Positions 1-64,000 of a stretch of DNA of 64,000 bases are shown in pieces. Made by a program: the position numbers and the translations under genes. The notes under the pieces are model-generated. The model worked only from the letters and a program-made list of their open reading frames with translations, ran no database searches and had not been told where the DNA came from. Source of the stretch: Comamonadaceae bacterium (lineage in GTDB: Bacteria > Pseudomonadota > Gammaproteobacteria > Burkholderiales > Burkholderiaceae_C); the NCBI GenBank assembly GCA_947448735.1, contig CANFOS010000023.1:1-64000 (forward strand), in the 5' to 3' direction. The first letter of the stretch is position 1, and each line of letters opens with the position of its first letter.

Positions 1-192
1 AGGCTGGAACTTATGCCGCAAGATCCGGTGCTGATTCGTCACCTCAACTACTTTGCTACCGATGGTCGTCCGGTATTGGCGGGCGTATCGGTTTATCGCG
101 CTGATCAGGTCCGCTATAAGTTGAGTGCGCCAATGCGCAACCTCGATGCCAATTTGCAAACCGAAATTCGCATGGGCCATTTCGCAACTTAG
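1..192 (+). CDS. GntR-family transcriptional regulator, C-terminal (UTRA-like) part; truncated by window edge
   Basis: Open frame from base 1 to TAG at 190-192: ...RHLNYFATDGRPVLAGVSVYRADQVRYKL...; typical UTRA C-terminus (YRADRYRF-like). Confidence 0.6.
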   Translation, partial: RLELMPQDPVLIRHLNYFATDGRPVLAGVSVYRADQVRYKLSAPMRNLDANLQTEIRMGHFAT

Positions 193-240
193 ATTTTCTT
201 GTCCGTCCTTTCTTGCTCTACCCTTTTCAAGGAGAACCCC

Positions 241-1407
241 ATGAATGCCAAACTATTTTTTCGTGCTGCGTTGCTGTCCGCTGTTGCGTTCGCGACCACG
301 TTGCAGCCAGTCGCCGCCCAGCCGACCATCAAGATTGGCTCGATCTTGTCCGTCACTGGACCAGCCGCATTCCTAGGTGAGGACATGAAGGCTGGCATGG
401 AGTTGGCAGTCGAAGAGATCAATGCCAAGGGTGGCGTCGCGGGCCGCAAGATTGATTGGACTTTCTATGACGCGGAAAGCCAGACCCAGAAGGGGCTGAC
501 GGCAACTCGACGTTTGCTTGACCAGGACAAGGTCGACATGATTGTCGGCGGCGGCAATATGAGCGGCATGGCGATCGCCATGCTGGGCCTGACCGAAAAG
601 GCGGCGCTGCCGTTTATGTCAACCGAGGGCGCCATGGATATCGTCGTGCCGGTGGCAGAGCGTCAGTGGACCTTCAAGAGCACGGCTGACGACGAGCAAG
701 TGATGGAGCGCTTGGCTGACTATTTCGTCAAGAAGGGCATCAAGAAAGTCGCCTTTCTGGCCGATTCCAGTGGTTTTGGACAAAGCGCAGTGGGGCAACT
801 TAAGAAGGTGGCCGCGCGTCGCGGCCTCGACGTGATATACGAAACCTTCAATCCCTCGGACACCGATATGACTCCGCAGCTTGGTAAGATAAAAGAGGCT
901 AATGTTCAGTCAATTATCTGTTGGACGGTCACTCCAGCTGGTGTCGTGTTTCTCAAGCAGGCTCAGCAACTCGGGCTGGACAAGCTCAACCTGATCCACA
1001 GTTATGGTTTCGTTGACCAGCGCTACATGCAACTCGCTGGGGATGCTGCCCGTAATCTACTGCTGGTTTCCGTGAAGTTTCCGGTTGGCGCTGATCTGCC
1101 TGATTCGGACCCACAAAAGGCCCGCATAGCCTCATTGACTCGCAATTTCGAAGCCAAGTTCAAGCGCAAGCCGAACCAGTTTGCAGCCCAAACCTACGAC
1201 GCGATTTACTTGGTGAGCGCAGCCATCGAAAAGGCCGGTGGAACCGATCGTGCCAAGGTCAGAGATGCTCTCCGCACTATTAATAATTGGCCAGGCGTCG
1301 GTGGTGTCTTCAACTTCAGCAAAGAGCGTCACTCAGGCCTTTCGAAAGAAGATCTGGTGTTGGTCAACTATCGCGATGGCGCGTTTCGTCTTGCCGACTA
1401 CAAGTGA
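241..1407 (+). CDS. Branched-chain amino acid-type ABC transporter periplasmic substrate-binding protein
   Basis: Signal peptide followed by IKIGSILSVTGPAAFLGEDMKAGMELAVEEINAKGGVAGRKI, LivJ/K-type fold; followed by liv-type permeases and ATPases. Confidence 0.93.
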   Translation: MNAKLFFRAALLSAVAFATTLQPVAAQPTIKIGSILSVTGPAAFLGEDMKAGMELAVEEINAKGGVAGRKIDWTFYDAESQTQKGLTATRRLLDQDKVDMIVGGGNMSGMAIAMLGLTEKAALPFMSTEGAMDIVVPVAERQWTFKSTADDEQVMERLADYFVKKGIKKVAFLADSSGFGQSAVGQLKKVAARRGLDVIYETFNPSDTDMTPQLGKIKEANVQSIICWTVTPAGVVFLKQAQQLGLDKLNLIHSYGFVDQRYMQLAGDAARNLLLVSVKFPVGADLPDSDPQKARIASLTRNFEAKFKRKPNQFAAQTYDAIYLVSAAIEKAGGTDRAKVRDALRTINNWPGVGGVFNFSKERHSGLSKEDLVLVNYRDGAFRLADYK

Positions 1408-1434
1408 GATCGTCATTTTGCCAAGGAGTTCCCT

Positions 1435-2373
1435 ATGAGCGCCGTGCTGACACACCCCACCTCGACAATCCTTGATTTACCTGAGTCGCGCTTTCCGTTG
1501 CGCCTGGGCGTCGAGAACAAGCGTATCCGCGATCTATTTCACAATGCGACCCGACAGCAGTGGGATCCAGCCACTGACATTGACTGGGCTGCGGTGCAAC
1601 CTGAGCAATACAGCGAGGAGCAGCGGCGCGCGGCGCGAATGTACTGGAGCCGGCGGGCATGGGGTGAATACGGTGCCATTTCTGAAAGCCCAGCCCTGCA
1701 AATTCGATTCTGTCAGGAGAAATGTGTCCCGGACATGGCACTCTTTTTCACGATTCGTTCGCAAGAAGAGTCGCGCCATGCCGAGGTCTGCTACCGCATG
1801 GCCGAAGCTCTCGGAGGCTACTTCGAGGAGCCGGCGGCCGCAGTGTTCCAAGGGTCGGTAGCCACACATGGCATACGCAAGATGGCGCTAGACCCGACCA
1901 TTTCGCTTGAAGGCACGATTGCTGCGCTGGTATGCGCTGCAGAGGAAATCGCATTCGATGTGTTTCGTCATCTCATTGAGATCACTGTGAACCCGGTAGC
2001 AAGGCAGGTTTCCAAAATGATTTTGCGCGACGAAGTCCGCCACTGCGCTTTCGGCTGGGCCTTTCTCGAGCAGCGCATGCCGCAGCTAACGCCGCAAGAG
2101 CGTGAAGGAGTTCGTCAGGCGGTCATCACCATGATTGAAAAGGTTGAGCTGAACGGCTATCACAGCTCTTGGCTTGCGCCCGACAGTCCGTCTTCGCGTG
2201 CTGAAACGGAAGTGGATCGCATCACCTGGGAAGCGGGGCTGGGTGCCACTACCGAAGAGCTGGAAATGCCAATCTTCCTGAAGTCAATCGCGGTCATGCG
2301 CCAGCGCATGAAGGATGCATGGGACATCGACATTCCCAAGTTCACCCACTACAAGTTCTCTCAGCCATTTTGA
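1435..2373 (+). CDS. Ferritin-like superfamily (putative diiron oxidase/oxygenase) protein, paralog 1
   Basis: Two ExxH motifs (QEESRHAE and RDEVRHCAFGW) plus upstream helix glutamates (ISESP; AAEEIAF), the carboxylate-bridged diiron four-helix-bundle pattern, loosely AurF-like DExxH. Confidence 0.7.
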   Translation: MSAVLTHPTSTILDLPESRFPLRLGVENKRIRDLFHNATRQQWDPATDIDWAAVQPEQYSEEQRRAARMYWSRRAWGEYGAISESPALQIRFCQEKCVPDMALFFTIRSQEESRHAEVCYRMAEALGGYFEEPAAAVFQGSVATHGIRKMALDPTISLEGTIAALVCAAEEIAFDVFRHLIEITVNPVARQVSKMILRDEVRHCAFGWAFLEQRMPQLTPQEREGVRQAVITMIEKVELNGYHSSWLAPDSPSSRAETEVDRITWEAGLGATTEELEMPIFLKSIAVMRQRMKDAWDIDIPKFTHYKFSQPF

Positions 2374-2392
2374 CCAAGTCAAACTAGCCATC

Positions 2393-3310
2393 ATGAACGC
2401 TGCCGTCCAACCCACTCGAATGCATGTCGAGCGAAGGTTCCCACTTGATCTGCACAAGACCGATGACAACATCCGCAGGCTGTATGAAACGGCCAAACAG
2501 GCACGCTGGAATCCGGAGGCTGATTTGCCATGGGATCAGCACGACCTCGCCGCAGCTTCACCCGAGGCGCGATCCGCAGCTGCTCGGGTTTGGAGTCGTC
2601 GCGCCTGGGTCGAATACACCGGCATGACGGAAACTCCGGCGCTGCTGATTCGTTTCTGCCTGGAGCTCAACCGCGAATCTGATCCGAAATATTTCCTCAC
2701 GGTACGGAACACTGAAGAGGCTTTGCACGTCGAGTCTTTTCATCGTTACGCTGAAGCTTGCTGTGCTTATGTCGAAGCGCCTGCAAATCCAGCGTGGCAA
2801 TCGGTCTTCAACCGCACCATGTATCGGGATGCGCTGAACGCCGAAACATCGATTGATGCCTATGTGGTCACACATTGTGCATTTGTCGATAACCTCGAAT
2901 TTGAACTCGCCAAGGCCTGGTTGAAGAACGCCCAGGAACCGCTGGCCCACGCCATGCTGGAGCGCTGCGCTCGTGATTACGAGCGGCATGCGGCATTCGG
3001 CTGGTTGTATGCGGAGCGACGTGTCATTGGCATGGATACGGCCTTGCGCGAACGTGTTTCTCTCTCACTACAGCGCCACATTGAAGACGCCGAATTTGCC
3101 GGCTACCACTGCTCCAGTCTTTCCACTGCTATCGATGCAGCACCAGAAGCTGATGACCTCGAGATCGTAGCCCGCGCGGGACTCGGTGCGGTCAGTGCCG
3201 CCGACGAGATAGCGATCTTCCGGCGGTGCGTGTCCCTGAGTCGCGAACGCTTTGCAGACATGGGCATCACCCTGCCACCCATCACGCACAAACTTCTCGG
3301 CAGCATGTAG
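2393..3310 (+). CDS. Ferritin-like superfamily protein, paralog 2 (degenerate metal site)
   Basis: Aligns along its length with paralog 1 (WSRRAWVEY / RFCLEL / AFGWLYAERR / AGLGAVSAADE) but the second ExxH is RDYERH. Confidence 0.65.
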   Translation: MNAAVQPTRMHVERRFPLDLHKTDDNIRRLYETAKQARWNPEADLPWDQHDLAAASPEARSAAARVWSRRAWVEYTGMTETPALLIRFCLELNRESDPKYFLTVRNTEEALHVESFHRYAEACCAYVEAPANPAWQSVFNRTMYRDALNAETSIDAYVVTHCAFVDNLEFELAKAWLKNAQEPLAHAMLERCARDYERHAAFGWLYAERRVIGMDTALRERVSLSLQRHIEDAEFAGYHCSSLSTAIDAAPEADDLEIVARAGLGAVSAADEIAIFRRCVSLSRERFADMGITLPPITHKLLGSM

Positions 3311-4182
3311 TGGAACAAGTTGCCAATTTACTTCTTTCGGGGTTGTCGTCGGGTAGCGTGTACGCGCTCGTCGCGCTAGGCTTCAACGTGATCTTCAAGA
3401 GTACCGGTGCGATCAATTTCGCACAGGGGGAATGGGTCATGATGGGCGGCATGGTCGCGGCGACCGCCTATGCTGCGCATTGGCCACTTGGGCTTGCTGT
3501 GATGTGCGCGATCCTCGTGGTCGTCGCTACTGCTCTTCTCTCGGAGCGCCTGATCGTGCGGCGCATCGGCAAGCCAACCGCCCTGGCGGTCACCCTGATG
3601 ATGATTGCCATCGCCATTTGTAGCAAAAGCCTGGTGATGCTCGTGCTGGGGAAGAACCCAGCTAGCCTACCCGGGTTCTCCGGCAGTTCGCCGGTTTTGC
3701 TTTTGAACCTGCGTATCCATCCGCAAACATTCTGGATCGTCGGAATCACCTGTGCTGTCATGCTCGCCACACATTGGTTCTTTGAGCGCACCATCTTGGG
3801 TCGTGCAATGCGCGCGGCGGCTGCACAACCTGAGGCCGCTGCACTGTGCGGAATTGATCCCAAACTGGCACTCGCGCTTTCGTTCGGTCTTGCGGCTGGC
3901 GTTGGCGCGCTTGCCGGCACCATCATCACTCCGATGACGCTGACCTCATTCGACCACGGAACCGTGCTTGGCTTCAAGGGCTTCTCGGCTGCCATGCTCG
4001 GTGGCCTTGGTAGCTTGCCAGGTGCTCTCGTTGGCGGAGTTGTACTTGGCACCCTAGAGGCGCTCGCGGGCGGATTGATCTCCTCCCACTTCAAGGATGC
4101 AGTGGCATTTGTCGCTCTACTCCTGACGCTGTTTCTTCGACCAACCGGCTTGCTAGGGCGCGGCACCGTGGAAAAAGTATGA
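3310..4182 (+). CDS. Branched-chain amino acid-type ABC transporter permease (LivH family)
   Basis: GLSSGSVYALVALGFNVIFKSTGAINFAQGEWVMMGG; probable GTG start overlapping the preceding TAG. Confidence 0.93.
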   Translation: MEQVANLLLSGLSSGSVYALVALGFNVIFKSTGAINFAQGEWVMMGGMVAATAYAAHWPLGLAVMCAILVVVATALLSERLIVRRIGKPTALAVTLMMIAIAICSKSLVMLVLGKNPASLPGFSGSSPVLLLNLRIHPQTFWIVGITCAVMLATHWFFERTILGRAMRAAAAQPEAAALCGIDPKLALALSFGLAAGVGALAGTIITPMTLTSFDHGTVLGFKGFSAAMLGGLGSLPGALVGGVVLGTLEALAGGLISSHFKDAVAFVALLLTLFLRPTGLLGRGTVEKV

Positions 4183-5171
4183 GCAGCACGACCGTCTATT
4201 CACCGTCTGCGCAGGCCCGTAAAAGGATCCGCGTTGTTGGAGTCGTGTGGCTGCTGTTTGCAGCATGGCCATTCATTGCGGGTAATGATTACATCTTGAG
4301 CCTGGGGGTATTCTTTTTTATCAATCTGCTGCTCATTGGCGGTCTCAATCTGGTGATGGGCTTTGGTGGCCAGATTTCATTGTGTCAAGCTGGCTTTTAC
4401 GGTGTTGGTGCCTATGTCTCTGGCGTTTTGTCGGTTAAGTATGGTGTGCCGCCGATCGCTGGCGTGGCCATCGGCACTGCTGGGGCAGCCTTGTCTGCGT
4501 TCATCATTGGCCTGCCCGCACTCAGGTTGCGCGGAGACTATCTGGCAATGGCGACACTTGGATTTAATGCAATTCTGACCGTGCTGTTTAATGAACTGGC
4601 GCCATTGACCGGTGGACCAAATGGGCTCGCCAATATTCCGCCAATATCCATTGGCGGATTCAAATTCGATAACGCAAGCCGCTTTTTCTGGCTCTCATGG
4701 ATTTTCGGCGGTGCCATGATGGTGATGCTCGCCCTGCTATTGGCAAGCCGCGCTGGGCGGGCGCTGCGCGCAGTGGCAGGCAGCGAAATTGCTGCCGGGA
4801 GCATGGGGGTCGACCCGTTTCGCGTCAAGCATCGCGCCTTCATGTTGTCTGCCGCCTTCGCTGGATTGGGTGGTGCCCTATACGCTCACTTCAACCAGTA
4901 CGCGTCCCCAGAGACCTTCAGCTTTGCGACCTCTGTTTTGCTGGTTGTCATGGTCGCCCTTGGCGGGTGGGGCTATTATTGGGGGCCACTGTTCGGTGCC
5001 ATTGTCTTCACGGCAGTGCCCGAGTTACTTCGAAAGTTGCATGATGCCGAATTACTCGTATTCGGTGCCGGCATGATCGTCGTACTGCTTTTCCTGCCCT
5101 CCGGCATTGCCGGGCTGGGTAAGTTGTGGAGAAACTGGCGCACTGGGCGCGGAACTGCGCAGAACACCTGA
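4179..5171 (+). CDS. Branched-chain amino acid-type ABC transporter permease (LivM family)
   Basis: INLLLIGGLNLVMGFGGQISLCQAGFYGVGAYVSG...; ATGA overlap with upstream gene. Confidence 0.93.
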   Translation: MSSTTVYSPSAQARKRIRVVGVVWLLFAAWPFIAGNDYILSLGVFFFINLLLIGGLNLVMGFGGQISLCQAGFYGVGAYVSGVLSVKYGVPPIAGVAIGTAGAALSAFIIGLPALRLRGDYLAMATLGFNAILTVLFNELAPLTGGPNGLANIPPISIGGFKFDNASRFFWLSWIFGGAMMVMLALLLASRAGRALRAVAGSEIAAGSMGVDPFRVKHRAFMLSAAFAGLGGALYAHFNQYASPETFSFATSVLLVVMVALGGWGYYWGPLFGAIVFTAVPELLRKLHDAELLVFGAGMIVVLLFLPSGIAGLGKLWRNWRTGRGTAQNT

Positions 5172-5935
5172 TGACAACCCTTGAACTATCCGGCATTTCG
5201 GTGACTTTCGGTGGGCTGCGCGCGGTCGTTGACCTTTCTTTTGCAGTGCCGGCCGGCAGCATCAAGGGAATCATTGGCCCGAATGGTGCAGGCAAGACCA
5301 CCTTGTTCAACGCCATTTCGGGCATCACTACGCCGCAGTCAGGTCGAGTCCTACTGGGTGGGGGGGATGTCACAGCACTACGACCCCACCAGCGCGCCGC
5401 ACTGGGGCTTTCGCGAACCTTTCAGAACCTTCAGATCTTTGCCGATATGAGCGTGTTGGAGAACGTGATGGTGGGGGCGCATACGCGCCTGAAATCAAGC
5501 TGGTTCGCTGCGCTGGGCGGCTTCACACGTGCTGAAGAAAGAAAAGCAGAGGCCACAGCGTTCCAAAAATTAGCGATGTTAGGGCTCGACAAACGTGCCT
5601 CCGACCTGGCCGGCGATCTCGGCTTTGCTGATGCAAAACTCCTCGAAATCGCCCGAGCGCTGGCTTCCGAGCCGACTGTTCTTTTGCTCGATGAACCCAT
5701 CGCGGGCGTACCGCCGGCAGACCAAGAGCGGCTCGTCGAGGTCATCCGGCAGGTCAACGCCTCAGGGGTGACAGTGGTTCTGGTTGAACACAACATGCGT
5801 GTCGTAATGAAACTATGCTCCGATATTTTGGTCATGAATTATGGTGCCCGTCTGGCAGAGGGAACACCAGAGAGCGTGGCTCGCAATCAGGAGGTGATCG
5901 CCGCTTATCTCGGGCCGGAGACTGCCCATGCTTGA
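5171..5935 (+). CDS. ABC transporter ATP-binding protein (LivG family)
   Basis: Walker A GPNGAGKTT, Walker B VLLLDEP, VEHNM; TGATG overlap with upstream gene. Confidence 0.93.
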   Translation: MTTLELSGISVTFGGLRAVVDLSFAVPAGSIKGIIGPNGAGKTTLFNAISGITTPQSGRVLLGGGDVTALRPHQRAALGLSRTFQNLQIFADMSVLENVMVGAHTRLKSSWFAALGGFTRAEERKAEATAFQKLAMLGLDKRASDLAGDLGFADAKLLEIARALASEPTVLLLDEPIAGVPPADQERLVEVIRQVNASGVTVVLVEHNMRVVMKLCSDILVMNYGARLAEGTPESVARNQEVIAAYLGPETAHA

Positions 5936-6650
5936 AGTCAAGGCACTGCAGGCTGGATATGGCAATTCCAATGTGCTTCATGGCCTTTCATTGAGCGTTC
6001 CAAAAGGTTCCTTTTGTACCTTGATCGGAGCCAACGGGGCCGGCAAGTCAACCACTATGAAGGCGATTGCCGGGTTGGTACGGCCGGTTCAAGGTAGCAT
6101 CGAATTCGAAGGAAAACCGATTGGACATCTGCCGGCTGCCCAAATCGTGACGCGTGGCATCGCTTTGGTACCTGAGGGGCGTCGCGTATTTGGACCAATG
6201 TCGGTGCGCGAAAACTTGCAGATGGGTGCGTTCACTCGCCTGTTTCCTCGCGCCGTCCAAGGTGGACGGGAGGTGGAAATGCGACTCGCCTTCGTACTCG
6301 AAACTTTTCCACGTCTAAAGGAGCGCTTGGCACAGCAGGCTGCAACCCTATCGGGTGGCGAGCAACAAATGTTGGCGATCGGTCGGGCTCTGATGAGCAC
6401 TCCGCACATGCTGCTGCTCGACGAGCCTTCGATGGGCCTTGCCCCGTTGATCGTGCTTCAAGTGTTTGACGTATTGCGGAAGTTGCAAAACTCTGGCCTG
6501 ACCGTGCTGGTCTCCGAGCAAAATGCCAGCGTTGCGCTGGCCCATGCCGACCACGGGTACGTGATCGAAAGCGGGCGCATAGTGCTGGCTGATACAGCAG
6601 CCAACCTTCATGGTAATGACAAGGTCCGGGAGGCTTATCTTGGGATCTGA
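5928..6650 (+). CDS. ABC transporter ATP-binding protein (LivF family)
   Basis: GANGAGKST, LSGGEQQMLAIGRALM, LLLDEPSMGLAPL. Confidence 0.93.
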   Translation: MLEVKALQAGYGNSNVLHGLSLSVPKGSFCTLIGANGAGKSTTMKAIAGLVRPVQGSIEFEGKPIGHLPAAQIVTRGIALVPEGRRVFGPMSVRENLQMGAFTRLFPRAVQGGREVEMRLAFVLETFPRLKERLAQQAATLSGGEQQMLAIGRALMSTPHMLLLDEPSMGLAPLIVLQVFDVLRKLQNSGLTVLVSEQNASVALAHADHGYVIESGRIVLADTAANLHGNDKVREAYLGI

Positions 6651-6660
6651 TCCGAACTTG

Positions 6661-7506
6661 ATGGACCGCTTGTCATCTGTCGATCCAACGATCGAGTGCG
6701 AGTACAACCTGCGCGTCCGCCATCCCGAGCGCGAATCCGTCTACCACCGCTTCGCCGCCGACAGTGCCATTCTGCGGCAAACTCATCCTGGGTTTAAAAC
6801 GTTGCGCTATGGAGATTCGCCAAACAGCTTGATCGACTTTTTCCCGGCCGTCACCAGCATGCCTGCGCCCGTGTTTGTGTTTCTGCATGGCGGTTATTGG
6901 CGTGCGTTGGATCGCCGGATCTTCTCGTTCCTCGCGCGGCCCTGGCTGGCGCGCGGCGTGCATGTGGCCCTACCAGGCTACGACTTGGTTCCGACGCAGA
7001 CTTTGCGCGAAATCGCCAACCAGGCGCGTAATGCCATCGAGTGGATGATGACCCGGTCCGCGGAATTGAATCTGGACACGTCGCGTCTCGTCATAGGTGG
7101 CCATTCTGCCGGAGCGCACCTCGGCGCGTTGTCGATCAGCGACATGACCGATTGGTCGGCAATTGGCTTTGTCGGCATCAGCGGCGTGTATGACCTTCCC
7201 CCTTTGCTAAGGACTAGTGTTAATCACGACTTGCATCTCGATGACGCTGAAGCGCACGCCTTGAGTCCACAATGGCGCCACGTCGATCCGCGATTGCGCT
7301 ATTTGTGTGCCGTGGGAGGCGCCGAGACAGATGGCTTTCGGCAACAGTCGGCCAACTACGCTTCGATGCTTTGTTCGCGCGGTTGCGTGGCGGACTACCT
7401 CGAGGTGCTGAATCGTACTCACTTTGACGTTCTCGATGACCTCGCAGACCCCGATGCGGCGCTGTTTCAGGCCGCGTGGGCTATGCTTCCTCCCCCAAAG
7501 GACTGA
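6661..7506 (+). CDS. Alpha/beta hydrolase, arylformamidase (kynurenine formamidase)-like
   Basis: Oxyanion-hole motif FLHGGYW and nucleophile elbow GGHSAGAHL. Confidence 0.75.
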   Translation: MDRLSSVDPTIECEYNLRVRHPERESVYHRFAADSAILRQTHPGFKTLRYGDSPNSLIDFFPAVTSMPAPVFVFLHGGYWRALDRRIFSFLARPWLARGVHVALPGYDLVPTQTLREIANQARNAIEWMMTRSAELNLDTSRLVIGGHSAGAHLGALSISDMTDWSAIGFVGISGVYDLPPLLRTSVNHDLHLDDAEAHALSPQWRHVDPRLRYLCAVGGAETDGFRQQSANYASMLCSRGCVADYLEVLNRTHFDVLDDLADPDAALFQAAWAMLPPPKD

Positions 7507-7507
7507 C

Positions 7508-7897
7508 ATGGATAGGCAACAACACAACCCATCCACCATCGCGGCCCCGCTCGGCGCATACTCCAACGGCGTCTCCGCTCCCGGTGGCGGTCGCTGGCTC
7601 TACATAGCCGGGCAAGTTGGCGTGCGCCTGGATGGCAGCATGGCAACCACTTTCGTCGAGCAGGCAGAGGCAGCGTGGACCAACGTGATAGCCATCTTGG
7701 CCGATGCCGGCATGTCAACAAAGCATCTTGTCAAGGTCACCCACTATCTGGTGCGCCCCGATGACCTGAAGGAATATAACCCGGTGCGCAGCAAGCATCT
7801 TGGCGATGCGCGCCCCGCATCAACACTTATCTTGGCACAAGCACTTGCCAAACCCGATTGGCTGTTCGAGGTTGAAGCGGTCGCCTGGCGCGCCTGA
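7508..7897 (+). CDS. RidA/YjgF/YER057c/UK114 family protein
   Basis: APLGAYSNGVSAPGGGRWLYIAGQVGVRLDG...; ASTLILAQALAKPDWLFEVEAVAW. Confidence 0.85.
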   Translation: MDRQQHNPSTIAAPLGAYSNGVSAPGGGRWLYIAGQVGVRLDGSMATTFVEQAEAAWTNVIAILADAGMSTKHLVKVTHYLVRPDDLKEYNPVRSKHLGDARPASTLILAQALAKPDWLFEVEAVAWRA

Positions 7898-7905
7898 CTA
7901 TCGGC

Positions 7906-8835
7906 ATGTCGGCTGCCCTGCACCCTGACATGCATGCGGTCATGCAGCGCATGGCCGAGTTGCGCCGAGGCTTGCCGAACCGCTACACGCTGGAATTTCC
8001 TGAGGCGCGCGCACAACTTTTGTTTGAGCGTACGCCATGGCTTTCCGATGGCCCCCTGTGCCACACCGCGGATGGGATGGTGAACCACGACGACCGCAGC
8101 TTTGGACGTCGCCTCGTCATACCGCCGGTAGTGAATGACAGACACCTGCTGCTCTACTTGCATGGTGGTGGCTGGTGCGTTGGCTCATTAGCCACGCACG
8201 ACAACATCGTACGCCGTCTCGCTACAGAAATGCGTTGCGTAGCGTGGTCAATAGACTATGCCCTCGCACCCGAAGCGCCGCACCCCGCTGGCCTGCTCGA
8301 CTGCATCGCTGCCATCCGACTGGCAGCGCAACAGCACCCTGGCCTGCGCCTAGTAGTGGCCGGCGATTCGGCAGGCGCCCATCTCGCGCTGTCTGCGGCG
8401 TTGCAGTTGCATGAAAAGAACGCCGAGATCATAGACAGCCTGCTGCTCTTCTATGGCGTTTACACCGATGCCTGCGACGATGCCAGCATGCGCGCCCACG
8501 GGGACGGTCGCTACGGCCTGTCGATCGCAGCACATGAACGCTATCTGAATGCGTGCTTTGGTCCAGAGCGAGCCGAATCGCGCAGCAATGCCTTTGCCCT
8601 GCATGACACCGTTGATTTGCGCGGCCTGCCACGCATTCACCTGACCATCGCTGAACTCGACATCCTGCGCGACCAATCATATGCGCTTGTCGAGAAATTA
8701 CAAATTGCCGACGTGTCAGTGGATGTCAATGAGCTACTTGGCGTGATCCACGGCTTCGTGTCGTTTGGCCAACAGCTGCCACAGGCGGCGCAAGCACTTA
8801 GTGCCGCAGCGCGGTGGGCTGTTCTACAGGACTGA
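7906..8835 (+). CDS. Alpha/beta hydrolase fold protein (HSL-like)
   Basis: LYLHGGGWCVGS and GDSAGAHLALS motifs. Confidence 0.85.
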   Translation: MSAALHPDMHAVMQRMAELRRGLPNRYTLEFPEARAQLLFERTPWLSDGPLCHTADGMVNHDDRSFGRRLVIPPVVNDRHLLLYLHGGGWCVGSLATHDNIVRRLATEMRCVAWSIDYALAPEAPHPAGLLDCIAAIRLAAQQHPGLRLVVAGDSAGAHLALSAALQLHEKNAEIIDSLLLFYGVYTDACDDASMRAHGDGRYGLSIAAHERYLNACFGPERAESRSNAFALHDTVDLRGLPRIHLTIAELDILRDQSYALVEKLQIADVSVDVNELLGVIHGFVSFGQQLPQAAQALSAAARWAVLQD

Positions 8836-9329
8836 TCAAGCAGATCGGCAAAAACCCGTTGAGGCCACAAAATTTTGAGTTGAACAACATGGTCTGACCG
8901 CGAGTGACCTTGAGCCCATCATGAGGTCAAGGTTGGCGGCAGATCCGTAGCGCTGGATCAGATCGACGACGCCTCCTTGGCGTTCTTAGCCGGCTCTCGG
9001 CTTCGTCTGGGCAACTTGGCGCAATCCACCGGTTCGCCGCCCCACTGATTGCTCTGCAAGGTGTCTGAGCAGTCAATTTGCCGAATCTCGATTTCCGCCT
9101 GGTTGTGCGATAGCGCCAGGCATTTGTACCTGGCAGCAACGCGCCGGTTGGTGGTGGCAGGTGCAGTCGGCACAGATGCTCGATACCAAGTGTCGGTTCG
9201 TGTGTTGCCAAGACCACCCTCTTGGTGTCCACGCCAATTCAGTATTGACCTCGGTCGGAGTCAGAAGCTCGGTCTTTCTGTCGTAGGTTTTAGCGCAGGT
9301 TCCTAGGTAAAAAACAGAATTTCCATTTT

Positions 9330-9361
9330 GCGGCTCCGTTCTGCCATTGAACTACACCCGC
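9330..9361 (-). tRNA. Truncated 5' part of a tRNA-Gly gene (acceptor strand, D arm, start of anticodon arm); no matching 3' half adjacent
   Basis: Minus-strand GCGGGTGTAGTTCAATGGCAGAACGGAGCCGC resembles bacterial tRNA-Gly 5' ends; sequence then diverges into AAAATGGAAATTCTG with no complementary anticodon, T or acceptor stem. Confidence 0.6.
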
Positions 9362-9381
9362 TGATGGGCAGATTATAGAAG

Positions 9382-9855
9382 TCAGGGTCGCAAGTAAGCC
9401 CAGCCTTCGCTTTGTTTGGTCATGATTTCGGTCACGCCGGCTGGGACATAACTGAGCGCGGGCAGCATGTCGTCACGGGTCAGCTTCTGGCCGCGCATGG
9501 TGTTTTCGCAGGCCAGTACCTTGACATTGGCTTTCATGGCATCAGCCACGCGCGATGCTGTGGGTGACTCCAGTTTCAGCATGCCAATACCGGGGCCGTA
9601 GACCACGATCTCGATGTCCACATTGGTCACGCCCACGTCGTCTTGCAGGTTTTTGGCATTGTTCAGTGCCAGGTTCCACTTGACCGGGTCGTTGTCACTG
9701 ACCTGAATCACGATTTTGTGTCGTTTCTGCGGGCTTTTCAGGGCTGTAGCCCCCTGATTCTGTGCGTGAGCAGCTATAAAAAAAGGAGTGACCAAAAGCG
9801 CTGAAGTTACAGCACCAGCTTGAATAAAGTGTCTGCGGTTCAATCTGCGGTTCAT
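9382..9855 (-). CDS. DsrE/DsrF-like family protein with twin-arginine type signal
   Basis: MNRRLNRRHFIQAGAVTSALLVTPFFIAAHAQ signal; KIVIQVSDNDPVKWNLALNNAKNLQ...VDIEIVVYGPGIGMLK. Confidence 0.75.
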   Translation of the reverse strand: MNRRLNRRHFIQAGAVTSALLVTPFFIAAHAQNQGATALKSPQKRHKIVIQVSDNDPVKWNLALNNAKNLQDDVGVTNVDIEIVVYGPGIGMLKLESPTASRVADAMKANVKVLACENTMRGQKLTRDDMLPALSYVPAGVTEIMTKQSEGWAYLRP

Positions 9856-9862
9856 TTTTTGC

Positions 9863-11356
9863 TCACTTCTGAATATCGCCCAGGCACAGGTATTTCATCT
9901 CAATGTATTCGTCCATGCCGTGACTCGACCCTTCGCGGCCCAGGCCGGACTGCTTGACGCCACCGAACGGCACATGCTCGGTCGCCAAGATCCCGACGTT
10001 GATGCCGACCATGCCGTATTCCAGCGCTTCGGCCACGCGAAAGATGCGGCCAACGTCGCGGCTGTAAAAGTAGCTGGCCAGGCCAAACTCGGTGTTGTTG
10101 GCCGCGTCAATGGCGTCTTGCTCGTTCGTGAACCTGAACACCGGGGCGAAGGGGCCGAAGGTTTCTTCTCTGGCGCACAGCATGTCGGCGGTGGCGTCGC
10201 CAATCAGCGTAGGTTCAAAAAACTGACCCTCCAGCTTCTTGCCGCCGACCAGCAGCTTGCCGCCTTTGGCCAGCGCATCCGCGATGTGACGGGCGACCTT
10301 GTCGACCGCCGCGTCCTCGATCAGCGGGCCGGTCGTGATGCCTTCCGAAAAACCGTTGCCTACTTTGAGCGTTTTAACTTTGGCCGTGAACTTTTCCACA
10401 AACTCGTCATAGACGCCGTCTTGCACGTAAAGGCGGTTGGCGCACACGCAGGTCTGTCCTGCATTGCGGTATTTGCTGGCCATCGCACCTTCAACGGCGG
10501 AGTCAATATCGGCATCGTCAAACACAATGAAGGGCGCATTGCCACCGAGTTCCAACGACAGTTTTTTGATGGTCGGCGCGCTTTGTGCCATCAACAGACG
10601 GCCCACTTCGGTGGAGCCGGTAAAGCTTAAATGCCGAACCACCGGGCTGGCGCAGATGACTTTTCCGATCGCAATCGAATTGTTGGCGTCAGCCGTCAGG
10701 ACATTAAGTACCCCGGCAGGAATACCTGCACGTATGGCCAACTCTGCTGCCGCCAGCGCTGTCAGCGGCGTTAGTTCTGCGGGTTTGATGACCACTGGGC
10801 AACCGGCTGCCAGCGCGGGCGCAACCTTGCGGGTGATCATGGCCAGCGGAAAATTCCATGGCGTGATGGCGGCGCACACGCCAATCGGTTCCTTGATCAC
10901 CATCAGGCGGCGGTTGTTGTCAAATTGGGGCAGCGTCTCACCGTTCACGCGCTTGGCTTCTTCAGCAAACCATTCCACAAAGCTGGCACCGTAAACAATT
11001 TCGCCCTTGGCCTCGGCAAAGGGTTTGCCTTGCTCGGCTGTCAGGATGCGGCCCAGATCGTCGGCGTTGGCCATCAGAAGTTGAAACCACTTCAGCAAAA
11101 TCGCGTGCCGTTCTTTGCCGGTTTTCTTGCGCCAGGCGGGCCAGGCGGCGTTGGCGGCGGCAATGGCGGCTTCCGCATCCTGCGGGCCCAAGTTGGCCAC
11201 ATCGGCCAACTTGCGGCCGTTAGACGGGTCGTTCACGTCAAAGCGGGCACTGCTTGAGACCCATTGGCCGTTGATCAGCGCGTCGGTTTTAAGCAGGCTG
11301 GGGTCATTGAGCAGGGAGAGTGGGGCGGTCTTCATGTCCATGGCGGGTTCTTTCAT
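9863..11356 (-). CDS. gabD: NAD(P)-dependent succinate-semialdehyde dehydrogenase
   Basis: Aldehyde dehydrogenase family: ITPWNFPLAMITRKVAPALAAGCPVVIKPAELTPL, LELGGNAPFIVFDDADID, NAGQTCVCANR, EYIEMKYLC. Confidence 0.88.
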   Translation of the reverse strand: MKEPAMDMKTAPLSLLNDPSLLKTDALINGQWVSSSARFDVNDPSNGRKLADVANLGPQDAEAAIAAANAAWPAWRKKTGKERHAILLKWFQLLMANADDLGRILTAEQGKPFAEAKGEIVYGASFVEWFAEEAKRVNGETLPQFDNNRRLMVIKEPIGVCAAITPWNFPLAMITRKVAPALAAGCPVVIKPAELTPLTALAAAELAIRAGIPAGVLNVLTADANNSIAIGKVICASPVVRHLSFTGSTEVGRLLMAQSAPTIKKLSLELGGNAPFIVFDDADIDSAVEGAMASKYRNAGQTCVCANRLYVQDGVYDEFVEKFTAKVKTLKVGNGFSEGITTGPLIEDAAVDKVARHIADALAKGGKLLVGGKKLEGQFFEPTLIGDATADMLCAREETFGPFAPVFRFTNEQDAIDAANNTEFGLASYFYSRDVGRIFRVAEALEYGMVGINVGILATEHVPFGGVKQSGLGREGSSHGMDEYIEMKYLCLGDIQK

Positions 11357-11529
11357 TGAGCGTGCCGGGCAAGCACTTTTGGCAGCTTTTAAGCATAGCC
11401 TGTTCGTGGCTGTTGCGCTGTCAAGCGCGGCATAGCTCAAACTTATAATCAGCGGTTTCGTCAAATCAAGTATTCACTGGCCGACCTGTGCTCTTTTTTG
11501 AGAGCAACTTGCGCCCACACTGGCACACC

Positions 11530-14178
11530 ATGAGCAATCCCACCTCTACTTCTTCTGCGGGCACGGCCCTGACTTCTGTCGCTGACATCCGCAAAACTTT
11601 CCTAGACTTTTACGCGGCCAAGGGCCACACCGTGGTGCCGTCGTCATCGCTGGTGCCGGGCAATGACCCAACGCTGATGTTCACCAACTCGGGCATGGTG
11701 CAGTTCAAGGATGTGTTTTTGGGCACCGACAAGCGCAGCTATGTGCGTGCGGCTTCGGTACAAGCGTGCTTGAGAGCAGGCGGCAAACACAACGACCTGG
11801 AAAACGTCGGCTACACCGCCCGCCACCACACCTTTTTTGAAATGCTGGGCAACTGGAGCTTTGGCGATTACTTCAAGCGTGACTCGCTTTTGTGGGGCTG
11901 GGAGTTGCTGACGAAAGTCTACAAGTTGCCGCCTGAAAAGCTGCTGGCCACGGTGTATATCGACGATCAGGAGGCCTACGACATCTGGCTCAACGAGATT
12001 GGTTTGCCGGCTGACCGCATTGTGCGCATTGGCGACAACAAGGGCAAAAAATACGCGTCAGACAACTTCTGGATGATGGCCGATACCGGGCCCTGTGGCC
12101 CGTGCAGCGAGATTTTTTACGACCATGGTGAGCATATCCCCGGCGGGCCACCGGGCAGCCCGGGTGAAGACGGCGACCGCTTCATTGAAATCTGGAACCA
12201 CGTGTTCATGCAGTTTGACATGCAGGCCGACGGCTCACTCGTCAAGCTGCCCGCACCGTGTGTCGACACCGGCATGGGGCTGGAGCGCCTGGCCGCCATC
12301 TTGCAACATGTGCACAGCAACTACGAGATCGATATTTTCGACAAGCTGATCAAGGCCGCCTCGCGCGAGACCGGGTGTACCGACCTGGACAACAAGAGCC
12401 TGCGTGTGATTGCCGACCATATTCGCGCCACCGCGTTTTTGGTCAGCGACGGCGTGAACCCGTCGAATGAAGGGCGCGGCTACGTGCAGCGCCGCATCAT
12501 TCGCCGCGCCATTCGCCATGGCTACAAGCTGGGCAAAAAGACGCCGTTTTTTCACAAGCTGGTGCCAGACCTGGTGGCGCTGATGGGCGATGCGTATCCC
12601 CGTTTGAAGGCCGACGGCGCGCGGGTGATGGATGTGCTGCGGGTTGAGGAAGAGCGGTTTTTTGAGACGCTTGAAATTGGCATGACGATTCTGGATGCCG
12701 CGCTTGCTGACACCCAAGTCTTGCCTGGGGATGTGGCCTTCAAGCTGCACGACACGTACGGCTTTCCGCTCGATTTGTCTGCCGACGTCTGCCGCGAGCG
12801 CGGGCTGAGTGTGGATGAAGCCGGCTTTCATCTGGCCATGGACAAACAAAAAGCCCAAGCCAGAGCCGCAGGCAAATTCAAGATGGACAAGGCGCTGGAT
12901 TACTCCGGCGCAGGCCATGCCTTCACTGGTTACACAAGGCTTGAAGAGCCCGCCAAAGTTGTGGCGCTGTATCTTGATGGCGTGGCCGTGCCGTCTTTGG
13001 CTGCTGGGCAAAACGGCATTGTGGTGCTGAACACCACGCCGTTTTATGCCGAGAGCGGTGGGCAGGTGGGGGATCAGGGCGCCATAGCTTCCAGCAGCGC
13101 GGTGTTTGCAGTTGATGACACCCAAAAAATCAAGGCCGATGTGTTTGGCCATCACGGCAGCGTGAGCCACGGCACGCTCACGGCGGGTGATGCTGTGACT
13201 GCCCAGGTCAGCACCGCCACGCGGGCCGCCACCGTCCGCAACCACAGCGCCACCCACCTGATGCACAAGGCCTTGCGCGAGGTGTTGGGCAGCCATGTGC
13301 AGCAAAAGGGCAGTCTGGTTGACGCTGACAAAACACGGTTTGACTTCACCCACAACGCGCCGGTCACCGATGCGCAAATCCGCGAGATTGAAGCCGCCGT
13401 CAATGCCGAAATTTTGGCGAACGCGGCCACCGATGCGAGCGAGATGGACATGGACGCTGCGCAAAAGACCGGTGCCACGATGCTGTTTGGCGAAAAGTAC
13501 GGTGACAAGGTGCGCGTGCTGACGATTGGTTCAAGCAAAGAACTCTGCGGCGGCACCCACGTGGGCCGCACCGGGGATATTGGCCTGTTCAAAATTGTGG
13601 GTGAAAGCGGCGTAGCGGCGGGTGTGCGGCGCGTCGAGGCTATTACTGGTGGTAATGCGCTGGCGTATTTGCAGTCGCTTGAAGCGACGGTTGAAGCGGC
13701 GGCCGGTTCGCTCAAAGCCAATCCGGCTGAGCTGCAAAACCGCATCGATCAGGTGCTCGACCACGTCAAGACGCTGGAAAAAGAAGTCGCTGCCCTCAAA
13801 GGCAAGCTCGCCTCGTCGCAAGGCGATGAGCTGATGCTGCAAGCCGTGGATGTCAATGGCATCAAGGTGCTGGCTGCCAAGCTCGAAGGAGCAGATGCGA
13901 AAACCCTGCGCGACACCATGGACAAGCTCAAAGACAAGCTGAAAACCGCTGTCATCGTGCTGGCTGCAGCTGACGGCGACAAGGTGCAAATCGCTGCCGG
14001 CGTGACTGCTGACAGCATTGGCAAGGTCAAAGCCGGCGAGCTGGTGAACTTTGTCGCCCAGCAGGTCGGCGGCAAGGGCGGCGGCAAGGCCGACATGGCG
14101 ATGGCTGGCGGCACCGATGCGGCAAAACTGCCGGATGCGCTCAAGTCAGTGCTGGCGTGGGTGACCGAGCGGGTTTGA
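11530..14178 (+). CDS. alaS: Alanine--tRNA ligase
   Basis: Full-length Ala[66 protein letters not shown]. Confidence 0.98.
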
Positions 14179-14193
14179 ATACGCGTTGGCAGT

Positions 14194-14263
14194 TGCTATT
14201 TATTCAGTAGCTGCTCGCCCTTATTTTTGTTGGGCTACAGGCACTTTTATGCCTTAAAGTGGC
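14194..14263 (+). repeat. Dispersed ~55-70 bp repeat element, copy B (intergenic alaS/egtD)
   Basis: GCTATTTATTCAGTAGCTGCTCGCCCTTATTTTTGTTGGGCTACAGGCACTTTTATGCC; related to copies at 9735, 19054, 30279, 56155, 62537. Confidence 0.7.
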
Positions 14264-14282
14264 TAAAAATGACGCAAAACAG

Positions 14283-15263
14283 TCATTTTGAAGCCCAAAA
14301 CACACCAAACCAGCCTTGCGCATCCGTCCAGTGCTGCACATGGCTGAAACCAGCTTGTTTGAGCAGCGTGCTCATGCCATCGAGCGTGTATTTGTAGGAG
14401 TTCTCGGTATGGATGCGCTCTCCGGCGGCGAAGCTTCTTTCGTGACCGACCCAGCGCACCGTGGTGTTTGTGATGGCTTCCAGATGCATTTCAATTCGCG
14501 AGTCTTGCAGGTTGAACAGCGCAACGTGCCGCCATTGCCGCAGATCAAAGTCAGAGTCCAGCAAGGCGTTGACATGGAGCAGCACGTTTTTGTTGAATGC
14601 AGCCGTCACGCCCGCTGCGTCGTCGTAAGCCGCTTGCAGCACCGCAGCGTCTTTGACCAGATCAATGCCCAACAGCAAGCCACTGGCCTTGCCCTGTTGG
14701 GTGTCCGCTATCTGCTGTAAAAACCGCCGCGCATCTGGCGGCGAGAAGTTGCCCAGGCTGGAGCCTGGGTAGAAGAAAACGCGGTCGTGGCTCTGCACAG
14801 CATCGGGCAGCGTCAGCGCGCTTGAAAAATCCATAGCCACGCCCACGATGTCCAGCGCAGTAAAGCGGGCTTGCAGTTTGTCAGCCGCTTCGCGCAGAAA
14901 GTCCACAGAAATATCAACCGGCACGTACTGGCGCGGTGACAAAAACGGCATCAGCGCGGCGGCTTTGGCGCAATTGCCGGCACCCAGGTCAATCAGGCAG
15001 GCGGTTTTAATGCCTGAATCAGCTACAGCCCTCGCTATATGGGCGTTATGCGCTTCAAAAATGCTAGCTTCAGTACGGGTGGGGTAGTAGTCGTCCAGCA
15101 GGGTGATGGCTTCAAACAGCTTGGAGCCCAGCAGGTTGTAAAAGTACTTTGGCGCGATGTTGGCAGCAGGCATCAACAGCCCTTGAGCCAGCTCGTCGAC
15201 TGCCACGGCAGATGACGCTGAAAGCGCTGGGCTCTGGGTGAGAAATTGTGGTGTTAGGGGCAT
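14283..15263 (-). CDS. egtD: L-histidine N(alpha)-methyltransferase (EgtD family)
   Basis: PKYFYNLLGSKLFEAITLLDDYYPTRTE, LIDLGAGNCAKAA, PGSSLGNFSP, GLLLGIDLVKD; C-term SYKYTLDGM. Confidence 0.85.
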   Translation of the reverse strand: MPLTPQFLTQSPALSASSAVAVDELAQGLLMPAANIAPKYFYNLLGSKLFEAITLLDDYYPTRTEASIFEAHNAHIARAVADSGIKTACLIDLGAGNCAKAAALMPFLSPRQYVPVDISVDFLREAADKLQARFTALDIVGVAMDFSSALTLPDAVQSHDRVFFYPGSSLGNFSPPDARRFLQQIADTQQGKASGLLLGIDLVKDAAVLQAAYDDAAGVTAAFNKNVLLHVNALLDSDFDLRQWRHVALFNLQDSRIEMHLEAITNTTVRWVGHERSFAAGERIHTENSYKYTLDGMSTLLKQAGFSHVQHWTDAQGWFGVFWASK

Positions 15264-15323
15264 GGATGGGTGAATGAAGACAAGCGCAGCACCGCGTCAA
15301 AGGTGCCCTGATAGCATAGCGCC

Positions 15324-15842
15324 ATGTTTTTTAGCCGACGCCACTTCCTCCAAACAGCTGGCGCCGCCTTGCTGCCCCTGCATGCCGCCTTTGCGCAGAA
15401 CAATCACGAAGTCACCCCCTGGACGGGTCCCGTGAGTCATTTTTCATTGGTCGACACCACAGGCAAAACCTGGCAACCGTCACATCTCAAAGGCCGCGCC
15501 GTGCTGCTGAACTTTTGGGCCAGTTGGTGCGAGCCGTGTCGCGCTGAAATGCCGACCTTGCAGCAGGTGGCTGACTTGTACGGGCCGGACAAGCTGCTGG
15601 TGCTGGCGATCAATTTCAAAGAGACGGCCCAGCGCGCATTGCAGTTTGCCAACACAACCGGTGTCACCATGCCCGTGCTGCTCGACATGCAGGGAAAAAC
15701 CGCCGCGCAATGGGGTGTCAAGGTGTTTCCCACCACGCTGACCATCAACAGCCGGGGACAGCCGCAACAGCGCGTCAAGGGCGAGGTGGACTGGACCGGC
15801 CCTGCGTCTGCCAAGATGATTGACGGGCTTTTGAAGAGCTGA
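15324..15842 (+). CDS. TlpA-family thiol:disulfide oxidoreductase
   Basis: LLNFWASWCEPCRAEMPTLQQ (CxxC); FPTTLTINSRGQ. Confidence 0.88.
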   Translation: MFFSRRHFLQTAGAALLPLHAAFAQNNHEVTPWTGPVSHFSLVDTTGKTWQPSHLKGRAVLLNFWASWCEPCRAEMPTLQQVADLYGPDKLLVLAINFKETAQRALQFANTTGVTMPVLLDMQGKTAAQWGVKVFPTTLTINSRGQPQQRVKGEVDWTGPASAKMIDGLLKS

Positions 15843-15898
15843 AAACACAGGCTGCATGATGCAGTGATAATTTCAGGACTTTAAAAGGACTTTCGCTC

Positions 15899-17011
15899 AT
15901 GACCACACCCCGCCGCACTTTTTTGAAAAAAACAGCCGCAGCTGCCGCTGCGCTCGGCGCCGTGCCTGGCATGCCTTTTGCGCAAACACTGGCCAACCGC
16001 AGCTTTACCCCTCAAAGCGGCGCCTGGCGCACCTTCGATGTGACGACACGGGTTGACATCATCAAGCCCCAGGGTGCAACCCAAGTCTGGCTGCCTATTC
16101 CTTCGGTCAACAGCGACTACCAGCGCTCGCTTGACAACAGCTTTTCAACCAACGGTACGGGCCAGATGAAAAGCGACGGCAAAGATGGCGCCAAGATGCT
16201 GTACGTCGAGTTTGCAGGCAGTCAAGCCACGCCCTACGTTGAGCTGACCAGCCGCGTGCAGACCCAGAGCCGCGCTGTCGACTGGTCACAAAAAAACGCC
16301 GCGCCTGATGATGCCGACACCCTGAAATACTTCACCCGCGCCACCACGCTGATCCCGACCGATGGCATTGTGCGCAAAACCGCCTTGGCCGCGACCCAAG
16401 GCGCTAAATCCGACGTAGAAAAAACGCAAAAAATTTACGACTGGATTGTGGCCAATACCTACCGCGAGCCCAAGGTGCGCGGCTGCGGTGTGGGCGACAT
16501 CAAGACCATGCTGGAAACCGGCGATCTGGGCGGCAAGTGCGCTGACTTGAATGCGCTGTTTGTCGGCTTGTGCCGCTCGGTGGGTGTGCCAGCGCGTGAT
16601 GTCTACGGCATTCGCCTGGTGCCATCCGCTTTTGGCTACAAGGAACTGTCGGGCAACCCGGCCAGTTTGAAGGGCGCGCAGCATTGCCGCTCTGAAGCGT
16701 ATTTGAAGGGCTACGGCTGGGTCGCGATGGACCCGGCCGACGTGGCCAAAGTCATGCGGCTGGAGACGGCCGACTGGATCAAGACCACCATCAACCCGGT
16801 GGTCTCGCCGGTCAACAAGGCTTTGTTTGGCGGATGGGAAGGCAACTGGATGGCCTACAACACCGCGCATGACATTGCACTGCCCAAGTCAAAGGGTGAG
16901 GTGCTGGGCTTTTTCATGTACCCGATGGCTGAAAATGCCGCCGGCCGGTTTGACCCCTATGCGCCGGATGATTTCAAGTACCAGATCACAGCCAAAGAAA
17001 TCAAAGCCTGA
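15899..17011 (+). CDS. Transglutaminase-like (cysteine protease) domain protein, secreted, Tat-like signal
   Basis: MTTPRRTFLKKTAAAAAALGAVPG; GGKCADLNALFVGLCRSVGVPARDVYGIRL; HCRSEAYLKGYGWVAMDPAD. Confidence 0.85.
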   Translation: MTTPRRTFLKKTAAAAAALGAVPGMPFAQTLANRSFTPQSGAWRTFDVTTRVDIIKPQGATQVWLPIPSVNSDYQRSLDNSFSTNGTGQMKSDGKDGAKMLYVEFAGSQATPYVELTSRVQTQSRAVDWSQKNAAPDDADTLKYFTRATTLIPTDGIVRKTALAATQGAKSDVEKTQKIYDWIVANTYREPKVRGCGVGDIKTMLETGDLGGKCADLNALFVGLCRSVGVPARDVYGIRLVPSAFGYKELSGNPASLKGAQHCRSEAYLKGYGWVAMDPADVAKVMRLETADWIKTTINPVVSPVNKALFGGWEGNWMAYNTAHDIALPKSKGEVLGFFMYPMAENAAGRFDPYAPDDFKYQITAKEIKA

Positions 17012-17903
17012 AGGTCAAAGTCAGGCGGCTTTCAAACCGCCTTGACGCCCCTGTCACCGGGTCTTTAAACGCAATCGACTTGGCCAGCAACTGCAGCGGT
17101 AAGCTGTAGTCATCCTCCGGCGTGTCAGCCACTGGCGGGTACATCCGGTCGTTCAAAATCGGCAAGCCCAGTGCGTTCATGTGGACGCGCAGCTGGTGTT
17201 TTTTGCCCGTGACCGGGCTCAGTGCGTACCTGGCCATATCGCCATTTTTTTCAATCACATCCATGTGGGTTTCGCTGTTCGGCTGGCCCGGCACCTCGCG
17301 CTGCCTGAAGAACGGTTCGTCTTCAACAATTCGGCTTTTGCGGGTGACAGGCCAGGTCAAATCTGGCCGCCAGGGTGCGATGGCTTCATAGTGCTTGGTC
17401 ACCGCATGGTCTCTGAACAGCGCCTGGTACGCATTGCGCTCGTCCGGCTGTATGCAGAACAGCACCAGCCCGGCGGTCTCGCGGTCAATGCGGTGAATCG
17501 GAATCAAGGTGTCAATGCCCAGCCGCTTTTTGAGCCGCACCAGCAGCGTTTCTTGCAGGTAATGGCCGGACGGTGTGACGGGCAGAAAGTGCGGTTTGTC
17601 GGCCACGACCAGACGGTCGTCCTGGTACAGCACCGTTTCGTCAAACGGAATGCGCGCCTCCACATCGACGGCGCGATAGTAGTAAATGCGCATCGGGCCG
17701 GGGAAGGGTCGCTCTGGGGTGACCTGCCCCCCGAATTCGTCAACCACCAGTTGGTGAGCCATACGCTCAAGCCAGACCTCACGGGTGATGGCGGGAAAGC
17801 GCTCAACCAGAAAATCTGTGATGGTGCGCCACTTGCCTGCGGTCAGGCCGACGCAGCTCGGGCCGACGCCATTTTTTGTGGGCAGGCCGTGCAGGTCCGT
17901 CAC
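17001..17903 (-). CDS. RluA-type 23S rRNA/tRNA pseudouridine synthase
   Basis: [60 protein letters not shown] start overlapping trmB stop. Confidence 0.85.
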
Positions 17904-18598
17904 AGTCGCTTGTAGACCAGATCCCACACGCCGTGCCCCAGCTTGATGCCGCGGTTTTCAAACTTGGTCAGGGGGCGGTAGTCGGGCTTGGGGGCGTAGG
18001 CATCGGGCGATGTGTTTTGCAGCATTGGCTCTGTGCCCAGCACTTGAAGTATTTGCTCGGCGTAGGGCTGCCAGTCGGTGGCGCAATGCAGATAGCCGCC
18101 GGGTTTCAAGCGGGCTGCCAGATTGGCGATCAGCGGGGTTTGAATCAAGCGGCGCTTGTTGTGCTTTTTCTTGTGCCACGGGTCGGGGAAAAAGATATGG
18201 ATACCGTCCAGACTGCCCAGGGCCAGCATGTGGTCAATCACCTCCACCGCGTCGTGCTGCAAGATCCGGATGTTGGTCAGATGTTGTTCTTCAATCCGCT
18301 TGAGCAGGGCGCCCACGCCGGGGGTGTGGACTTCGCAGCATAAAAAGTTGGTATCCGGCTTGCCGGCTGCAATCTGCGCCGTGGCTTCACCCATACCAAA
18401 CCCGATTTCCAACACAGTGGGCGCGGTACGCTGGAAGATCGTGTCGAAACGGCACAACTCGGGCGTGTACGGCAACAGATACTGTGGGCCTTGGGTTTCG
18501 AATGCCTTGGCTTGGCCTGCCGTGGTGCGACCGGTGCGAAGGACAAAGCTGCGGATGGTGCGGAGCGGGAAGGCCTGGGGGGTGGTTTGTTCAGTCAC
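17900..18598 (-). CDS. trmB: tRNA (guanine-N7-)-methyltransferase
   Basis: [36 protein letters not shown]. Confidence 0.95.
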
Positions 18599-19571
18599 AG
18601 TGCAATTTTAAAGCGCCTGAACGCGCAACTAGCCGTACCATCCATTGGGCGACGGCTTGCTGCAACCAGTCAGCGGGGTTGGAGGCAAAGCAGGTGATCC
18701 CCAAATGTTGGCCTGCTTGCGCCAACGCTTCAAGCGGGTCTTGCAAATCCACCGCCTGCGCCCCGTTTTGCTTGGACAGCTTGTCACCATCGGCCCCCAA
18801 CACCACAGGCGTGTGCAGGTAGTGCGCTTGCGGCAAACCCAGGGCGCGCTGCAACAGAATTTGTCGGGCCGTGTTGTGCGCCAGGTCTGCGCCCCGAACG
18901 ATATGCGTGACGCCTTGCGCCGCGTCGTCCACCACCACGGCCAGCTGATAAGCCCACAGGCCGTCTGCGCGTTGGAGCACGAAGTCACCCACCTCGCGGC
19001 TCACGTTTTGATGTTGTTGGCCTGACAGGCGGTCCACCCAATGAATCTCATGTGCTATCAATTCAGGATCTGCTCGCCGACGTATTTGTTGGCCTGAAGG
19101 CCCGTTGGATGGTTGGAAAGTGCTCAAAAAGCGCCATGAGCGGGCTTGTTTGCCATTGAGGCCGCCTCTGCAGGTGCCAGGGTACACCAGCTCAGCGTGT
19201 CGCGCGCGCTGCTGGCCTGCTGCAGCGATGGCCTGCTCAATGTCCAGCCGGGAGCAACTGCAGGGGTAGGCCTGCGCCTGCGCAACGAGCTGGTTCAAGG
19301 CCTGTTGGTAGAGGTGGCCGCGTTGTGACTGGTAAATCGGCGGCGCGTCAGGATGCAAACCGCAGACGGCCAGCTGCTGCAAGATGATGTGGTCTGCGCC
19401 CGGCACGCAGCGGGGTGTGTCGACATCTTCAATGCGCACCAGCCATTGGCCATCATGGGCTTTGGCGTCCAGCCAGCTGGCCAGCGCCGCCACCAGCGAA
19501 CCGGCATGCAAAGGCCCGGTGGGTGAGGGTGCGAATCTTCCGATGTAGCTGGACCTGATTTTTTTAACCAT
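18591..19571 (-). CDS. gluQRS: Glutamyl-Q tRNA(Asp) synthetase
   Basis: [74 protein letters not shown]. Confidence 0.93.
19054..19112 (+). repeat. Dispersed repeat element, copy D, inside gluQRS (in frame)
   Basis: GCTATCAATTCAGGATCTGCTCGCCGACGTATTTGTTGGCCTGAAGGCCCGTT aligns with copy B GCTATTTATTCAGTAGCTGCTCGCCCTTATTTTTGTTGGGCTACAGGCACTTT. Confidence 0.65.
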
Positions 19572-19653
19572 CGCTCTGTTTTTTCGACGCGCCGCCCCCG
19601 TAATAACGCTCCCCCGAGGGGCAGCGTGTGACACGACGCCAAAAGCGTCTGGG

Positions 19654-20739
19654 TCAGTGCACGGCCAAAGCCAGTTCAAGACCCGACACAAAGCCGTCTT
19701 CAAGCCGATGGCCAAGGCACCAGTCACCGCAGGCGCCTATGCCCAGTTTGGCGTCCCACAAATGGCTCTTGCCCAGTGGCTTGGTGGTTTGCGCATAGCG
19801 CCAGCGGTGGACCTCAGCAAACGGCGGCTCAGCGCGAATGCCGGTGATTTCGGTAAAGGCTTTGAGCAGCTTGGCTTTGACGCGCTCGGCATCGTCTTCC
19901 AGATGGCGTTCTGACCAGTCCGGGCTGGCTTGTACAGTCCAGCGTTCAATCGGGCCACGCCCCGGCTTGGATGACTCACGTGCCAACCAGGCAATTCGGT
20001 GATGCGTGCTGCGGGCGGCGTTCCATTGCGGACCCAAATAAGCCAGTGTCGGCTGCGCCGCTTGCGGAAAAGCCAGCATCAAGGTCCAGCACGGTGCAAC
20101 GCTGACTTTGGAAATCTCGCCCATCAAGTTTTTGGCAATTTGCGACGACAGCAGCAGCGCCTGGGCTTGTACCGATGGCACGGCCAGAATGACCCCGTCA
20201 AAGCCCGAATGCACGCTGGTCGTGGCCCCTGGCCCCTCGGTTTGCAGCTGCCAGCGCTTGGGCGACAACAAGTCGTTTTGTATCCGTGTGACCTGGGTTT
20301 CAAAATGCAGTTGACCCTTGGCTACAAGCGGCTGGGCCCATTGCCTGACCAGCGCGTTCATACCGGGTGTGGCGACCCAATGGGCCTCTTTGGGCGGCAG
20401 GCTGGAGGCCACCACCCGACCGGCTTCATCCAGAATACGCACGGTGTTGGCGCTCCAGCGGCGCACCAGCTCGGGGTTGATGCTCAGTGCGGTTTCAAAC
20501 CGCTTGTCGCGCACGGTGAAGTACTGTGCGCCATGGTCAAAACTGCCAAACTCGCTGCTGCGGGTGGACATGCGGCCGCCCGCGCCGCGGCTTTTTTCAA
20601 ACACCGTGACAGTGTGCCCGGCTTGAGCCAGCGTGCGTGCGCAGGCCATGCCGGCGATGCCTGCGCCAATCACGGCGATCTGCTTGCTCGATGAATGCGA
20701 AGACCCATGGGTGGGGGCGGGGGAAGACTTGTTTGTCAT
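19654..20739 (-). CDS. NAD(P)/FAD-dependent oxidoreductase (amine-oxidase-like)
   Basis: [59 protein letters not shown]. Confidence 0.88.
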
Positions 20740-20797
20740 GTTGTGTTCTTATGTTGGTCAACGATGTCGTGTCAATGTACTCTAAACCGGGCAGTGT

Positions 20798-21736
20798 TTA
20801 TCTTTCAAGCAAAGCGTTACGCGTCTTGGCGCTTTCCAGTTGCTTGAGCCACCACTGTAAGGCCTTGCCCTCCGCTTGGCGCCAGGCATAACTGACGCGA
20901 ACGACCCGGGGCGGCTGCATGACCTTCTTCTCGACCAACCGGCCTGCATCAATAAAAGGCTGGGCCAAATATTCGGGCAAAAAACCGGCGCCCAGGCCGC
21001 GCATCTGTGCATCGAGTTTTGTCAGCATGCCCGGCACGGTAAACACATCCTGGCCACCCAGCAGTCCGATGCTCACACCGCCGCCGCGTTGTACCGAGTC
21101 AGCCACGGCCACCACCCGGTGCGCCAGCATCATGTCGTTGGTGATCGGCTCGGCGGCATGGGCCAGCGCGTGGTGGGGGGCCACAGCGTAGACAAATTTG
21201 ATCGTGCCCAGCGCCTTGCTATGCAGATCGCTGTTGGCACCCGGCTCCAGGGCGACGCCTATGGCCAGGTCCGCTTGTCCCGATGTCAGTGCCTGCAAGG
21301 TGCCCGACAGGGCTTCCTCTCTGATTTTCAGCCGGGTGGGCGGCTTGAGGGCAAAAAACGCCTCACACAACTCCATGATGGTGTCGCGCGAGATGATGCT
21401 GTCTACCGACAGGGTCAGTTGCGGCTCCCAGCCTGTCGCCACCCGCTTGACCCGGTTGGCAACCGCGTCCAGCTCGTTGAGCAAACGATTGCCTTCGCGC
21501 AGCAGTTCTTTACCGGCTTGTGTCAGTTGGGCCCGCCGCGATGAACGGTCAAACAGCAGCACATCGAGCGCATCTTCAACCTGCCGCACGCGGTAGGTGA
21601 CGGCGCTGGGCACCAGGCCCAGCTCACGCGCAGCGGCTGCCATGCTGCCGGTGCGGTGGATGGCATCCAACATACCCAAGGCTTCGGGGGTCAGCACATC
21701 ACGTATGGATGCTTTGGTCATTGCTTGTTTTTTCAT
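20798..21736 (-). CDS. LysR-family transcriptional regulator
   Basis: N-terminal HTH: LGMLDAIHRTGSMAAAARELGLVPSAVTYRVRQVEDALDVLLFDRSSRRAQLTQAG. Confidence 0.92.
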   Translation of the reverse strand: MKKQAMTKASIRDVLTPEALGMLDAIHRTGSMAAAARELGLVPSAVTYRVRQVEDALDVLLFDRSSRRAQLTQAGKELLREGNRLLNELDAVANRVKRVATGWEPQLTLSVDSIISRDTIMELCEAFFALKPPTRLKIREEALSGTLQALTSGQADLAIGVALEPGANSDLHSKALGTIKFVYAVAPHHALAHAAEPITNDMMLAHRVVAVADSVQRGGGVSIGLLGGQDVFTVPGMLTKLDAQMRGLGAGFLPEYLAQPFIDAGRLVEKKVMQPPRVVRVSYAWRQAEGKALQWWLKQLESAKTRNALLER

Positions 21737-21835
21737 TCAAATAATTCGAATGATGCCATCAAATGCGAACAATCGTGAGCCTGACGATGCCGATTAAAGT
21801 ACGAACAAGGAAATTTTTCTGAAAGGCTACTGGAC

Positions 21836-22537
21836 ATGATCACCTTACGCAAATCCACGGAGCGCGGCTACGCCGACCACGGTTGGCTCAAGTCCTACCA
21901 TTCATTTTCATTTGCCGGCTATTACGACGAAAAGCACATGGGTTTTGGCAATTTGCGCGTCATCAATGAAGACCGCATTGCACCCGGCACCGGTTTTGGC
22001 ACACACGGCCACCGGGACATGGAAATCATCAGCTATGTGATGTCGGGCGAGCTGGCGCACAAAGACAACATGGGCAATGTCAAAGGCATTCCGCCCGGTG
22101 ACGTGCAGCGCATGAGCGCCGGCACGGGCGTGCAGCACAGCGAATTCAACCATGCTGAAGGCCAGACCACGCACTTTCTGCAAATCTGGATTGAGCCGAA
22201 CGTCAAAGGCATTGCACCTGGCTACGAACAAAAAACCTTCAGCCCCGATGAAAAGCGCGGCAAGCTGCGGCTGGTGGCATCCAACGATGGTGCGGACGGC
22301 TCAGTGACGGTGCATGCCGACGCCAAAATTTATGCGGGTCTTCTCGACGGCGACGAAGCTGCCACGCTGGCGCTGAACCCGGCACGTAAAACGTATGTGC
22401 AACTGATCAGCGGCGGCCTGGAGGTCAATGGCCAATTGCTGGCCAAGGGCGATGCTGCCCTGTTGCAGCACGAAACCCAGCTGCAACTGGCCAAAGGGCA
22501 GGGCGCCGAAGTGCTGGTTTTTGACCTGGCCGCTTGA
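21836..22537 (+). CDS. Pirin family protein (YhhW-like bicupin)
   Basis: HSFSFAGYYDEKHMGFGNLRVINEDRIAPGTGFGTHGHRDMEIISYV...GTGVQHSEFN. Confidence 0.93.
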   Translation: MITLRKSTERGYADHGWLKSYHSFSFAGYYDEKHMGFGNLRVINEDRIAPGTGFGTHGHRDMEIISYVMSGELAHKDNMGNVKGIPPGDVQRMSAGTGVQHSEFNHAEGQTTHFLQIWIEPNVKGIAPGYEQKTFSPDEKRGKLRLVASNDGADGSVTVHADAKIYAGLLDGDEAATLALNPARKTYVQLISGGLEVNGQLLAKGDAALLQHETQLQLAKGQGAEVLVFDLAA

Positions 22538-22672
22538 CGCTGTCGCTCTGGCCTGCGGACATCCTGGTTGATTGTTTGCGCCCACGCGTTGGTTGATCCG
22601 TCGCAAGCGCCGTCGTCAAGCTGCATCAATTTGCTTGGTTAGTTTTTTTCTTTTCACTTCATGAGGATTTTT

Positions 22673-23206
22673 ATGTCGAAAGTTGTTGTTGTTTATCACT
22701 CCGGTTATGGCCATACCCAGCGCGTGGCGCAGTTTGTGTCTGATGGCGCGGCTGCCGAATTGATCGCCATTGATGCCGAAGGCAACCTGACCGAAGCGCA
22801 GTGGGCCAGCCTGGACGCTGCTGACGCCATCATCATGGGCAGCCCCACGTACATGGGCATGGCAAGCTGGCAGTTTAAAAAGTTTGCCGATGCGACCAGC
22901 AAAAAGTGGTTCACCAGCGCCTGGAAAGACAAGGTCGCCGGCGGCTTTACGTGCAGCGCCAGCCCAAGCGGCGACAAGTTGTCGACCATTCAGTACTTCA
23001 TCACTCTGGCGATGCAGCAGGGCATGATCTGGGTGGGCCAGCCTGCGATGAACAATGGCGTGATCAACCGCATTGGCTCCAACTCTGGCGTGATGGCGCA
23101 AGTCGGCCCACAAGACCCGGCCAGTGCCATTCCCCAGGGCGACCTGGACACCGCAGCAGCCTACGGCAAACGCGTGGCTGAAGTGGCGACCAAGCTGCGC
23201 GGCTGA
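22673..23206 (+). CDS. Flavodoxin-fold NAD(P)H:quinone oxidoreductase / WrbA-like protein
   Basis: KVVVVYHSGYGHTQRVAQFV; DAIIMGSPTYMGMASWQFKKFAD. Confidence 0.87.
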   Translation: MSKVVVVYHSGYGHTQRVAQFVSDGAAAELIAIDAEGNLTEAQWASLDAADAIIMGSPTYMGMASWQFKKFADATSKKWFTSAWKDKVAGGFTCSASPSGDKLSTIQYFITLAMQQGMIWVGQPAMNNGVINRIGSNSGVMAQVGPQDPASAIPQGDLDTAAAYGKRVAEVATKLRG

Positions 23207-23444
23207 TCGCACGTCTGAACCGTCGCCCCTTGCCCTGACCAGTGCGCAGCCACTGGCGGGGCAAAAGTAAAAGTTTGGCGGTATCACACAAATCGTCTGG
23301 CAGGCGATCAAAGGGCTGTTTAGCTGCATGGGGTGTCTCCTTAGCGCCACTACATAAAGATTTAATCCTTGGTCTTTTGCTTATTTGTTGATACATTTTG
23401 TAACGAGTGTGGAATGGCCCTTGTTCACAAAAGAAGGATTAACA

Positions 23445-24026
23445 ATGAATGGCATTACAAACCGATTTTTTCTAGCAAGCGTGCTGATCGTATGCATGGT
23501 TGGAGCCTCAATGGCCCAGGTGAAAATAGACGATCAAGGCAATGTGACGTTAATGGGCACCGTCACTGCAAGTAAAAGCCTGGCTGTTACAGGCCAGGCA
23601 ACCGCGGGCAGTCTGGTCACCACCGGCGCGGTCTCAGCAAATAGCTTGTCCGTCACCAACGCAGCTAACGTCGGCAGCCTGGCTGTTTCAGGCCAGGCAA
23701 CCGCGGACAGTCTGGTCACCACCGGCGCGGTCTCAGCAAAGAGCTTGTCCGTCAACGGCTCAGTCGTTATGCAGCCGGTTTTCGCTTCATGCCAAGATTC
23801 AAGCCAATCCTGCAAGGCGACGGCTACATGCCCTGCCGGAACGACCGTCAAAAGCGGATGGGCCACCTACTTAGTTGATGACTCGCCGACAGGTGGTTGG
23901 TGCGGCCTGAGCACCAAAGCCTGTACGGTGGGGGACGCCGATTGCTCTACCACAAGCGAGGCTGGCCAATGTACGAAACCGAAATGGGGCAATCAGATGG
24001 TCATCGTCTCCATCAGTTGCGGCTGA
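23445..24026 (+). CDS. Secreted protein with hexad/beta-helix-like repeats (99-bp DNA repeat) and Cys-rich C-terminal domain
   Basis: Signal peptide MNGITNRFFLASVLIVCMVGASMAQ; SLAVTGQATAGSLVTTGAVSANSLSV repeated; Cys-rich tail CQDSSQSCKATATCPAGT...SISCG. Confidence 0.7.
   Translation: MNGITNRFFLASVLIVCMVGASMAQVKIDDQGNVTLMGTVTASKSLAVTGQATAGSLVTTGAVSANSLSVTNAANVGSLAVSGQATADSLVTTGAVSAKSLSVNGSVVMQPVFASCQDSSQSCKATATCPAGTTVKSGWATYLVDDSPTGGWCGLSTKACTVGDADCSTTSEAGQCTKPKWGNQMVIVSISCG
23581..23759 (+). repeat. ~1.8 copies of a 99-bp direct repeat inside the secreted protein gene
   Basis: tggctgttacaggccaggcaaccgcgggcagtctggtcaccaccggcgcggtctcagcaaa... recurs 99 bp downstream (23680) with a few substitutions. 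Confidence 0.9.
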
Positions 24027-24076
24027 ACCTGCATCAGCGCAACGCCGCACCCCACCGCATTGAAAGGAAATTCAGT

Positions 24077-25192
24077 TTGACACACTCATGCAAACTTTGT
24101 GTCGCCGCGCTTCTTCTGCTCGCCTCGCTCTTAAGCCATGCGGCCCCGCGCGCGTCCGGTGTGGGGATTATCCTCGGCGATACGGACGATCGGAATTTTT
24201 CCGACAACAAAGCCGTCGGCCGCATGATATTGACTTACTCCAACACGGAGCAGTACGTTTGCACAGGATGGCTGCAAGCCGCTGGCGTCGTCATCTCGGC
24301 AGCACACTGTTTCGAAGATCAATCTGATGGTTCCAAATATGTAAGCGGCACGCTGCAATTCAATGTGCCCGCCTCCAGCGCAAACGGGGAAAGGCAAGAC
24401 CCCCCTGCGGCCAACCAATACAACATTGGCACCCTCTTGAAAGGCACTAGCGTTATTGGAGAAGATTACGCCGTATTCAAGATTGACCCAAATGCAGGCG
24501 TCTCCGCTTTCTCAGCCCAAGGACAATTTTTCAGGATTGCAGCATCCATCCCCGTAGCTTCGTCAGGAACATCCAGCCCCTATGCCGCATTAACCGGCTA
24601 TGGCAAAGATAATTCTCCTGCCGGCAGCGAGGGAACTACAAACGCCTTCAACTTCACTGAACAATTTAGCACCGGCAAGCTCGGCCCCATGACCGCAACC
24701 ACGACCACCCAAACCTGGGTCGCCTACTTCGGCGACTCCTTGGGCGGCGCATCCGGCGGGCCCTATGAACTCCTCAAGACCATGATCAGCGTTGGTATCC
24801 ACTCCGGCGGCGGCGATCCCACCATAAACTGCGGCACGGGCGTCACCCAGTGCAATGTCGGCACGACGTTTGCCAATCCCGATATCAGCAAGGCCATTGA
24901 CAACCTGGTCATATATCCAGGCACATCCTACGTTTACTATGCCGACGTCGGACTCCCCTTCTGGTTGACGCCAGCCTCCACCGCCACAGCCCCTGCGCGC
25001 GCCATCGAAGACGCCATCGCCCAATTTGCTGGCAATGACCAAAGCCAGGATTCAAGCGCTACTATCAACATAACCGCCGGCTATTACAACGGCGCGGGCA
25101 TCACTCTTGCCGCGCCGACAGGGACTTCCATCGTGCTGGTTGCCGCCGCTGGCAGCGTCTATATCGGACCGGTTCTTCCGCCGGGATATTGA
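24077..25192 (+). CDS. Secreted trypsin-like serine protease
   Basis: CTGWLQAAGVVISAAHCFED (His), EDYAVFKID (Asp), GDSLGGASGGPYE (Ser); TTG start with upstream GAAAGGAAA and signal peptide LCVAALLLLASLLSHAA. Confidence 0.75.
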   Translation: MTHSCKLCVAALLLLASLLSHAAPRASGVGIILGDTDDRNFSDNKAVGRMILTYSNTEQYVCTGWLQAAGVVISAAHCFEDQSDGSKYVSGTLQFNVPASSANGERQDPPAANQYNIGTLLKGTSVIGEDYAVFKIDPNAGVSAFSAQGQFFRIAASIPVASSGTSSPYAALTGYGKDNSPAGSEGTTNAFNFTEQFSTGKLGPMTATTTTQTWVAYFGDSLGGASGGPYELLKTMISVGIHSGGGDPTINCGTGVTQCNVGTTFANPDISKAIDNLVIYPGTSYVYYADVGLPFWLTPASTATAPARAIEDAIAQFAGNDQSQDSSATINITAGYYNGAGITLAAPTGTSIVLVAAAGSVYIGPVLPPGY

Positions 25193-25440
25193 GCCAGTTC
25201 AAGGCCAATCACAAAGATTACCTTGGCAAGCATAAACTCATTTCCAGAGAAGCAGTGGTCCTGGCGTATGAAACGTGTGCGGCTGGCGCGGTAAGTCGCT
25301 GTGATGCCGGCGCAATCAGGGTAGGTAAAGCGGTGCGGCCAGCGCAAGCGCTCCAGGTAAGACAGGCAAGCCACCTAAGAGGGAAACCATTCAAGGAATT
25401 CGCTCCAGATGCGTGGATAGTCTTGGGTTGAAACGGGCAC
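25193..25440 (-). pseudogene. N-terminal remnant of an IS1595-family (ISXO2-like) transposase
   Basis: Minus-strand frame reads TQDYPRIWSEFLEWFPS*VACLSYLERLRWPHRFTYPDCAG...: IS1595-type N-terminus (EFxxWFPxxxACxxYLExLRWPxGFxCPxCG) with an internal stop and a degraded zinc motif. Confidence 0.7.
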
Positions 25441-25567
25441 AATCACTGGACATTTGCCCAATTTAATTTAGCTCGCTTGAGCTAAAAGGATGCCCGTTGT
25501 AGGTGCACAGGCCGATTTAGGGATGGCCATGTCGATGTCACGCCGAGCATCGCCCTAAAATGACCTG

Positions 25568-28500
25568 ATGTTTGTCCATTTACGTATCCACACCGAATTT
25601 TCAGTCGTTGACGGCACGAACCGCATTGATGAAATCACCGCTGCCGCCGCAGCAGACCAGCAACCGGCACTCGCCATCAGTGACCTGAGTAACCTGTTTG
25701 GCACCGTCAAGTTTTACAAGGCTGCACGCGGCCATGGCGTCAAGCCCTTGGTCGCCGCCGATGTCTGGGTGCAAGTACCCGGCAAAGACGCCGCCGCACC
25801 ACCCGCGCGCCTGCTGCTGATTGCGCAAAACCAGCGTGGGTATCTCAATTTGTCGGAGCTGCTGACGCGTGCCTGGACGCGCGGCGTGGTGGCGGGCCAA
25901 GCCATCATCAGCCTGGACTGGCTCAGCGAGCTCAATGAGGGCTTGATTGCGCTGTCAGGTGCGCAGCGTGGCGCAGTAGGCCAGGCGCTGGTGCAAGGCG
26001 ATGATGCGCGTGCCATCGATAGCGCGCTGCATTTTTCAGGCATTTTTATTCACCGCTTTTACATCGAACTGCAGCGCGCCGACCAGGCCGACGATGCGCG
26101 CCACGTCACGGCTGCCGTTCAGCTGGCAGCGCGTTTAAAGCTCCCCGTGGTGGCCACCCACCCGGTGCAGTTTTTGACCTACGACGACTACGAGGCACAC
26201 GAGGCGCGGGTATGTATTGCTGAAGGTGAAATTCTGGGCAATGCGCGCCGTGTGCGCAAGTTCACGCGGGAGCAATACTTCAAGTCAGCCGCGCAAATGA
26301 AAGCGCTGTTTGCCGACATTCCCTCGGCCATCACCAACACACTGGAGATCGCCAAGCGCTGCAACTTAAGGCTTGAGCTCGGTAAACCGATGCTGCCCGA
26401 CTACCCGACGCCAGAAGTCAATGGCGTGCGCATGGCGGCTGACGACTACTTTCGCCAAACGTCGTTCGAAGGTCTTGAAGAGCGCCTGGCCCACCTGTAC
26501 CCGAAAGCAGAGGTGCGCGACAAACAACGGCCAGCTTATGTGGAGCGCCTGGAGTTTGAGATCAACACCATCCTGAAAATGGGTTTTCCTGGCTACTTTT
26601 TGATTGTGGGCGACTTCATCAACTGGGCCAAAAACAATGGCTGCCCGGTGGGGCCGGGGCGGGGCTCTGGCGCGGGCTCGCTGGTGGCTTATTCACTGAA
26701 GATCACCGACCTGGACCCACTGCGCTACAACCTGCTGTTCGAGCGGTTTTTGAACCCCGAGCGGGTGTCGATGCCCGACTTTGACATTGACTTTTGCCAA
26801 AGCAACCGCGACCGCGTGATTGACTACGTGAAAGACAAATACGGCCACAATGCCGTCAGCCAGATTGTCACTTTTGGCACCATGGCGGCGCGCGCGGCGA
26901 TTCGCGACGTGGGCCGCGTGCTCGACTTTCCGTATGGCTTTTGCGACGGTATTTCAAAACTGATACCGAACAAGCCCGGTCAGGCCGTCACCCTGCAATT
27001 GCTGCCCGCCGAGCGCAAGAAAAACGACAAGCTGGTGTATGCCTTGGAGGCCGAGCCGATTTTGGCCGAGCGTGAACGCAAGGAAGAAGACGTTCACACC
27101 TTGCTTGAACTTGCCCGCAAGCTCGAAGGCCTGACGCGCAACGTCGGCATGCATGCAGGTGGCGTGCTGATTGCGCCCGGCAAGCTGACAGACTTTTGCC
27201 CACTGTACTTGCAGCCCGGCAGCACTTCAGCCGTCAGTCAGTTTGACAAAAATGACGTGGAGGCGATTGGCCTGGTCAAGTTTGACTTTTTGGGGCTGGC
27301 CACACTGACGATTCTGGAGATTGCCAAAGACTTCATCACCGCCCGCCATCCCTCGCAAAAGGACTTCGCTTTTGAGAACCTGCCGCTGGACGATGCGCGG
27401 GTTTACAAGCTGTTTGCGGACGGCCAGACCGAAGCCGTGTTCCAGTTTGAAAGTACCGGCATGCAGCGCATGCTCAAAGACGCAAAACCCGACAGGCTGG
27501 AAGACCTGATCGCGATGAACGCGCTGTACCGGCCTGGCCCGATGGATTTGATCCCGAGCTACATCGCCCGCAAGCAGGGCAAGGAAGTGCCTGACTACCC
27601 GGATCCGCGCGTCAAGCCGATGCTGGAGGAAACCTACGGCATCATGGTCTACCAGGAGCAGGTGATGCAGACCGCCCAGATCCTGGGTGGCTATTCACTT
27701 GGCGGTGCAGACATGCTGCGCCGCGCCATGGGTAAAAAAGACGAAAAAGAAATGGCCTCCCAGCGCGAGGTGTTTCGCAAGGGTGCAGGCGAAAACGGTT
27801 TGACGCAGGAAAAAGCCGACGAGGTTTTTGACCTGATGGAGAAGTTTGCGGGCTATGGCTTTAACAAGTCGCACTCTGCGGCGTACGCGCTGCTGGCCTA
27901 TCACACCGCCTGGCTGAAGGTGCATTACACGGCGGAGTTTTTCGCCGCCAACATGACGGTGGAAATGGGCGACACCGACAAGCTGAAAATCTTGCACGGT
28001 GACGCGCTGACCATGGGCATCACCTTTGAATCGCCCGACGTGAACCGGGGTGACTACCGCTTTGAGCCGACCAGCAACAGCGCCGTGCGCTATGGCCTGG
28101 GTGCCATCAAGGGCACGGGTGAGCAGGCCATTGCGGCCATTGTTGAGGCGCGCAAGGCTGGCCTGTTCACGTCGCTGTATGACTTTTGCGTGCGCGTGGA
28201 GCGCACCAAAATCAACAAGCGCACGGTGGAAGCGCTCATCAAGGCGGGCGCGTTTGACAGCCTGCAATTGAACCGCGCGTCGCTGCTCGCATCGGTGGAC
28301 CAGGCCTTTGAATTTGCACTGGCAGCCGAGGCCAATGCCAATCAGGGTGGGCTGTTTGACATGTCTGACTCGCACGCTGCCAGCACGCAGGAGCCAGCGC
28401 TGGTCGAGGCCATGCCGTTCGGCGTCAAGGCCCGACTGGTGGCTGAAAAAACAGCGATTGGGTTTTACCTGTCAGGCCATCTTTTTGATGAGGTGGAGGC

Positions 28501-29086
28501 TGAAGTGCGCCAGTTTGCCAAACTGAAAATCGAGGACCTGATTGATTCACGCGACACACGCGTGCTGGCTGCCATCGTCACCGACCTGCGCGTCATCAAT
28601 GGCACCAGAGGCAAGCTCATCGTCTTCAAGCTTGACGACAAAACCGACACGCTGGAGGCCTCGGTGGACGAGGCCACCTATAACGCCAACCGCCATCTGC
28701 TCAAGGTCGACGAATTGGTGATTGTGCAGGGCACGCTGCAAGGCGCGTCAGAGCGTTTTGGCCGCCGCTTCAAGGTCTCACAGGTGTGGGATCTGGAGGC
28801 CGCGCGATGCAAGTTTGGCAAGTATTTGAAAGTGGCTGTGAACGGCGCAGCGCCCGATATTTCTCGCCTGGTCAAAGACTTTCCGCCGCGCAAAGAGATG
28901 ACCGAGCAGGGCGAGCTGCTGCGCGGCCTGGCCGTGCGTTTGCAGGTCAGGCGGCGGGCCGACTTTGGTGATGTGGCAGCCGAAGTTGCCTTGGGCGAAC
29001 AGGCCACGTTTTTCCCAAGCGATGCGGCGCTGGCCAGCTGGATGGCGCAGGCCGACAAGGGGCTGGCGCGCATTGTGTATGAGTAA
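25568..29086 (+). CDS. dnaE: DNA polymerase III alpha subunit
   Basis: PHP domain start FVHLRIHTEFSVVDG; PVGPGRGSGAGSLVAY; MPDFDIDFCQSNRDRVIDYV; NKSHSAAYALLAYHTAWLK. Confidence 0.98.
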   Translation: MFVHLRIHTEFSVVDGTNRIDEITAAAAADQQPALAISDLSNLFGTVKFYKAARGHGVKPLVAADVWVQVPGKDAAAPPARLLLIAQNQRGYLNLSELLTRAWTRGVVAGQAIISLDWLSELNEGLIALSGAQRGAVGQALVQGDDARAIDSALHFSGIFIHRFYIELQRADQADDARHVTAAVQLAARLKLPVVATHPVQFLTYDDYEAHEARVCIAEGEILGNARRVRKFTREQYFKSAAQMKALFADIPSAITNTLEIAKRCNLRLELGKPMLPDYPTPEVNGVRMAADDYFRQTSFEGLEERLAHLYPKAEVRDKQRPAYVERLEFEINTILKMGFPGYFLIVGDFINWAKNNGCPVGPGRGSGAGSLVAYSLKITDLDPLRYNLLFERFLNPERVSMPDFDIDFCQSNRDRVIDYVKDKYGHNAVSQIVTFGTMAARAAIRDVGRVLDFPYGFCDGISKLIPNKPGQAVTLQLLPAERKKNDKLVYALEAEPILAERERKEEDVHTLLELARKLEGLTRNVGMHAGGVLIAPGKLTDFCPLYLQPGSTSAVSQFDKNDVEAIGLVKFDFLGLATLTILEIAKDFITARHPSQKDFAFENLPLDDARVYKLFADGQTEAVFQFESTGMQRMLKDAKPDRLEDLIAMNALYRPGPMDLIPSYIARKQGKEVPDYPDPRVKPMLEETYGIMVYQEQVMQTAQILGGYSLGGADMLRRAMGKKDEKEMASQREVFRKGAGENGLTQEKADEVFDLMEKFAGYGFNKSHSAAYALLAYHTAWLKVHYTAEFFAANMTVEMGDTDKLKILHGDALTMGITFESPDVNRGDYRFEPTSNSAVRYGLGAIKGTGEQAIAAIVEARKAGLFTSLYDFCVRVERTKINKRTVEALIKAGAFDSLQLNRASLLASVDQAFEFALAAEANANQGGLFDMSDSHAASTQEPALVEAMPFGVKARLVAEKTAIGFYLSGHLFDEVEAEVRQFAKLKIEDLIDSRDTRVLAAIVTDLRVINGTRGKLIVFKLDDKTDTLEASVDEATYNANRHLLKVDELVIVQGTLQGASERFGRRFKVSQVWDLEAARCKFGKYLKVAVNGAAPDISRLVKDFPPRKEMTEQGELLRGLAVRLQVRRRADFGDVAAEVALGEQATFFPSDAALASWMAQADKGLARIVYE

Positions 29087-29181
29087 GGCTCAAAATGCCA
29101 TGTGAGCTGTCAAATTGACAGGTGCTGTCACTGCCTGGGCGGTTGCTCGAAACCGATCTGCGTCAACTTGAGGGATTGAAA

Positions 29182-30294
29182 TTGGACAAAATCGATTGCA
29201 TCGTCATAGGCGCAGGTGTGGTGGGGCTGGCGGTCGCGCGGGCGCTGGCCTTGCAGGGCAGGGAAGTGATGGTGCTGGAAGCTGCCAACGCTATTGGCAC
29301 GGGCACCAGCTCACGCAATAGCGAGGTCATACACGCTGGCATTTATTACCCAAAGGGTTCACTCAAAGCCCAGCTGTGTGTGCGCGGCAAACAGCTGCTG
29401 TACGACTACTGCGCTCAGCGCGGCATCGGCCACAGCCGCTGCGGCAAACTGCTTGTGGCGACCAGCCAAGCGCAAGTCGCCCAGCTGCAGGGCATCATTG
29501 CCAAAGCAGCCGGCAACGGGGTCAACGATCTTGTGTTGCTAAGCCGCGAGCAGGCGCTGGCGATGGAGCCGCAACTCGAATGCGTGGCAGCCGCGCACAG
29601 CCCCAGCACCGGCATTGTCGACAGCCACGCGCTGATGCTGTCGCTGCAAGGGGATATTGAAAATGCAGGCGGCATGACAGTGTTCAATACTGCGGTAGAC
29701 CATATGATATGCGGGCTAGAAGCTATTGAAGTCATAGCATCTGACGGGACAGAGCTGGCTGCCAAGACCGTCATCAACGCGGCTGGTTTGAACGCGCCGC
29801 TGCTTGCCAGTCGCATCAAAGGGCTTGACGCCAGGCATGTGCCGCCGACCTTCTGGGCCAAAGGCAACTACTTCACATTGAGCGGCAAGTCACCGTTTAG
29901 TCGCCTGGTTTACCCCCTCCCCGATGCCGCGGGTCTGGGTGTGCACCTGACGATTGACATGGGCGGCCAAGCCAAGTTTGGCCCCGATGTGCAGTGGGTC
30001 GATTCGCAAGACGATTTGCGGGTGGACCCGAGCCGGGGCGCGGCCTTTTATGCAGACGTGCGAAAGTACTGGCCAGCTTTGCCAGATGGTGCCCTGCAAG
30101 CTGGCTATGCGGGCATGCGTCCCAAGTTACAAGGGCCGGATGGATCGGGTTGGGTGTCGGCAGATTTTGTGATTCAGGGCGAGGCGGTTCACGGTGTGCC
30201 AAGGCTGGTCAACCTGTTCGGTATCGAGTCACCCGGCTTGACGGGCTCGCTCGCGATGGGTGAGGTCGTCAGTCAAATGCTATTAAAAAAATAG
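29182..30294 (+). CDS. lhgO: FAD-dependent oxidoreductase, L-2-hydroxyglutarate oxidase-like
   Basis: [75 protein letters not shown]; start codon uncertain. Confidence 0.8.
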
Positions 30295-30339
30295 CTACTA
30301 CTCCTTTATTTAATTGGGCTTTAGGCCTATTTTTTAGAT
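30279..30339 (+). repeat. Dispersed repeat element, copy F, at 3' end of lhgO
   Basis: CTATTAAAAAAATAGCTACTACTCCTTTATTTAATTGGGCTTTAGGCCTATTTTTT aligns with copy B; supplies the last codons and TAG stop. Confidence 0.65.
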
Positions 30340-30365
30340 AAAAGTATGTTTAATCTTGGCTTTTG

Positions 30366-32456
<2,091 letters not shown>

Positions 32457-32619
32457 TTAACGATGTGCCTGCATGGTAGCGGCTGAAAGCCGACGCGGCT
32501 CAATTCAACGCCATGTGCTCATTACAATGTAAGAAAAAAATCAATTTCAGCATACGTGCCGCGCTTTGATGCGTGCCGCGAAGCTTGTGTTTACCCTTTA
32601 GATCGTCATCCGAATTTTC

Positions 32620-34701
32620 ATGCTTTGCCCCACCCATCAAACCCCTTTTGTTCTGACCAAAAATCGCCTGGCGATGCTGATTTCTGGCTGCTTTGCGTTG
32701 CAGAGCGCAGTTTGGGCCCAAAACACGGACGCGACTTTGGCGCCGGTTCAGGTTCAAAGCTCGCGCAACAGCGTGTTGGGTGAGGCCGGAACCGCCAGCG
32801 AAGGCGTGGTGACGCAGCAGCAGCTGGATGCCCGTACCGTCTATCGTCCAGGTGAACTGCTCGAAGCCGTTCCAGGCCTGATCGTCAGCCAGCACAGCGG
32901 TGAAGGTAAGGCCAACCAGTTTTATCTGCGCGGCTTCAATCTGGACCACGGTACCGATTTGCGCACCACCATCGACGGCATGCTGGTCAACCAGCGCAGC
33001 CATTCGCACGGACAGGGCTGGACCGATGTCAACTTTTTGATTCCTGAACTGGCGAGCTTGCTGGACTACCGCAAAGGCCCGTTTTACGCGGCAGAAGGAG
33101 ATTTTTCAACCGCCGGTGCCGTGAATGTGAAATACGCCAACTCACTGGAGCAGGGCATTGCCAGCTTGGGTGTGGGTCAAAACGGCTACAAGCGCACCCT
33201 GCTGGCTGACTCGCCCACATGGCGTGACGGCAAGCTGCTTTACGCGCTCGAATGGATGCACAACGATGGTCCGTTTACCGTAGGCGACAACTACCGAAAA
33301 CGCAATGGCGTGCTGCGCTACAGCGAAGGCAGTGAGGGCAATGGCTTTAACGTGACGCTGATGGGCTACAGCGCCAAGTGGCACGCTACCGATCAAATCC
33401 CTTTGCGAGCGGTGCAAGCCGGCACCTTGGGCCGATTTGATTCGGTGGACCAAACCAGCGGCGGCGAGTCCAGCCGTTACAGCGTCTCAGGCGCCTGGCG
33501 CCAGTCGACGGGCAGCAGCGCCAGTCAGGTCAACGCGTATCTGGTTCGCAGCCGTCTGGATCTGTTTTCAAACTTCACTTATTTTCTGGATTCGCCTGCC
33601 AACGGCGACCAGTTTGCGCAGCCAGACAGGCGCATGACGGCAGGTGTTCATGCCAGCCACTCGTGGTCATCAAGCTTGTTGGGCAGAACATCTGAAAATA
33701 CTGTGGGTGTGCAGTTCCAAAACGACAACATCAGCAACGGCCTTTACAGCAGCGTTGCCAGGCAAATCATTTCCACCACCCGAGCTGACCGTATTGTCGA
33801 GCGTAGTCTGGGACTGTATGTTGAGAACACGACCCAGTGGGCTGAAAAGTTTCGCTCCGTCGCTGGTGCGCGGGTTGACAACTTCAACTTCAAGGTCAAC
33901 AGCAATATTTCGGCCAATTCTGGCAACGTTTCTGCCAGTAAAGCCAGCCCCAAACTCAATCTGATTTTTGGCCCCTGGAACAGCACCGAGTTTTATGCCA
34001 GCAACGGCTTGGGTTTTCACAGCAACGACGCGCGCGGGACGACCCTGACGCAAGACCCCAAGACTGGAAATCCGGCCGACAAGGTGCCGCCTCTGGTGCG
34101 GTCAAAGGGCCTGGAGCTGGGCGTGCGCACAGAAGCCGTTAAGGGGTTGCAAAGCGCGCTGTCGGTTTATCAGCTGGATTTCGATTCCGAGCTGATTTTC
34201 CAGGGCGATGCAGGCACCACCCGCGCGGGCCGCGCCAGCCGACGCACTGGGTTTGAGTTCTCCAACTACTACAAACCGTATCGCTGGCTGACGGTCGATG
34301 CAGACATTTCGTTTGCCAAAGCGCGGTTTCGCAATAACGACCCGGTTGGCGATCGTGTTCCTGGCGCGGTCGAAGGCGTGGCCTCTGTGGCGTTGGCTGT
34401 AGATGGTCTGGGCCCTTATTTTGGCGCCCTGCAGTTGCGCTATTTTGGCCCGCGCCCGCTGCTTGAAAACAACTCGGTACGCTCCAAAAGCACGGCAACC
34501 ATGAACGGGCGGATTGGCTACAAGTTCAGTCCCAAGCTGAAGCTGGAGCTCGAAGGTTTTAACCTGACCAACCGCCGCGACTCGGCCATTGACTACTATT
34601 ACACCTCACAGTTAAGAGGCGAAACAGCACCGGTTGCCGATATTCATTTCCACCCGATTGAGACGCGCTCGTTCAGGCTGACGCTGGTGGCGAACTTTTA
34701 A
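32620..34701 (+). CDS. TonB-dependent outer membrane receptor
   Basis: Plug domain VYRPGELLEAVPGLIVSQHSGEGKANQFYLRGFNLDHGTDLRTTIDGMLVNQRSHSHGQG; C-terminal beta strand ETRSFRLTLVANF. Confidence 0.92.
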   Translation: MLCPTHQTPFVLTKNRLAMLISGCFALQSAVWAQNTDATLAPVQVQSSRNSVLGEAGTASEGVVTQQQLDARTVYRPGELLEAVPGLIVSQHSGEGKANQFYLRGFNLDHGTDLRTTIDGMLVNQRSHSHGQGWTDVNFLIPELASLLDYRKGPFYAAEGDFSTAGAVNVKYANSLEQGIASLGVGQNGYKRTLLADSPTWRDGKLLYALEWMHNDGPFTVGDNYRKRNGVLRYSEGSEGNGFNVTLMGYSAKWHATDQIPLRAVQAGTLGRFDSVDQTSGGESSRYSVSGAWRQSTGSSASQVNAYLVRSRLDLFSNFTYFLDSPANGDQFAQPDRRMTAGVHASHSWSSSLLGRTSENTVGVQFQNDNISNGLYSSVARQIISTTRADRIVERSLGLYVENTTQWAEKFRSVAGARVDNFNFKVNSNISANSGNVSASKASPKLNLIFGPWNSTEFYASNGLGFHSNDARGTTLTQDPKTGNPADKVPPLVRSKGLELGVRTEAVKGLQSALSVYQLDFDSELIFQGDAGTTRAGRASRRTGFEFSNYYKPYRWLTVDADISFAKARFRNNDPVGDRVPGAVEGVASVALAVDGLGPYFGALQLRYFGPRPLLENNSVRSKSTATMNGRIGYKFSPKLKLELEGFNLTNRRDSAIDYYYTSQLRGETAPVADIHFHPIETRSFRLTLVANF

Positions 34702-34734
34702 GGCCTGACAAACGCAGACTGGCGCTTGGGTCTG

Positions 34735-35205
34735 CTAACTCAGTGGTTTAAGGTGAACGTGCTGGCCACTGTGGCCGTGGCTGTGGGCAAGTTTGCGGTG
34801 TTCCACGGCCAGGGGCACGACGTGGACACCGCCATGGCGTACACCACGCAGCGCGATCAGCATCTGTGAAAAACTCCGGACTGCTTTTGCAGGCCCGCGC
34901 ATCACCACGGTTTCAAGGCAATCGTGGTGATCGAGATGCGTGTGCAAACTGGTGATGACCAGGTCATGGTACTCATGCTGCAATGACAAGACGCGCTCTA
35001 CGACTGTTTTGTCATGGTGGTCATAAACATAGTTCACAGTCGCTACGCACCACACCTCGGCCGATGGTGCCATCGACACATCGTCAATCTGTGCACGGAT
35101 CAGGTCCCGTACGGCCTCGGACCGGTTGCTGTAGCCCTTGGTCGAAATCAGGGTGTCGAATTTTTCGGCCAGTGCGTCGTTCAGTGAGATCGTAAATCGT
35201 TGCAT
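34735..35205 (-). CDS. nikR: Nickel-responsive regulator NikR
   Basis: RHH N-terminus MQRFTISLNDALAEKFDTLISTKGYSNRSEAVRDLIR; nickel site YHDLVITSLHTHLDHHDCLE. Confidence 0.93.
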   Translation of the reverse strand: MQRFTISLNDALAEKFDTLISTKGYSNRSEAVRDLIRAQIDDVSMAPSAEVWCVATVNYVYDHHDKTVVERVLSLQHEYHDLVITSLHTHLDHHDCLETVVMRGPAKAVRSFSQMLIALRGVRHGGVHVVPLAVEHRKLAHSHGHSGQHVHLKPLS

Positions 35206-35249
35206 GGTGTTTTCAACTTGGATGTCTTGAGAGTTTTCCCCGAATCATC

Positions 35250-36185
35250 TTATCGCGCCAGGTTTGCGCTGGTACGACCGCTCGGGATGGGGTCTTGGTG
35301 CTTGTGCAGGGCAGTGATGAGGTCATCGGCAAACGCATGGGCTATCACGGGCAGTTGCCTGCCACGCAGACAAGCCAGTACCAGCTGGCCGCGCGGGAAT
35401 CCGCGATCGGCTATTTCACGCGCCACCAGCTCGTCTCCTTCAATGACCGCACCGATGGCAATTTGAAAAGATATTCCCTGTTCATGCACCAAGTAGCTTC
35501 TCATGAACTCAAAGCTGTTGCTTTCAACGGCGGGGCGTAACTTGACCGAGCTGCGGACTAAAAAATTCTCCAGCAGTTGGCGTCCGCCCAAGTCCTGATT
35601 CGGCAAAATGAGTGGGTATTCAATGCAGTCGCGCAGCCGCAAGTCAGGCTGATGGGCAAGCGGATGGCTGCGGTGCATCACCGCCACCAGCTTCTGCTCG
35701 ATTTCAGCGATTCGATCTATGTCTGCGTCAGGCGCAAGGTTGAATATGAGCGCCAGATCCGCTTCAAAATTCCTGAGCGACTTGAGTGCATGCAGGTGGT
35801 CACCAATATGCACATCCACACCCACCATGGGGTGGGTAGACCTGAAGGCCGCGATGGCTCGGGGTAAAAAGGCCGGTGCTAAGGCCTGGCTTGCAATCAC
35901 CTTGACCATCCCGCGACGCAGGCCTTTCAGGTCTTCAATTTCTGTGCGAACCTGTTCTAACTGGGCTGAACGGCTGCGGATGTAAGCCACGAAAAGCTCA
36001 CCCGCGGCGGTCAGGCGCACGCCTCTGGGCAGGCGCTCAAAAATGGCTGTACCCAGCTCCGCTTCCAGATCAAGTACCCGGCGGTTAACGGCTGATGCAG
36101 CAACGTGCAGCCTGTCTGCTGCCTGCCGGATTGAGCCGGCACGGGCAACCTCGTCCACATAATTCAAAAATCGTAGATGGTTCAC
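35250..36185 (-). CDS. LysR-family transcriptional regulator of the adjacent cyclic-amide cluster
   Basis: LRFLNYVDEVARAGSIRQAADRLHVAASAVNRRVLDLEAELGTAIFERLPRGVRLTAAGE; divergent from 36312. Confidence 0.92.
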   Translation of the reverse strand: MNHLRFLNYVDEVARAGSIRQAADRLHVAASAVNRRVLDLEAELGTAIFERLPRGVRLTAAGELFVAYIRSRSAQLEQVRTEIEDLKGLRRGMVKVIASQALAPAFLPRAIAAFRSTHPMVGVDVHIGDHLHALKSLRNFEADLALIFNLAPDADIDRIAEIEQKLVAVMHRSHPLAHQPDLRLRDCIEYPLILPNQDLGGRQLLENFLVRSSVKLRPAVESNSFEFMRSYLVHEQGISFQIAIGAVIEGDELVAREIADRGFPRGQLVLACLRGRQLPVIAHAFADDLITALHKHQDPIPSGRTSANLAR

Positions 36186-36230
36186 AAGGGTTCTTTCTGT
36201 GAAGTGATTTGCTGATTCATATGTTAAGCC

Positions 36231-36247
36231 GTTGCCGTATCGGCAAC
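36231..36247. promoter_or_regulatory. Candidate LysR operator: perfect 7-3-7 inverted repeat with T-N11-A core
   Basis: GTTGCCGTATCGGCAAC in the divergent intergenic region. Confidence 0.5.
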
Positions 36248-36311
36248 ACATAGATCTCAAAAAGTTCTATATAAAGAGCGGTGTCAGGCACGCTGCTTGC
36301 GATACCGGGAC

Positions 36312-36767
36312 ATGACGCGCACCGATTCGCCAATACGCACCAAAGCAGTGATTCAGGCCACATTTGGCCCATCCGCTGATAGCGACTGGGCGCTCAAGGA
36401 TCAATGCGTCAGTTTGGTGCGACAAGTCAAAACTGCCATCTCCGTGCGTTTCGATGCACAGCCACAGCCGCCAGGAATGGACTTGGTCCGACGCGCCTTG
36501 ACGGTGACGGACAGAGGGGGCTTTTCAAGCTCGCGGGATGCCAGTTTGTTGGGCGATGACTGCGTGCTTTTGCCTGAGGCATGCGGTATGCCATCTCCTG
36601 CTGACGGCACCAGAGCCGTTGATTTCATGGTCAAGCAGTCGCAAGGCTTTGTGGCGACCGCCTCATCGCTGCTGCCCGCCTTGGCCGAGCTGACTGTTGC
36701 CCGCCGCATGGGCAAGCAGCGTGGCACCGCTGTATCTACCACCACCAACCTGAAGGACGCCAAATGA
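36312..36767 (+). CDS. Hypothetical protein, first gene of the cyclic-amide catabolic cluster
   Basis: ORF MTRTDSPIRTKAVIQATFGPSADSDWALKDQ..., stop overlaps the next ATG (ATGA); no family recognised. Confidence 0.55.
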   Translation: MTRTDSPIRTKAVIQATFGPSADSDWALKDQCVSLVRQVKTAISVRFDAQPQPPGMDLVRRALTVTDRGGFSSSRDASLLGDDCVLLPEACGMPSPADGTRAVDFMVKQSQGFVATASSLLPALAELTVARRMGKQRGTAVSTTTNLKDAK

Positions 36768-37798
36768 AATTACTCAACCGCCTGTGCCTCGCTCTGGGCG
36801 CTGCAGCACTTGCCTGTTCCATGCCAGCAGTAGCGCAAGAAGTTACCAAAATCAAGTTCACACTCGATTGGAAAATTCAGGGCGTGCACGCTTGGTTTTA
36901 CTGGGCGCAGGACAAAGGTTACTTCAAGGCAGAAAATCTGGATATCACGATCGATCAGGGGGAGGGCTCTGCTGCCGCCGTTTCCCGCGTGATGTCGGGC
37001 ACCTACCAGGCCGGGGTAGGTGATATCAATGCCATTATTCAGGGCGCTTCGACCAAACCAGGCGAAGCCCCGGTGATGGTGTACATGATCTACAACCGCG
37101 CACCGTTTGCGCTCGTCACCAAGGCTGGCAGCACGATCAAAACGCTCAAGGATGTTGAAGGCAAAACGCTGGGCTCTCCCGCTGGCAGTGCGGCGCTGAA
37201 GGTATTTGCTGCGCTTGCCAAGAAAAACAACATCGATGAAAAGAAGGTGACATGGACCAACATGGCGCCCAGCCTGCAAGAGCAAATGTTGATGCGCGGC
37301 CAGGTCGAGGCATCTGCCGTGTTTTCCGCCACCAGCTACATGAATTTTGTGTCGATGGGGATTGATCCCGAGAAAGATATTCGCTGGATTTTCTACAACG
37401 ATCTGGGTTTGGACCTTTACAGCAATGGCGTCTTGGTGACGGCCAAGCTTGCTAAGGAAAGGCCTCAAGCCGTGACGGGCTTGGTCAAGGCCATCAATCG
37501 CGCCATGAAGGACTGCATCACCCAGCCGGACGCTTGCATTGACAATCTCGCCAAGAACGAGCCACTGATCAACAAAGACATCGAAAAGCGCAGGATGGTT
37601 TACGTCCTGAAAAGCAATGTGTTGACGCCTGAGTCGAACGAGTTGGGTTTGGGCGATGTGAGCGATGCCCGCATGACGCGTGCGATCGCGCAAATCGTTG
37701 ACAGCTATGAACTTGCCCGCACGCCTGCTCCTGTTGAGATTTTCAACCGCAGTTTTCTGCCGCCCAAGCAGGAGCGTCTGGTGAAGTCTGCGCTTTGA
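36764..37798 (+). CDS. ABC transporter substrate-binding protein, NMT1/THI5-like (1)
   Basis: KIKFTLDWKIQGVHAWFYWAQDKGYFKAENLDITIDQGEGSAAAVSRVMSGTYQAG. Confidence 0.9.
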   Translation: MKLLNRLCLALGAAALACSMPAVAQEVTKIKFTLDWKIQGVHAWFYWAQDKGYFKAENLDITIDQGEGSAAAVSRVMSGTYQAGVGDINAIIQGASTKPGEAPVMVYMIYNRAPFALVTKAGSTIKTLKDVEGKTLGSPAGSAALKVFAALAKKNNIDEKKVTWTNMAPSLQEQMLMRGQVEASAVFSATSYMNFVSMGIDPEKDIRWIFYNDLGLDLYSNGVLVTAKLAKERPQAVTGLVKAINRAMKDCITQPDACIDNLAKNEPLINKDIEKRRMVYVLKSNVLTPESNELGLGDVSDARMTRAIAQIVDSYELARTPAPVEIFNRSFLPPKQERLVKSAL

Positions 37799-37826
37799 AC
37801 GTCGCACGTTTAAGACCTGCTTTCAA

Positions 37827-39056
37827 ATGACAAGTCCCTGGACCATTTGTAACGCCACCTTACCTGGACGTGATGGGCGTTGGCGCGTCAGCATTCACGC
37901 TGATCGCATCATCAGTGTTGAGCCAGATACCTCGGGCGATCGCGCAGATGTCGATGGGCGAGCCTGGAACGCTGGCGGGCGACTGGTTTCGTCAGCCTTC
38001 GTTGACCCGCATGTTCACATCGACAAAGCGCTGATCAGTGACAGGGTTGCCGACGGTGCAGACGTTGCAGGCTTGAGCGAGGCGATTCGCGCCGTGCGCC
38101 TGCTCAAGGCGGATTTCACGGTTGAAGATGTGGCTGCACGGGCGAGGCAGTCGCTCAATATGGGCTTAGCCCATGGCACCACAACAGTGCGCACCAATTG
38201 CGAAGTAGACCGCTACGTGGGTCAGCGGGCTGTGGAAGGCATCAACAGGGCTGCCCGTGCCATGGCTGGCAAGGTGGACGTACAGGTCACCGCCTTCCCG
38301 CAGGAGGGCTGGTTCAACACCGCTGGAAGCCTTGAAGACGGCGCTGGCCCCTTCATCACGGAGGCGGTGGAAAAAGGGGTCAGGATCGTTGGCGGAAACG
38401 TCAACCGTGCCATTTGGCCCTCTGACCCAGAGCGGCAGGTAGACGAAACTTTCGCGCTGGCCAAACTGCATGACTGCGACATTGACTACCACCTCGATAA
38501 CTGGGACGCAGAATTGGCTTTCACGCTGCCCTATGTCGCTAAAAAAACGATAGAGCAGGGCTGGCAGGGCCGTGTGGCCGTGTCCCATATCGCATCGCTG
38601 GCCTGTGTCAGCCATGCTGTGGCGATCGACACGATTGACCTGATGAAAAAAGCTGATCTGCAGGTCTGCGTTCTGCCAACGCGCATTCGCCTGACCAGGA
38701 CTTTGGAGCTGATGGAAGCCGGCGTCAATGTCTCGTGCGGCACTGACAACATGCGCGATCCTTTTGTCCGCTTTGGTGATGCCGACCCGCTCAAAGCCAT
38801 GCTTTTACTGGCGCAGCTGACCAAGCAACTGCATAACGCTGGGCTCGAAAAGGTGTGGCAGACCATGACCAGCAACGCCGCGCGAATGCTGCGGCTTGAA
38901 AGCTACGGGTTGGCGCCAGGCTGCCTGGCTGACCTGATCGTGCTGGATGCCCCATCCGTTCCTGACGCTATTTTGCAGCAGTCCACCAGGCTCGCTGTGG
39001 TCAAGCGCGGGGTTCAGGTATCCGGGCCGGTGCAGATTGCCCCCGCTGCGTATTGA
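37827..39056 (+). CDS. Metal-dependent amidohydrolase, AtzC/cytosine deaminase-like
   Basis: FVDPHVHIDKALI; HGTTTVRTNCEVD; DYHLDNWDAEL; VAVSHIASLACV; VSCGTDNMRDPF. Confidence 0.85.
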   Translation: MTSPWTICNATLPGRDGRWRVSIHADRIISVEPDTSGDRADVDGRAWNAGGRLVSSAFVDPHVHIDKALISDRVADGADVAGLSEAIRAVRLLKADFTVEDVAARARQSLNMGLAHGTTTVRTNCEVDRYVGQRAVEGINRAARAMAGKVDVQVTAFPQEGWFNTAGSLEDGAGPFITEAVEKGVRIVGGNVNRAIWPSDPERQVDETFALAKLHDCDIDYHLDNWDAELAFTLPYVAKKTIEQGWQGRVAVSHIASLACVSHAVAIDTIDLMKKADLQVCVLPTRIRLTRTLELMEAGVNVSCGTDNMRDPFVRFGDADPLKAMLLLAQLTKQLHNAGLEKVWQTMTSNAARMLRLESYGLAPGCLADLIVLDAPSVPDAILQQSTRLAVVKRGVQVSGPVQIAPAAY

Positions 39057-39094
39057 CTCAGCGTATTGATTCATCAACCAACCGAAAGAAAACC

Positions 39095-40114
39095 ATGAAA
39101 CTATCCCGCCGCTTTGCCTTGTTAGCCCTGTGCGCAGCGCTTTCACCTGCTGCCGTTTTAGCGCAGACCAAAATCAAGATGGTTCTGAACTGGAAATACG
39201 AAGGCGCCCAGTCGTGGTTTTTCCTGGCCCAGGACAAAGGTTATTTCAAGGCCGAGGGGCTGGACGTCGAGTTTGACCAGGGCGAAGGTTCGGCCGCATC
39301 CATCCCCAAGGTGGCATCGGGCGCATACCAAGCTGGCTTTGGTGACCTCAACGCCTTGATTGATCTGGCTTCAAAGCGGCCAGCCGACGCGCCAGTGGCG
39401 GTTTACATGATGTACAACACCCCCCCGTTCACGGTGGTGGTCAAACAGGACAGTCCGATCAAGACGCCCAAAGACCTGGAAGGAAAAACCATCGGTGGGC
39501 CGGCCAACGATGCTGCGCTCAAGCTGTTCCCGGCCTACGCCAAGCTGGCAAAAATCGACGCGAGCAAAGTCAATGTGACCAATATGGCGCCTAACCTGCG
39601 TGAGCAAATGCTGGCGCGCGGTCAGGTCGATGCGGTGTTTGGCTATGTCACCACTGTCACTTTCAGTGCCAAGGCGATGGGGCTGGACCCAGCCAAAGAC
39701 CTGCGGTTTATCCGCTACGGCGACTCGGGTATGGATTTGTATTCAAACGCCGTGTTCTTCTCAAAAAACTTTGTTGCTGAAAATCCAAAAGCGGTTCAAG
39801 GCTTTGTGAAGGCGCTTAACCGGGCCATCAAGGAAGTGGCCGCCAACCCTGATGCCGGTGTTGATTTCGCCATGAAGCGCGAGCCATTGCTCAAGCGCGA
39901 CGTGGAAAAAGAAAAGCTGCTGGCGACGATTCGTAACGACATGAGCCATCCTGAGATTGCGCGTATCGGTCTGGGTGACGTTGATGATGAACGCCTGAAA
40001 AAGGCCATCGGTATCGTGGTGGAGGCCAATCAACTGCCCCGCACCCCCACCACGGGTGAAGTGTTCAATCGCAGCTTTTTGCCTGCGCGCGCCGAGCGGC
40101 TCTCGAAATTTTAA
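39095..40114 (+). CDS. ABC transporter substrate-binding protein, NMT1/THI5-like (2)
   Basis: KIKMVLNWKYEGAQSWFFLAQDKGYFKAEGLDVEFDQGEGSAASIPKVASGAYQAGFGDLNALI; paralog of 36764. Confidence 0.9.
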   Translation: MKLSRRFALLALCAALSPAAVLAQTKIKMVLNWKYEGAQSWFFLAQDKGYFKAEGLDVEFDQGEGSAASIPKVASGAYQAGFGDLNALIDLASKRPADAPVAVYMMYNTPPFTVVVKQDSPIKTPKDLEGKTIGGPANDAALKLFPAYAKLAKIDASKVNVTNMAPNLREQMLARGQVDAVFGYVTTVTFSAKAMGLDPAKDLRFIRYGDSGMDLYSNAVFFSKNFVAENPKAVQGFVKALNRAIKEVAANPDAGVDFAMKREPLLKRDVEKEKLLATIRNDMSHPEIARIGLGDVDDERLKKAIGIVVEANQLPRTPTTGEVFNRSFLPARAERLSKF

Positions 40115-40139
40115 AGTTTTTCAGAAAGACAACATTCCC

Positions 40140-40931
40140 ATGGATCTCCAACTCAAAGGCAAGGTAACCGTGATCACTGGACCGGCCAAAGGCATGGGCC
40201 GGGCTGTCACTTTGGCATTCGCGCGTGAGGGCGCGACCCTGGTGCTGGCTGGCCGCGATATTGCCGCCATCGAGCCTGTTGCTGCTGAGGCGCGTGCCCT
40301 GGGCGTGGATGCGCTCGTCGTATCTTGTGACATGACGGTGCCGGCACAAACCGAGGCGCTGGCAGCCGATGCAATGCGAGCATTCGGGCGCATTGATGTG
40401 CTGGTCAATGTGGCGGGCGGCTCCGGCCCCATTGGCAAGACAGGCTGGGAAACCAGCACCGAAGAATTCAATGAAATTGTGCAGCTCAACATGACGGGCT
40501 GCTTTAACACCATGCATGCGGTGATACCAGAAATGATTGCACGAAAAAGCGGCAAGGTGGTGAATGTGGGCGGCACCTTTGGCATGCGTGGGCGCGCGGG
40601 GCGCATGGCTTATTCGGCATCGAAGTGGGGTCTGCGCGGAATCACCAAAAGTTTTGCACTGGAAGCCGGCCCTTACGGCATCAACGTGAATTGTGTGGCG
40701 CCCGGCATGGTCGATGGACCACGCTTTCGTGAGAAGGTTTGTGCAAACATGGCCGAAAAGCTGGGCATCACGCTTGAAGAAGCCATGACAAGGCATGCTG
40801 CCGATTACGCGCTAAAGCGTGTCACGAATGACGACGATGTTGCCAATGCGTGCCTTTTTATGGCCAGTGATGTGTCGCGTCAGATCACGGGTGTCGACCT
40901 GCCCGTCGACGGCGGCTGGGCCATGCTGTGA
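40140..40931 (+). CDS. Short-chain dehydrogenase/reductase
   Basis: VTVITGPAKGMGRAVTLAFAREGATLVLAGRD; NVAGG; YSASKWGLRGITKSFALE; ITGVDLPVDGGW. Confidence 0.93.
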   Translation: MDLQLKGKVTVITGPAKGMGRAVTLAFAREGATLVLAGRDIAAIEPVAAEARALGVDALVVSCDMTVPAQTEALAADAMRAFGRIDVLVNVAGGSGPIGKTGWETSTEEFNEIVQLNMTGCFNTMHAVIPEMIARKSGKVVNVGGTFGMRGRAGRMAYSASKWGLRGITKSFALEAGPYGINVNCVAPGMVDGPRFREKVCANMAEKLGITLEEAMTRHAADYALKRVTNDDDVANACLFMASDVSRQITGVDLPVDGGWAML

Positions 40932-40942
40932 AAGGAAACCAC

Positions 40943-42412
40943 ATGAAAGAAGTGGACCTGGTCATACGGGGTGCCCGTGTGGTGTCTGCCGATCAGATCA
41001 TCCAAGCCAGCGTTGCCATTGCGGGTGAAAAGATTGTCGCAGTGGGCCATGATGACCTGATGCCAGTTGCACGTGAAGAGATGCGCGCTGACGGCCTGTT
41101 TCTTTTGCCTGGGGCGATCGACAGCCATGTGCACTTTCGTGATCCAGGCTATCCAAACAAGGAAACCTGGAAGACTGGCTCGGCCGCAGCGGCCTGTGGC
41201 GGTGTCACCACGGTGTTTGAAATGCCCAACACCAATCCGCCAACGGCAACGCTGGAAGCCTTGCGGCTCAAGCAGAAGGCTGCCGAGTCGTCTTATGTGG
41301 ATTTTGGCATCCATGGGCTGTTAGGCGACGACACGGTAGACCACCTTGAAGCGCTGCTGGATGCGGGGGTGACGAGTTTTAAAGCGTTTGTCGGCAACAC
41401 CTTTGGTAATTTGCCGGCACCGACCGATGGTGCCTTACTGGAGGGCTTTGAAAAACTTGCCCCGCTGGGTATTCGCACCGTGGTGCACGCAGAAAACTCA
41501 TCCATCCTGAGCAGACGCCAGCAACACATGCAGCTGGCCGGGCGCATTGACGCACTGGCGCATCTGACCGCGCGACCTGCTGTGGCTGAAATTGAGGCCA
41601 TTGGCCGGGTGCTCACCCTTGCCGAGTGGACCGGCGCGCGCGTGCACATTGCTCACCACAGCGCAGCCGATTCTTTGTATCTGCTGCGCGAGGCCAAACG
41701 CCGCGGGGTTGATGTGACAGCCGAGACCTGTCCGCAATATTTGCTGCTCAACACTGAGCACATGCTCAAGCTTGGCGGCATCATGCGGGTCAATCCACCC
41801 ATCCGCGAGGCTCGCCACAACCAACCGCTCTGGGACGCGTTGATGGATGGCACCATTGACATGATCGCGACTGACCATGCGCCACATGCGCCAGACGAAA
41901 AGATGCGCGAGAGCATCTGGAATTGCGATTGCGGGTTTCCGGGAGTGGAAACGCAAATGCCGCTGATGCTGACCGAAATCAATCGAAACCGTGCCACTTT
42001 GATGGACTATGTCCGCTGGAGCGCTGTTGCCCCAGCCAAGGCCTGGGGTCTTTATGGGACGAAAGGCGTCATCGCGCCGGGTGCGGATGCTGACATCACA
42101 CTGATCGACATGCATCGTGCTGGCGTGCTGTCTCAAAACCGGCTCCAGAGCATCAGCAAAATTTCGCCGTGGCATGGTCGTGCCGTGCAGGGCTATCCGC
42201 TGCATACATTGGTTCGCGGCCGTTTCGTGATGCGTGACGGCAAGCTTGTGACAGAAGCAGCGGGCTGGGGCCGTTCCGTCAAAAGCGTGCAAAAAATGCC
42301 AACCCCCAAGCCGCGCAACACAGAGCACTACAGCAGCGCCATCCTTCAGACGCCCCAAGGCGTGCCCGTCAATGCGTTGCCAGTGGGCGAGCCAGTGAAA
42401 GACGACGCATGA
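40943..42412 (+). CDS. Cyclic amidohydrolase, dihydroorotase/allantoinase-like
   Basis: LPGAIDSHVHFRDPGYPNKETWKTGSAAAACGGVTTVFEMPNTNPPT; VHIAHHSAADSL; IATDHAPHAPDEK. Confidence 0.88.
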   Translation: MKEVDLVIRGARVVSADQIIQASVAIAGEKIVAVGHDDLMPVAREEMRADGLFLLPGAIDSHVHFRDPGYPNKETWKTGSAAAACGGVTTVFEMPNTNPPTATLEALRLKQKAAESSYVDFGIHGLLGDDTVDHLEALLDAGVTSFKAFVGNTFGNLPAPTDGALLEGFEKLAPLGIRTVVHAENSSILSRRQQHMQLAGRIDALAHLTARPAVAEIEAIGRVLTLAEWTGARVHIAHHSAADSLYLLREAKRRGVDVTAETCPQYLLLNTEHMLKLGGIMRVNPPIREARHNQPLWDALMDGTIDMIATDHAPHAPDEKMRESIWNCDCGFPGVETQMPLMLTEINRNRATLMDYVRWSAVAPAKAWGLYGTKGVIAPGADADITLIDMHRAGVLSQNRLQSISKISPWHGRAVQGYPLHTLVRGRFVMRDGKLVTEAAGWGRSVKSVQKMPTPKPRNTEHYSSAILQTPQGVPVNALPVGEPVKDDA

Positions 42413-43545
42413 GCGCACAACGGCATCAAAAAGTCGATGTCTGGCGTGTTCCTTGCCGGAGTCCCGCTGATCTTTCAGGCGTTCAGGCGCTGATAGATGC
42501 TGGCGATCTGGTACCCGCCGAGGTGGTTGCGGTGATGGGAAAAACAGAGGGTAATGGCTGCGTCAACGACTTCACGCGCGAGTACGCCAGCGCCGCTTGG
42601 TGCCAGTTGTTGGCGCCAGCGCTGGGCTGCGCCCCGGAGCAGGTTCACGCCAGGGTGGCATTGGTCATGTCGGGCGGCACGGAAGGCGTTTTGTCTCCCC
42701 ACTTCACGGTGTTCACCCGGCGATGGCTCCCGGCTGCTCCCGATGAACCGCAAAGTTCAAAGCGCCTGGTGGTCGGTATCGCAAAAACGCAAGATTTTTT
42801 ACCTGAAGAAATGGGTCGGGTCGCTCAGGTCGATGCGACGGCTCGCGCGACCTTGGCGGCGATGCGCGATGCGGGCATCAGCGATGCTGCTGATGTTCAT
42901 TTTGTCCAGGTCAAATGCCCACTTCTGACGTCTGCAAAAGTCAACGATGCACTGTCGCGGGGTGCTTTGCCTGTCACGCGTGACAGCTATGAGTCCATGG
43001 GCTATTCGCGTGGCGCGTCTGCGCTGGGCGTGGCTGTGGCGCTTGGAGAGCTTCAGCGTGCGCAGGTCAATGACTCAGCGATCTTGTCGGACTGGGGTCT
43101 TTATTCGTCGCTGGCATCGGTTTCTGCTGGCATTGAACTGGAATGCAATGTGGTCATTGTGCTGGGTGAAGCTGTGACCAGTCAGTCCACACTGCGAATT
43201 GCTCACACAGTGATGAAAGATGCCATTGATGCTGCGAGCGTGAGAAAGCTGCTAAACGCAGTGTCGGGCCTGAACTCACAAGACGATTCAACCTTGCTTG
43301 CGCAGCGTGTTGTCAGCTTGTTGGCCAAGGCCGAAGCAAGCCCGGACGGGCGGGTGCGGCAATCCCGCCACACCATGCTGAACGATTCGGACATTCACTC
43401 GACGCGGCATGCCAGGGCCGTGGTTGGCGGGGTATTGGCATCGGTCATTGGCCACTGCGAATTGTACGTATCGGGTGGTGCTGAACATCAAGGCCCAGCA
43501 GGTGGTGGCCCTGTAGCGGCCATCATTCGCATGGCTAACACCTAG
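42409..43545 (+). CDS. Ring-opening amidohydrolase (barbiturase / cyanuric acid hydrolase, AtzD family)
   Basis: Threefold family motifs: GKTEGNGCVNDFTR + VMSGGTEGVLSPH; VQVKCPLL + YSRGASALGVA; LAKAEASPDGRVRQSRHTMLNDSDIHSTRHARAVVGG + VSGGAEHQGPAGGGPVAAI. Confidence 0.9.
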   Translation: MSAQRHQKVDVWRVPCRSPADLSGVQALIDAGDLVPAEVVAVMGKTEGNGCVNDFTREYASAAWCQLLAPALGCAPEQVHARVALVMSGGTEGVLSPHFTVFTRRWLPAAPDEPQSSKRLVVGIAKTQDFLPEEMGRVAQVDATARATLAAMRDAGISDAADVHFVQVKCPLLTSAKVNDALSRGALPVTRDSYESMGYSRGASALGVAVALGELQRAQVNDSAILSDWGLYSSLASVSAGIELECNVVIVLGEAVTSQSTLRIAHTVMKDAIDAASVRKLLNAVSGLNSQDDSTLLAQRVVSLLAKAEASPDGRVRQSRHTMLNDSDIHSTRHARAVVGGVLASVIGHCELYVSGGAEHQGPAGGGPVAAIIRMANT

Positions 43546-43589
43546 AGCGTTGTGCGCACGTCAGTCGCCTCCATTTTTTGAAAGACACC

Positions 43590-44453
43590 ATGGCTAATTC
43601 ATTCATTCAACTGTCAGATGTGATGCTGCGCTACGGCGGGGGAACGCTGGCGCTGGATCACACCACGCTGGGCATCGACGAGGGAGACTTTGTGGCGCTG
43701 GTTGGCCCGAGTGGCTGCGGCAAGTCCACCATTCTCAAGTTGGTGGCGGGGCTGCTTCAACCCAGTTCTGGCGCCGTCATCGCAGGCGGGCGAGAAGTGG
43801 GTGCAGTTTCCTCTGGGAACTCAGGCGGAAACCATGCCAGTGCCACACCTCGACTGCGGATTGGACTGGCTTTCCAGAATCCGACGATGTTGCCTTGGCT
43901 GACGATACTTGAGAACGTGATGATTCCACTGAAAATTGTGGAACCCTTTCGCGCGGAATTCGCACGCAAAAAACGGGGTGAATACAAAGATCGCGCGGAG
44001 TCATTGTTGGCTCAAGTGGGCCTGGCGGGTTTTGGTGACAAGCGGCCCTGGCAACTTTCTGGCGGCATGCTGCAGCGTGCCTCGCTTTGTCGGGCGCTTG
44101 TGCACGATCCCGAACTGCTATTGCTCGATGAGCCGTTTGGTGCGCTTGACCAGTTCACCCGGGAGGAGTTGTGGGACATCATGCAGGCTCTCTGGATGGC
44201 GAAAAAGCCGACGGTGTTGCTGGTGACCCATGATTTGCGCGAGTCAGCGTATCTGGCCAATCGCATTTGCGTGATGAGTTCACGCCCGGGACGCATTCTG
44301 GAGACACGAGCGGTTCCGTTTGACAGGCCGCGTACGCTAGAAAGCAGCTACTCGCCGGAATTTGCTGCGCTTGTGCAGCAACTGCGTATGCGTATTGCTG
44401 ATGCACGCCGCAACGTCGAGGCTGTGGCCCCAGAGCAGGCGGTGGCAGCATGA
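43590..44453 (+). CDS. ABC transporter ATP-binding protein (SsuB/TauB-like)
   Basis: GPSGCGKSTILKLVAGL; LSGGMLQRASLCRAL; LLLDEPFGALDQFTREEL; VTHDLRESAYLANRICVMSSRPG. Confidence 0.93.
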   Translation: MANSFIQLSDVMLRYGGGTLALDHTTLGIDEGDFVALVGPSGCGKSTILKLVAGLLQPSSGAVIAGGREVGAVSSGNSGGNHASATPRLRIGLAFQNPTMLPWLTILENVMIPLKIVEPFRAEFARKKRGEYKDRAESLLAQVGLAGFGDKRPWQLSGGMLQRASLCRALVHDPELLLLDEPFGALDQFTREELWDIMQALWMAKKPTVLLVTHDLRESAYLANRICVMSSRPGRILETRAVPFDRPRTLESSYSPEFAALVQQLRMRIADARRNVEAVAPEQAVAA

Positions 44454-45232
44454 GCACCGTCACACCACAGATGCGCCAGCGCCTGCTGTCTGCCTTTGCG
44501 CTGATCGCATTTTTCGCACTTTGGGAGTTTGCCTGCTTTGCAACTGGCGTTTCTGATCTGATCCTGCCGCGCCCGAGCCAGATCGCACGGGTTCTGTTTG
44601 CCAAAATGCCGCTGCTCTGGCCGCACACGGTTCAGACCCTCTACACCACCCTTGCGGGTTTCGCCATGGGCGTGCTTGCCGGCATTTTTATCGGGGTGGT
44701 GATTGGATCATCAAAGCTGGCCTACGACGTGGCTTATCCTTTACTGGTAGGTTTTTCCAGCATTCCAAAAGTAGCTGTGGTTCCGCTTTTCGTGGTGTGG
44801 TTTGGGTCCGGTACTGTGCCCGCCATTTTGACGTCCATGGTCATCAGTATTTTTCCGGTCGTGGTCAACGTGGCCACGGGGCTTGCCAGCACTGAGCCGG
44901 AGCTTGAGGACGTCTTGAAGGTTTTGGGTGCGAGCAAGCGTGACGTACTGTGGAACGTCGGCTTGCCGCGCGCGCTGCCTTACTTGTTCGCGTCTCTCAA
45001 AATCGCCATCACGCTGGCTTTTGTCGGCACTGTTTTGAGTGAAACCGTCGCCGCCAACAAAGGCATTGGCACGGTCATGATGATTGCAAGCGGGAATTTT
45101 GATGTCCCCCTTGTTTTTGCCGGTCTTTTTCTGCTAGCAGGCATGGGCGTCGCGCTCTACGCGTTGTCCTCGTTGATTGAACATCGCATGACCGGGTGGG
45201 CACAACGCAAGACTGAAATGGTGATGGCGTGA
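44450..45232 (+). CDS. ABC transporter permease (SsuC/TauC-like)
   Basis: TLAGFAMGVLAGIFIGVVIGSSKLAYDVAYPLLVGFSSIPKVAVVPLFVVWFGSG; VLKVLGASKRDVLWNVGLPRALPYLFASLKIAI. Confidence 0.93.
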   Translation: MSTVTPQMRQRLLSAFALIAFFALWEFACFATGVSDLILPRPSQIARVLFAKMPLLWPHTVQTLYTTLAGFAMGVLAGIFIGVVIGSSKLAYDVAYPLLVGFSSIPKVAVVPLFVVWFGSGTVPAILTSMVISIFPVVVNVATGLASTEPELEDVLKVLGASKRDVLWNVGLPRALPYLFASLKIAITLAFVGTVLSETVAANKGIGTVMMIASGNFDVPLVFAGLFLLAGMGVALYALSSLIEHRMTGWAQRKTEMVMA

Positions 45233-45275
45233 TGTCAAACCCCTCAACAAATTACAGAACCCAAGGAAAGCTGTC

Positions 45276-45692
45276 ATGAGTCGTATCAAGATTACCGCTG
45301 GTGGCCTGCATTTCGTTGCAGAAACCAATCCGCACGCACCATTAACCGTAGCCGCCTTTTTAAAGCTGCTGCCTTATCGTCAAAAATTGATCCACGTGCG
45401 CTGGAGTGGTGAGGGCTGTTGGGTGCCGCTGGGTGACTTCAAGCTCGGCGTCAGCTTTGAGAACCACACCAGCCATCCTTCGGCGGGGGACATTCTTTTT
45501 TATCCTGGTGGCTACAGCGAGACAGAAATTATCCTGGCCTATGGAGGCTGTAGTTTTTCCAGCAAGATGGGGCCTCTGGCAGGTAACCATTTTCTGACCA
45601 TCACCGAAGGCCGTGACCAACTGATGACGCTTGGCAAAAAGGTCTTGTGGGAAGGTGCGCAAGACGTTGTTTTCGAGTTGTCAAGCCATTGA
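45276..45692 (+). CDS. DUF3830 family protein
   Basis: MSRIKITAGGLHFVAETNPHAPLTVAAFLKLLPY...HVRWSGEGCWVPLGD...HPSAGDILFYPGGYSETEIILAYGGCSFSSKMGPLAGNHF. Confidence 0.75.
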   Translation: MSRIKITAGGLHFVAETNPHAPLTVAAFLKLLPYRQKLIHVRWSGEGCWVPLGDFKLGVSFENHTSHPSAGDILFYPGGYSETEIILAYGGCSFSSKMGPLAGNHFLTITEGRDQLMTLGKKVLWEGAQDVVFELSSH

Positions 45693-45723
45693 AGCCGAAA
45701 CAAGACGGGTACTCGGTTTTCCG

Positions 45724-46815
45724 TCAGGCAAATTGTTTTTTGATGGCCAGGGCCGCCTGGCTCACAAGGTTTGGCCCTTTGTAAATCAGACCGGTGTAGA
45801 TCTGGACAACGTCTGCGCCCGCGACGATTTTGCTGACAGCATCTTCAGCACTGAGAATCCCGCCCACGCCGATAATTGGAAATTGCTTGCCCAGCGCTTT
45901 GCGCAGTTGCGTGATGACGCGGTTGCTGGCACTTAAAACGGGTGTACCAGAAAGCCCGCCAGTTTCAGTGGCATGGGGTAGCCCTGTGACCGCTTCTCGA
46001 CTGATGGTGGTGTTCGTTGCCAACAGGCCCCAGCCCAGACTGCTTGCGGCCGCGTCCATGGCAGCGTAACGCTGCATGGTGTCGGCAATGACACCGATTT
46101 GCGCATCGTCCAGGTCGGGCGCAATTTTGACGAAAAAGGGCACACGTCGGCCATGTTTTTGAGCAAGCAATTCGCGTCTTTCAGCCATCGCGCCTAAAAG
46201 TGAATCAAGTGCCTCATCGGCCTGCAAGTCACGAAGATTTTTGGTATTGGGGCTCGATATATTGATGGTGACGTAATCAGCGTGGGCGTAGACGCCGTCG
46301 AGGCACGTCAGATAGTCATCAGTCGCACTGGCCATCGGCGTATTTGCGTTTTTCCCGATGTTCAAGCCCAAAAGCATGGGCGGTTTTTCTCCCAAATTTT
46401 GGCCATTTCGAAAGGTGGCGCGCCGCACATTGGCAGTAAATGTGTCGAGCCCGTCATTGTTCAGCCCGAGCCGGTTGATAAGCGCATTGGCCTTGGGCAG
46501 GCGAAATAGGCGTGGCTTCGGATTTCCAGCCTGCGGTTTTGGCGTGACGGTGCCGACTTCAACAAACCCGAACCCCATGGCCGCCAATCCATCAATACAG
46601 CGTGCGTTTTTATCCAGTCCAGCAGCCAGGCCCACGCGGTTGGGAAACTTCAGTCCTGCCAGTTCAATCGGGTCGTCAACCCGCGCAGCGCGATACGCCA
46701 GCGACAAAGGTGTGTGTTGCGTGCGTGCCAGCGAGCCCATCGTCAACTCATGGGCGGTTTCGGCGTCGAGGCCAAATAAAAAGGGGCGAGCGAGGGCGTA
46801 GGGGAGCAGAGCCAT
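45724..46815 (-). CDS. pyrD: Dihydroorotate dehydrogenase (quinone)
   Basis: [68 protein letters not shown]. Confidence 0.97.
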
Positions 46816-46876
46816 TGGATAATTTGCTTTGTTAAATTCAATCCGCATTGTCGCAAACTCAACCCGTCAGGCACGC

Positions 46877-47548
46877 ATGACTCAAGATGAACTCAAAACC
46901 CTGGTGGGCCAGGCTGCTTTGCAATATGTCCAGCCGGGCAGTATTGTGGGCGTGGGCACCGGCTCCACGGTCAACAAATTCATTGATGCCTTGGGCACCA
47001 TGGCGGGGCAAATCAAAGGTGCCGTGTCCAGCTCCATCGTTTCAACCGAGCGCCTGCAGGCATTGGGCATCACTGTTTTTGACGCTACCGAAGTGGACGA
47101 GCTGGCGGTGTATATCGACGGCGCTGATGAGATTGACCATGCCGGTTACATGATCAAAGGCGGTGGCGCTGCGCTGACGCGGGAGAAAATTGTGGCGGCT
47201 CAGGCCAGGCAGTTTGTGTGCATTGCTGACGAGTCCAAACTGGTGACTGCGCTCGGCGCTTTCCCCTTGCCGGTCGAGGTCATTCCGATGGCGGCCAAAC
47301 GCATAGCGCGGCAGTTTGCAGAACTCGGTGGTGTGGCTGCCTTGCGATTGAAAAGCGGCGTGCCGCTGGTCACCGACAACGGCCAGCATATTCTGGATGT
47401 GACGGGCTTGAAGATTGTTGACCCGCTGGCGTTTGAGGCGACCGTGAACAACTGGCCTGGCGTCGTATGTGTCGGCGTCTTTGCATTCCAAAAAGCCAGT
47501 GTTTGCCTGCTGGCAACCGGTGCTGGCGTTAAAACGCTCACATTTTGA
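46877..47548 (+). CDS. rpiA: Ribose-5-phosphate isomerase A
   Basis: [47 protein letters not shown]. Confidence 0.97.
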
Positions 47549-47557
47549 ACAGCCCGT

Positions 47558-48190
47558 TCAAAAACGGATACCGGACGGGCTGGCAGCTGCGGGCGCCGGC
47601 TGGGCTGCTGGTACGGCGGCGCGCTCAGGCGCTGCCCGGGCAGCTGTTGCGGGCGCAGCAGACACTGCTACCAGTGGTGTGGCTGCGGCCTGCCTGTAGC
47701 TTGAAGGTAAAACAGAGCTGGCCGGGTAGCCCGCTGCGTTTAAAAACGGAGTCCATTCCGCGTCTGAAAAGCCCTTGAGTTGCTGGCCGCCAATGGTGGC
47801 GAAGGGCAGGGCGTTCTCGCCGCTCAGGCGCTGCAGGGCCTGGCTGTCCTCTGGCGTTGTGACAGACTTTTCAGTGAACGGCACGCCACGCGTGATGAGC
47901 ATCGAGCGGGCTGACTGGCAGGGGCCGCAATTGTCGCCCGTGTAAAGTATCACCGGGTATCTTTGAACCACTTGGCGCAGCTCAAAGGGCAAGGATGCTG
48001 TTGACACGCTGCCACGTGGTGAGCCAGCGGCAGCAGTGACCTTGGCATTGGTTTCAGAGGGCGGCCTGTCTGAAAAGGTGACTTTGCCGTCTGGCCCGAC
48101 GATTCGGTACACCTGCTGTGCGTTTGATGCGGCGCTCGCGCCAGCAAGCAAAGCGCTGAAGGCCAACATCTGAATTACTTTTGAGGTCAT
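47558..48190 (-). CDS. Glutaredoxin-domain protein with DUF4124-like N-terminus, exported
   Basis: QQVYRIVGPDGKVTFSDRPP (DUF4124-like); PVILYTGDNCGPCQSARSMLITRGVPFTEKSV. Confidence 0.8.
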   Translation of the reverse strand: MTSKVIQMLAFSALLAGASAASNAQQVYRIVGPDGKVTFSDRPPSETNAKVTAAAGSPRGSVSTASLPFELRQVVQRYPVILYTGDNCGPCQSARSMLITRGVPFTEKSVTTPEDSQALQRLSGENALPFATIGGQQLKGFSDAEWTPFLNAAGYPASSVLPSSYRQAAATPLVAVSAAPATAARAAPERAAVPAAQPAPAAASPSGIRF

Positions 48191-48237
48191 GTGGTTTTCT
48201 CCAACGGATCACCTGCAATGCGCCTGCTTCAATCTTC

Positions 48238-50271
48238 TCAAGCCATCCCTTGATGACGCAGCAGCGCATCTATCGATGGTTCCCGACCCCTGAAGGCCTT
48301 GAACGATTCCATGGCAGGGCGGCTTCCACCGGCTTCAAGAATCGCTTCGCGATACTTTCGGCCCGTTTCAACTTGCGGTTTGCCCTGCTTGAGCGCTTCT
48401 TCAAAAGCTGCATAGGCATCGGCCGACAGCACCTCAGCCCATTTATAACTGTAGTAACCCGCCGCATAGCCACCAGAAAAAATATGACTGAATGTATGCG
48501 CGGTGCGGCTGTAGGGCGGTGCTTTGATCACGGCAACTTCCTGGCGCACCTCGTTGAGCAAGTTCATCACGTCTGTGCTTGGGTGGTGCGACGTGTGCAG
48601 CAGCATGTCAAACAAGGAAAACTCCACCTGCCGCAGCGTTTGCATGCCACTTTGGAAATTTTTGGCGGCCAGCATTTTGTCAAATAAAGCGCGGGGCAGC
48701 GGTTCACCCGTTTCGACATGGGCTGTCATGTGCTTGAGCACATCCCATTCCCAGCAGAAGTTCTCCATGAACTGGCTCGGCAATTCGACGGCGTCCCACT
48801 CAACCCCGCTGATGCCCGACACGTCGCGCTCGTTGATTTGCGTCAGCATGTGGTGCAGCCCATGGCCAAATTCATGGAACAGGGTGGTCACATCGTCGTG
48901 CGTGAGCAGCGCAGGTTTACCTCCTACGCCATCGGCAAAATTGCATACCAGATGCGCTACCGGGGTTTGTAGCAGGCAGGTATCAGGCCGCAACCAGCGG
49001 GCCCGCACGTCGTCCATCCACGCACCGCCGCGTTTGCCGGTACGGGCGGGCTGATCCAGGTAAAACTGACCGACCAGCTGACCCGCACGTTCAATGCGGA
49101 AAAATTGTACGCCCGGCTTCCAGACTGGCGCTTCGTCCTCGCGAATCGCCACTTCAAAGAGTGTTTCAATGATTTTGAACAAGCCCGCCAGCACCTTGGG
49201 CGCAGTGAAATACTGTTTGACTTCCTGCTCGCTAAACGAATACCGTGCTTCCTTGAGCTTTTCAGCAATGTACGGAAAGTCCCAAGGCTGCGGGTCTGAC
49301 AAGCTCAGGTGTTCGGCAGCGAAGGCACGCAAGTCGGCCACGTCTTTTTCAGCATAAGGCCGTGCGCGGCGTGCCAAGTCACGTAAAAAGGTGATCACTT
49401 CATTGGGCGACTTGGCCATTTTGGCCACCACAGAGACTTCACCAAAATTGTTGTAGCCCAACAGCTTGGACTCTTCAAGCCGCAAGGCCAATATCTCGCT
49501 GATCACTGCGCTGTTGTCAAACTTGCTGAATTCCGCCGGTGCCTGGTCGCTCGCCCGAGTGCTGTAGGCCCGGTATAAAACTTCGCGCAGCGCGCTGCTG
49601 GTGGCAAACTGCATCACCGGCAAATAGCTCGGCATTTTCAGCGTCAGTTTGTAGCCGTCTTTGCCTTCGGCTTTTGCGAGCTCGCGTGCTGTTTCGACCA
49701 CGTCTTGCGGCACGCCTGCCAATTCAGATTCGCTAGCGAAATAGGCAAAGGCATCGGTAGCGTCGAGCGCGTTTTCGCTGAATTTCTGGCTCAGTTCAGC
49801 TTGCCGCTCCTGAATTTTGGCAAAGCGGTCTTTGGCGGCACCCACCAGCTCAGCGCCCGACAACACAAAATTGCGCATCGCGTTTTTGTGCGCCTGCTTT
49901 TGTTCAGCGTTCAAGGTGCTCACGTCAATGGCTTTGTATTTGGCATAAAGCCGCTCGTCTGCGCCCAGCCGGGTATAAAACTCGGTGATGACGGGCAAAG
50001 CCGCGTTGTAGGCGGCGCGCAGCTCGGGCGTATCGGCCACAGCGTTCAGGTGGCTCACGGCTCCCCAGGAGCGGCTCAGCTTTTCGGTGGCGACATCGAG
50101 CACCGCAGAGATGCTGTTCCAGTTTGCAGGGAAGTCGCTGGCAGTGACTTTTTCAAGCGCCGCTTGAGATTCGACCAACAGCGCATCGACTGCAGGGCTC
50201 ACGTGCTCGGGCTGGATCCGGTCAAACAGCGGCAGATCAGAAAAGTCCAGAAGGGGATTTTGGTTTGTCAT
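48238..50271 (-). CDS. prlC: Oligopeptidase A (M3 family metallopeptidase)
   Basis: LFHEFGHGLHHML zinc motif; SGVEWDAVELPSQFMENFCWEWDVL. Confidence 0.95.
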   Translation of the reverse strand: MTNQNPLLDFSDLPLFDRIQPEHVSPAVDALLVESQAALEKVTASDFPANWNSISAVLDVATEKLSRSWGAVSHLNAVADTPELRAAYNAALPVITEFYTRLGADERLYAKYKAIDVSTLNAEQKQAHKNAMRNFVLSGAELVGAAKDRFAKIQERQAELSQKFSENALDATDAFAYFASESELAGVPQDVVETARELAKAEGKDGYKLTLKMPSYLPVMQFATSSALREVLYRAYSTRASDQAPAEFSKFDNSAVISEILALRLEESKLLGYNNFGEVSVVAKMAKSPNEVITFLRDLARRARPYAEKDVADLRAFAAEHLSLSDPQPWDFPYIAEKLKEARYSFSEQEVKQYFTAPKVLAGLFKIIETLFEVAIREDEAPVWKPGVQFFRIERAGQLVGQFYLDQPARTGKRGGAWMDDVRARWLRPDTCLLQTPVAHLVCNFADGVGGKPALLTHDDVTTLFHEFGHGLHHMLTQINERDVSGISGVEWDAVELPSQFMENFCWEWDVLKHMTAHVETGEPLPRALFDKMLAAKNFQSGMQTLRQVEFSLFDMLLHTSHHPSTDVMNLLNEVRQEVAVIKAPPYSRTAHTFSHIFSGGYAAGYYSYKWAEVLSADAYAAFEEALKQGKPQVETGRKYREAILEAGGSRPAMESFKAFRGREPSIDALLRHQGMA

Positions 50272-50306
50272 GGTCAACAACTAGGGTCAAATCTGCCAAT
50301 TTCAAA

Positions 50307-50783
50307 CTAATCTTGCGAGCGTTTTTTCAGGCTTTTTAGCTGAGGTTTTTTGGCGCGCTTGACCGTGCCGCCCGGTGTCAACCGCTGGTTGCCCAGCACG
50401 CGCAAGACCTTGACTTCAGGCCGCTGGCCGTAGCGTGAACTGTTTTTCAAGACTTTGACCTCGCGCGGGCCGGCCATCCGGTCTTCGCTGACCTTCTTTT
50501 CTTTTTCTGGCATGGGCCGCCACAGCACCAGCAGCTTGCCAATATGCTGGATGGGCGCAGCGCTCAGCTCGTTCGACAACTGCTGAAAAACTGCCTCGCG
50601 GGCGACACGGTCATCCATCTGTGCACGCACTTTGATGAGCCCGTGAGCATTGAGTGCGGCGTCAACTTCTTTCTTGACGGCAGGGGTCAAGCCGCCAGAG
50701 CCAATCATGACGACGGCATTCAAATGATGGGCATCGGCGCGGTGGTCTTTGCGCTGGGCAGGGGTAAGTATTATTTGGGCCAT
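50307..50783 (-). CDS. yhbY: YhbY/CRM-domain RNA-binding protein
   Basis: LTPAQRKDHRADAHHLNAVVMIGSGGLTPAVKKEVDAALNAHGLIKVR; IQHIGKLLVLWRP; divergent from rlmE. Confidence 0.88.
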   Translation of the reverse strand: MAQIILTPAQRKDHRADAHHLNAVVMIGSGGLTPAVKKEVDAALNAHGLIKVRAQMDDRVAREAVFQQLSNELSAAPIQHIGKLLVLWRPMPEKEKKVSEDRMAGPREVKVLKNSSRYGQRPEVKVLRVLGNQRLTPGGTVKRAKKPQLKSLKKRSQD

Positions 50784-50826
50784 GGCCTGATTATCGGTGA
50801 CCCGGCCTTCGGTAGACAATTGGCAC

Positions 50827-51549
50827 ATGAAGTCAAACGTCAAGCCCAGTACCGAGAAAGCCAAAAAAACCGATGCCGACAGCGCCAAACGGGGCAGCAA
50901 GGTCAACAAGGCCTGGCTGCACGACCACATCAACGACCCGTATGTCAAGCTGGCGCAACGCGAGGGCTATCGGGCGCGCGCTGCTTACAAGCTCAAGGAA
51001 ATTGACGAAAGTCTGAGCCTTATCAAGCCTGGCAGCCTGGTGGTGGACTTGGGCAGCACACCGGGCGCGTGGAGCCAGTATGCACGCCGCAAAATGTCAC
51101 CCAGGGGCGCAGCGACGGGCGAGTTGAATGGTCAGATTGTCGCGCTGGACTTGCTGGCGATGGAGCCGATTGAGGGCGTGGTGTTTATCCAGGGGGATTT
51201 TCGTGATGCCGAAGTGCTACAGGTTTTAGAGCAAACTTTGCATGAGCACGGGGCGGGCAAGAAGCTGGACCTGGTCATGTCAGACATGGCACCGAATTTG
51301 TCGGGCATTGAATCAGCTGACGCCGCGCGTATCAGTGACCTGGTTGAGCTGGCGGTTGACTTTGCAAGCCAGCACCTCAAGCCAGAGGGTGCACTGGTCG
51401 TCAAGTTGTTCCACGGCGGGGCATATGACCCGATGGTCAAGCTCTTCAAAGACACCTTCAGTGTCGTCAAGCGGTTTAAACCCAAGGCATCCAGACCCGG
51501 GTCGTCCGAAACATTTTTGGTGGGGCTGGGGCTGAAAAACCGGTCTTAA
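50827..51549 (+). CDS. rlmE: 23S rRNA (uridine-2'-O-)-methyltransferase
   Basis: [65 protein letters not shown]. Confidence 0.96.
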
Positions 51550-51707
51550 ATGGCATACAGACCGGGCAAAAACCCTAAACCCGCGTGCCTCCAAGGGGTG
51601 TACGCTTGAAATTATCCCGTTTTTGCCCTTGAAAGGCCTAAAATGCGACGCATCTGCCCTTTCAATGACGCACTCGGTGCATCTGGGTTTTTTGATCGGA
51701 GTCCTCC

Positions 51708-53630
51708 TTGAACAATCAGTGGTTTTCAAAAGTTGCAATCTGGCTGGTGATCGGCATGGTTCTGTTCACCGTTTTCAAGCAATTTGACACGCGTGGCGGC
51801 GTTGGCGCCAATTACTTGGGCTACTCCGACTTTCTTGAAGAAGTTCGAGGAAAACGCATCAAGACTGCAACAATCGCCGAAGGTCAGGGCGGCACTGAAA
51901 TTGTGGCCACCACCACAGATGACCGCAAAGTCCGAACCACAGCAACCTATTTAGACCGTGGCCTGGTCGGTGACTTGATTGCCAACGACGTGAAATTTGA
52001 TGTCAAAGCACGCGAAGAAAGCTCGTTGCTGATGACCTTGCTGGTCAGCTGGGGCCCGATGCTGCTGTTGATTGGCGTCTGGGTGTACTTCATGCGGCAA
52101 ATGCAGGGTGGCGGCAAGGGTGGGGCTTTCAGTTTCGGCAAGTCCAAAGCGCGTTTGCTGGATGAGTCCACCAACCCGGTCACCTTTGCAGATGTGGCTG
52201 GATGCGACGAGGCCAAAGAAGAAGTCAAGGAGGTGGTTGACTTTCTGAAAGACCCGTCCAAGTTTCAAAAATTAGGCGGACGCATCCCACGCGGCTTGTT
52301 GCTGGTGGGCCCACCGGGCACGGGTAAAACCCTGCTGGCCAAGAGCATTGCCGGCGAAGCCAAGGTGCCTTTTTTCTCGATCTCGGGTTCAGACTTCGTC
52401 GAAATGTTTGTCGGCGTGGGCGCGTCGCGTGTGCGCGACATGTTCGACAACGCCAAGAAAAATGCACCCTGCATCATCTTCATCGATGAGATTGACGCGG
52501 TTGGCCGTCAGCGCGGTGCCGGCCTGGGTGGCGGCAACGACGAGCGCGAGCAAACCCTGAACCAGATGCTGGTCGAGATGGACGGCTTTGAAACCAATGT
52601 CGGCGTGATTGTGGTGGCTGCCACCAACCGCCCCGACATCCTGGACGCTGCTTTGCTGCGCCCTGGCCGTTTCGACCGCCAGGTGTATGTGACGCTGCCA
52701 GACATTCGTGGCCGCGAGCAGATTTTGAACGTGCACATGCGTAAAGTGCCTTTGGGCCAGGACGTGAGCCCCGGCGTGATTGCACGCGGAACGCCCGGCA
52801 TGAGTGGTGCCGATTTGGCCAACTTGTGCAACGAAGCCGCTTTGATGGCTGCACGCCGGAACGCCCGCACGGTTGAAATGGTCGACTTTGAAAAGGCCAA
52901 AGACAAAATCCTGATGGGACCGGAGCGCAAGAGCATGGTCATGCCGGAAGAAGAGCGCCGCAACACTGCGTACCACGAGTCAGGCCACGCGCTGATTGGC
53001 AAGATGTTGCCCAAATGTGACCCAGTCCACAAAGTCACCATCATCCCGCGCGGCCGCGCCCTGGGCGTGACGATGAGCTTGCCCGCTGCAGACCGCTACA
53101 GCTACGACAAAGAGTTCATGCTCAGCCAGATCAGCATGCTGTTTGGTGGTCGCATCGCCGAAGAAGTCTTTATGAACCAGATGACCACCGGCGCCAGCAA
53201 TGACTTCGAGCGTGCAACGGCTTTGGCCCGAGACATGGTGACCCGCTACGGCATGACCGAGGCGCTGGGCCCCATGGTCTATGCTGAAAACGAAGGCGAA
53301 GTGTTCTTGGGCCGTTCGGTCACCAAGACCAACAATGTGTCCGAGACCACCATGCAAAAAGTCGATGCCGAGGTGCGTCGCATCATTGACCAGCAGTACG
53401 ACGTGGCGCGCAAGCTGATCGAGGACAACAAAGACAAAATGCACGCCATGGCCAAGGCGCTGATTGAATGGGAAACCATTGATTCAGACCAGATCGACGA
53501 CATCATTGCCGGAAAAGAACCTCGGCCGCCTAAAGACTGGACGCCGCGCAACCCGTCCGTCGGCGGGACGGGCGGTTCCAGCGGTGGCACGCCGGCTGTG
53601 GCGACCGACCCGGCACCGAACGCGGCCTGA
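51708..53630 (+). CDS. ftsH: ATP-dependent zinc metalloprotease FtsH
   Basis: [57 protein letters not shown] (HExxH-type); TTG start. Confidence 0.98.
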
Positions 53631-53654
53631 TTCGGCAAAGCGTCTGACCTCATG

Positions 53655-53681
53655 AAAAACCGGGTTCTTCCCGGTTTTTTT
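53655..53681 (+). terminator. Rho-independent terminator after ftsH
   Basis: AAAAACCGGGTTCTTCCCGGTTTTTTT stem-loop with T tract. Confidence 0.85.
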
Positions 53682-53852
53682 GCGTCGGCGTCGCGAGTTT
53701 CAGTCAATCGAAGGCATACCGGACAGAACGACGGGCAAAAAGATGACACGTTCAAGAGACAAATGGACGTTGAAACCGTGCAAATCCGTTTTTCTGGCTG
53801 GCATACTGACTTATTTCAATCCTGTTTTATTTTGAGTCAGTTGGTTAAATTT

Positions 53853-54749
53853 ATGAGTTCCGTGCAACCGTTGGTGTGGCACACCACACGCTTTCAAATC
53901 GATCTGGGTCAGCCCCGGGTGATGGGCATCGTGAATGTCACGCCTGATTCGTTTTCTGATGGTGGGCAGTTTTTCTCGCCCGGCAGCGGCATGGCCAGCG
54001 CGCTGGCGCATTGCGAACAACTGGTCAAAGACGGAGCAGATATTCTGGACATTGGCGGTGAGTCCAGCCGCCCCGGTGCGCAACCGCTGCCGCTGGCGGA
54101 GGAACTGGCACGTGTGGTGCCTGTGGTGCGGCACGCGGTCACGCTGGGCGTGGCGGTGTCGGTGGACACTTACAAACCAGAAGTGATGCAAGTGGTGCTG
54201 GATTTGGGTGCCGACATCATCAATGACATCTGGGCTTTGCGTCATGCCGGCGCGCGCCAGGTGGTGGCTGCACACCCGGGTTGCGGCGTGTGCCTGATGC
54301 ACATGCATGGTGAGCCGCAAACCATGCAGGCAGAGCCCATGCAGGGCGATGTGGTGGCGCAGGTCGCCGCGTTCTTGAACCATCAGGCGATCACGCTCGA
54401 GGGCATTGGCGTCAACCGCCATCGCATCGTGCTCGACTACGGCATTGGTTTTGGCAAGACGGTTGAACAGAACTTTGCACTGCTTGCCAGGCAAACTGAG
54501 CTGCTGGCTGGAGGGTACCCGCTGCTCGCAGGCTGGTCGCGCAAGTCGTCGCTGGCAGCGGTCAGCAGCACGTCGCTTGAACAGGTTGCGACACTGGACA
54601 TGACCGACCGCATGGTGCCCAGTGTGACGGCCGCTGTGCTGGCCGTTGAGCGCGGTGCGAGCGTGGTGCGGGCGCACGACGTGCGTCAAACGGTGCAGGC
54701 ACTCAAAGTGTGGAGCCGCGTCCAGGCGGCTTCTAAAATAAGCCATTAA
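53853..54749 (+). CDS. folP: Dihydropteroate synthase
   Basis: [65 protein letters not shown]. Confidence 0.97.
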
Positions 54750-54765
54750 CCAAAAGACGGACAAC

Positions 54766-56097
54766 ATGACCAGACAATATTTCGGCACCGACGGCATTCG
54801 CGGCACAGTGGGGAAGCCGCCGATCACGCCGGACTTTGTGCTCCGGCTCGCCCATGCTGTGGGCCGGGTGCTCAAGCGCACAGAAGCGCGCCCCACGGTG
54901 CTGATTGGCAAAGACACCCGCATATCAGGCTACATGTTGGAGAGTGCGCTCGAGTCTGGTTTCAACTCAGCAGGTGTGGACGTGGTGCTGCTCGGCCCGC
55001 TGCCCACCCCCGGCGTGGCCTACCTGACACGCGCCCAGCGCGCCAGTCTGGGCGTGGTCATCAGCGCCAGCCACAACGCATTTCCTGACAATGGCATCAA
55101 GTTTTTCAGTGCCCAGGGCGCCAAGCTGGACGATGCGTGGGAGCTGGCGGTTGAAGCTGCGCTTGAAGAGCCGCCGGTCTGGGCCGACTCTGCGGCCCTG
55201 GGTAAAACCCGGCGCCTTGACGACGCAGCGGGCCGCTACATCGAGTTTTGCAAAAGCACCTTTGCCCACGATTTGACGCTCAAGGGCTTGCGCATTGTGG
55301 TCGATGGCGCGCACGGGGCGGCGTATCACATTGCACCCAAGGTGTTTCATGAACTGGGGGCTGAAGTGGTGGCGATTGGCTGTGCCCCCGACGGCATGAA
55401 CATCAACGACGGTGTCGGTGCCACACACCCCCAAGCATTGATTGAAGCCGTTCGCGCACACCGCGCCGACTATGGCATTGCACTCGACGGCGATGCTGAC
55501 CGTCTGCAACTGGTTGACAGCAGCGGGCGTTTGTTCAATGGCGACGAAGTGCTGTACTTGATGGTCAGTGAACGATTGGCGCGCGGTGAAAAAGTCCCAG
55601 GTGTCGTCGGCACACTGATGACCAACATGGCCGTTGAAGTCGCCCTGCGAGGCAAAGACGTTGAGTTCGTGCGCGCCAAGGTGGGTGACCGATACGTGCT
55701 CGAGGAGCTCGAAAAACGCCGCTGGCTGCTCGGTGGGGAGGGCTCTGGCCACTTGCTGGCGCTGGACAAACACACCACAGGCGACGGCCTCGTCAGTGCG
55801 CTACAAGTGCTGCAAGCCTGCGTGCGCAGCGGCAAATCACTGGCCGAGTTGCTTGCCGACGTGACCTTGTTCCCGCAGACCCTGATCAACGTGCGCCTGA
55901 CATCCGGCCAGGACTGGAAGAGCAACGACCTGCTGAAAACCGAGACCGCCGCGATTGAAGCAGAGCTTGGCCAGACCGGCCGCGTGCTGATACGCGCCAG
56001 TGGAACCGAGCCGCTGCTGCGCCTGATGGTCGAGGCGCGTGATGCGGCGCAGGCCGAAGCTTGCGCCCAGCGGCTTTTCAAGGCGGTCAAGGGCTGA
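54766..56097 (+). CDS. glmM: Phosphoglucosamine mutase
   Basis: [66 protein letters not shown]. Confidence 0.98.
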
Positions 56098-56154
56098 AAA
56101 TTGCCTGAACAACGCCTGAAACGGACTTAAAAAAAACCGTTGTAGAGTGCGAAA

Positions 56155-56205
56155 GTGCCTCTAGCCCAATAAATAAATGGGCCAGCAGCTCCTAAAAGAA
56201 GAGCG
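56155..56205 (-). repeat. Dispersed repeat element, copy G (minus orientation), intergenic after glmM
   Basis: Reverse complement GAGCTGCTGGCCCATTTATTTATTGGGCTAGAGGCAC aligns with copy B TAGCTGCTCGCCCTTATTTTTGTTGGGCTACAGGCAC. Confidence 0.7.
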
Positions 56206-57285
56206 TCATCTGTTCAGGCGTGCGTGGGTCACAGACTTCGGATGCTTCAGGCGCCAGCCTTCAAGAAAAGCCAGTGTCACCGCAGACTCATTGGCTTCAG
56301 CCAGCCCGCTCGAAAACAGCGCAACGACATCTGGATCAAATGTCTCGCCACCGGCCAGGTCGCTCAGGCTTCGGAAGGCGATGTAGGGAACCTTGTTGGC
56401 ATAAGCCACGTGGGCCAGCCCGGCGGTTTCCATTTCAAAGCTGTTGGCGTGCAGGTTTTCAAACAGGTATTTTCGGTAGTCGGGGTTGGCCAGAAAGGCG
56501 CTGCCGGTGACACCTGCGCCTCCCACAAGCACCTTGGGCTGCTGGCGAACACACTGCTTGGGGTCCAGCGGCTGGCCTGGTTTAAATGCCGGACCGCACT
56601 GCGACGGCTGGGGCTTGAGCTCGCTTGCTACGGCCAGCATGTCTTTGTCTACCGGGTAGGCAAACACAAACTCGCCTGCTGGTTTGTTTTGGCTGTTTTT
56701 GGCCGTCATGACAAAGTTTTCGCGCATGAAAAGACCGGTGGGCACCTGGCCTTGCGGCGTAGGCAGATGAAATGGCGCCAGAGGCAGGCCATCTTTGCCG
56801 GTTGCCAGTTTCAGCCCCATACAAGACATGTCTGCCGGTTTGCCGCATGGCGACGGCAGCTGAGCGTTGTGACTCCAATAAACCTCCATCGACATCACCC
56901 AGCGGTCAGGAATGGTCACATCCCCCACCTGCAACTGCGGGTTCAGCCCACCGGCAATGCCGCTCATGATGAGTCGGTCAATGCGGAAGTGGTCCAGCAT
57001 CAGCTGTGTCACCATGACACTGTTGATCATGCTCACCCCGCTGAGCACAATCACCACCCGGTTACCGCGCAAGATGCCAGTTGTGAACCGGTTGCCGTTG
57101 ATGACATGCGTTTTGCGCTGCCGCGTTTGCGCCACCAGCAGGTCAGCCTCGGCCCCAAAAGCCGACACCACGCCAATGCGCGGCGAGCAGTCCGTCAGGC
57201 ATTTTGGAGCCAGTTTTGCCGCATGTAAGGGCACATGACATAAAACGCACGCTGCCCATAGGCAACACATCCAGATACCGCGCAT
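56206..57285 (-). CDS. Exported nucleoside phosphorylase-superfamily protein (MTAN/PNP-like fold)
   Basis: Signal peptide; RIGVVSAFGAEADLLV; IDRLIMSGIAGGLNPQLQVGDVTIPDRWV; NSFEMETAGLAHVAYANKVPYIAFRSLSD. Confidence 0.8.
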   Translation of the reverse strand: MRGIWMCCLWAACVLCHVPLHAAKLAPKCLTDCSPRIGVVSAFGAEADLLVAQTRQRKTHVINGNRFTTGILRGNRVVIVLSGVSMINSVMVTQLMLDHFRIDRLIMSGIAGGLNPQLQVGDVTIPDRWVMSMEVYWSHNAQLPSPCGKPADMSCMGLKLATGKDGLPLAPFHLPTPQGQVPTGLFMRENFVMTAKNSQNKPAGEFVFAYPVDKDMLAVASELKPQPSQCGPAFKPGQPLDPKQCVRQQPKVLVGGAGVTGSAFLANPDYRKYLFENLHANSFEMETAGLAHVAYANKVPYIAFRSLSDLAGGETFDPDVVALFSSGLAEANESAVTLAFLEGWRLKHPKSVTHARLNR

Positions 57286-57335
57286 GGTCAGGGTCCTTTT
57301 TTTGTAGAGAAAATTTGATGTTGATGATGAGGTGA

Positions 57336-58220
57336 TCAGGCCGCGCTCTTGTGATGAAAATGGCTGGGCGACTGCCCCATGGCAGCCTTGAACATGGCTG
57401 AAAACGCGCTGTCACTGGCGTAACCGCTGGCGGCTGCCACAGCGCTGATCGACTGGCCTCGCGTCAGCAGGGGCAGGGCGTGGGCGAGGATGGCTTGCTG
57501 GCGCCATTGCTGGTAGCTCAGGCCCAGTTCGTCCCTGAAAAGGCGTGCTGCGGTGCGTTCGCTGGCACCGACATCCGTCGCCCATTCGGCCAGGGTGGCC
57601 CGACCGCCTGGGGCTCGCATCACGGCTTCGCACAAGGCGCGCAGACGCTTGTCGCCAGTTTGCGGGTGTGGCAACGGTACGCCGAGTGCCTGCGTATCGG
57701 CGTGGGTGATTTCGTCGAGTGTCAAATTGGCCAACCACTGTTCGCGCAGCCTGCTCAATGTTTTGCGGCCGGGCCGTCCCACGGCAACACGCGCCTCCTC
57801 GGGGGGTAGCAAAGCGTGGGGGCTGGTGTCCAGTGCATGAATAGCCTCTCGCAGCAAGGGTGACACAACGATGACCCGGCAACCCGTCCACCCTTTGGGT
57901 GTCCGGCTTTTGTGAATGTACAGGGTGCGAAACTCTGCCGCCTCCAGCACGGTGATATGGTGCTGCGCGCCTGGCTCTATCCACACCGCGCGCGAGGGCG
58001 GCACGATGTAGGTCACCATGCTCTGGTTGGCCGGTGCCGTCGTGACCTGCACAATGCCCGAAGCGCAGTACGCCAGCTGCGCCCACGGGTGGTCGTGCGG
58101 CTCGAAGTGGGTGTCAACCGGCATGCTACGGGCGCGCACGCGTACCGGACGCTGTTTGCTGGGGGTGTAGCTGTCAAGGTCGCCCAGCGGGGTTGGCTTG
58201 AGGGGTGGAATTTTGACCAT
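57336..58220 (-). CDS. AraC-family transcriptional regulator
   Basis: Cupin N-terminus (FEPHDHPWAQLAYCASGIVQV) and C-terminal HTH (GASERTAARLFRDELGLSYQQWRQQAILAHALPLLTRGQSISAVAAASGYASDSAFSAMFKAAMGQSP). Confidence 0.93.
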   Translation of the reverse strand: MVKIPPLKPTPLGDLDSYTPSKQRPVRVRARSMPVDTHFEPHDHPWAQLAYCASGIVQVTTAPANQSMVTYIVPPSRAVWIEPGAQHHITVLEAAEFRTLYIHKSRTPKGWTGCRVIVVSPLLREAIHALDTSPHALLPPEEARVAVGRPGRKTLSRLREQWLANLTLDEITHADTQALGVPLPHPQTGDKRLRALCEAVMRAPGGRATLAEWATDVGASERTAARLFRDELGLSYQQWRQQAILAHALPLLTRGQSISAVAAASGYASDSAFSAMFKAAMGQSPSHFHHKSAA

Positions 58221-58312
58221 GCAGTATTGATCGGGCTGGCTTTGTCTGAAATTCGCTGAATATTGGCTATTTGTCGCATTTCAACATATCGGCTTGATAC
58301 TACGATAGCGGC

Positions 58313-59545
58313 ATGAACAATTCAAGCACCTTGGACCTGCCCGCCGCCGTTCCCCTCAGGCAAGACGCCGGCGTGATTGGCCTGGTCGGTTTGGCCCATC
58401 TCATCAGCCACTACAGCCAGTTGCTTTTGGCGCCGCTTTTCCCGTGGTTGAAGACCGAGTTCAACGTCAGCTATACCGAGCTCGGTTTCGTGATGACCGT
58501 CTTTTTTGTGGTGTCATGCGCAGCGCAGGCGGCTTCGGGTTTTGTGGTCGACCGATTCGGCCCTCGCCCGGTTTTGTTTGCCGGTCTGGCGCTGATAGGC
58601 GTGTCAGCCTTTGGCTATGCCCTGAGCACCAGTTACTGGATGCTGGCGGGTGCAGCAGTGATTGGCGGCATCGGCAATGGCGTGTTTCATCCGGTGGACT
58701 ACACGCTCTTGAACCGCAAAGTCAGTGCGCCGCGCTTGGGTCATGCCTACAGCATGCATGGCATCACCGGCAGCCTGGGCTGGGCGCTGGCCCCCGCGAT
58801 GCTGGTGCCGTTGACGCTGGCTTACTCATGGCGGGTGGCCTTGATGGCGGCTGGCACGCTGGCCTTTGTGGTGTTGGCCATACAGCTGCTGAACCGAGAC
58901 AAGCTGGTACTGCCGGCAGCACCCGTCAGCAAAATTACGGCAGAGCAAGACCAAGGCCTGGCTTTTTTAAAAATCCCGGCGGTATGGATGTGCTTCGTAT
59001 TTTTCTTTTGGTACGCCGGTGTGCTCAGTGTGATCCAAACCTTTGCCCCCGAGGCCGCGCGCCAGTTGCATGACGTGCCCTTGCCGCTGGTGGCCATCTG
59101 CCTGACGATTTACATGCTGAGCAGTGCCTGCGGCATGGTGCTGGGCGGTTTTTTGGCAGCAAATGCGGCCCGCTGCGAGCGCATTGTGGGGGCTGCCTTT
59201 GGTATTGCCGCTTCGGCGGCATTGCTGCTGGCGCTGGGCGACTACCCGGTCTGGGTGGTGCCGGTGCTGTTTGGCGTCATGGGTTTTGCGTCCGGCATGT
59301 CCGGGCCGTCGCGTGACTTGCTGGTCAAGGCCTCCACGCCAGACAACGCCTCGGGCCGCGTCTATGGTGTGGTCTACGGAGGGCTGGACATTGGCCAGGC
59401 GGTGACGCCGCTGGTTTTTGGCGTGCTGATGGACCATGGCCAGTACCGCAGCGTGTGGCTGGGCTTGGTGGTGTTGCAAGGTGTGCTGGTGGCCTGTGCA
59501 TTCAATGTCAAAAAAGTCCGGCGTAACGCGCTCGCGCCAGCGTGA
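58313..59545 (+). CDS. MFS transporter
   Basis: About 12 hydrophobic segments; AASGFVVDRFGPRPVLFAGLALIG between TM2 and TM3. Confidence 0.92.
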   Translation: MNNSSTLDLPAAVPLRQDAGVIGLVGLAHLISHYSQLLLAPLFPWLKTEFNVSYTELGFVMTVFFVVSCAAQAASGFVVDRFGPRPVLFAGLALIGVSAFGYALSTSYWMLAGAAVIGGIGNGVFHPVDYTLLNRKVSAPRLGHAYSMHGITGSLGWALAPAMLVPLTLAYSWRVALMAAGTLAFVVLAIQLLNRDKLVLPAAPVSKITAEQDQGLAFLKIPAVWMCFVFFFWYAGVLSVIQTFAPEAARQLHDVPLPLVAICLTIYMLSSACGMVLGGFLAANAARCERIVGAAFGIAASAALLLALGDYPVWVVPVLFGVMGFASGMSGPSRDLLVKASTPDNASGRVYGVVYGGLDIGQAVTPLVFGVLMDHGQYRSVWLGLVVLQGVLVACAFNVKKVRRNALAPA

Positions 59546-59592
59546 GCCAATCGGCAAGCAGAGGCAGTCATATACTTGCCGGTAACGCTCTC

Positions 59593-60372
59593 ATGGGACA
59601 CATCGTGCGCACCAAGCTCTGTTTTTCAGCTTTTTCAGTTCTTGCAGCTTCTGTTTTGATAGCGGCTAGCGTTGCTGCACAGCCGGCTCCCATCAGTTAT
59701 CAACTCACGGGGGACGTGGGTGCCGCGGTGTATGGCACGCAAAGCCTGATTCGCGGTAAAAACAATGAGGCGACTGCGTTGCCGTATTTGTTTGCAGACT
59801 ACGGCCGATTTTTTGCGCGGGTTGACACCTTCGGCATCAAAACGCTGCCCATCGGTAACGGCTACCTTGAGCTGGTAGGCCGTGTTAGCCAGGAAGGCTG
59901 GCGTGCCAATATTGCGCCACTGGGTGGGCTGACCGACCGCAAAAGACCGTTGCCGGTCGGCATTGGCACCTTTCAGCAAACGCCTTACGGCGCTTTTATT
60001 GCCAACGCATTCGTTGATGCAGGCAGCTCGGGTGGCAGCCTGCTGGAAGCCACCTACGCGGCAGAAGTCAAGCTTGGCAGCTTGTCCCTTTACCCACAGC
60101 TGGGCGTGGAGCGCCGCAGCGCCAAGTACGCCAATTACCTGTACGGCGTGACGCCCACCGAGTCAATAGCCAGTGGTTACGCGGCTTATAGCGCGGGTGC
60201 ATCGACCACGCCCGTGCTGGGCTTGGCGGCTGACTATTCATTGACCGAGAACTGGATCGTTAACCTGCAGTTGCGCCGAAAGTGGCAGGATTCCGCCGTG
60301 ACAAACAGCCCGCTGGTCGTACGCAAGACCAACGATACCGCTTATATGGGCTTGTCGTACCGGTTTAAATAA
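59593..60372 (+). CDS. MipA/OmpV family outer-membrane protein
   Basis: Signal peptide; GAAVYGTQSLIRGKNNEATALPYLFADYGRFFARVDTFGIKTLP; C-terminal YMGLSYRFK. Confidence 0.8.
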   Translation: MGHIVRTKLCFSAFSVLAASVLIAASVAAQPAPISYQLTGDVGAAVYGTQSLIRGKNNEATALPYLFADYGRFFARVDTFGIKTLPIGNGYLELVGRVSQEGWRANIAPLGGLTDRKRPLPVGIGTFQQTPYGAFIANAFVDAGSSGGSLLEATYAAEVKLGSLSLYPQLGVERRSAKYANYLYGVTPTESIASGYAAYSAGASTTPVLGLAADYSLTENWIVNLQLRRKWQDSAVTNSPLVVRKTNDTAYMGLSYRFK

Positions 60373-60512
60373 CCGACACCATCGTCCCAGACAGGCTTCC
60401 TGACGGTCGTGCATTAAGCATTTGCCCCAGCGTTTTGTGCCTGCCACCATAATCCGGGTGTAAGGCAGGTTTGGCTCTTCGCGCAACCTCTGCCAAATAC
60501 AAGGAGACCCCC

Positions 60513-60821
60513 ATGAACGATTCAAACACACCAAGAGACGGCGATTTTGCCAATTGGGTTGAAGGTCGTTCAGGGGTGCTGAAATTTGAGCTGGGCGACA
60601 AATTCCCTGTGCCGCCGACCGTCCTGCAGTCACCATCCGTGCATGTGGAGACAAGTGCTCAAAAACTTGAAGAAGTATTGTTGGCGCACGAAGCGCCAAC
60701 CCAGGAGTTTTTGGACGATCTGGCCGCACTTGAGCAAGTGCCTGCCTTGAGTAACGAAGAGTTGGCCAGACAGGCGTATGAAGCTGGTGGTGCCGACGGC
60801 GAAAGCACAATACCTCAATAA
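60513..60821 (+). CDS. Hypothetical protein (DUF3306-like at best)
   Basis: MNDSNTPRDGDFANWVEGRSGVLKFEL...; RBS AAGGAGA upstream; good coding frame. Confidence 0.5.
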   Translation: MNDSNTPRDGDFANWVEGRSGVLKFELGDKFPVPPTVLQSPSVHVETSAQKLEEVLLAHEAPTQEFLDDLAALEQVPALSNEELARQAYEAGGADGESTIPQ

Positions 60822-60839
60822 CGATTGATAACGACGCAC

Positions 60840-62531
60840 ATGACAGAACAAATCGCTGGACACCTTTTAGTTGATTGCCTGATCGCCCAGGGGGTGACTC
60901 ACGCCTTTGGCGTGCCGGGTGAAAGTTACCTGGCCGTACTTGATGGCCTGCATGCGCGGCAAGACGCCATTCGTTTCATCACCTGCAGGCAAGAGGGTGG
61001 CGCTGCCTACATGGCAGAAGCGCATGGCAAGCTGACAGGCCGGCCTGGCGTGTGCATGGTGACGCGCGGACCGGGTGCGACCAACGCATCAATCGGTGTG
61101 CACACGGCGTTTCAAGACTCGACACCCATGGTGCTGCTGGTCGGCGACGTCGCCAGTGACTGCCGGGACCGCGAGGCGTTTCAGGAAGTCGATTACCAGG
61201 CCTTTTTTGGCCCTTCCACCCGGGGCTTTGCCAAGAGGGTCGAGCGCATCGATGATGCCAACCGAATTCCTGAATATGTCGCACGCGCCTTTGCCACTGC
61301 CATGAACGGCAGGCCGGGCCCCGTGGTGCTGGTGCTGCCTGAAGACATGCTGACCCGCATGACAACTGCCCAGCCACTGGCCCGTGTGGAGGCCGTTCAA
61401 GCCTGGAGCGACCCTGGCGCGCTGCGCACGCTGCGGGAAATGCTGCTGCAATCCGAGCGTCCCTTCGTCATTGCAGGCGGTGGCGGCTGGACGCCACAAG
61501 CCGCGCAGGCGCTGCAACGCTTTGCTGAAAACTGGCGCTTGCCGGTGGGCAATGCTTTCAGGTTTCAGGATACCTTTGACAACCACCACCCGCTGTATGC
61601 GGGCGACGTCGGCATTGGCCTGAACCCCAAGCTGGCCGCGCGCATTAAAGCAGCTGATCTGATCATCGCCATTGGCCCGCGCCTGGGTGAAATGACGACC
61701 AACAACTACACGCTCCTTGAAGCTCCTTGCCCAAAGCAAAAGCTGGTGCATATCCATAGCAGCGCAGAAGAGCTGAACCGCGTCTACCAAGCGGACTTGG
61801 CCATCAACGCCACCATGAATGCCGCTGCCAGATCGTTAGAGGTATTAACGGCCCCCGTCAGCGTAGCGTGGGAACAGTGGGCACTGGATGCCAATGCCGA
61901 CTACATTGCCAACCTTCAGCCCAACAAACTGCCAGGCGATATCGACATGCCCGCCATCGTTGGCGTGCTGCAGCAGCATTTGCCGCCTGATGCGGTGTTA
62001 ACCAACGGCGCAGGCAACTTTGCCAGCTGGGTACACCGTTTTTACAAACACCACGGTTTGGTCAAGGGCCACAAAACGCAACTCGCACCCACGGTCGGCG
62101 CCATGGGCTACGGGGTACCCGCGGGCATTGCGGCTGCCATCACAACCGGGCGTGTTGTGCTGACGATGGCCGGCGACGGTGACTTCTTAATGAACGGCCA
62201 AGAACTGGCCACCGCCGCGCAGCACGGCGCCAAAACCATCATCGTGCTGCTGAACAACGGCATGTACGGCACCATCCGCATGCACCAGGAGCGCGAATAC
62301 CCCAACCACTGCAGTGGCTCGTATTTGCAAAACCCCGACTTCGCAGCACTTGGTCGCGCCTATGGCTATGCGGGGGTACGCATTACCAAAACTGCAGAGT
62401 TTGAAGCCGAACTGCTGGCCGCGCTGACCCGCCCTGAAGGCACCCTGATTGAAGTGATGCTGGACCCAGAGGTCATCACCACGAGGGTCACGCTTTCGGC
62501 GATTACTGAGCAGGCGATGAAGCGAACTTGA
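60840..62531 (+). CDS. Thiamine pyrophosphate-dependent enzyme, acetolactate synthase large-subunit-like
   Basis: GVTHAFGVPGESYLAVLDGL; TRGPGATNASIGVHTAFQDSTPMVLLVGD; GDGDFLMNGQELATAAQHGAKTIIVLLNNGMYGTIRMHQE. Confidence 0.92.
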   Translation: MTEQIAGHLLVDCLIAQGVTHAFGVPGESYLAVLDGLHARQDAIRFITCRQEGGAAYMAEAHGKLTGRPGVCMVTRGPGATNASIGVHTAFQDSTPMVLLVGDVASDCRDREAFQEVDYQAFFGPSTRGFAKRVERIDDANRIPEYVARAFATAMNGRPGPVVLVLPEDMLTRMTTAQPLARVEAVQAWSDPGALRTLREMLLQSERPFVIAGGGGWTPQAAQALQRFAENWRLPVGNAFRFQDTFDNHHPLYAGDVGIGLNPKLAARIKAADLIIAIGPRLGEMTTNNYTLLEAPCPKQKLVHIHSSAEELNRVYQADLAINATMNAAARSLEVLTAPVSVAWEQWALDANADYIANLQPNKLPGDIDMPAIVGVLQQHLPPDAVLTNGAGNFASWVHRFYKHHGLVKGHKTQLAPTVGAMGYGVPAGIAAAITTGRVVLTMAGDGDFLMNGQELATAAQHGAKTIIVLLNNGMYGTIRMHQEREYPNHCSGSYLQNPDFAALGRAYGYAGVRITKTAEFEAELLAALTRPEGTLIEVMLDPEVITTRVTLSAITEQAMKRT

Positions 62532-62536
62532 GCTAA

Positions 62537-62590
62537 CAGATGCTCTTAAAATGAGAGCTTCTAGCCTAGGTATTTATTGTCCTGGAACCC
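62537..62590 (+). repeat. Dispersed repeat element, copy H, downstream of the TPP enzyme gene
   Basis: AGATGCTCTTAAAATGAGAGCTTCTAGCCTAGGTATTTATTGTCCTGG aligns with the repeat core (GAGCTxCTxGCC...TATTTATTG). Confidence 0.5.
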
Positions 62591-62611
62591 TATTCATTCA
62601 CTGAAAAGCAT

Positions 62612-62639
62612 AAAAAAAGCCGGTTTTCACCGGCTTTTT
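62612..62639. terminator. Bidirectional rho-independent terminator
   Basis: AAAAAAAGCCGGTTTTCACCGGCTTTTT between convergent genes. Confidence 0.88.
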
Positions 62640-62659
62640 AATGTCTACCCTAGGGCAGA

Positions 62660-63103
62660 TTATTTGACGTGCTTACCGATCAGGCCAGCCATCTCAAACA
62701 TCGATACCTGGGCTTTGCCGAAAACGGCTTTCAGCTTGGCGTCGGCGTTGATCATGCGTTTGTTGACGCTGTCTTGCAGTTTGTGGGCCTTGATGTAGAC
62801 CCACAGCTTGCTGACGATCTCGGTGCGTGGCAGCGGCTTGTCGCCCAACACTGCGGCCAATGCCGGGCTCAGTGTCAATGCCTTCATGAACGCAGCGTTA
62901 GGGGTCCGCTTTTTGGCAGGCGCTTTTTTAGCAGCTGGCTTTTTGGCCGGTGCTGCTTTCTTGGCGGCTACTTTCTTGGCGGGTGCTGCTTTTTTAGCGG
63001 CTACTTTTTTCGCTGGGGCTGCTTTCTTCGCAGCTACTTTTTTTGCCGGAGCAGCCTTTTTTGCGGGTGCTTTTTTAGCCGGTGCTTTTTTTGCAGTTGC
63101 CAT
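62660..63103 (-). CDS. SWIB/MDM2-domain protein with lysine/alanine-rich histone H1-like N-terminal tail
   Basis: MATAKKAPAKKAPAKKAAPAKKVAAKK... tail then LSPALAAVLGDKPLPRTEIVSKLWVYIKAHKLQDSVNKRMINADAKLKAVFG. Confidence 0.9.
   Translation of the reverse strand: MATAKKAPAKKAPAKKAAPAKKVAAKKAAPAKKVAAKKAAPAKKVAAKKAAPAKKPAAKKAPAKKRTPNAAFMKALTLSPALAAVLGDKPLPRTEIVSKLWVYIKAHKLQDSVNKRMINADAKLKAVFGKAQVSMFEMAGLIGKHVK
62930..63090 (-). repeat. Tandem 33-bp repeats encoding AAPAKKVAAKK (about 4 units)
   Basis: Translated repeat AAPAKKVAAKK x3 followed by AAPAKKPAAKK. Confidence 0.85.
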
Positions 63104-63294
63104 GATTGATTTTCCTTCTAGAAGTTGATAAATCACTGCCAGAGATAACTACTCCCCGACAGCACTGCGGATGCTACTGGAGAAAGAGCAGTTTTCATAG
63201 GGGAAAAGTACTTTTTTTGATGTTTTGTGGCGCTAATTTGCTTCTGAAAATCAAAAACAACATCGTTCAGTCGCTTTTCAGAGGAGAAAACGCC

Positions 63295-63512
63295 GTGTCG
63301 ATGCATCTCAAAGAAGCACCCATGGTCCCTGCAAACACCGTGAAATTTGTCACTTGTGACCGGTGCGATGCGCATCACAATGATGCGTCAGTCAACTTCA
63401 GGGTTCTGCCGGCTTTGTTCAAAGGCGTCGGCGTGTGTGGGTTGCCCTGGGCAATTGGCTTTACCCCCACGAGGATGGCATGGTGATCATGCCTGTACCG
63501 GTGCTTGATTAA
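63295..63512 (+). pseudogene. Small hypothetical protein gene, apparently frameshifted at a GTGTGT run
   Basis: Frame 1 reads ...DASVNFRVLPALFKGVGV; removing one GT unit continues WVALGNWLYPHEDGMVIMPVPVLD* ending at 63512. Confidence 0.4.
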
Positions 63513-64000
63513 GCTGCTATGCCTTTGTAAAGCATGTACGCGGCCAGCAGATAAAGCACGCTGGCGAAGATGCGCTTGAGCTTGCCCACCGGCAGCGTGT
63601 GCGCGGCTTTTGCTCCTTGCGGTGCGACCAGAAAGCTGCACACTGCAATCACCCCCAATGCGGGCAGCCAGATGTAGCCAAACGCGCCAGCTGGCAAGTT
63701 TTGTACGCTCTGGCCGCTGATGACGTAGCCGATCACATTGGCCAGGGCAATTGGAAAACCCAGCGCCGCTGATGTGGCTACCGCATTGCGAATGGGCACA
63801 TTGCACCAGGTCATGAAGGGCACGCTGATGAAGGCACCGCCTGCGCCTACCAGGCCGGATAAAAACCCAATGAAGCCGCCGGCCGTTAGCAGCCCGCCTG
63901 TGCCTGGCAACTGTCGTGCGGGCTTGGGTTTTTTGTCGATGAACATCTGTGTGGCTGAAAAACCCACAAACAGACCAAAGAAGATCGCCAAGTAAGAACC
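63509..64000 (-). CDS. Sulfite exporter TauE/SafE family membrane protein, partial (runs off window)
   Basis: GGFIGFLSGLVGAGGAFISVPFMTWCNVPIRNAVATSAALGFPIALANVIGYV; KRIFASVLYLLAAYMLYKGI. Confidence 0.88.
   Translation of the reverse strand, partial: GSYLAIFFGLFVGFSATQMFIDKKPKPARQLPGTGGLLTAGGFIGFLSGLVGAGGAFISVPFMTWCNVPIRNAVATSAALGFPIALANVIGYVISGQSVQNLPAGAFGYIWLPALGVIAVCSFLVAPQGAKAAHTLPVGKLKRIFASVLYLLAAYMLYKGIAA

Follow-up and report, generated by a model that had tools for sequence, protein, structure and literature searches.

The locus at positions 35250-45692 of the 64,000-nt stretch of DNA analyzed here (the window) is best read, at a probability we put at about 0.55, as a LysR-controlled nitrogen-scavenging operon in which a flow from an AtzC-like enzyme through AtzD to AtzEG, AtzH and AtzF would be joined to a second arm formed by an SDR family oxidoreductase and a dihydroorotase (DHO)-like enzyme. 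In the route suggested by the gene content, a two-binding-protein ABC importer would take up small cyclic ureas or imides, and cyanuric acid might arise when the AtzC-like enzyme hydrolyzes an amine on the ring of an s-triazine of the ammelide type. AtzD is strongly predicted to open this ring, yielding 1-carboxybiuret, and AtzEG, AtzH and AtzF, whose genes form a second locus in the same genome, are predicted to release the nitrogen as ammonia. In the other, presumably older, arm, the SDR would oxidize or reduce a substrate and the DHO-like enzyme would open a dihydro-ring probably bearing a carboxylate; the linear product might then be cleaved, in relatives, by a cysteine hydrolase, a formamidase-like enzyme or an M20 enzyme.

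Ten co-directional reading frames run on the plus strand from 36297 on, with intergenic gaps of -4 to 44 bp, divergent from a gene for a LysR-type regulator (35250-36260, minus strand; Pfam HTH_1 and LysR_substrate). The true start of the regulator gene is probably near 36176, and an orthologue is found at the equivalent place in almost all related clusters. All genes listed for this locus by an earlier sequence-only reading were present on the strands given, and matches to Pfam and NCBIfam models bore out its proposal of three hydrolase families in one N-heterocycle catabolic operon. Its gene identities were mostly right, the exception being an "orphan ORF" that is the remnant of a cysteine hydrolase gene (see below). 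From LysR to the ABC permease, every intact gene tested is under purifying selection, with dN/dS values of 0.03-0.11 in comparison with L002, a sister genome whose AtzD is 98% identical to that of the window. Promoter and terminator scans gave signal no greater than in shuffled sequence. The neighboring pyrD (45724-46848) was considered as a pathway member and set aside, since its position beside the cluster is not conserved beyond the closest relatives.

The gene at 42409-43545 (plus strand) encodes an AtzD-family protein whose specificity the sequence-only reading had left open, suggesting phylogenetic placement relative to barbiturases and cyanuric acid hydrolases (CAHs). The protein groups with the latter. 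It passes the NCBI cyanuric acid amidohydrolase equivalog NF052395 (535.7 bits, cut-off 360), matches Amido_AtzD_TrzD at 505 bits and has three Ser-Lys dyads, and the residue found in AtzD of Pseudomonas ADP is kept at all 26 of the 26 active-site-region positions compared. Arg is found at the CAH Arg188 position, where barbiturases have Gln instead (PMC4051656). In a 63-sequence tree, the protein lies among atz-type AtzDs; the AtzD of pADP and other module-free AtzDs branch among those found with the SDR/DHO module, and the latter form no single group, with well-supported branches forcing at least four label changes. Given the equivalog score, active-site identity, Arg site and tree placement, we strongly predict that the gene product is a cyanuric acid hydrolase. 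It is very unlikely that the locus instead serves a barbiturate or oxidative pyrimidine pathway, with the AtzD-family protein as barbiturase and the lost cysteine hydrolase as ureidomalonase: the two enzymes belong to the same protein family and a solved barbiturase is matched at E=1.8e-83, but the score is far higher against solved AtzD (452 versus 284 bits), and there is no Mo-dehydrogenase among the operon genes. Barbiturase identity was thus rejected on the Arg in place of Gln, the score and the tree. Tight clustering with a known pathway, which had been named as grounds for doubting an undescribed cluster, was found for AtzD and not for the SDR/DHO-like module.

The absence of AtzE and AtzF noted earlier holds for the window and not for the genome. 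Contig C5 of the same genome carries, in a row, genes for AtzF (743 bits), an NMT1-type ABC importer, AtzG, AtzE (690 bits), a GntR regulator and AtzH. The genome encodes all of AtzD, G, E, H and F as complete genes, which are not contiguous, D lying in the window and F, G, E and H on C5. Among relatives, AtzE adjoins related AtzDs in L020, L021, L064 and L067, and L065 has AtzE, AtzF, the binding protein SBP1, a deaminase, the SDR, the DHO-like enzyme and AtzD all together. GatA/GatB-like amidases near Variovorax clusters are housekeeping by sequence and were discarded as pathway genes. The cluster shares with the atzDGEHF operon of pADP-1 (Pseudomonas sp. ADP) a divergent LysR gene, an AtzD about 60% identical and, in the genome, AtzE, G, H and F homologues; unlike in that operon, AtzEGHF are on another contig here, and AtzD is embedded with the SDR, DHO-like and AtzC-like enzymes, an NMT1-type importer and a DUF3830 protein.

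The enzyme predicted to act before AtzD is an AtzC-like aminohydrolase, a predicted ring deaminase (37827-39056, plus strand; Amidohydro_3; E=2.4e-51 to the AtzC structure 2qt3). It is 32.6% identical to the atzC product of pADP-1, an N-isopropylammelide isopropylaminohydrolase, and keeps AtzC residues H60, H62, K65, Q160, H217, H249, D303 and N304, zinc ligands included (positions per PMC4577212). It differs from AtzC in two pocket changes, H219 to Asp and W309 to Phe, and in not adjoining atzA or atzB. The nearest plasmid relatives of this protein (38%) adjoin AtzD in Aminobacter SR38 and Klebsiella, and the recurrence of the pairing in a setting whose gene order is unrelated lends support to a deaminase that supplies AtzD. 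The window, L002, L003 and L004 alone have the AtzC-like gene beside SBP1; in most relatives this place is taken by another deaminase family (c6, TRZ/ATZ-8-oxoguanine-deaminase-like).

To our knowledge, no cyanurate route has a place for SDR and DHO-like steps. The SDR family NAD(P)-dependent oxidoreductase (40140-40931, plus strand; Pfam adh_short) is 61-90% identical among module relatives. The DHO/allantoinase-like cyclic amidohydrolase encoded next to it (40943-42412, plus strand) scores 365.5 bits against the allantoinase AllB model TIGR03178 (cut-off 357.85), yet its HVHFR and MPNT motifs differ from those of allantoinase 3hm7. Dihydroorotases bind the substrate carboxylate through the Arg, Asn and His at the HVHFR, MPNT and TDHAPH places, and allantoinase 3hm7 differs at these places. 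HVHFR, MPNT, the metal-bridging Lys and TDHAPH are invariant in 17/17 aligned DHO-like sequences. Since dihydroorotase-type motifs are kept in all relatives aligned, we infer that the ring opened by the DHO-like enzyme has a carboxylate at a position adjacent to one of its nitrogens.

Two NMT1/THI5-like binding proteins, SBP1 (periplasmic; 36764-37798) and SBP2 (39095-40114), both on the plus strand and identified by Pfam NMT1, accompany an ABC transporter ATPase (43590-44453, plus strand; Pfam ABC_tran) and permease (44450-45232, plus strand; Pfam BPD_transp_1). The SBP1 gene adjoins an amidohydrolase gene in most relatives, and the nearest solved relatives of SBP2 include the pyrimidine binders 3ix1 and THI5. 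The last gene encodes a DUF3830 protein (45276-45692, plus strand; Pfam PF12903) that is weakly cyclophilin-like, with 3kop as the best fold match (E=0.04) to a low-confidence model (mean pLDDT 59). No paper naming this family was found in the open-access literature searched.

Neighborhood conservation, a check proposed by the sequence-only reading, was examined across genomes. In 26 of 27 relatives retrieved through their AtzD, the same gene set adjoins the AtzD gene, which argues that the cluster is not a product of chance; the DHO-like gene is present in 26/27, with the SDR gene wherever the contig extends to it. Among 399 Burkholderiales genomes, seven have a DHO-like orthologue and 26 an AtzD-family match, with both in 7/7 (hypergeometric P about 2e-9, ignoring the relatedness of the 399 genomes); the seven AtzD matches include one distant AtzD type (G002) and one fragment (G180). 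The recurring core, found in Burkholderiales and Alphaproteobacteria with AtzD present or absent, consists of LysR, the SDR, the DHO-like enzyme, a two-SBP ABC importer, DUF3830 and a deaminase. Skermanella has the module with AtzD and a formamidase-like gene. No published description of this enzyme combination was found in the open-access papers searched; the enzymes are known, and their arrangement is new and conserved.

AtzD may be an accessory to the core module and not its final step, given that G1067 and G974, outside Burkholderiales, carry the DHO-like gene and core module without AtzD, and that the module on Azospirillum plasmids has no AtzD beside it. It is a tentative but serious possibility that the core (LysR, two SBPs, SDR, DHO-like enzyme, deaminase, DUF3830 and an amide hydrolase) degrades a carboxylated substituted pyrimidine or hydantoin, with AtzD a separate cyanurate gene that only shares the importer and regulator. 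The dihydroorotase-type substrate motifs and the pyrimidines bound by SBP relatives point this way, as do the formamidase-like gene on the Azospirillum plasmids, the hydantoinase A/B, 2OG oxygenase and M20 genes in L122, and an Amidohydro_2 gene adjoining the DHO-like gene in L125. Against it, the AtzD gene is internal to the operon: it shares 4 bp with the DHO-like gene in the window and comes immediately 3´ of that gene across the Burkholderiales set. Other distant module genomes have a cysteine hydrolase (L111) or a formamidase-like gene (L121). We also noted isopenicillin-N-synthase-like oxygenase genes, together with hydantoinase A and B, beside the module in L109 and L122, with a PhyH gene too in L122; the Amidohydro_2 gene of genome G180 (L125:8193-10668), a possible decarboxylase, directly precedes the DHO-like gene.

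The operon favored here begins with a pseudogene. The 36297-36767 frame (plus strand) is a decayed RutB/BiuH-like cysteine hydrolase of the isochorismatase family, so the idea of a new gene was dropped. In L002, the same place holds an intact 297 aa enzyme; alignment with it revealed an in-frame deletion of 423 bp in the window copy that removed the VVDMQND and KHRLSGF catalytic motifs (catalytic Asp and Lys), and a Cys to Gly change in TDRC. The dN/dS values of the two remnant halves are 0.50 and 0.91, compared with 0.03-0.11 for neighboring cluster genes. Apart from L062, all other relatives spanning the site have the gene intact, and no close second copy was found in the genome. Decay of the whole operon, with loss of the cysteine hydrolase leaving a non-functional remnant in this lineage, is highly improbable: the deletion and relaxed selection concern one gene, whereas the other cluster genes tested keep their low dN/dS values. 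The intact L002 protein falls below the cut-offs of the BiuH (113 versus 370 bits) and RutB (135.5 versus 378 bits) models. Plasmid relatives of the cysteine hydrolase adjoin HpxZ, creatininase, cupin, amidase and BMP-type transporter genes in varied combinations.

Gene content bore out the earlier view that the cluster matches neither the rut operon, the barbiturase pathway nor a contiguous atzDGEHF operon. With rut and reductive pyrimidine catabolism it has in common a RutB-like cysteine hydrolase (in relatives) and a cyclic amidohydrolase, but it is without rutA and rutC-G homologues and a Pyd-type dehydrogenase. Biuret-triuret clusters with BiuH and TrtA are known from Rhizobium and Herbaspirillum (PMC7948467). 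Similarly, Variovorax soli (L008) has BiuH and TrtA-like genes adjoining the LysR gene of its AtzD cluster, and in a genome of the same family (L059) AtzD is beside BiuH, TrtA-like and AtzF genes, with the module absent; in contrast to those clusters, the cysteine hydrolase here reaches neither the BiuH nor the RutB cut-off, and its copy in the window is defunct.

What cyanuric acid hydrolase does in nature is a matter of debate, since its substrate was long held to be almost wholly man-made (PMC4051656); the oxidation of uric acid (PMC7948467) and Paramecium (PMC12342508) have been reported as sources of cyanuric acid. The cluster may reveal a natural compound feeding cyanuric acid breakdown, and a conserved operon of soil and freshwater bacteria in which AtzD is grouped with a deaminase, an SDR, a second ring-opener and a private importer makes the natural-substrate question directly testable. 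We consider it unlikely that all genes of the cluster serve a single pathway acting on a natural amino-5-azapyrimidine or related oxidized-purine s-triazine, in which the deaminase would remove the ring amine, the SDR would form cyanuric acid by oxidizing the ring hydrate, the DHO-like enzyme would directly open a carboxylated or hydrated ring, and both branches would meet at biuret-type products; if this were so, cyanuric acid hydrolase would gain a natural upstream pathway.

AtzD-family genes were also seen in other settings. On Enterobacteriaceae and Aminobacter plasmids (L113, L130 and L131), one occurs with fdrA and DUF1116 genes; carbamate kinase and DUF2877 also appear, an AtzC-like gene is present in L130 and L131, and atzF in L131. 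These plasmids possibly encode a carbamoyl-transfer route from cyanurate. In L070-L073, members of a separate AtzD-family clade (43-47% identical) have a FAD monooxygenase-like gene as neighbor, with CoA-transferase-like and molybdopterin hydroxylase genes near some copies. Elsewhere in the window, a branched-chain-amino-acid-type ABC transporter operon (199-6650) includes a gene for an AurF-like diiron protein (1435-2373); another of its genes (2315-3310) looks similar but has no Pfam match.
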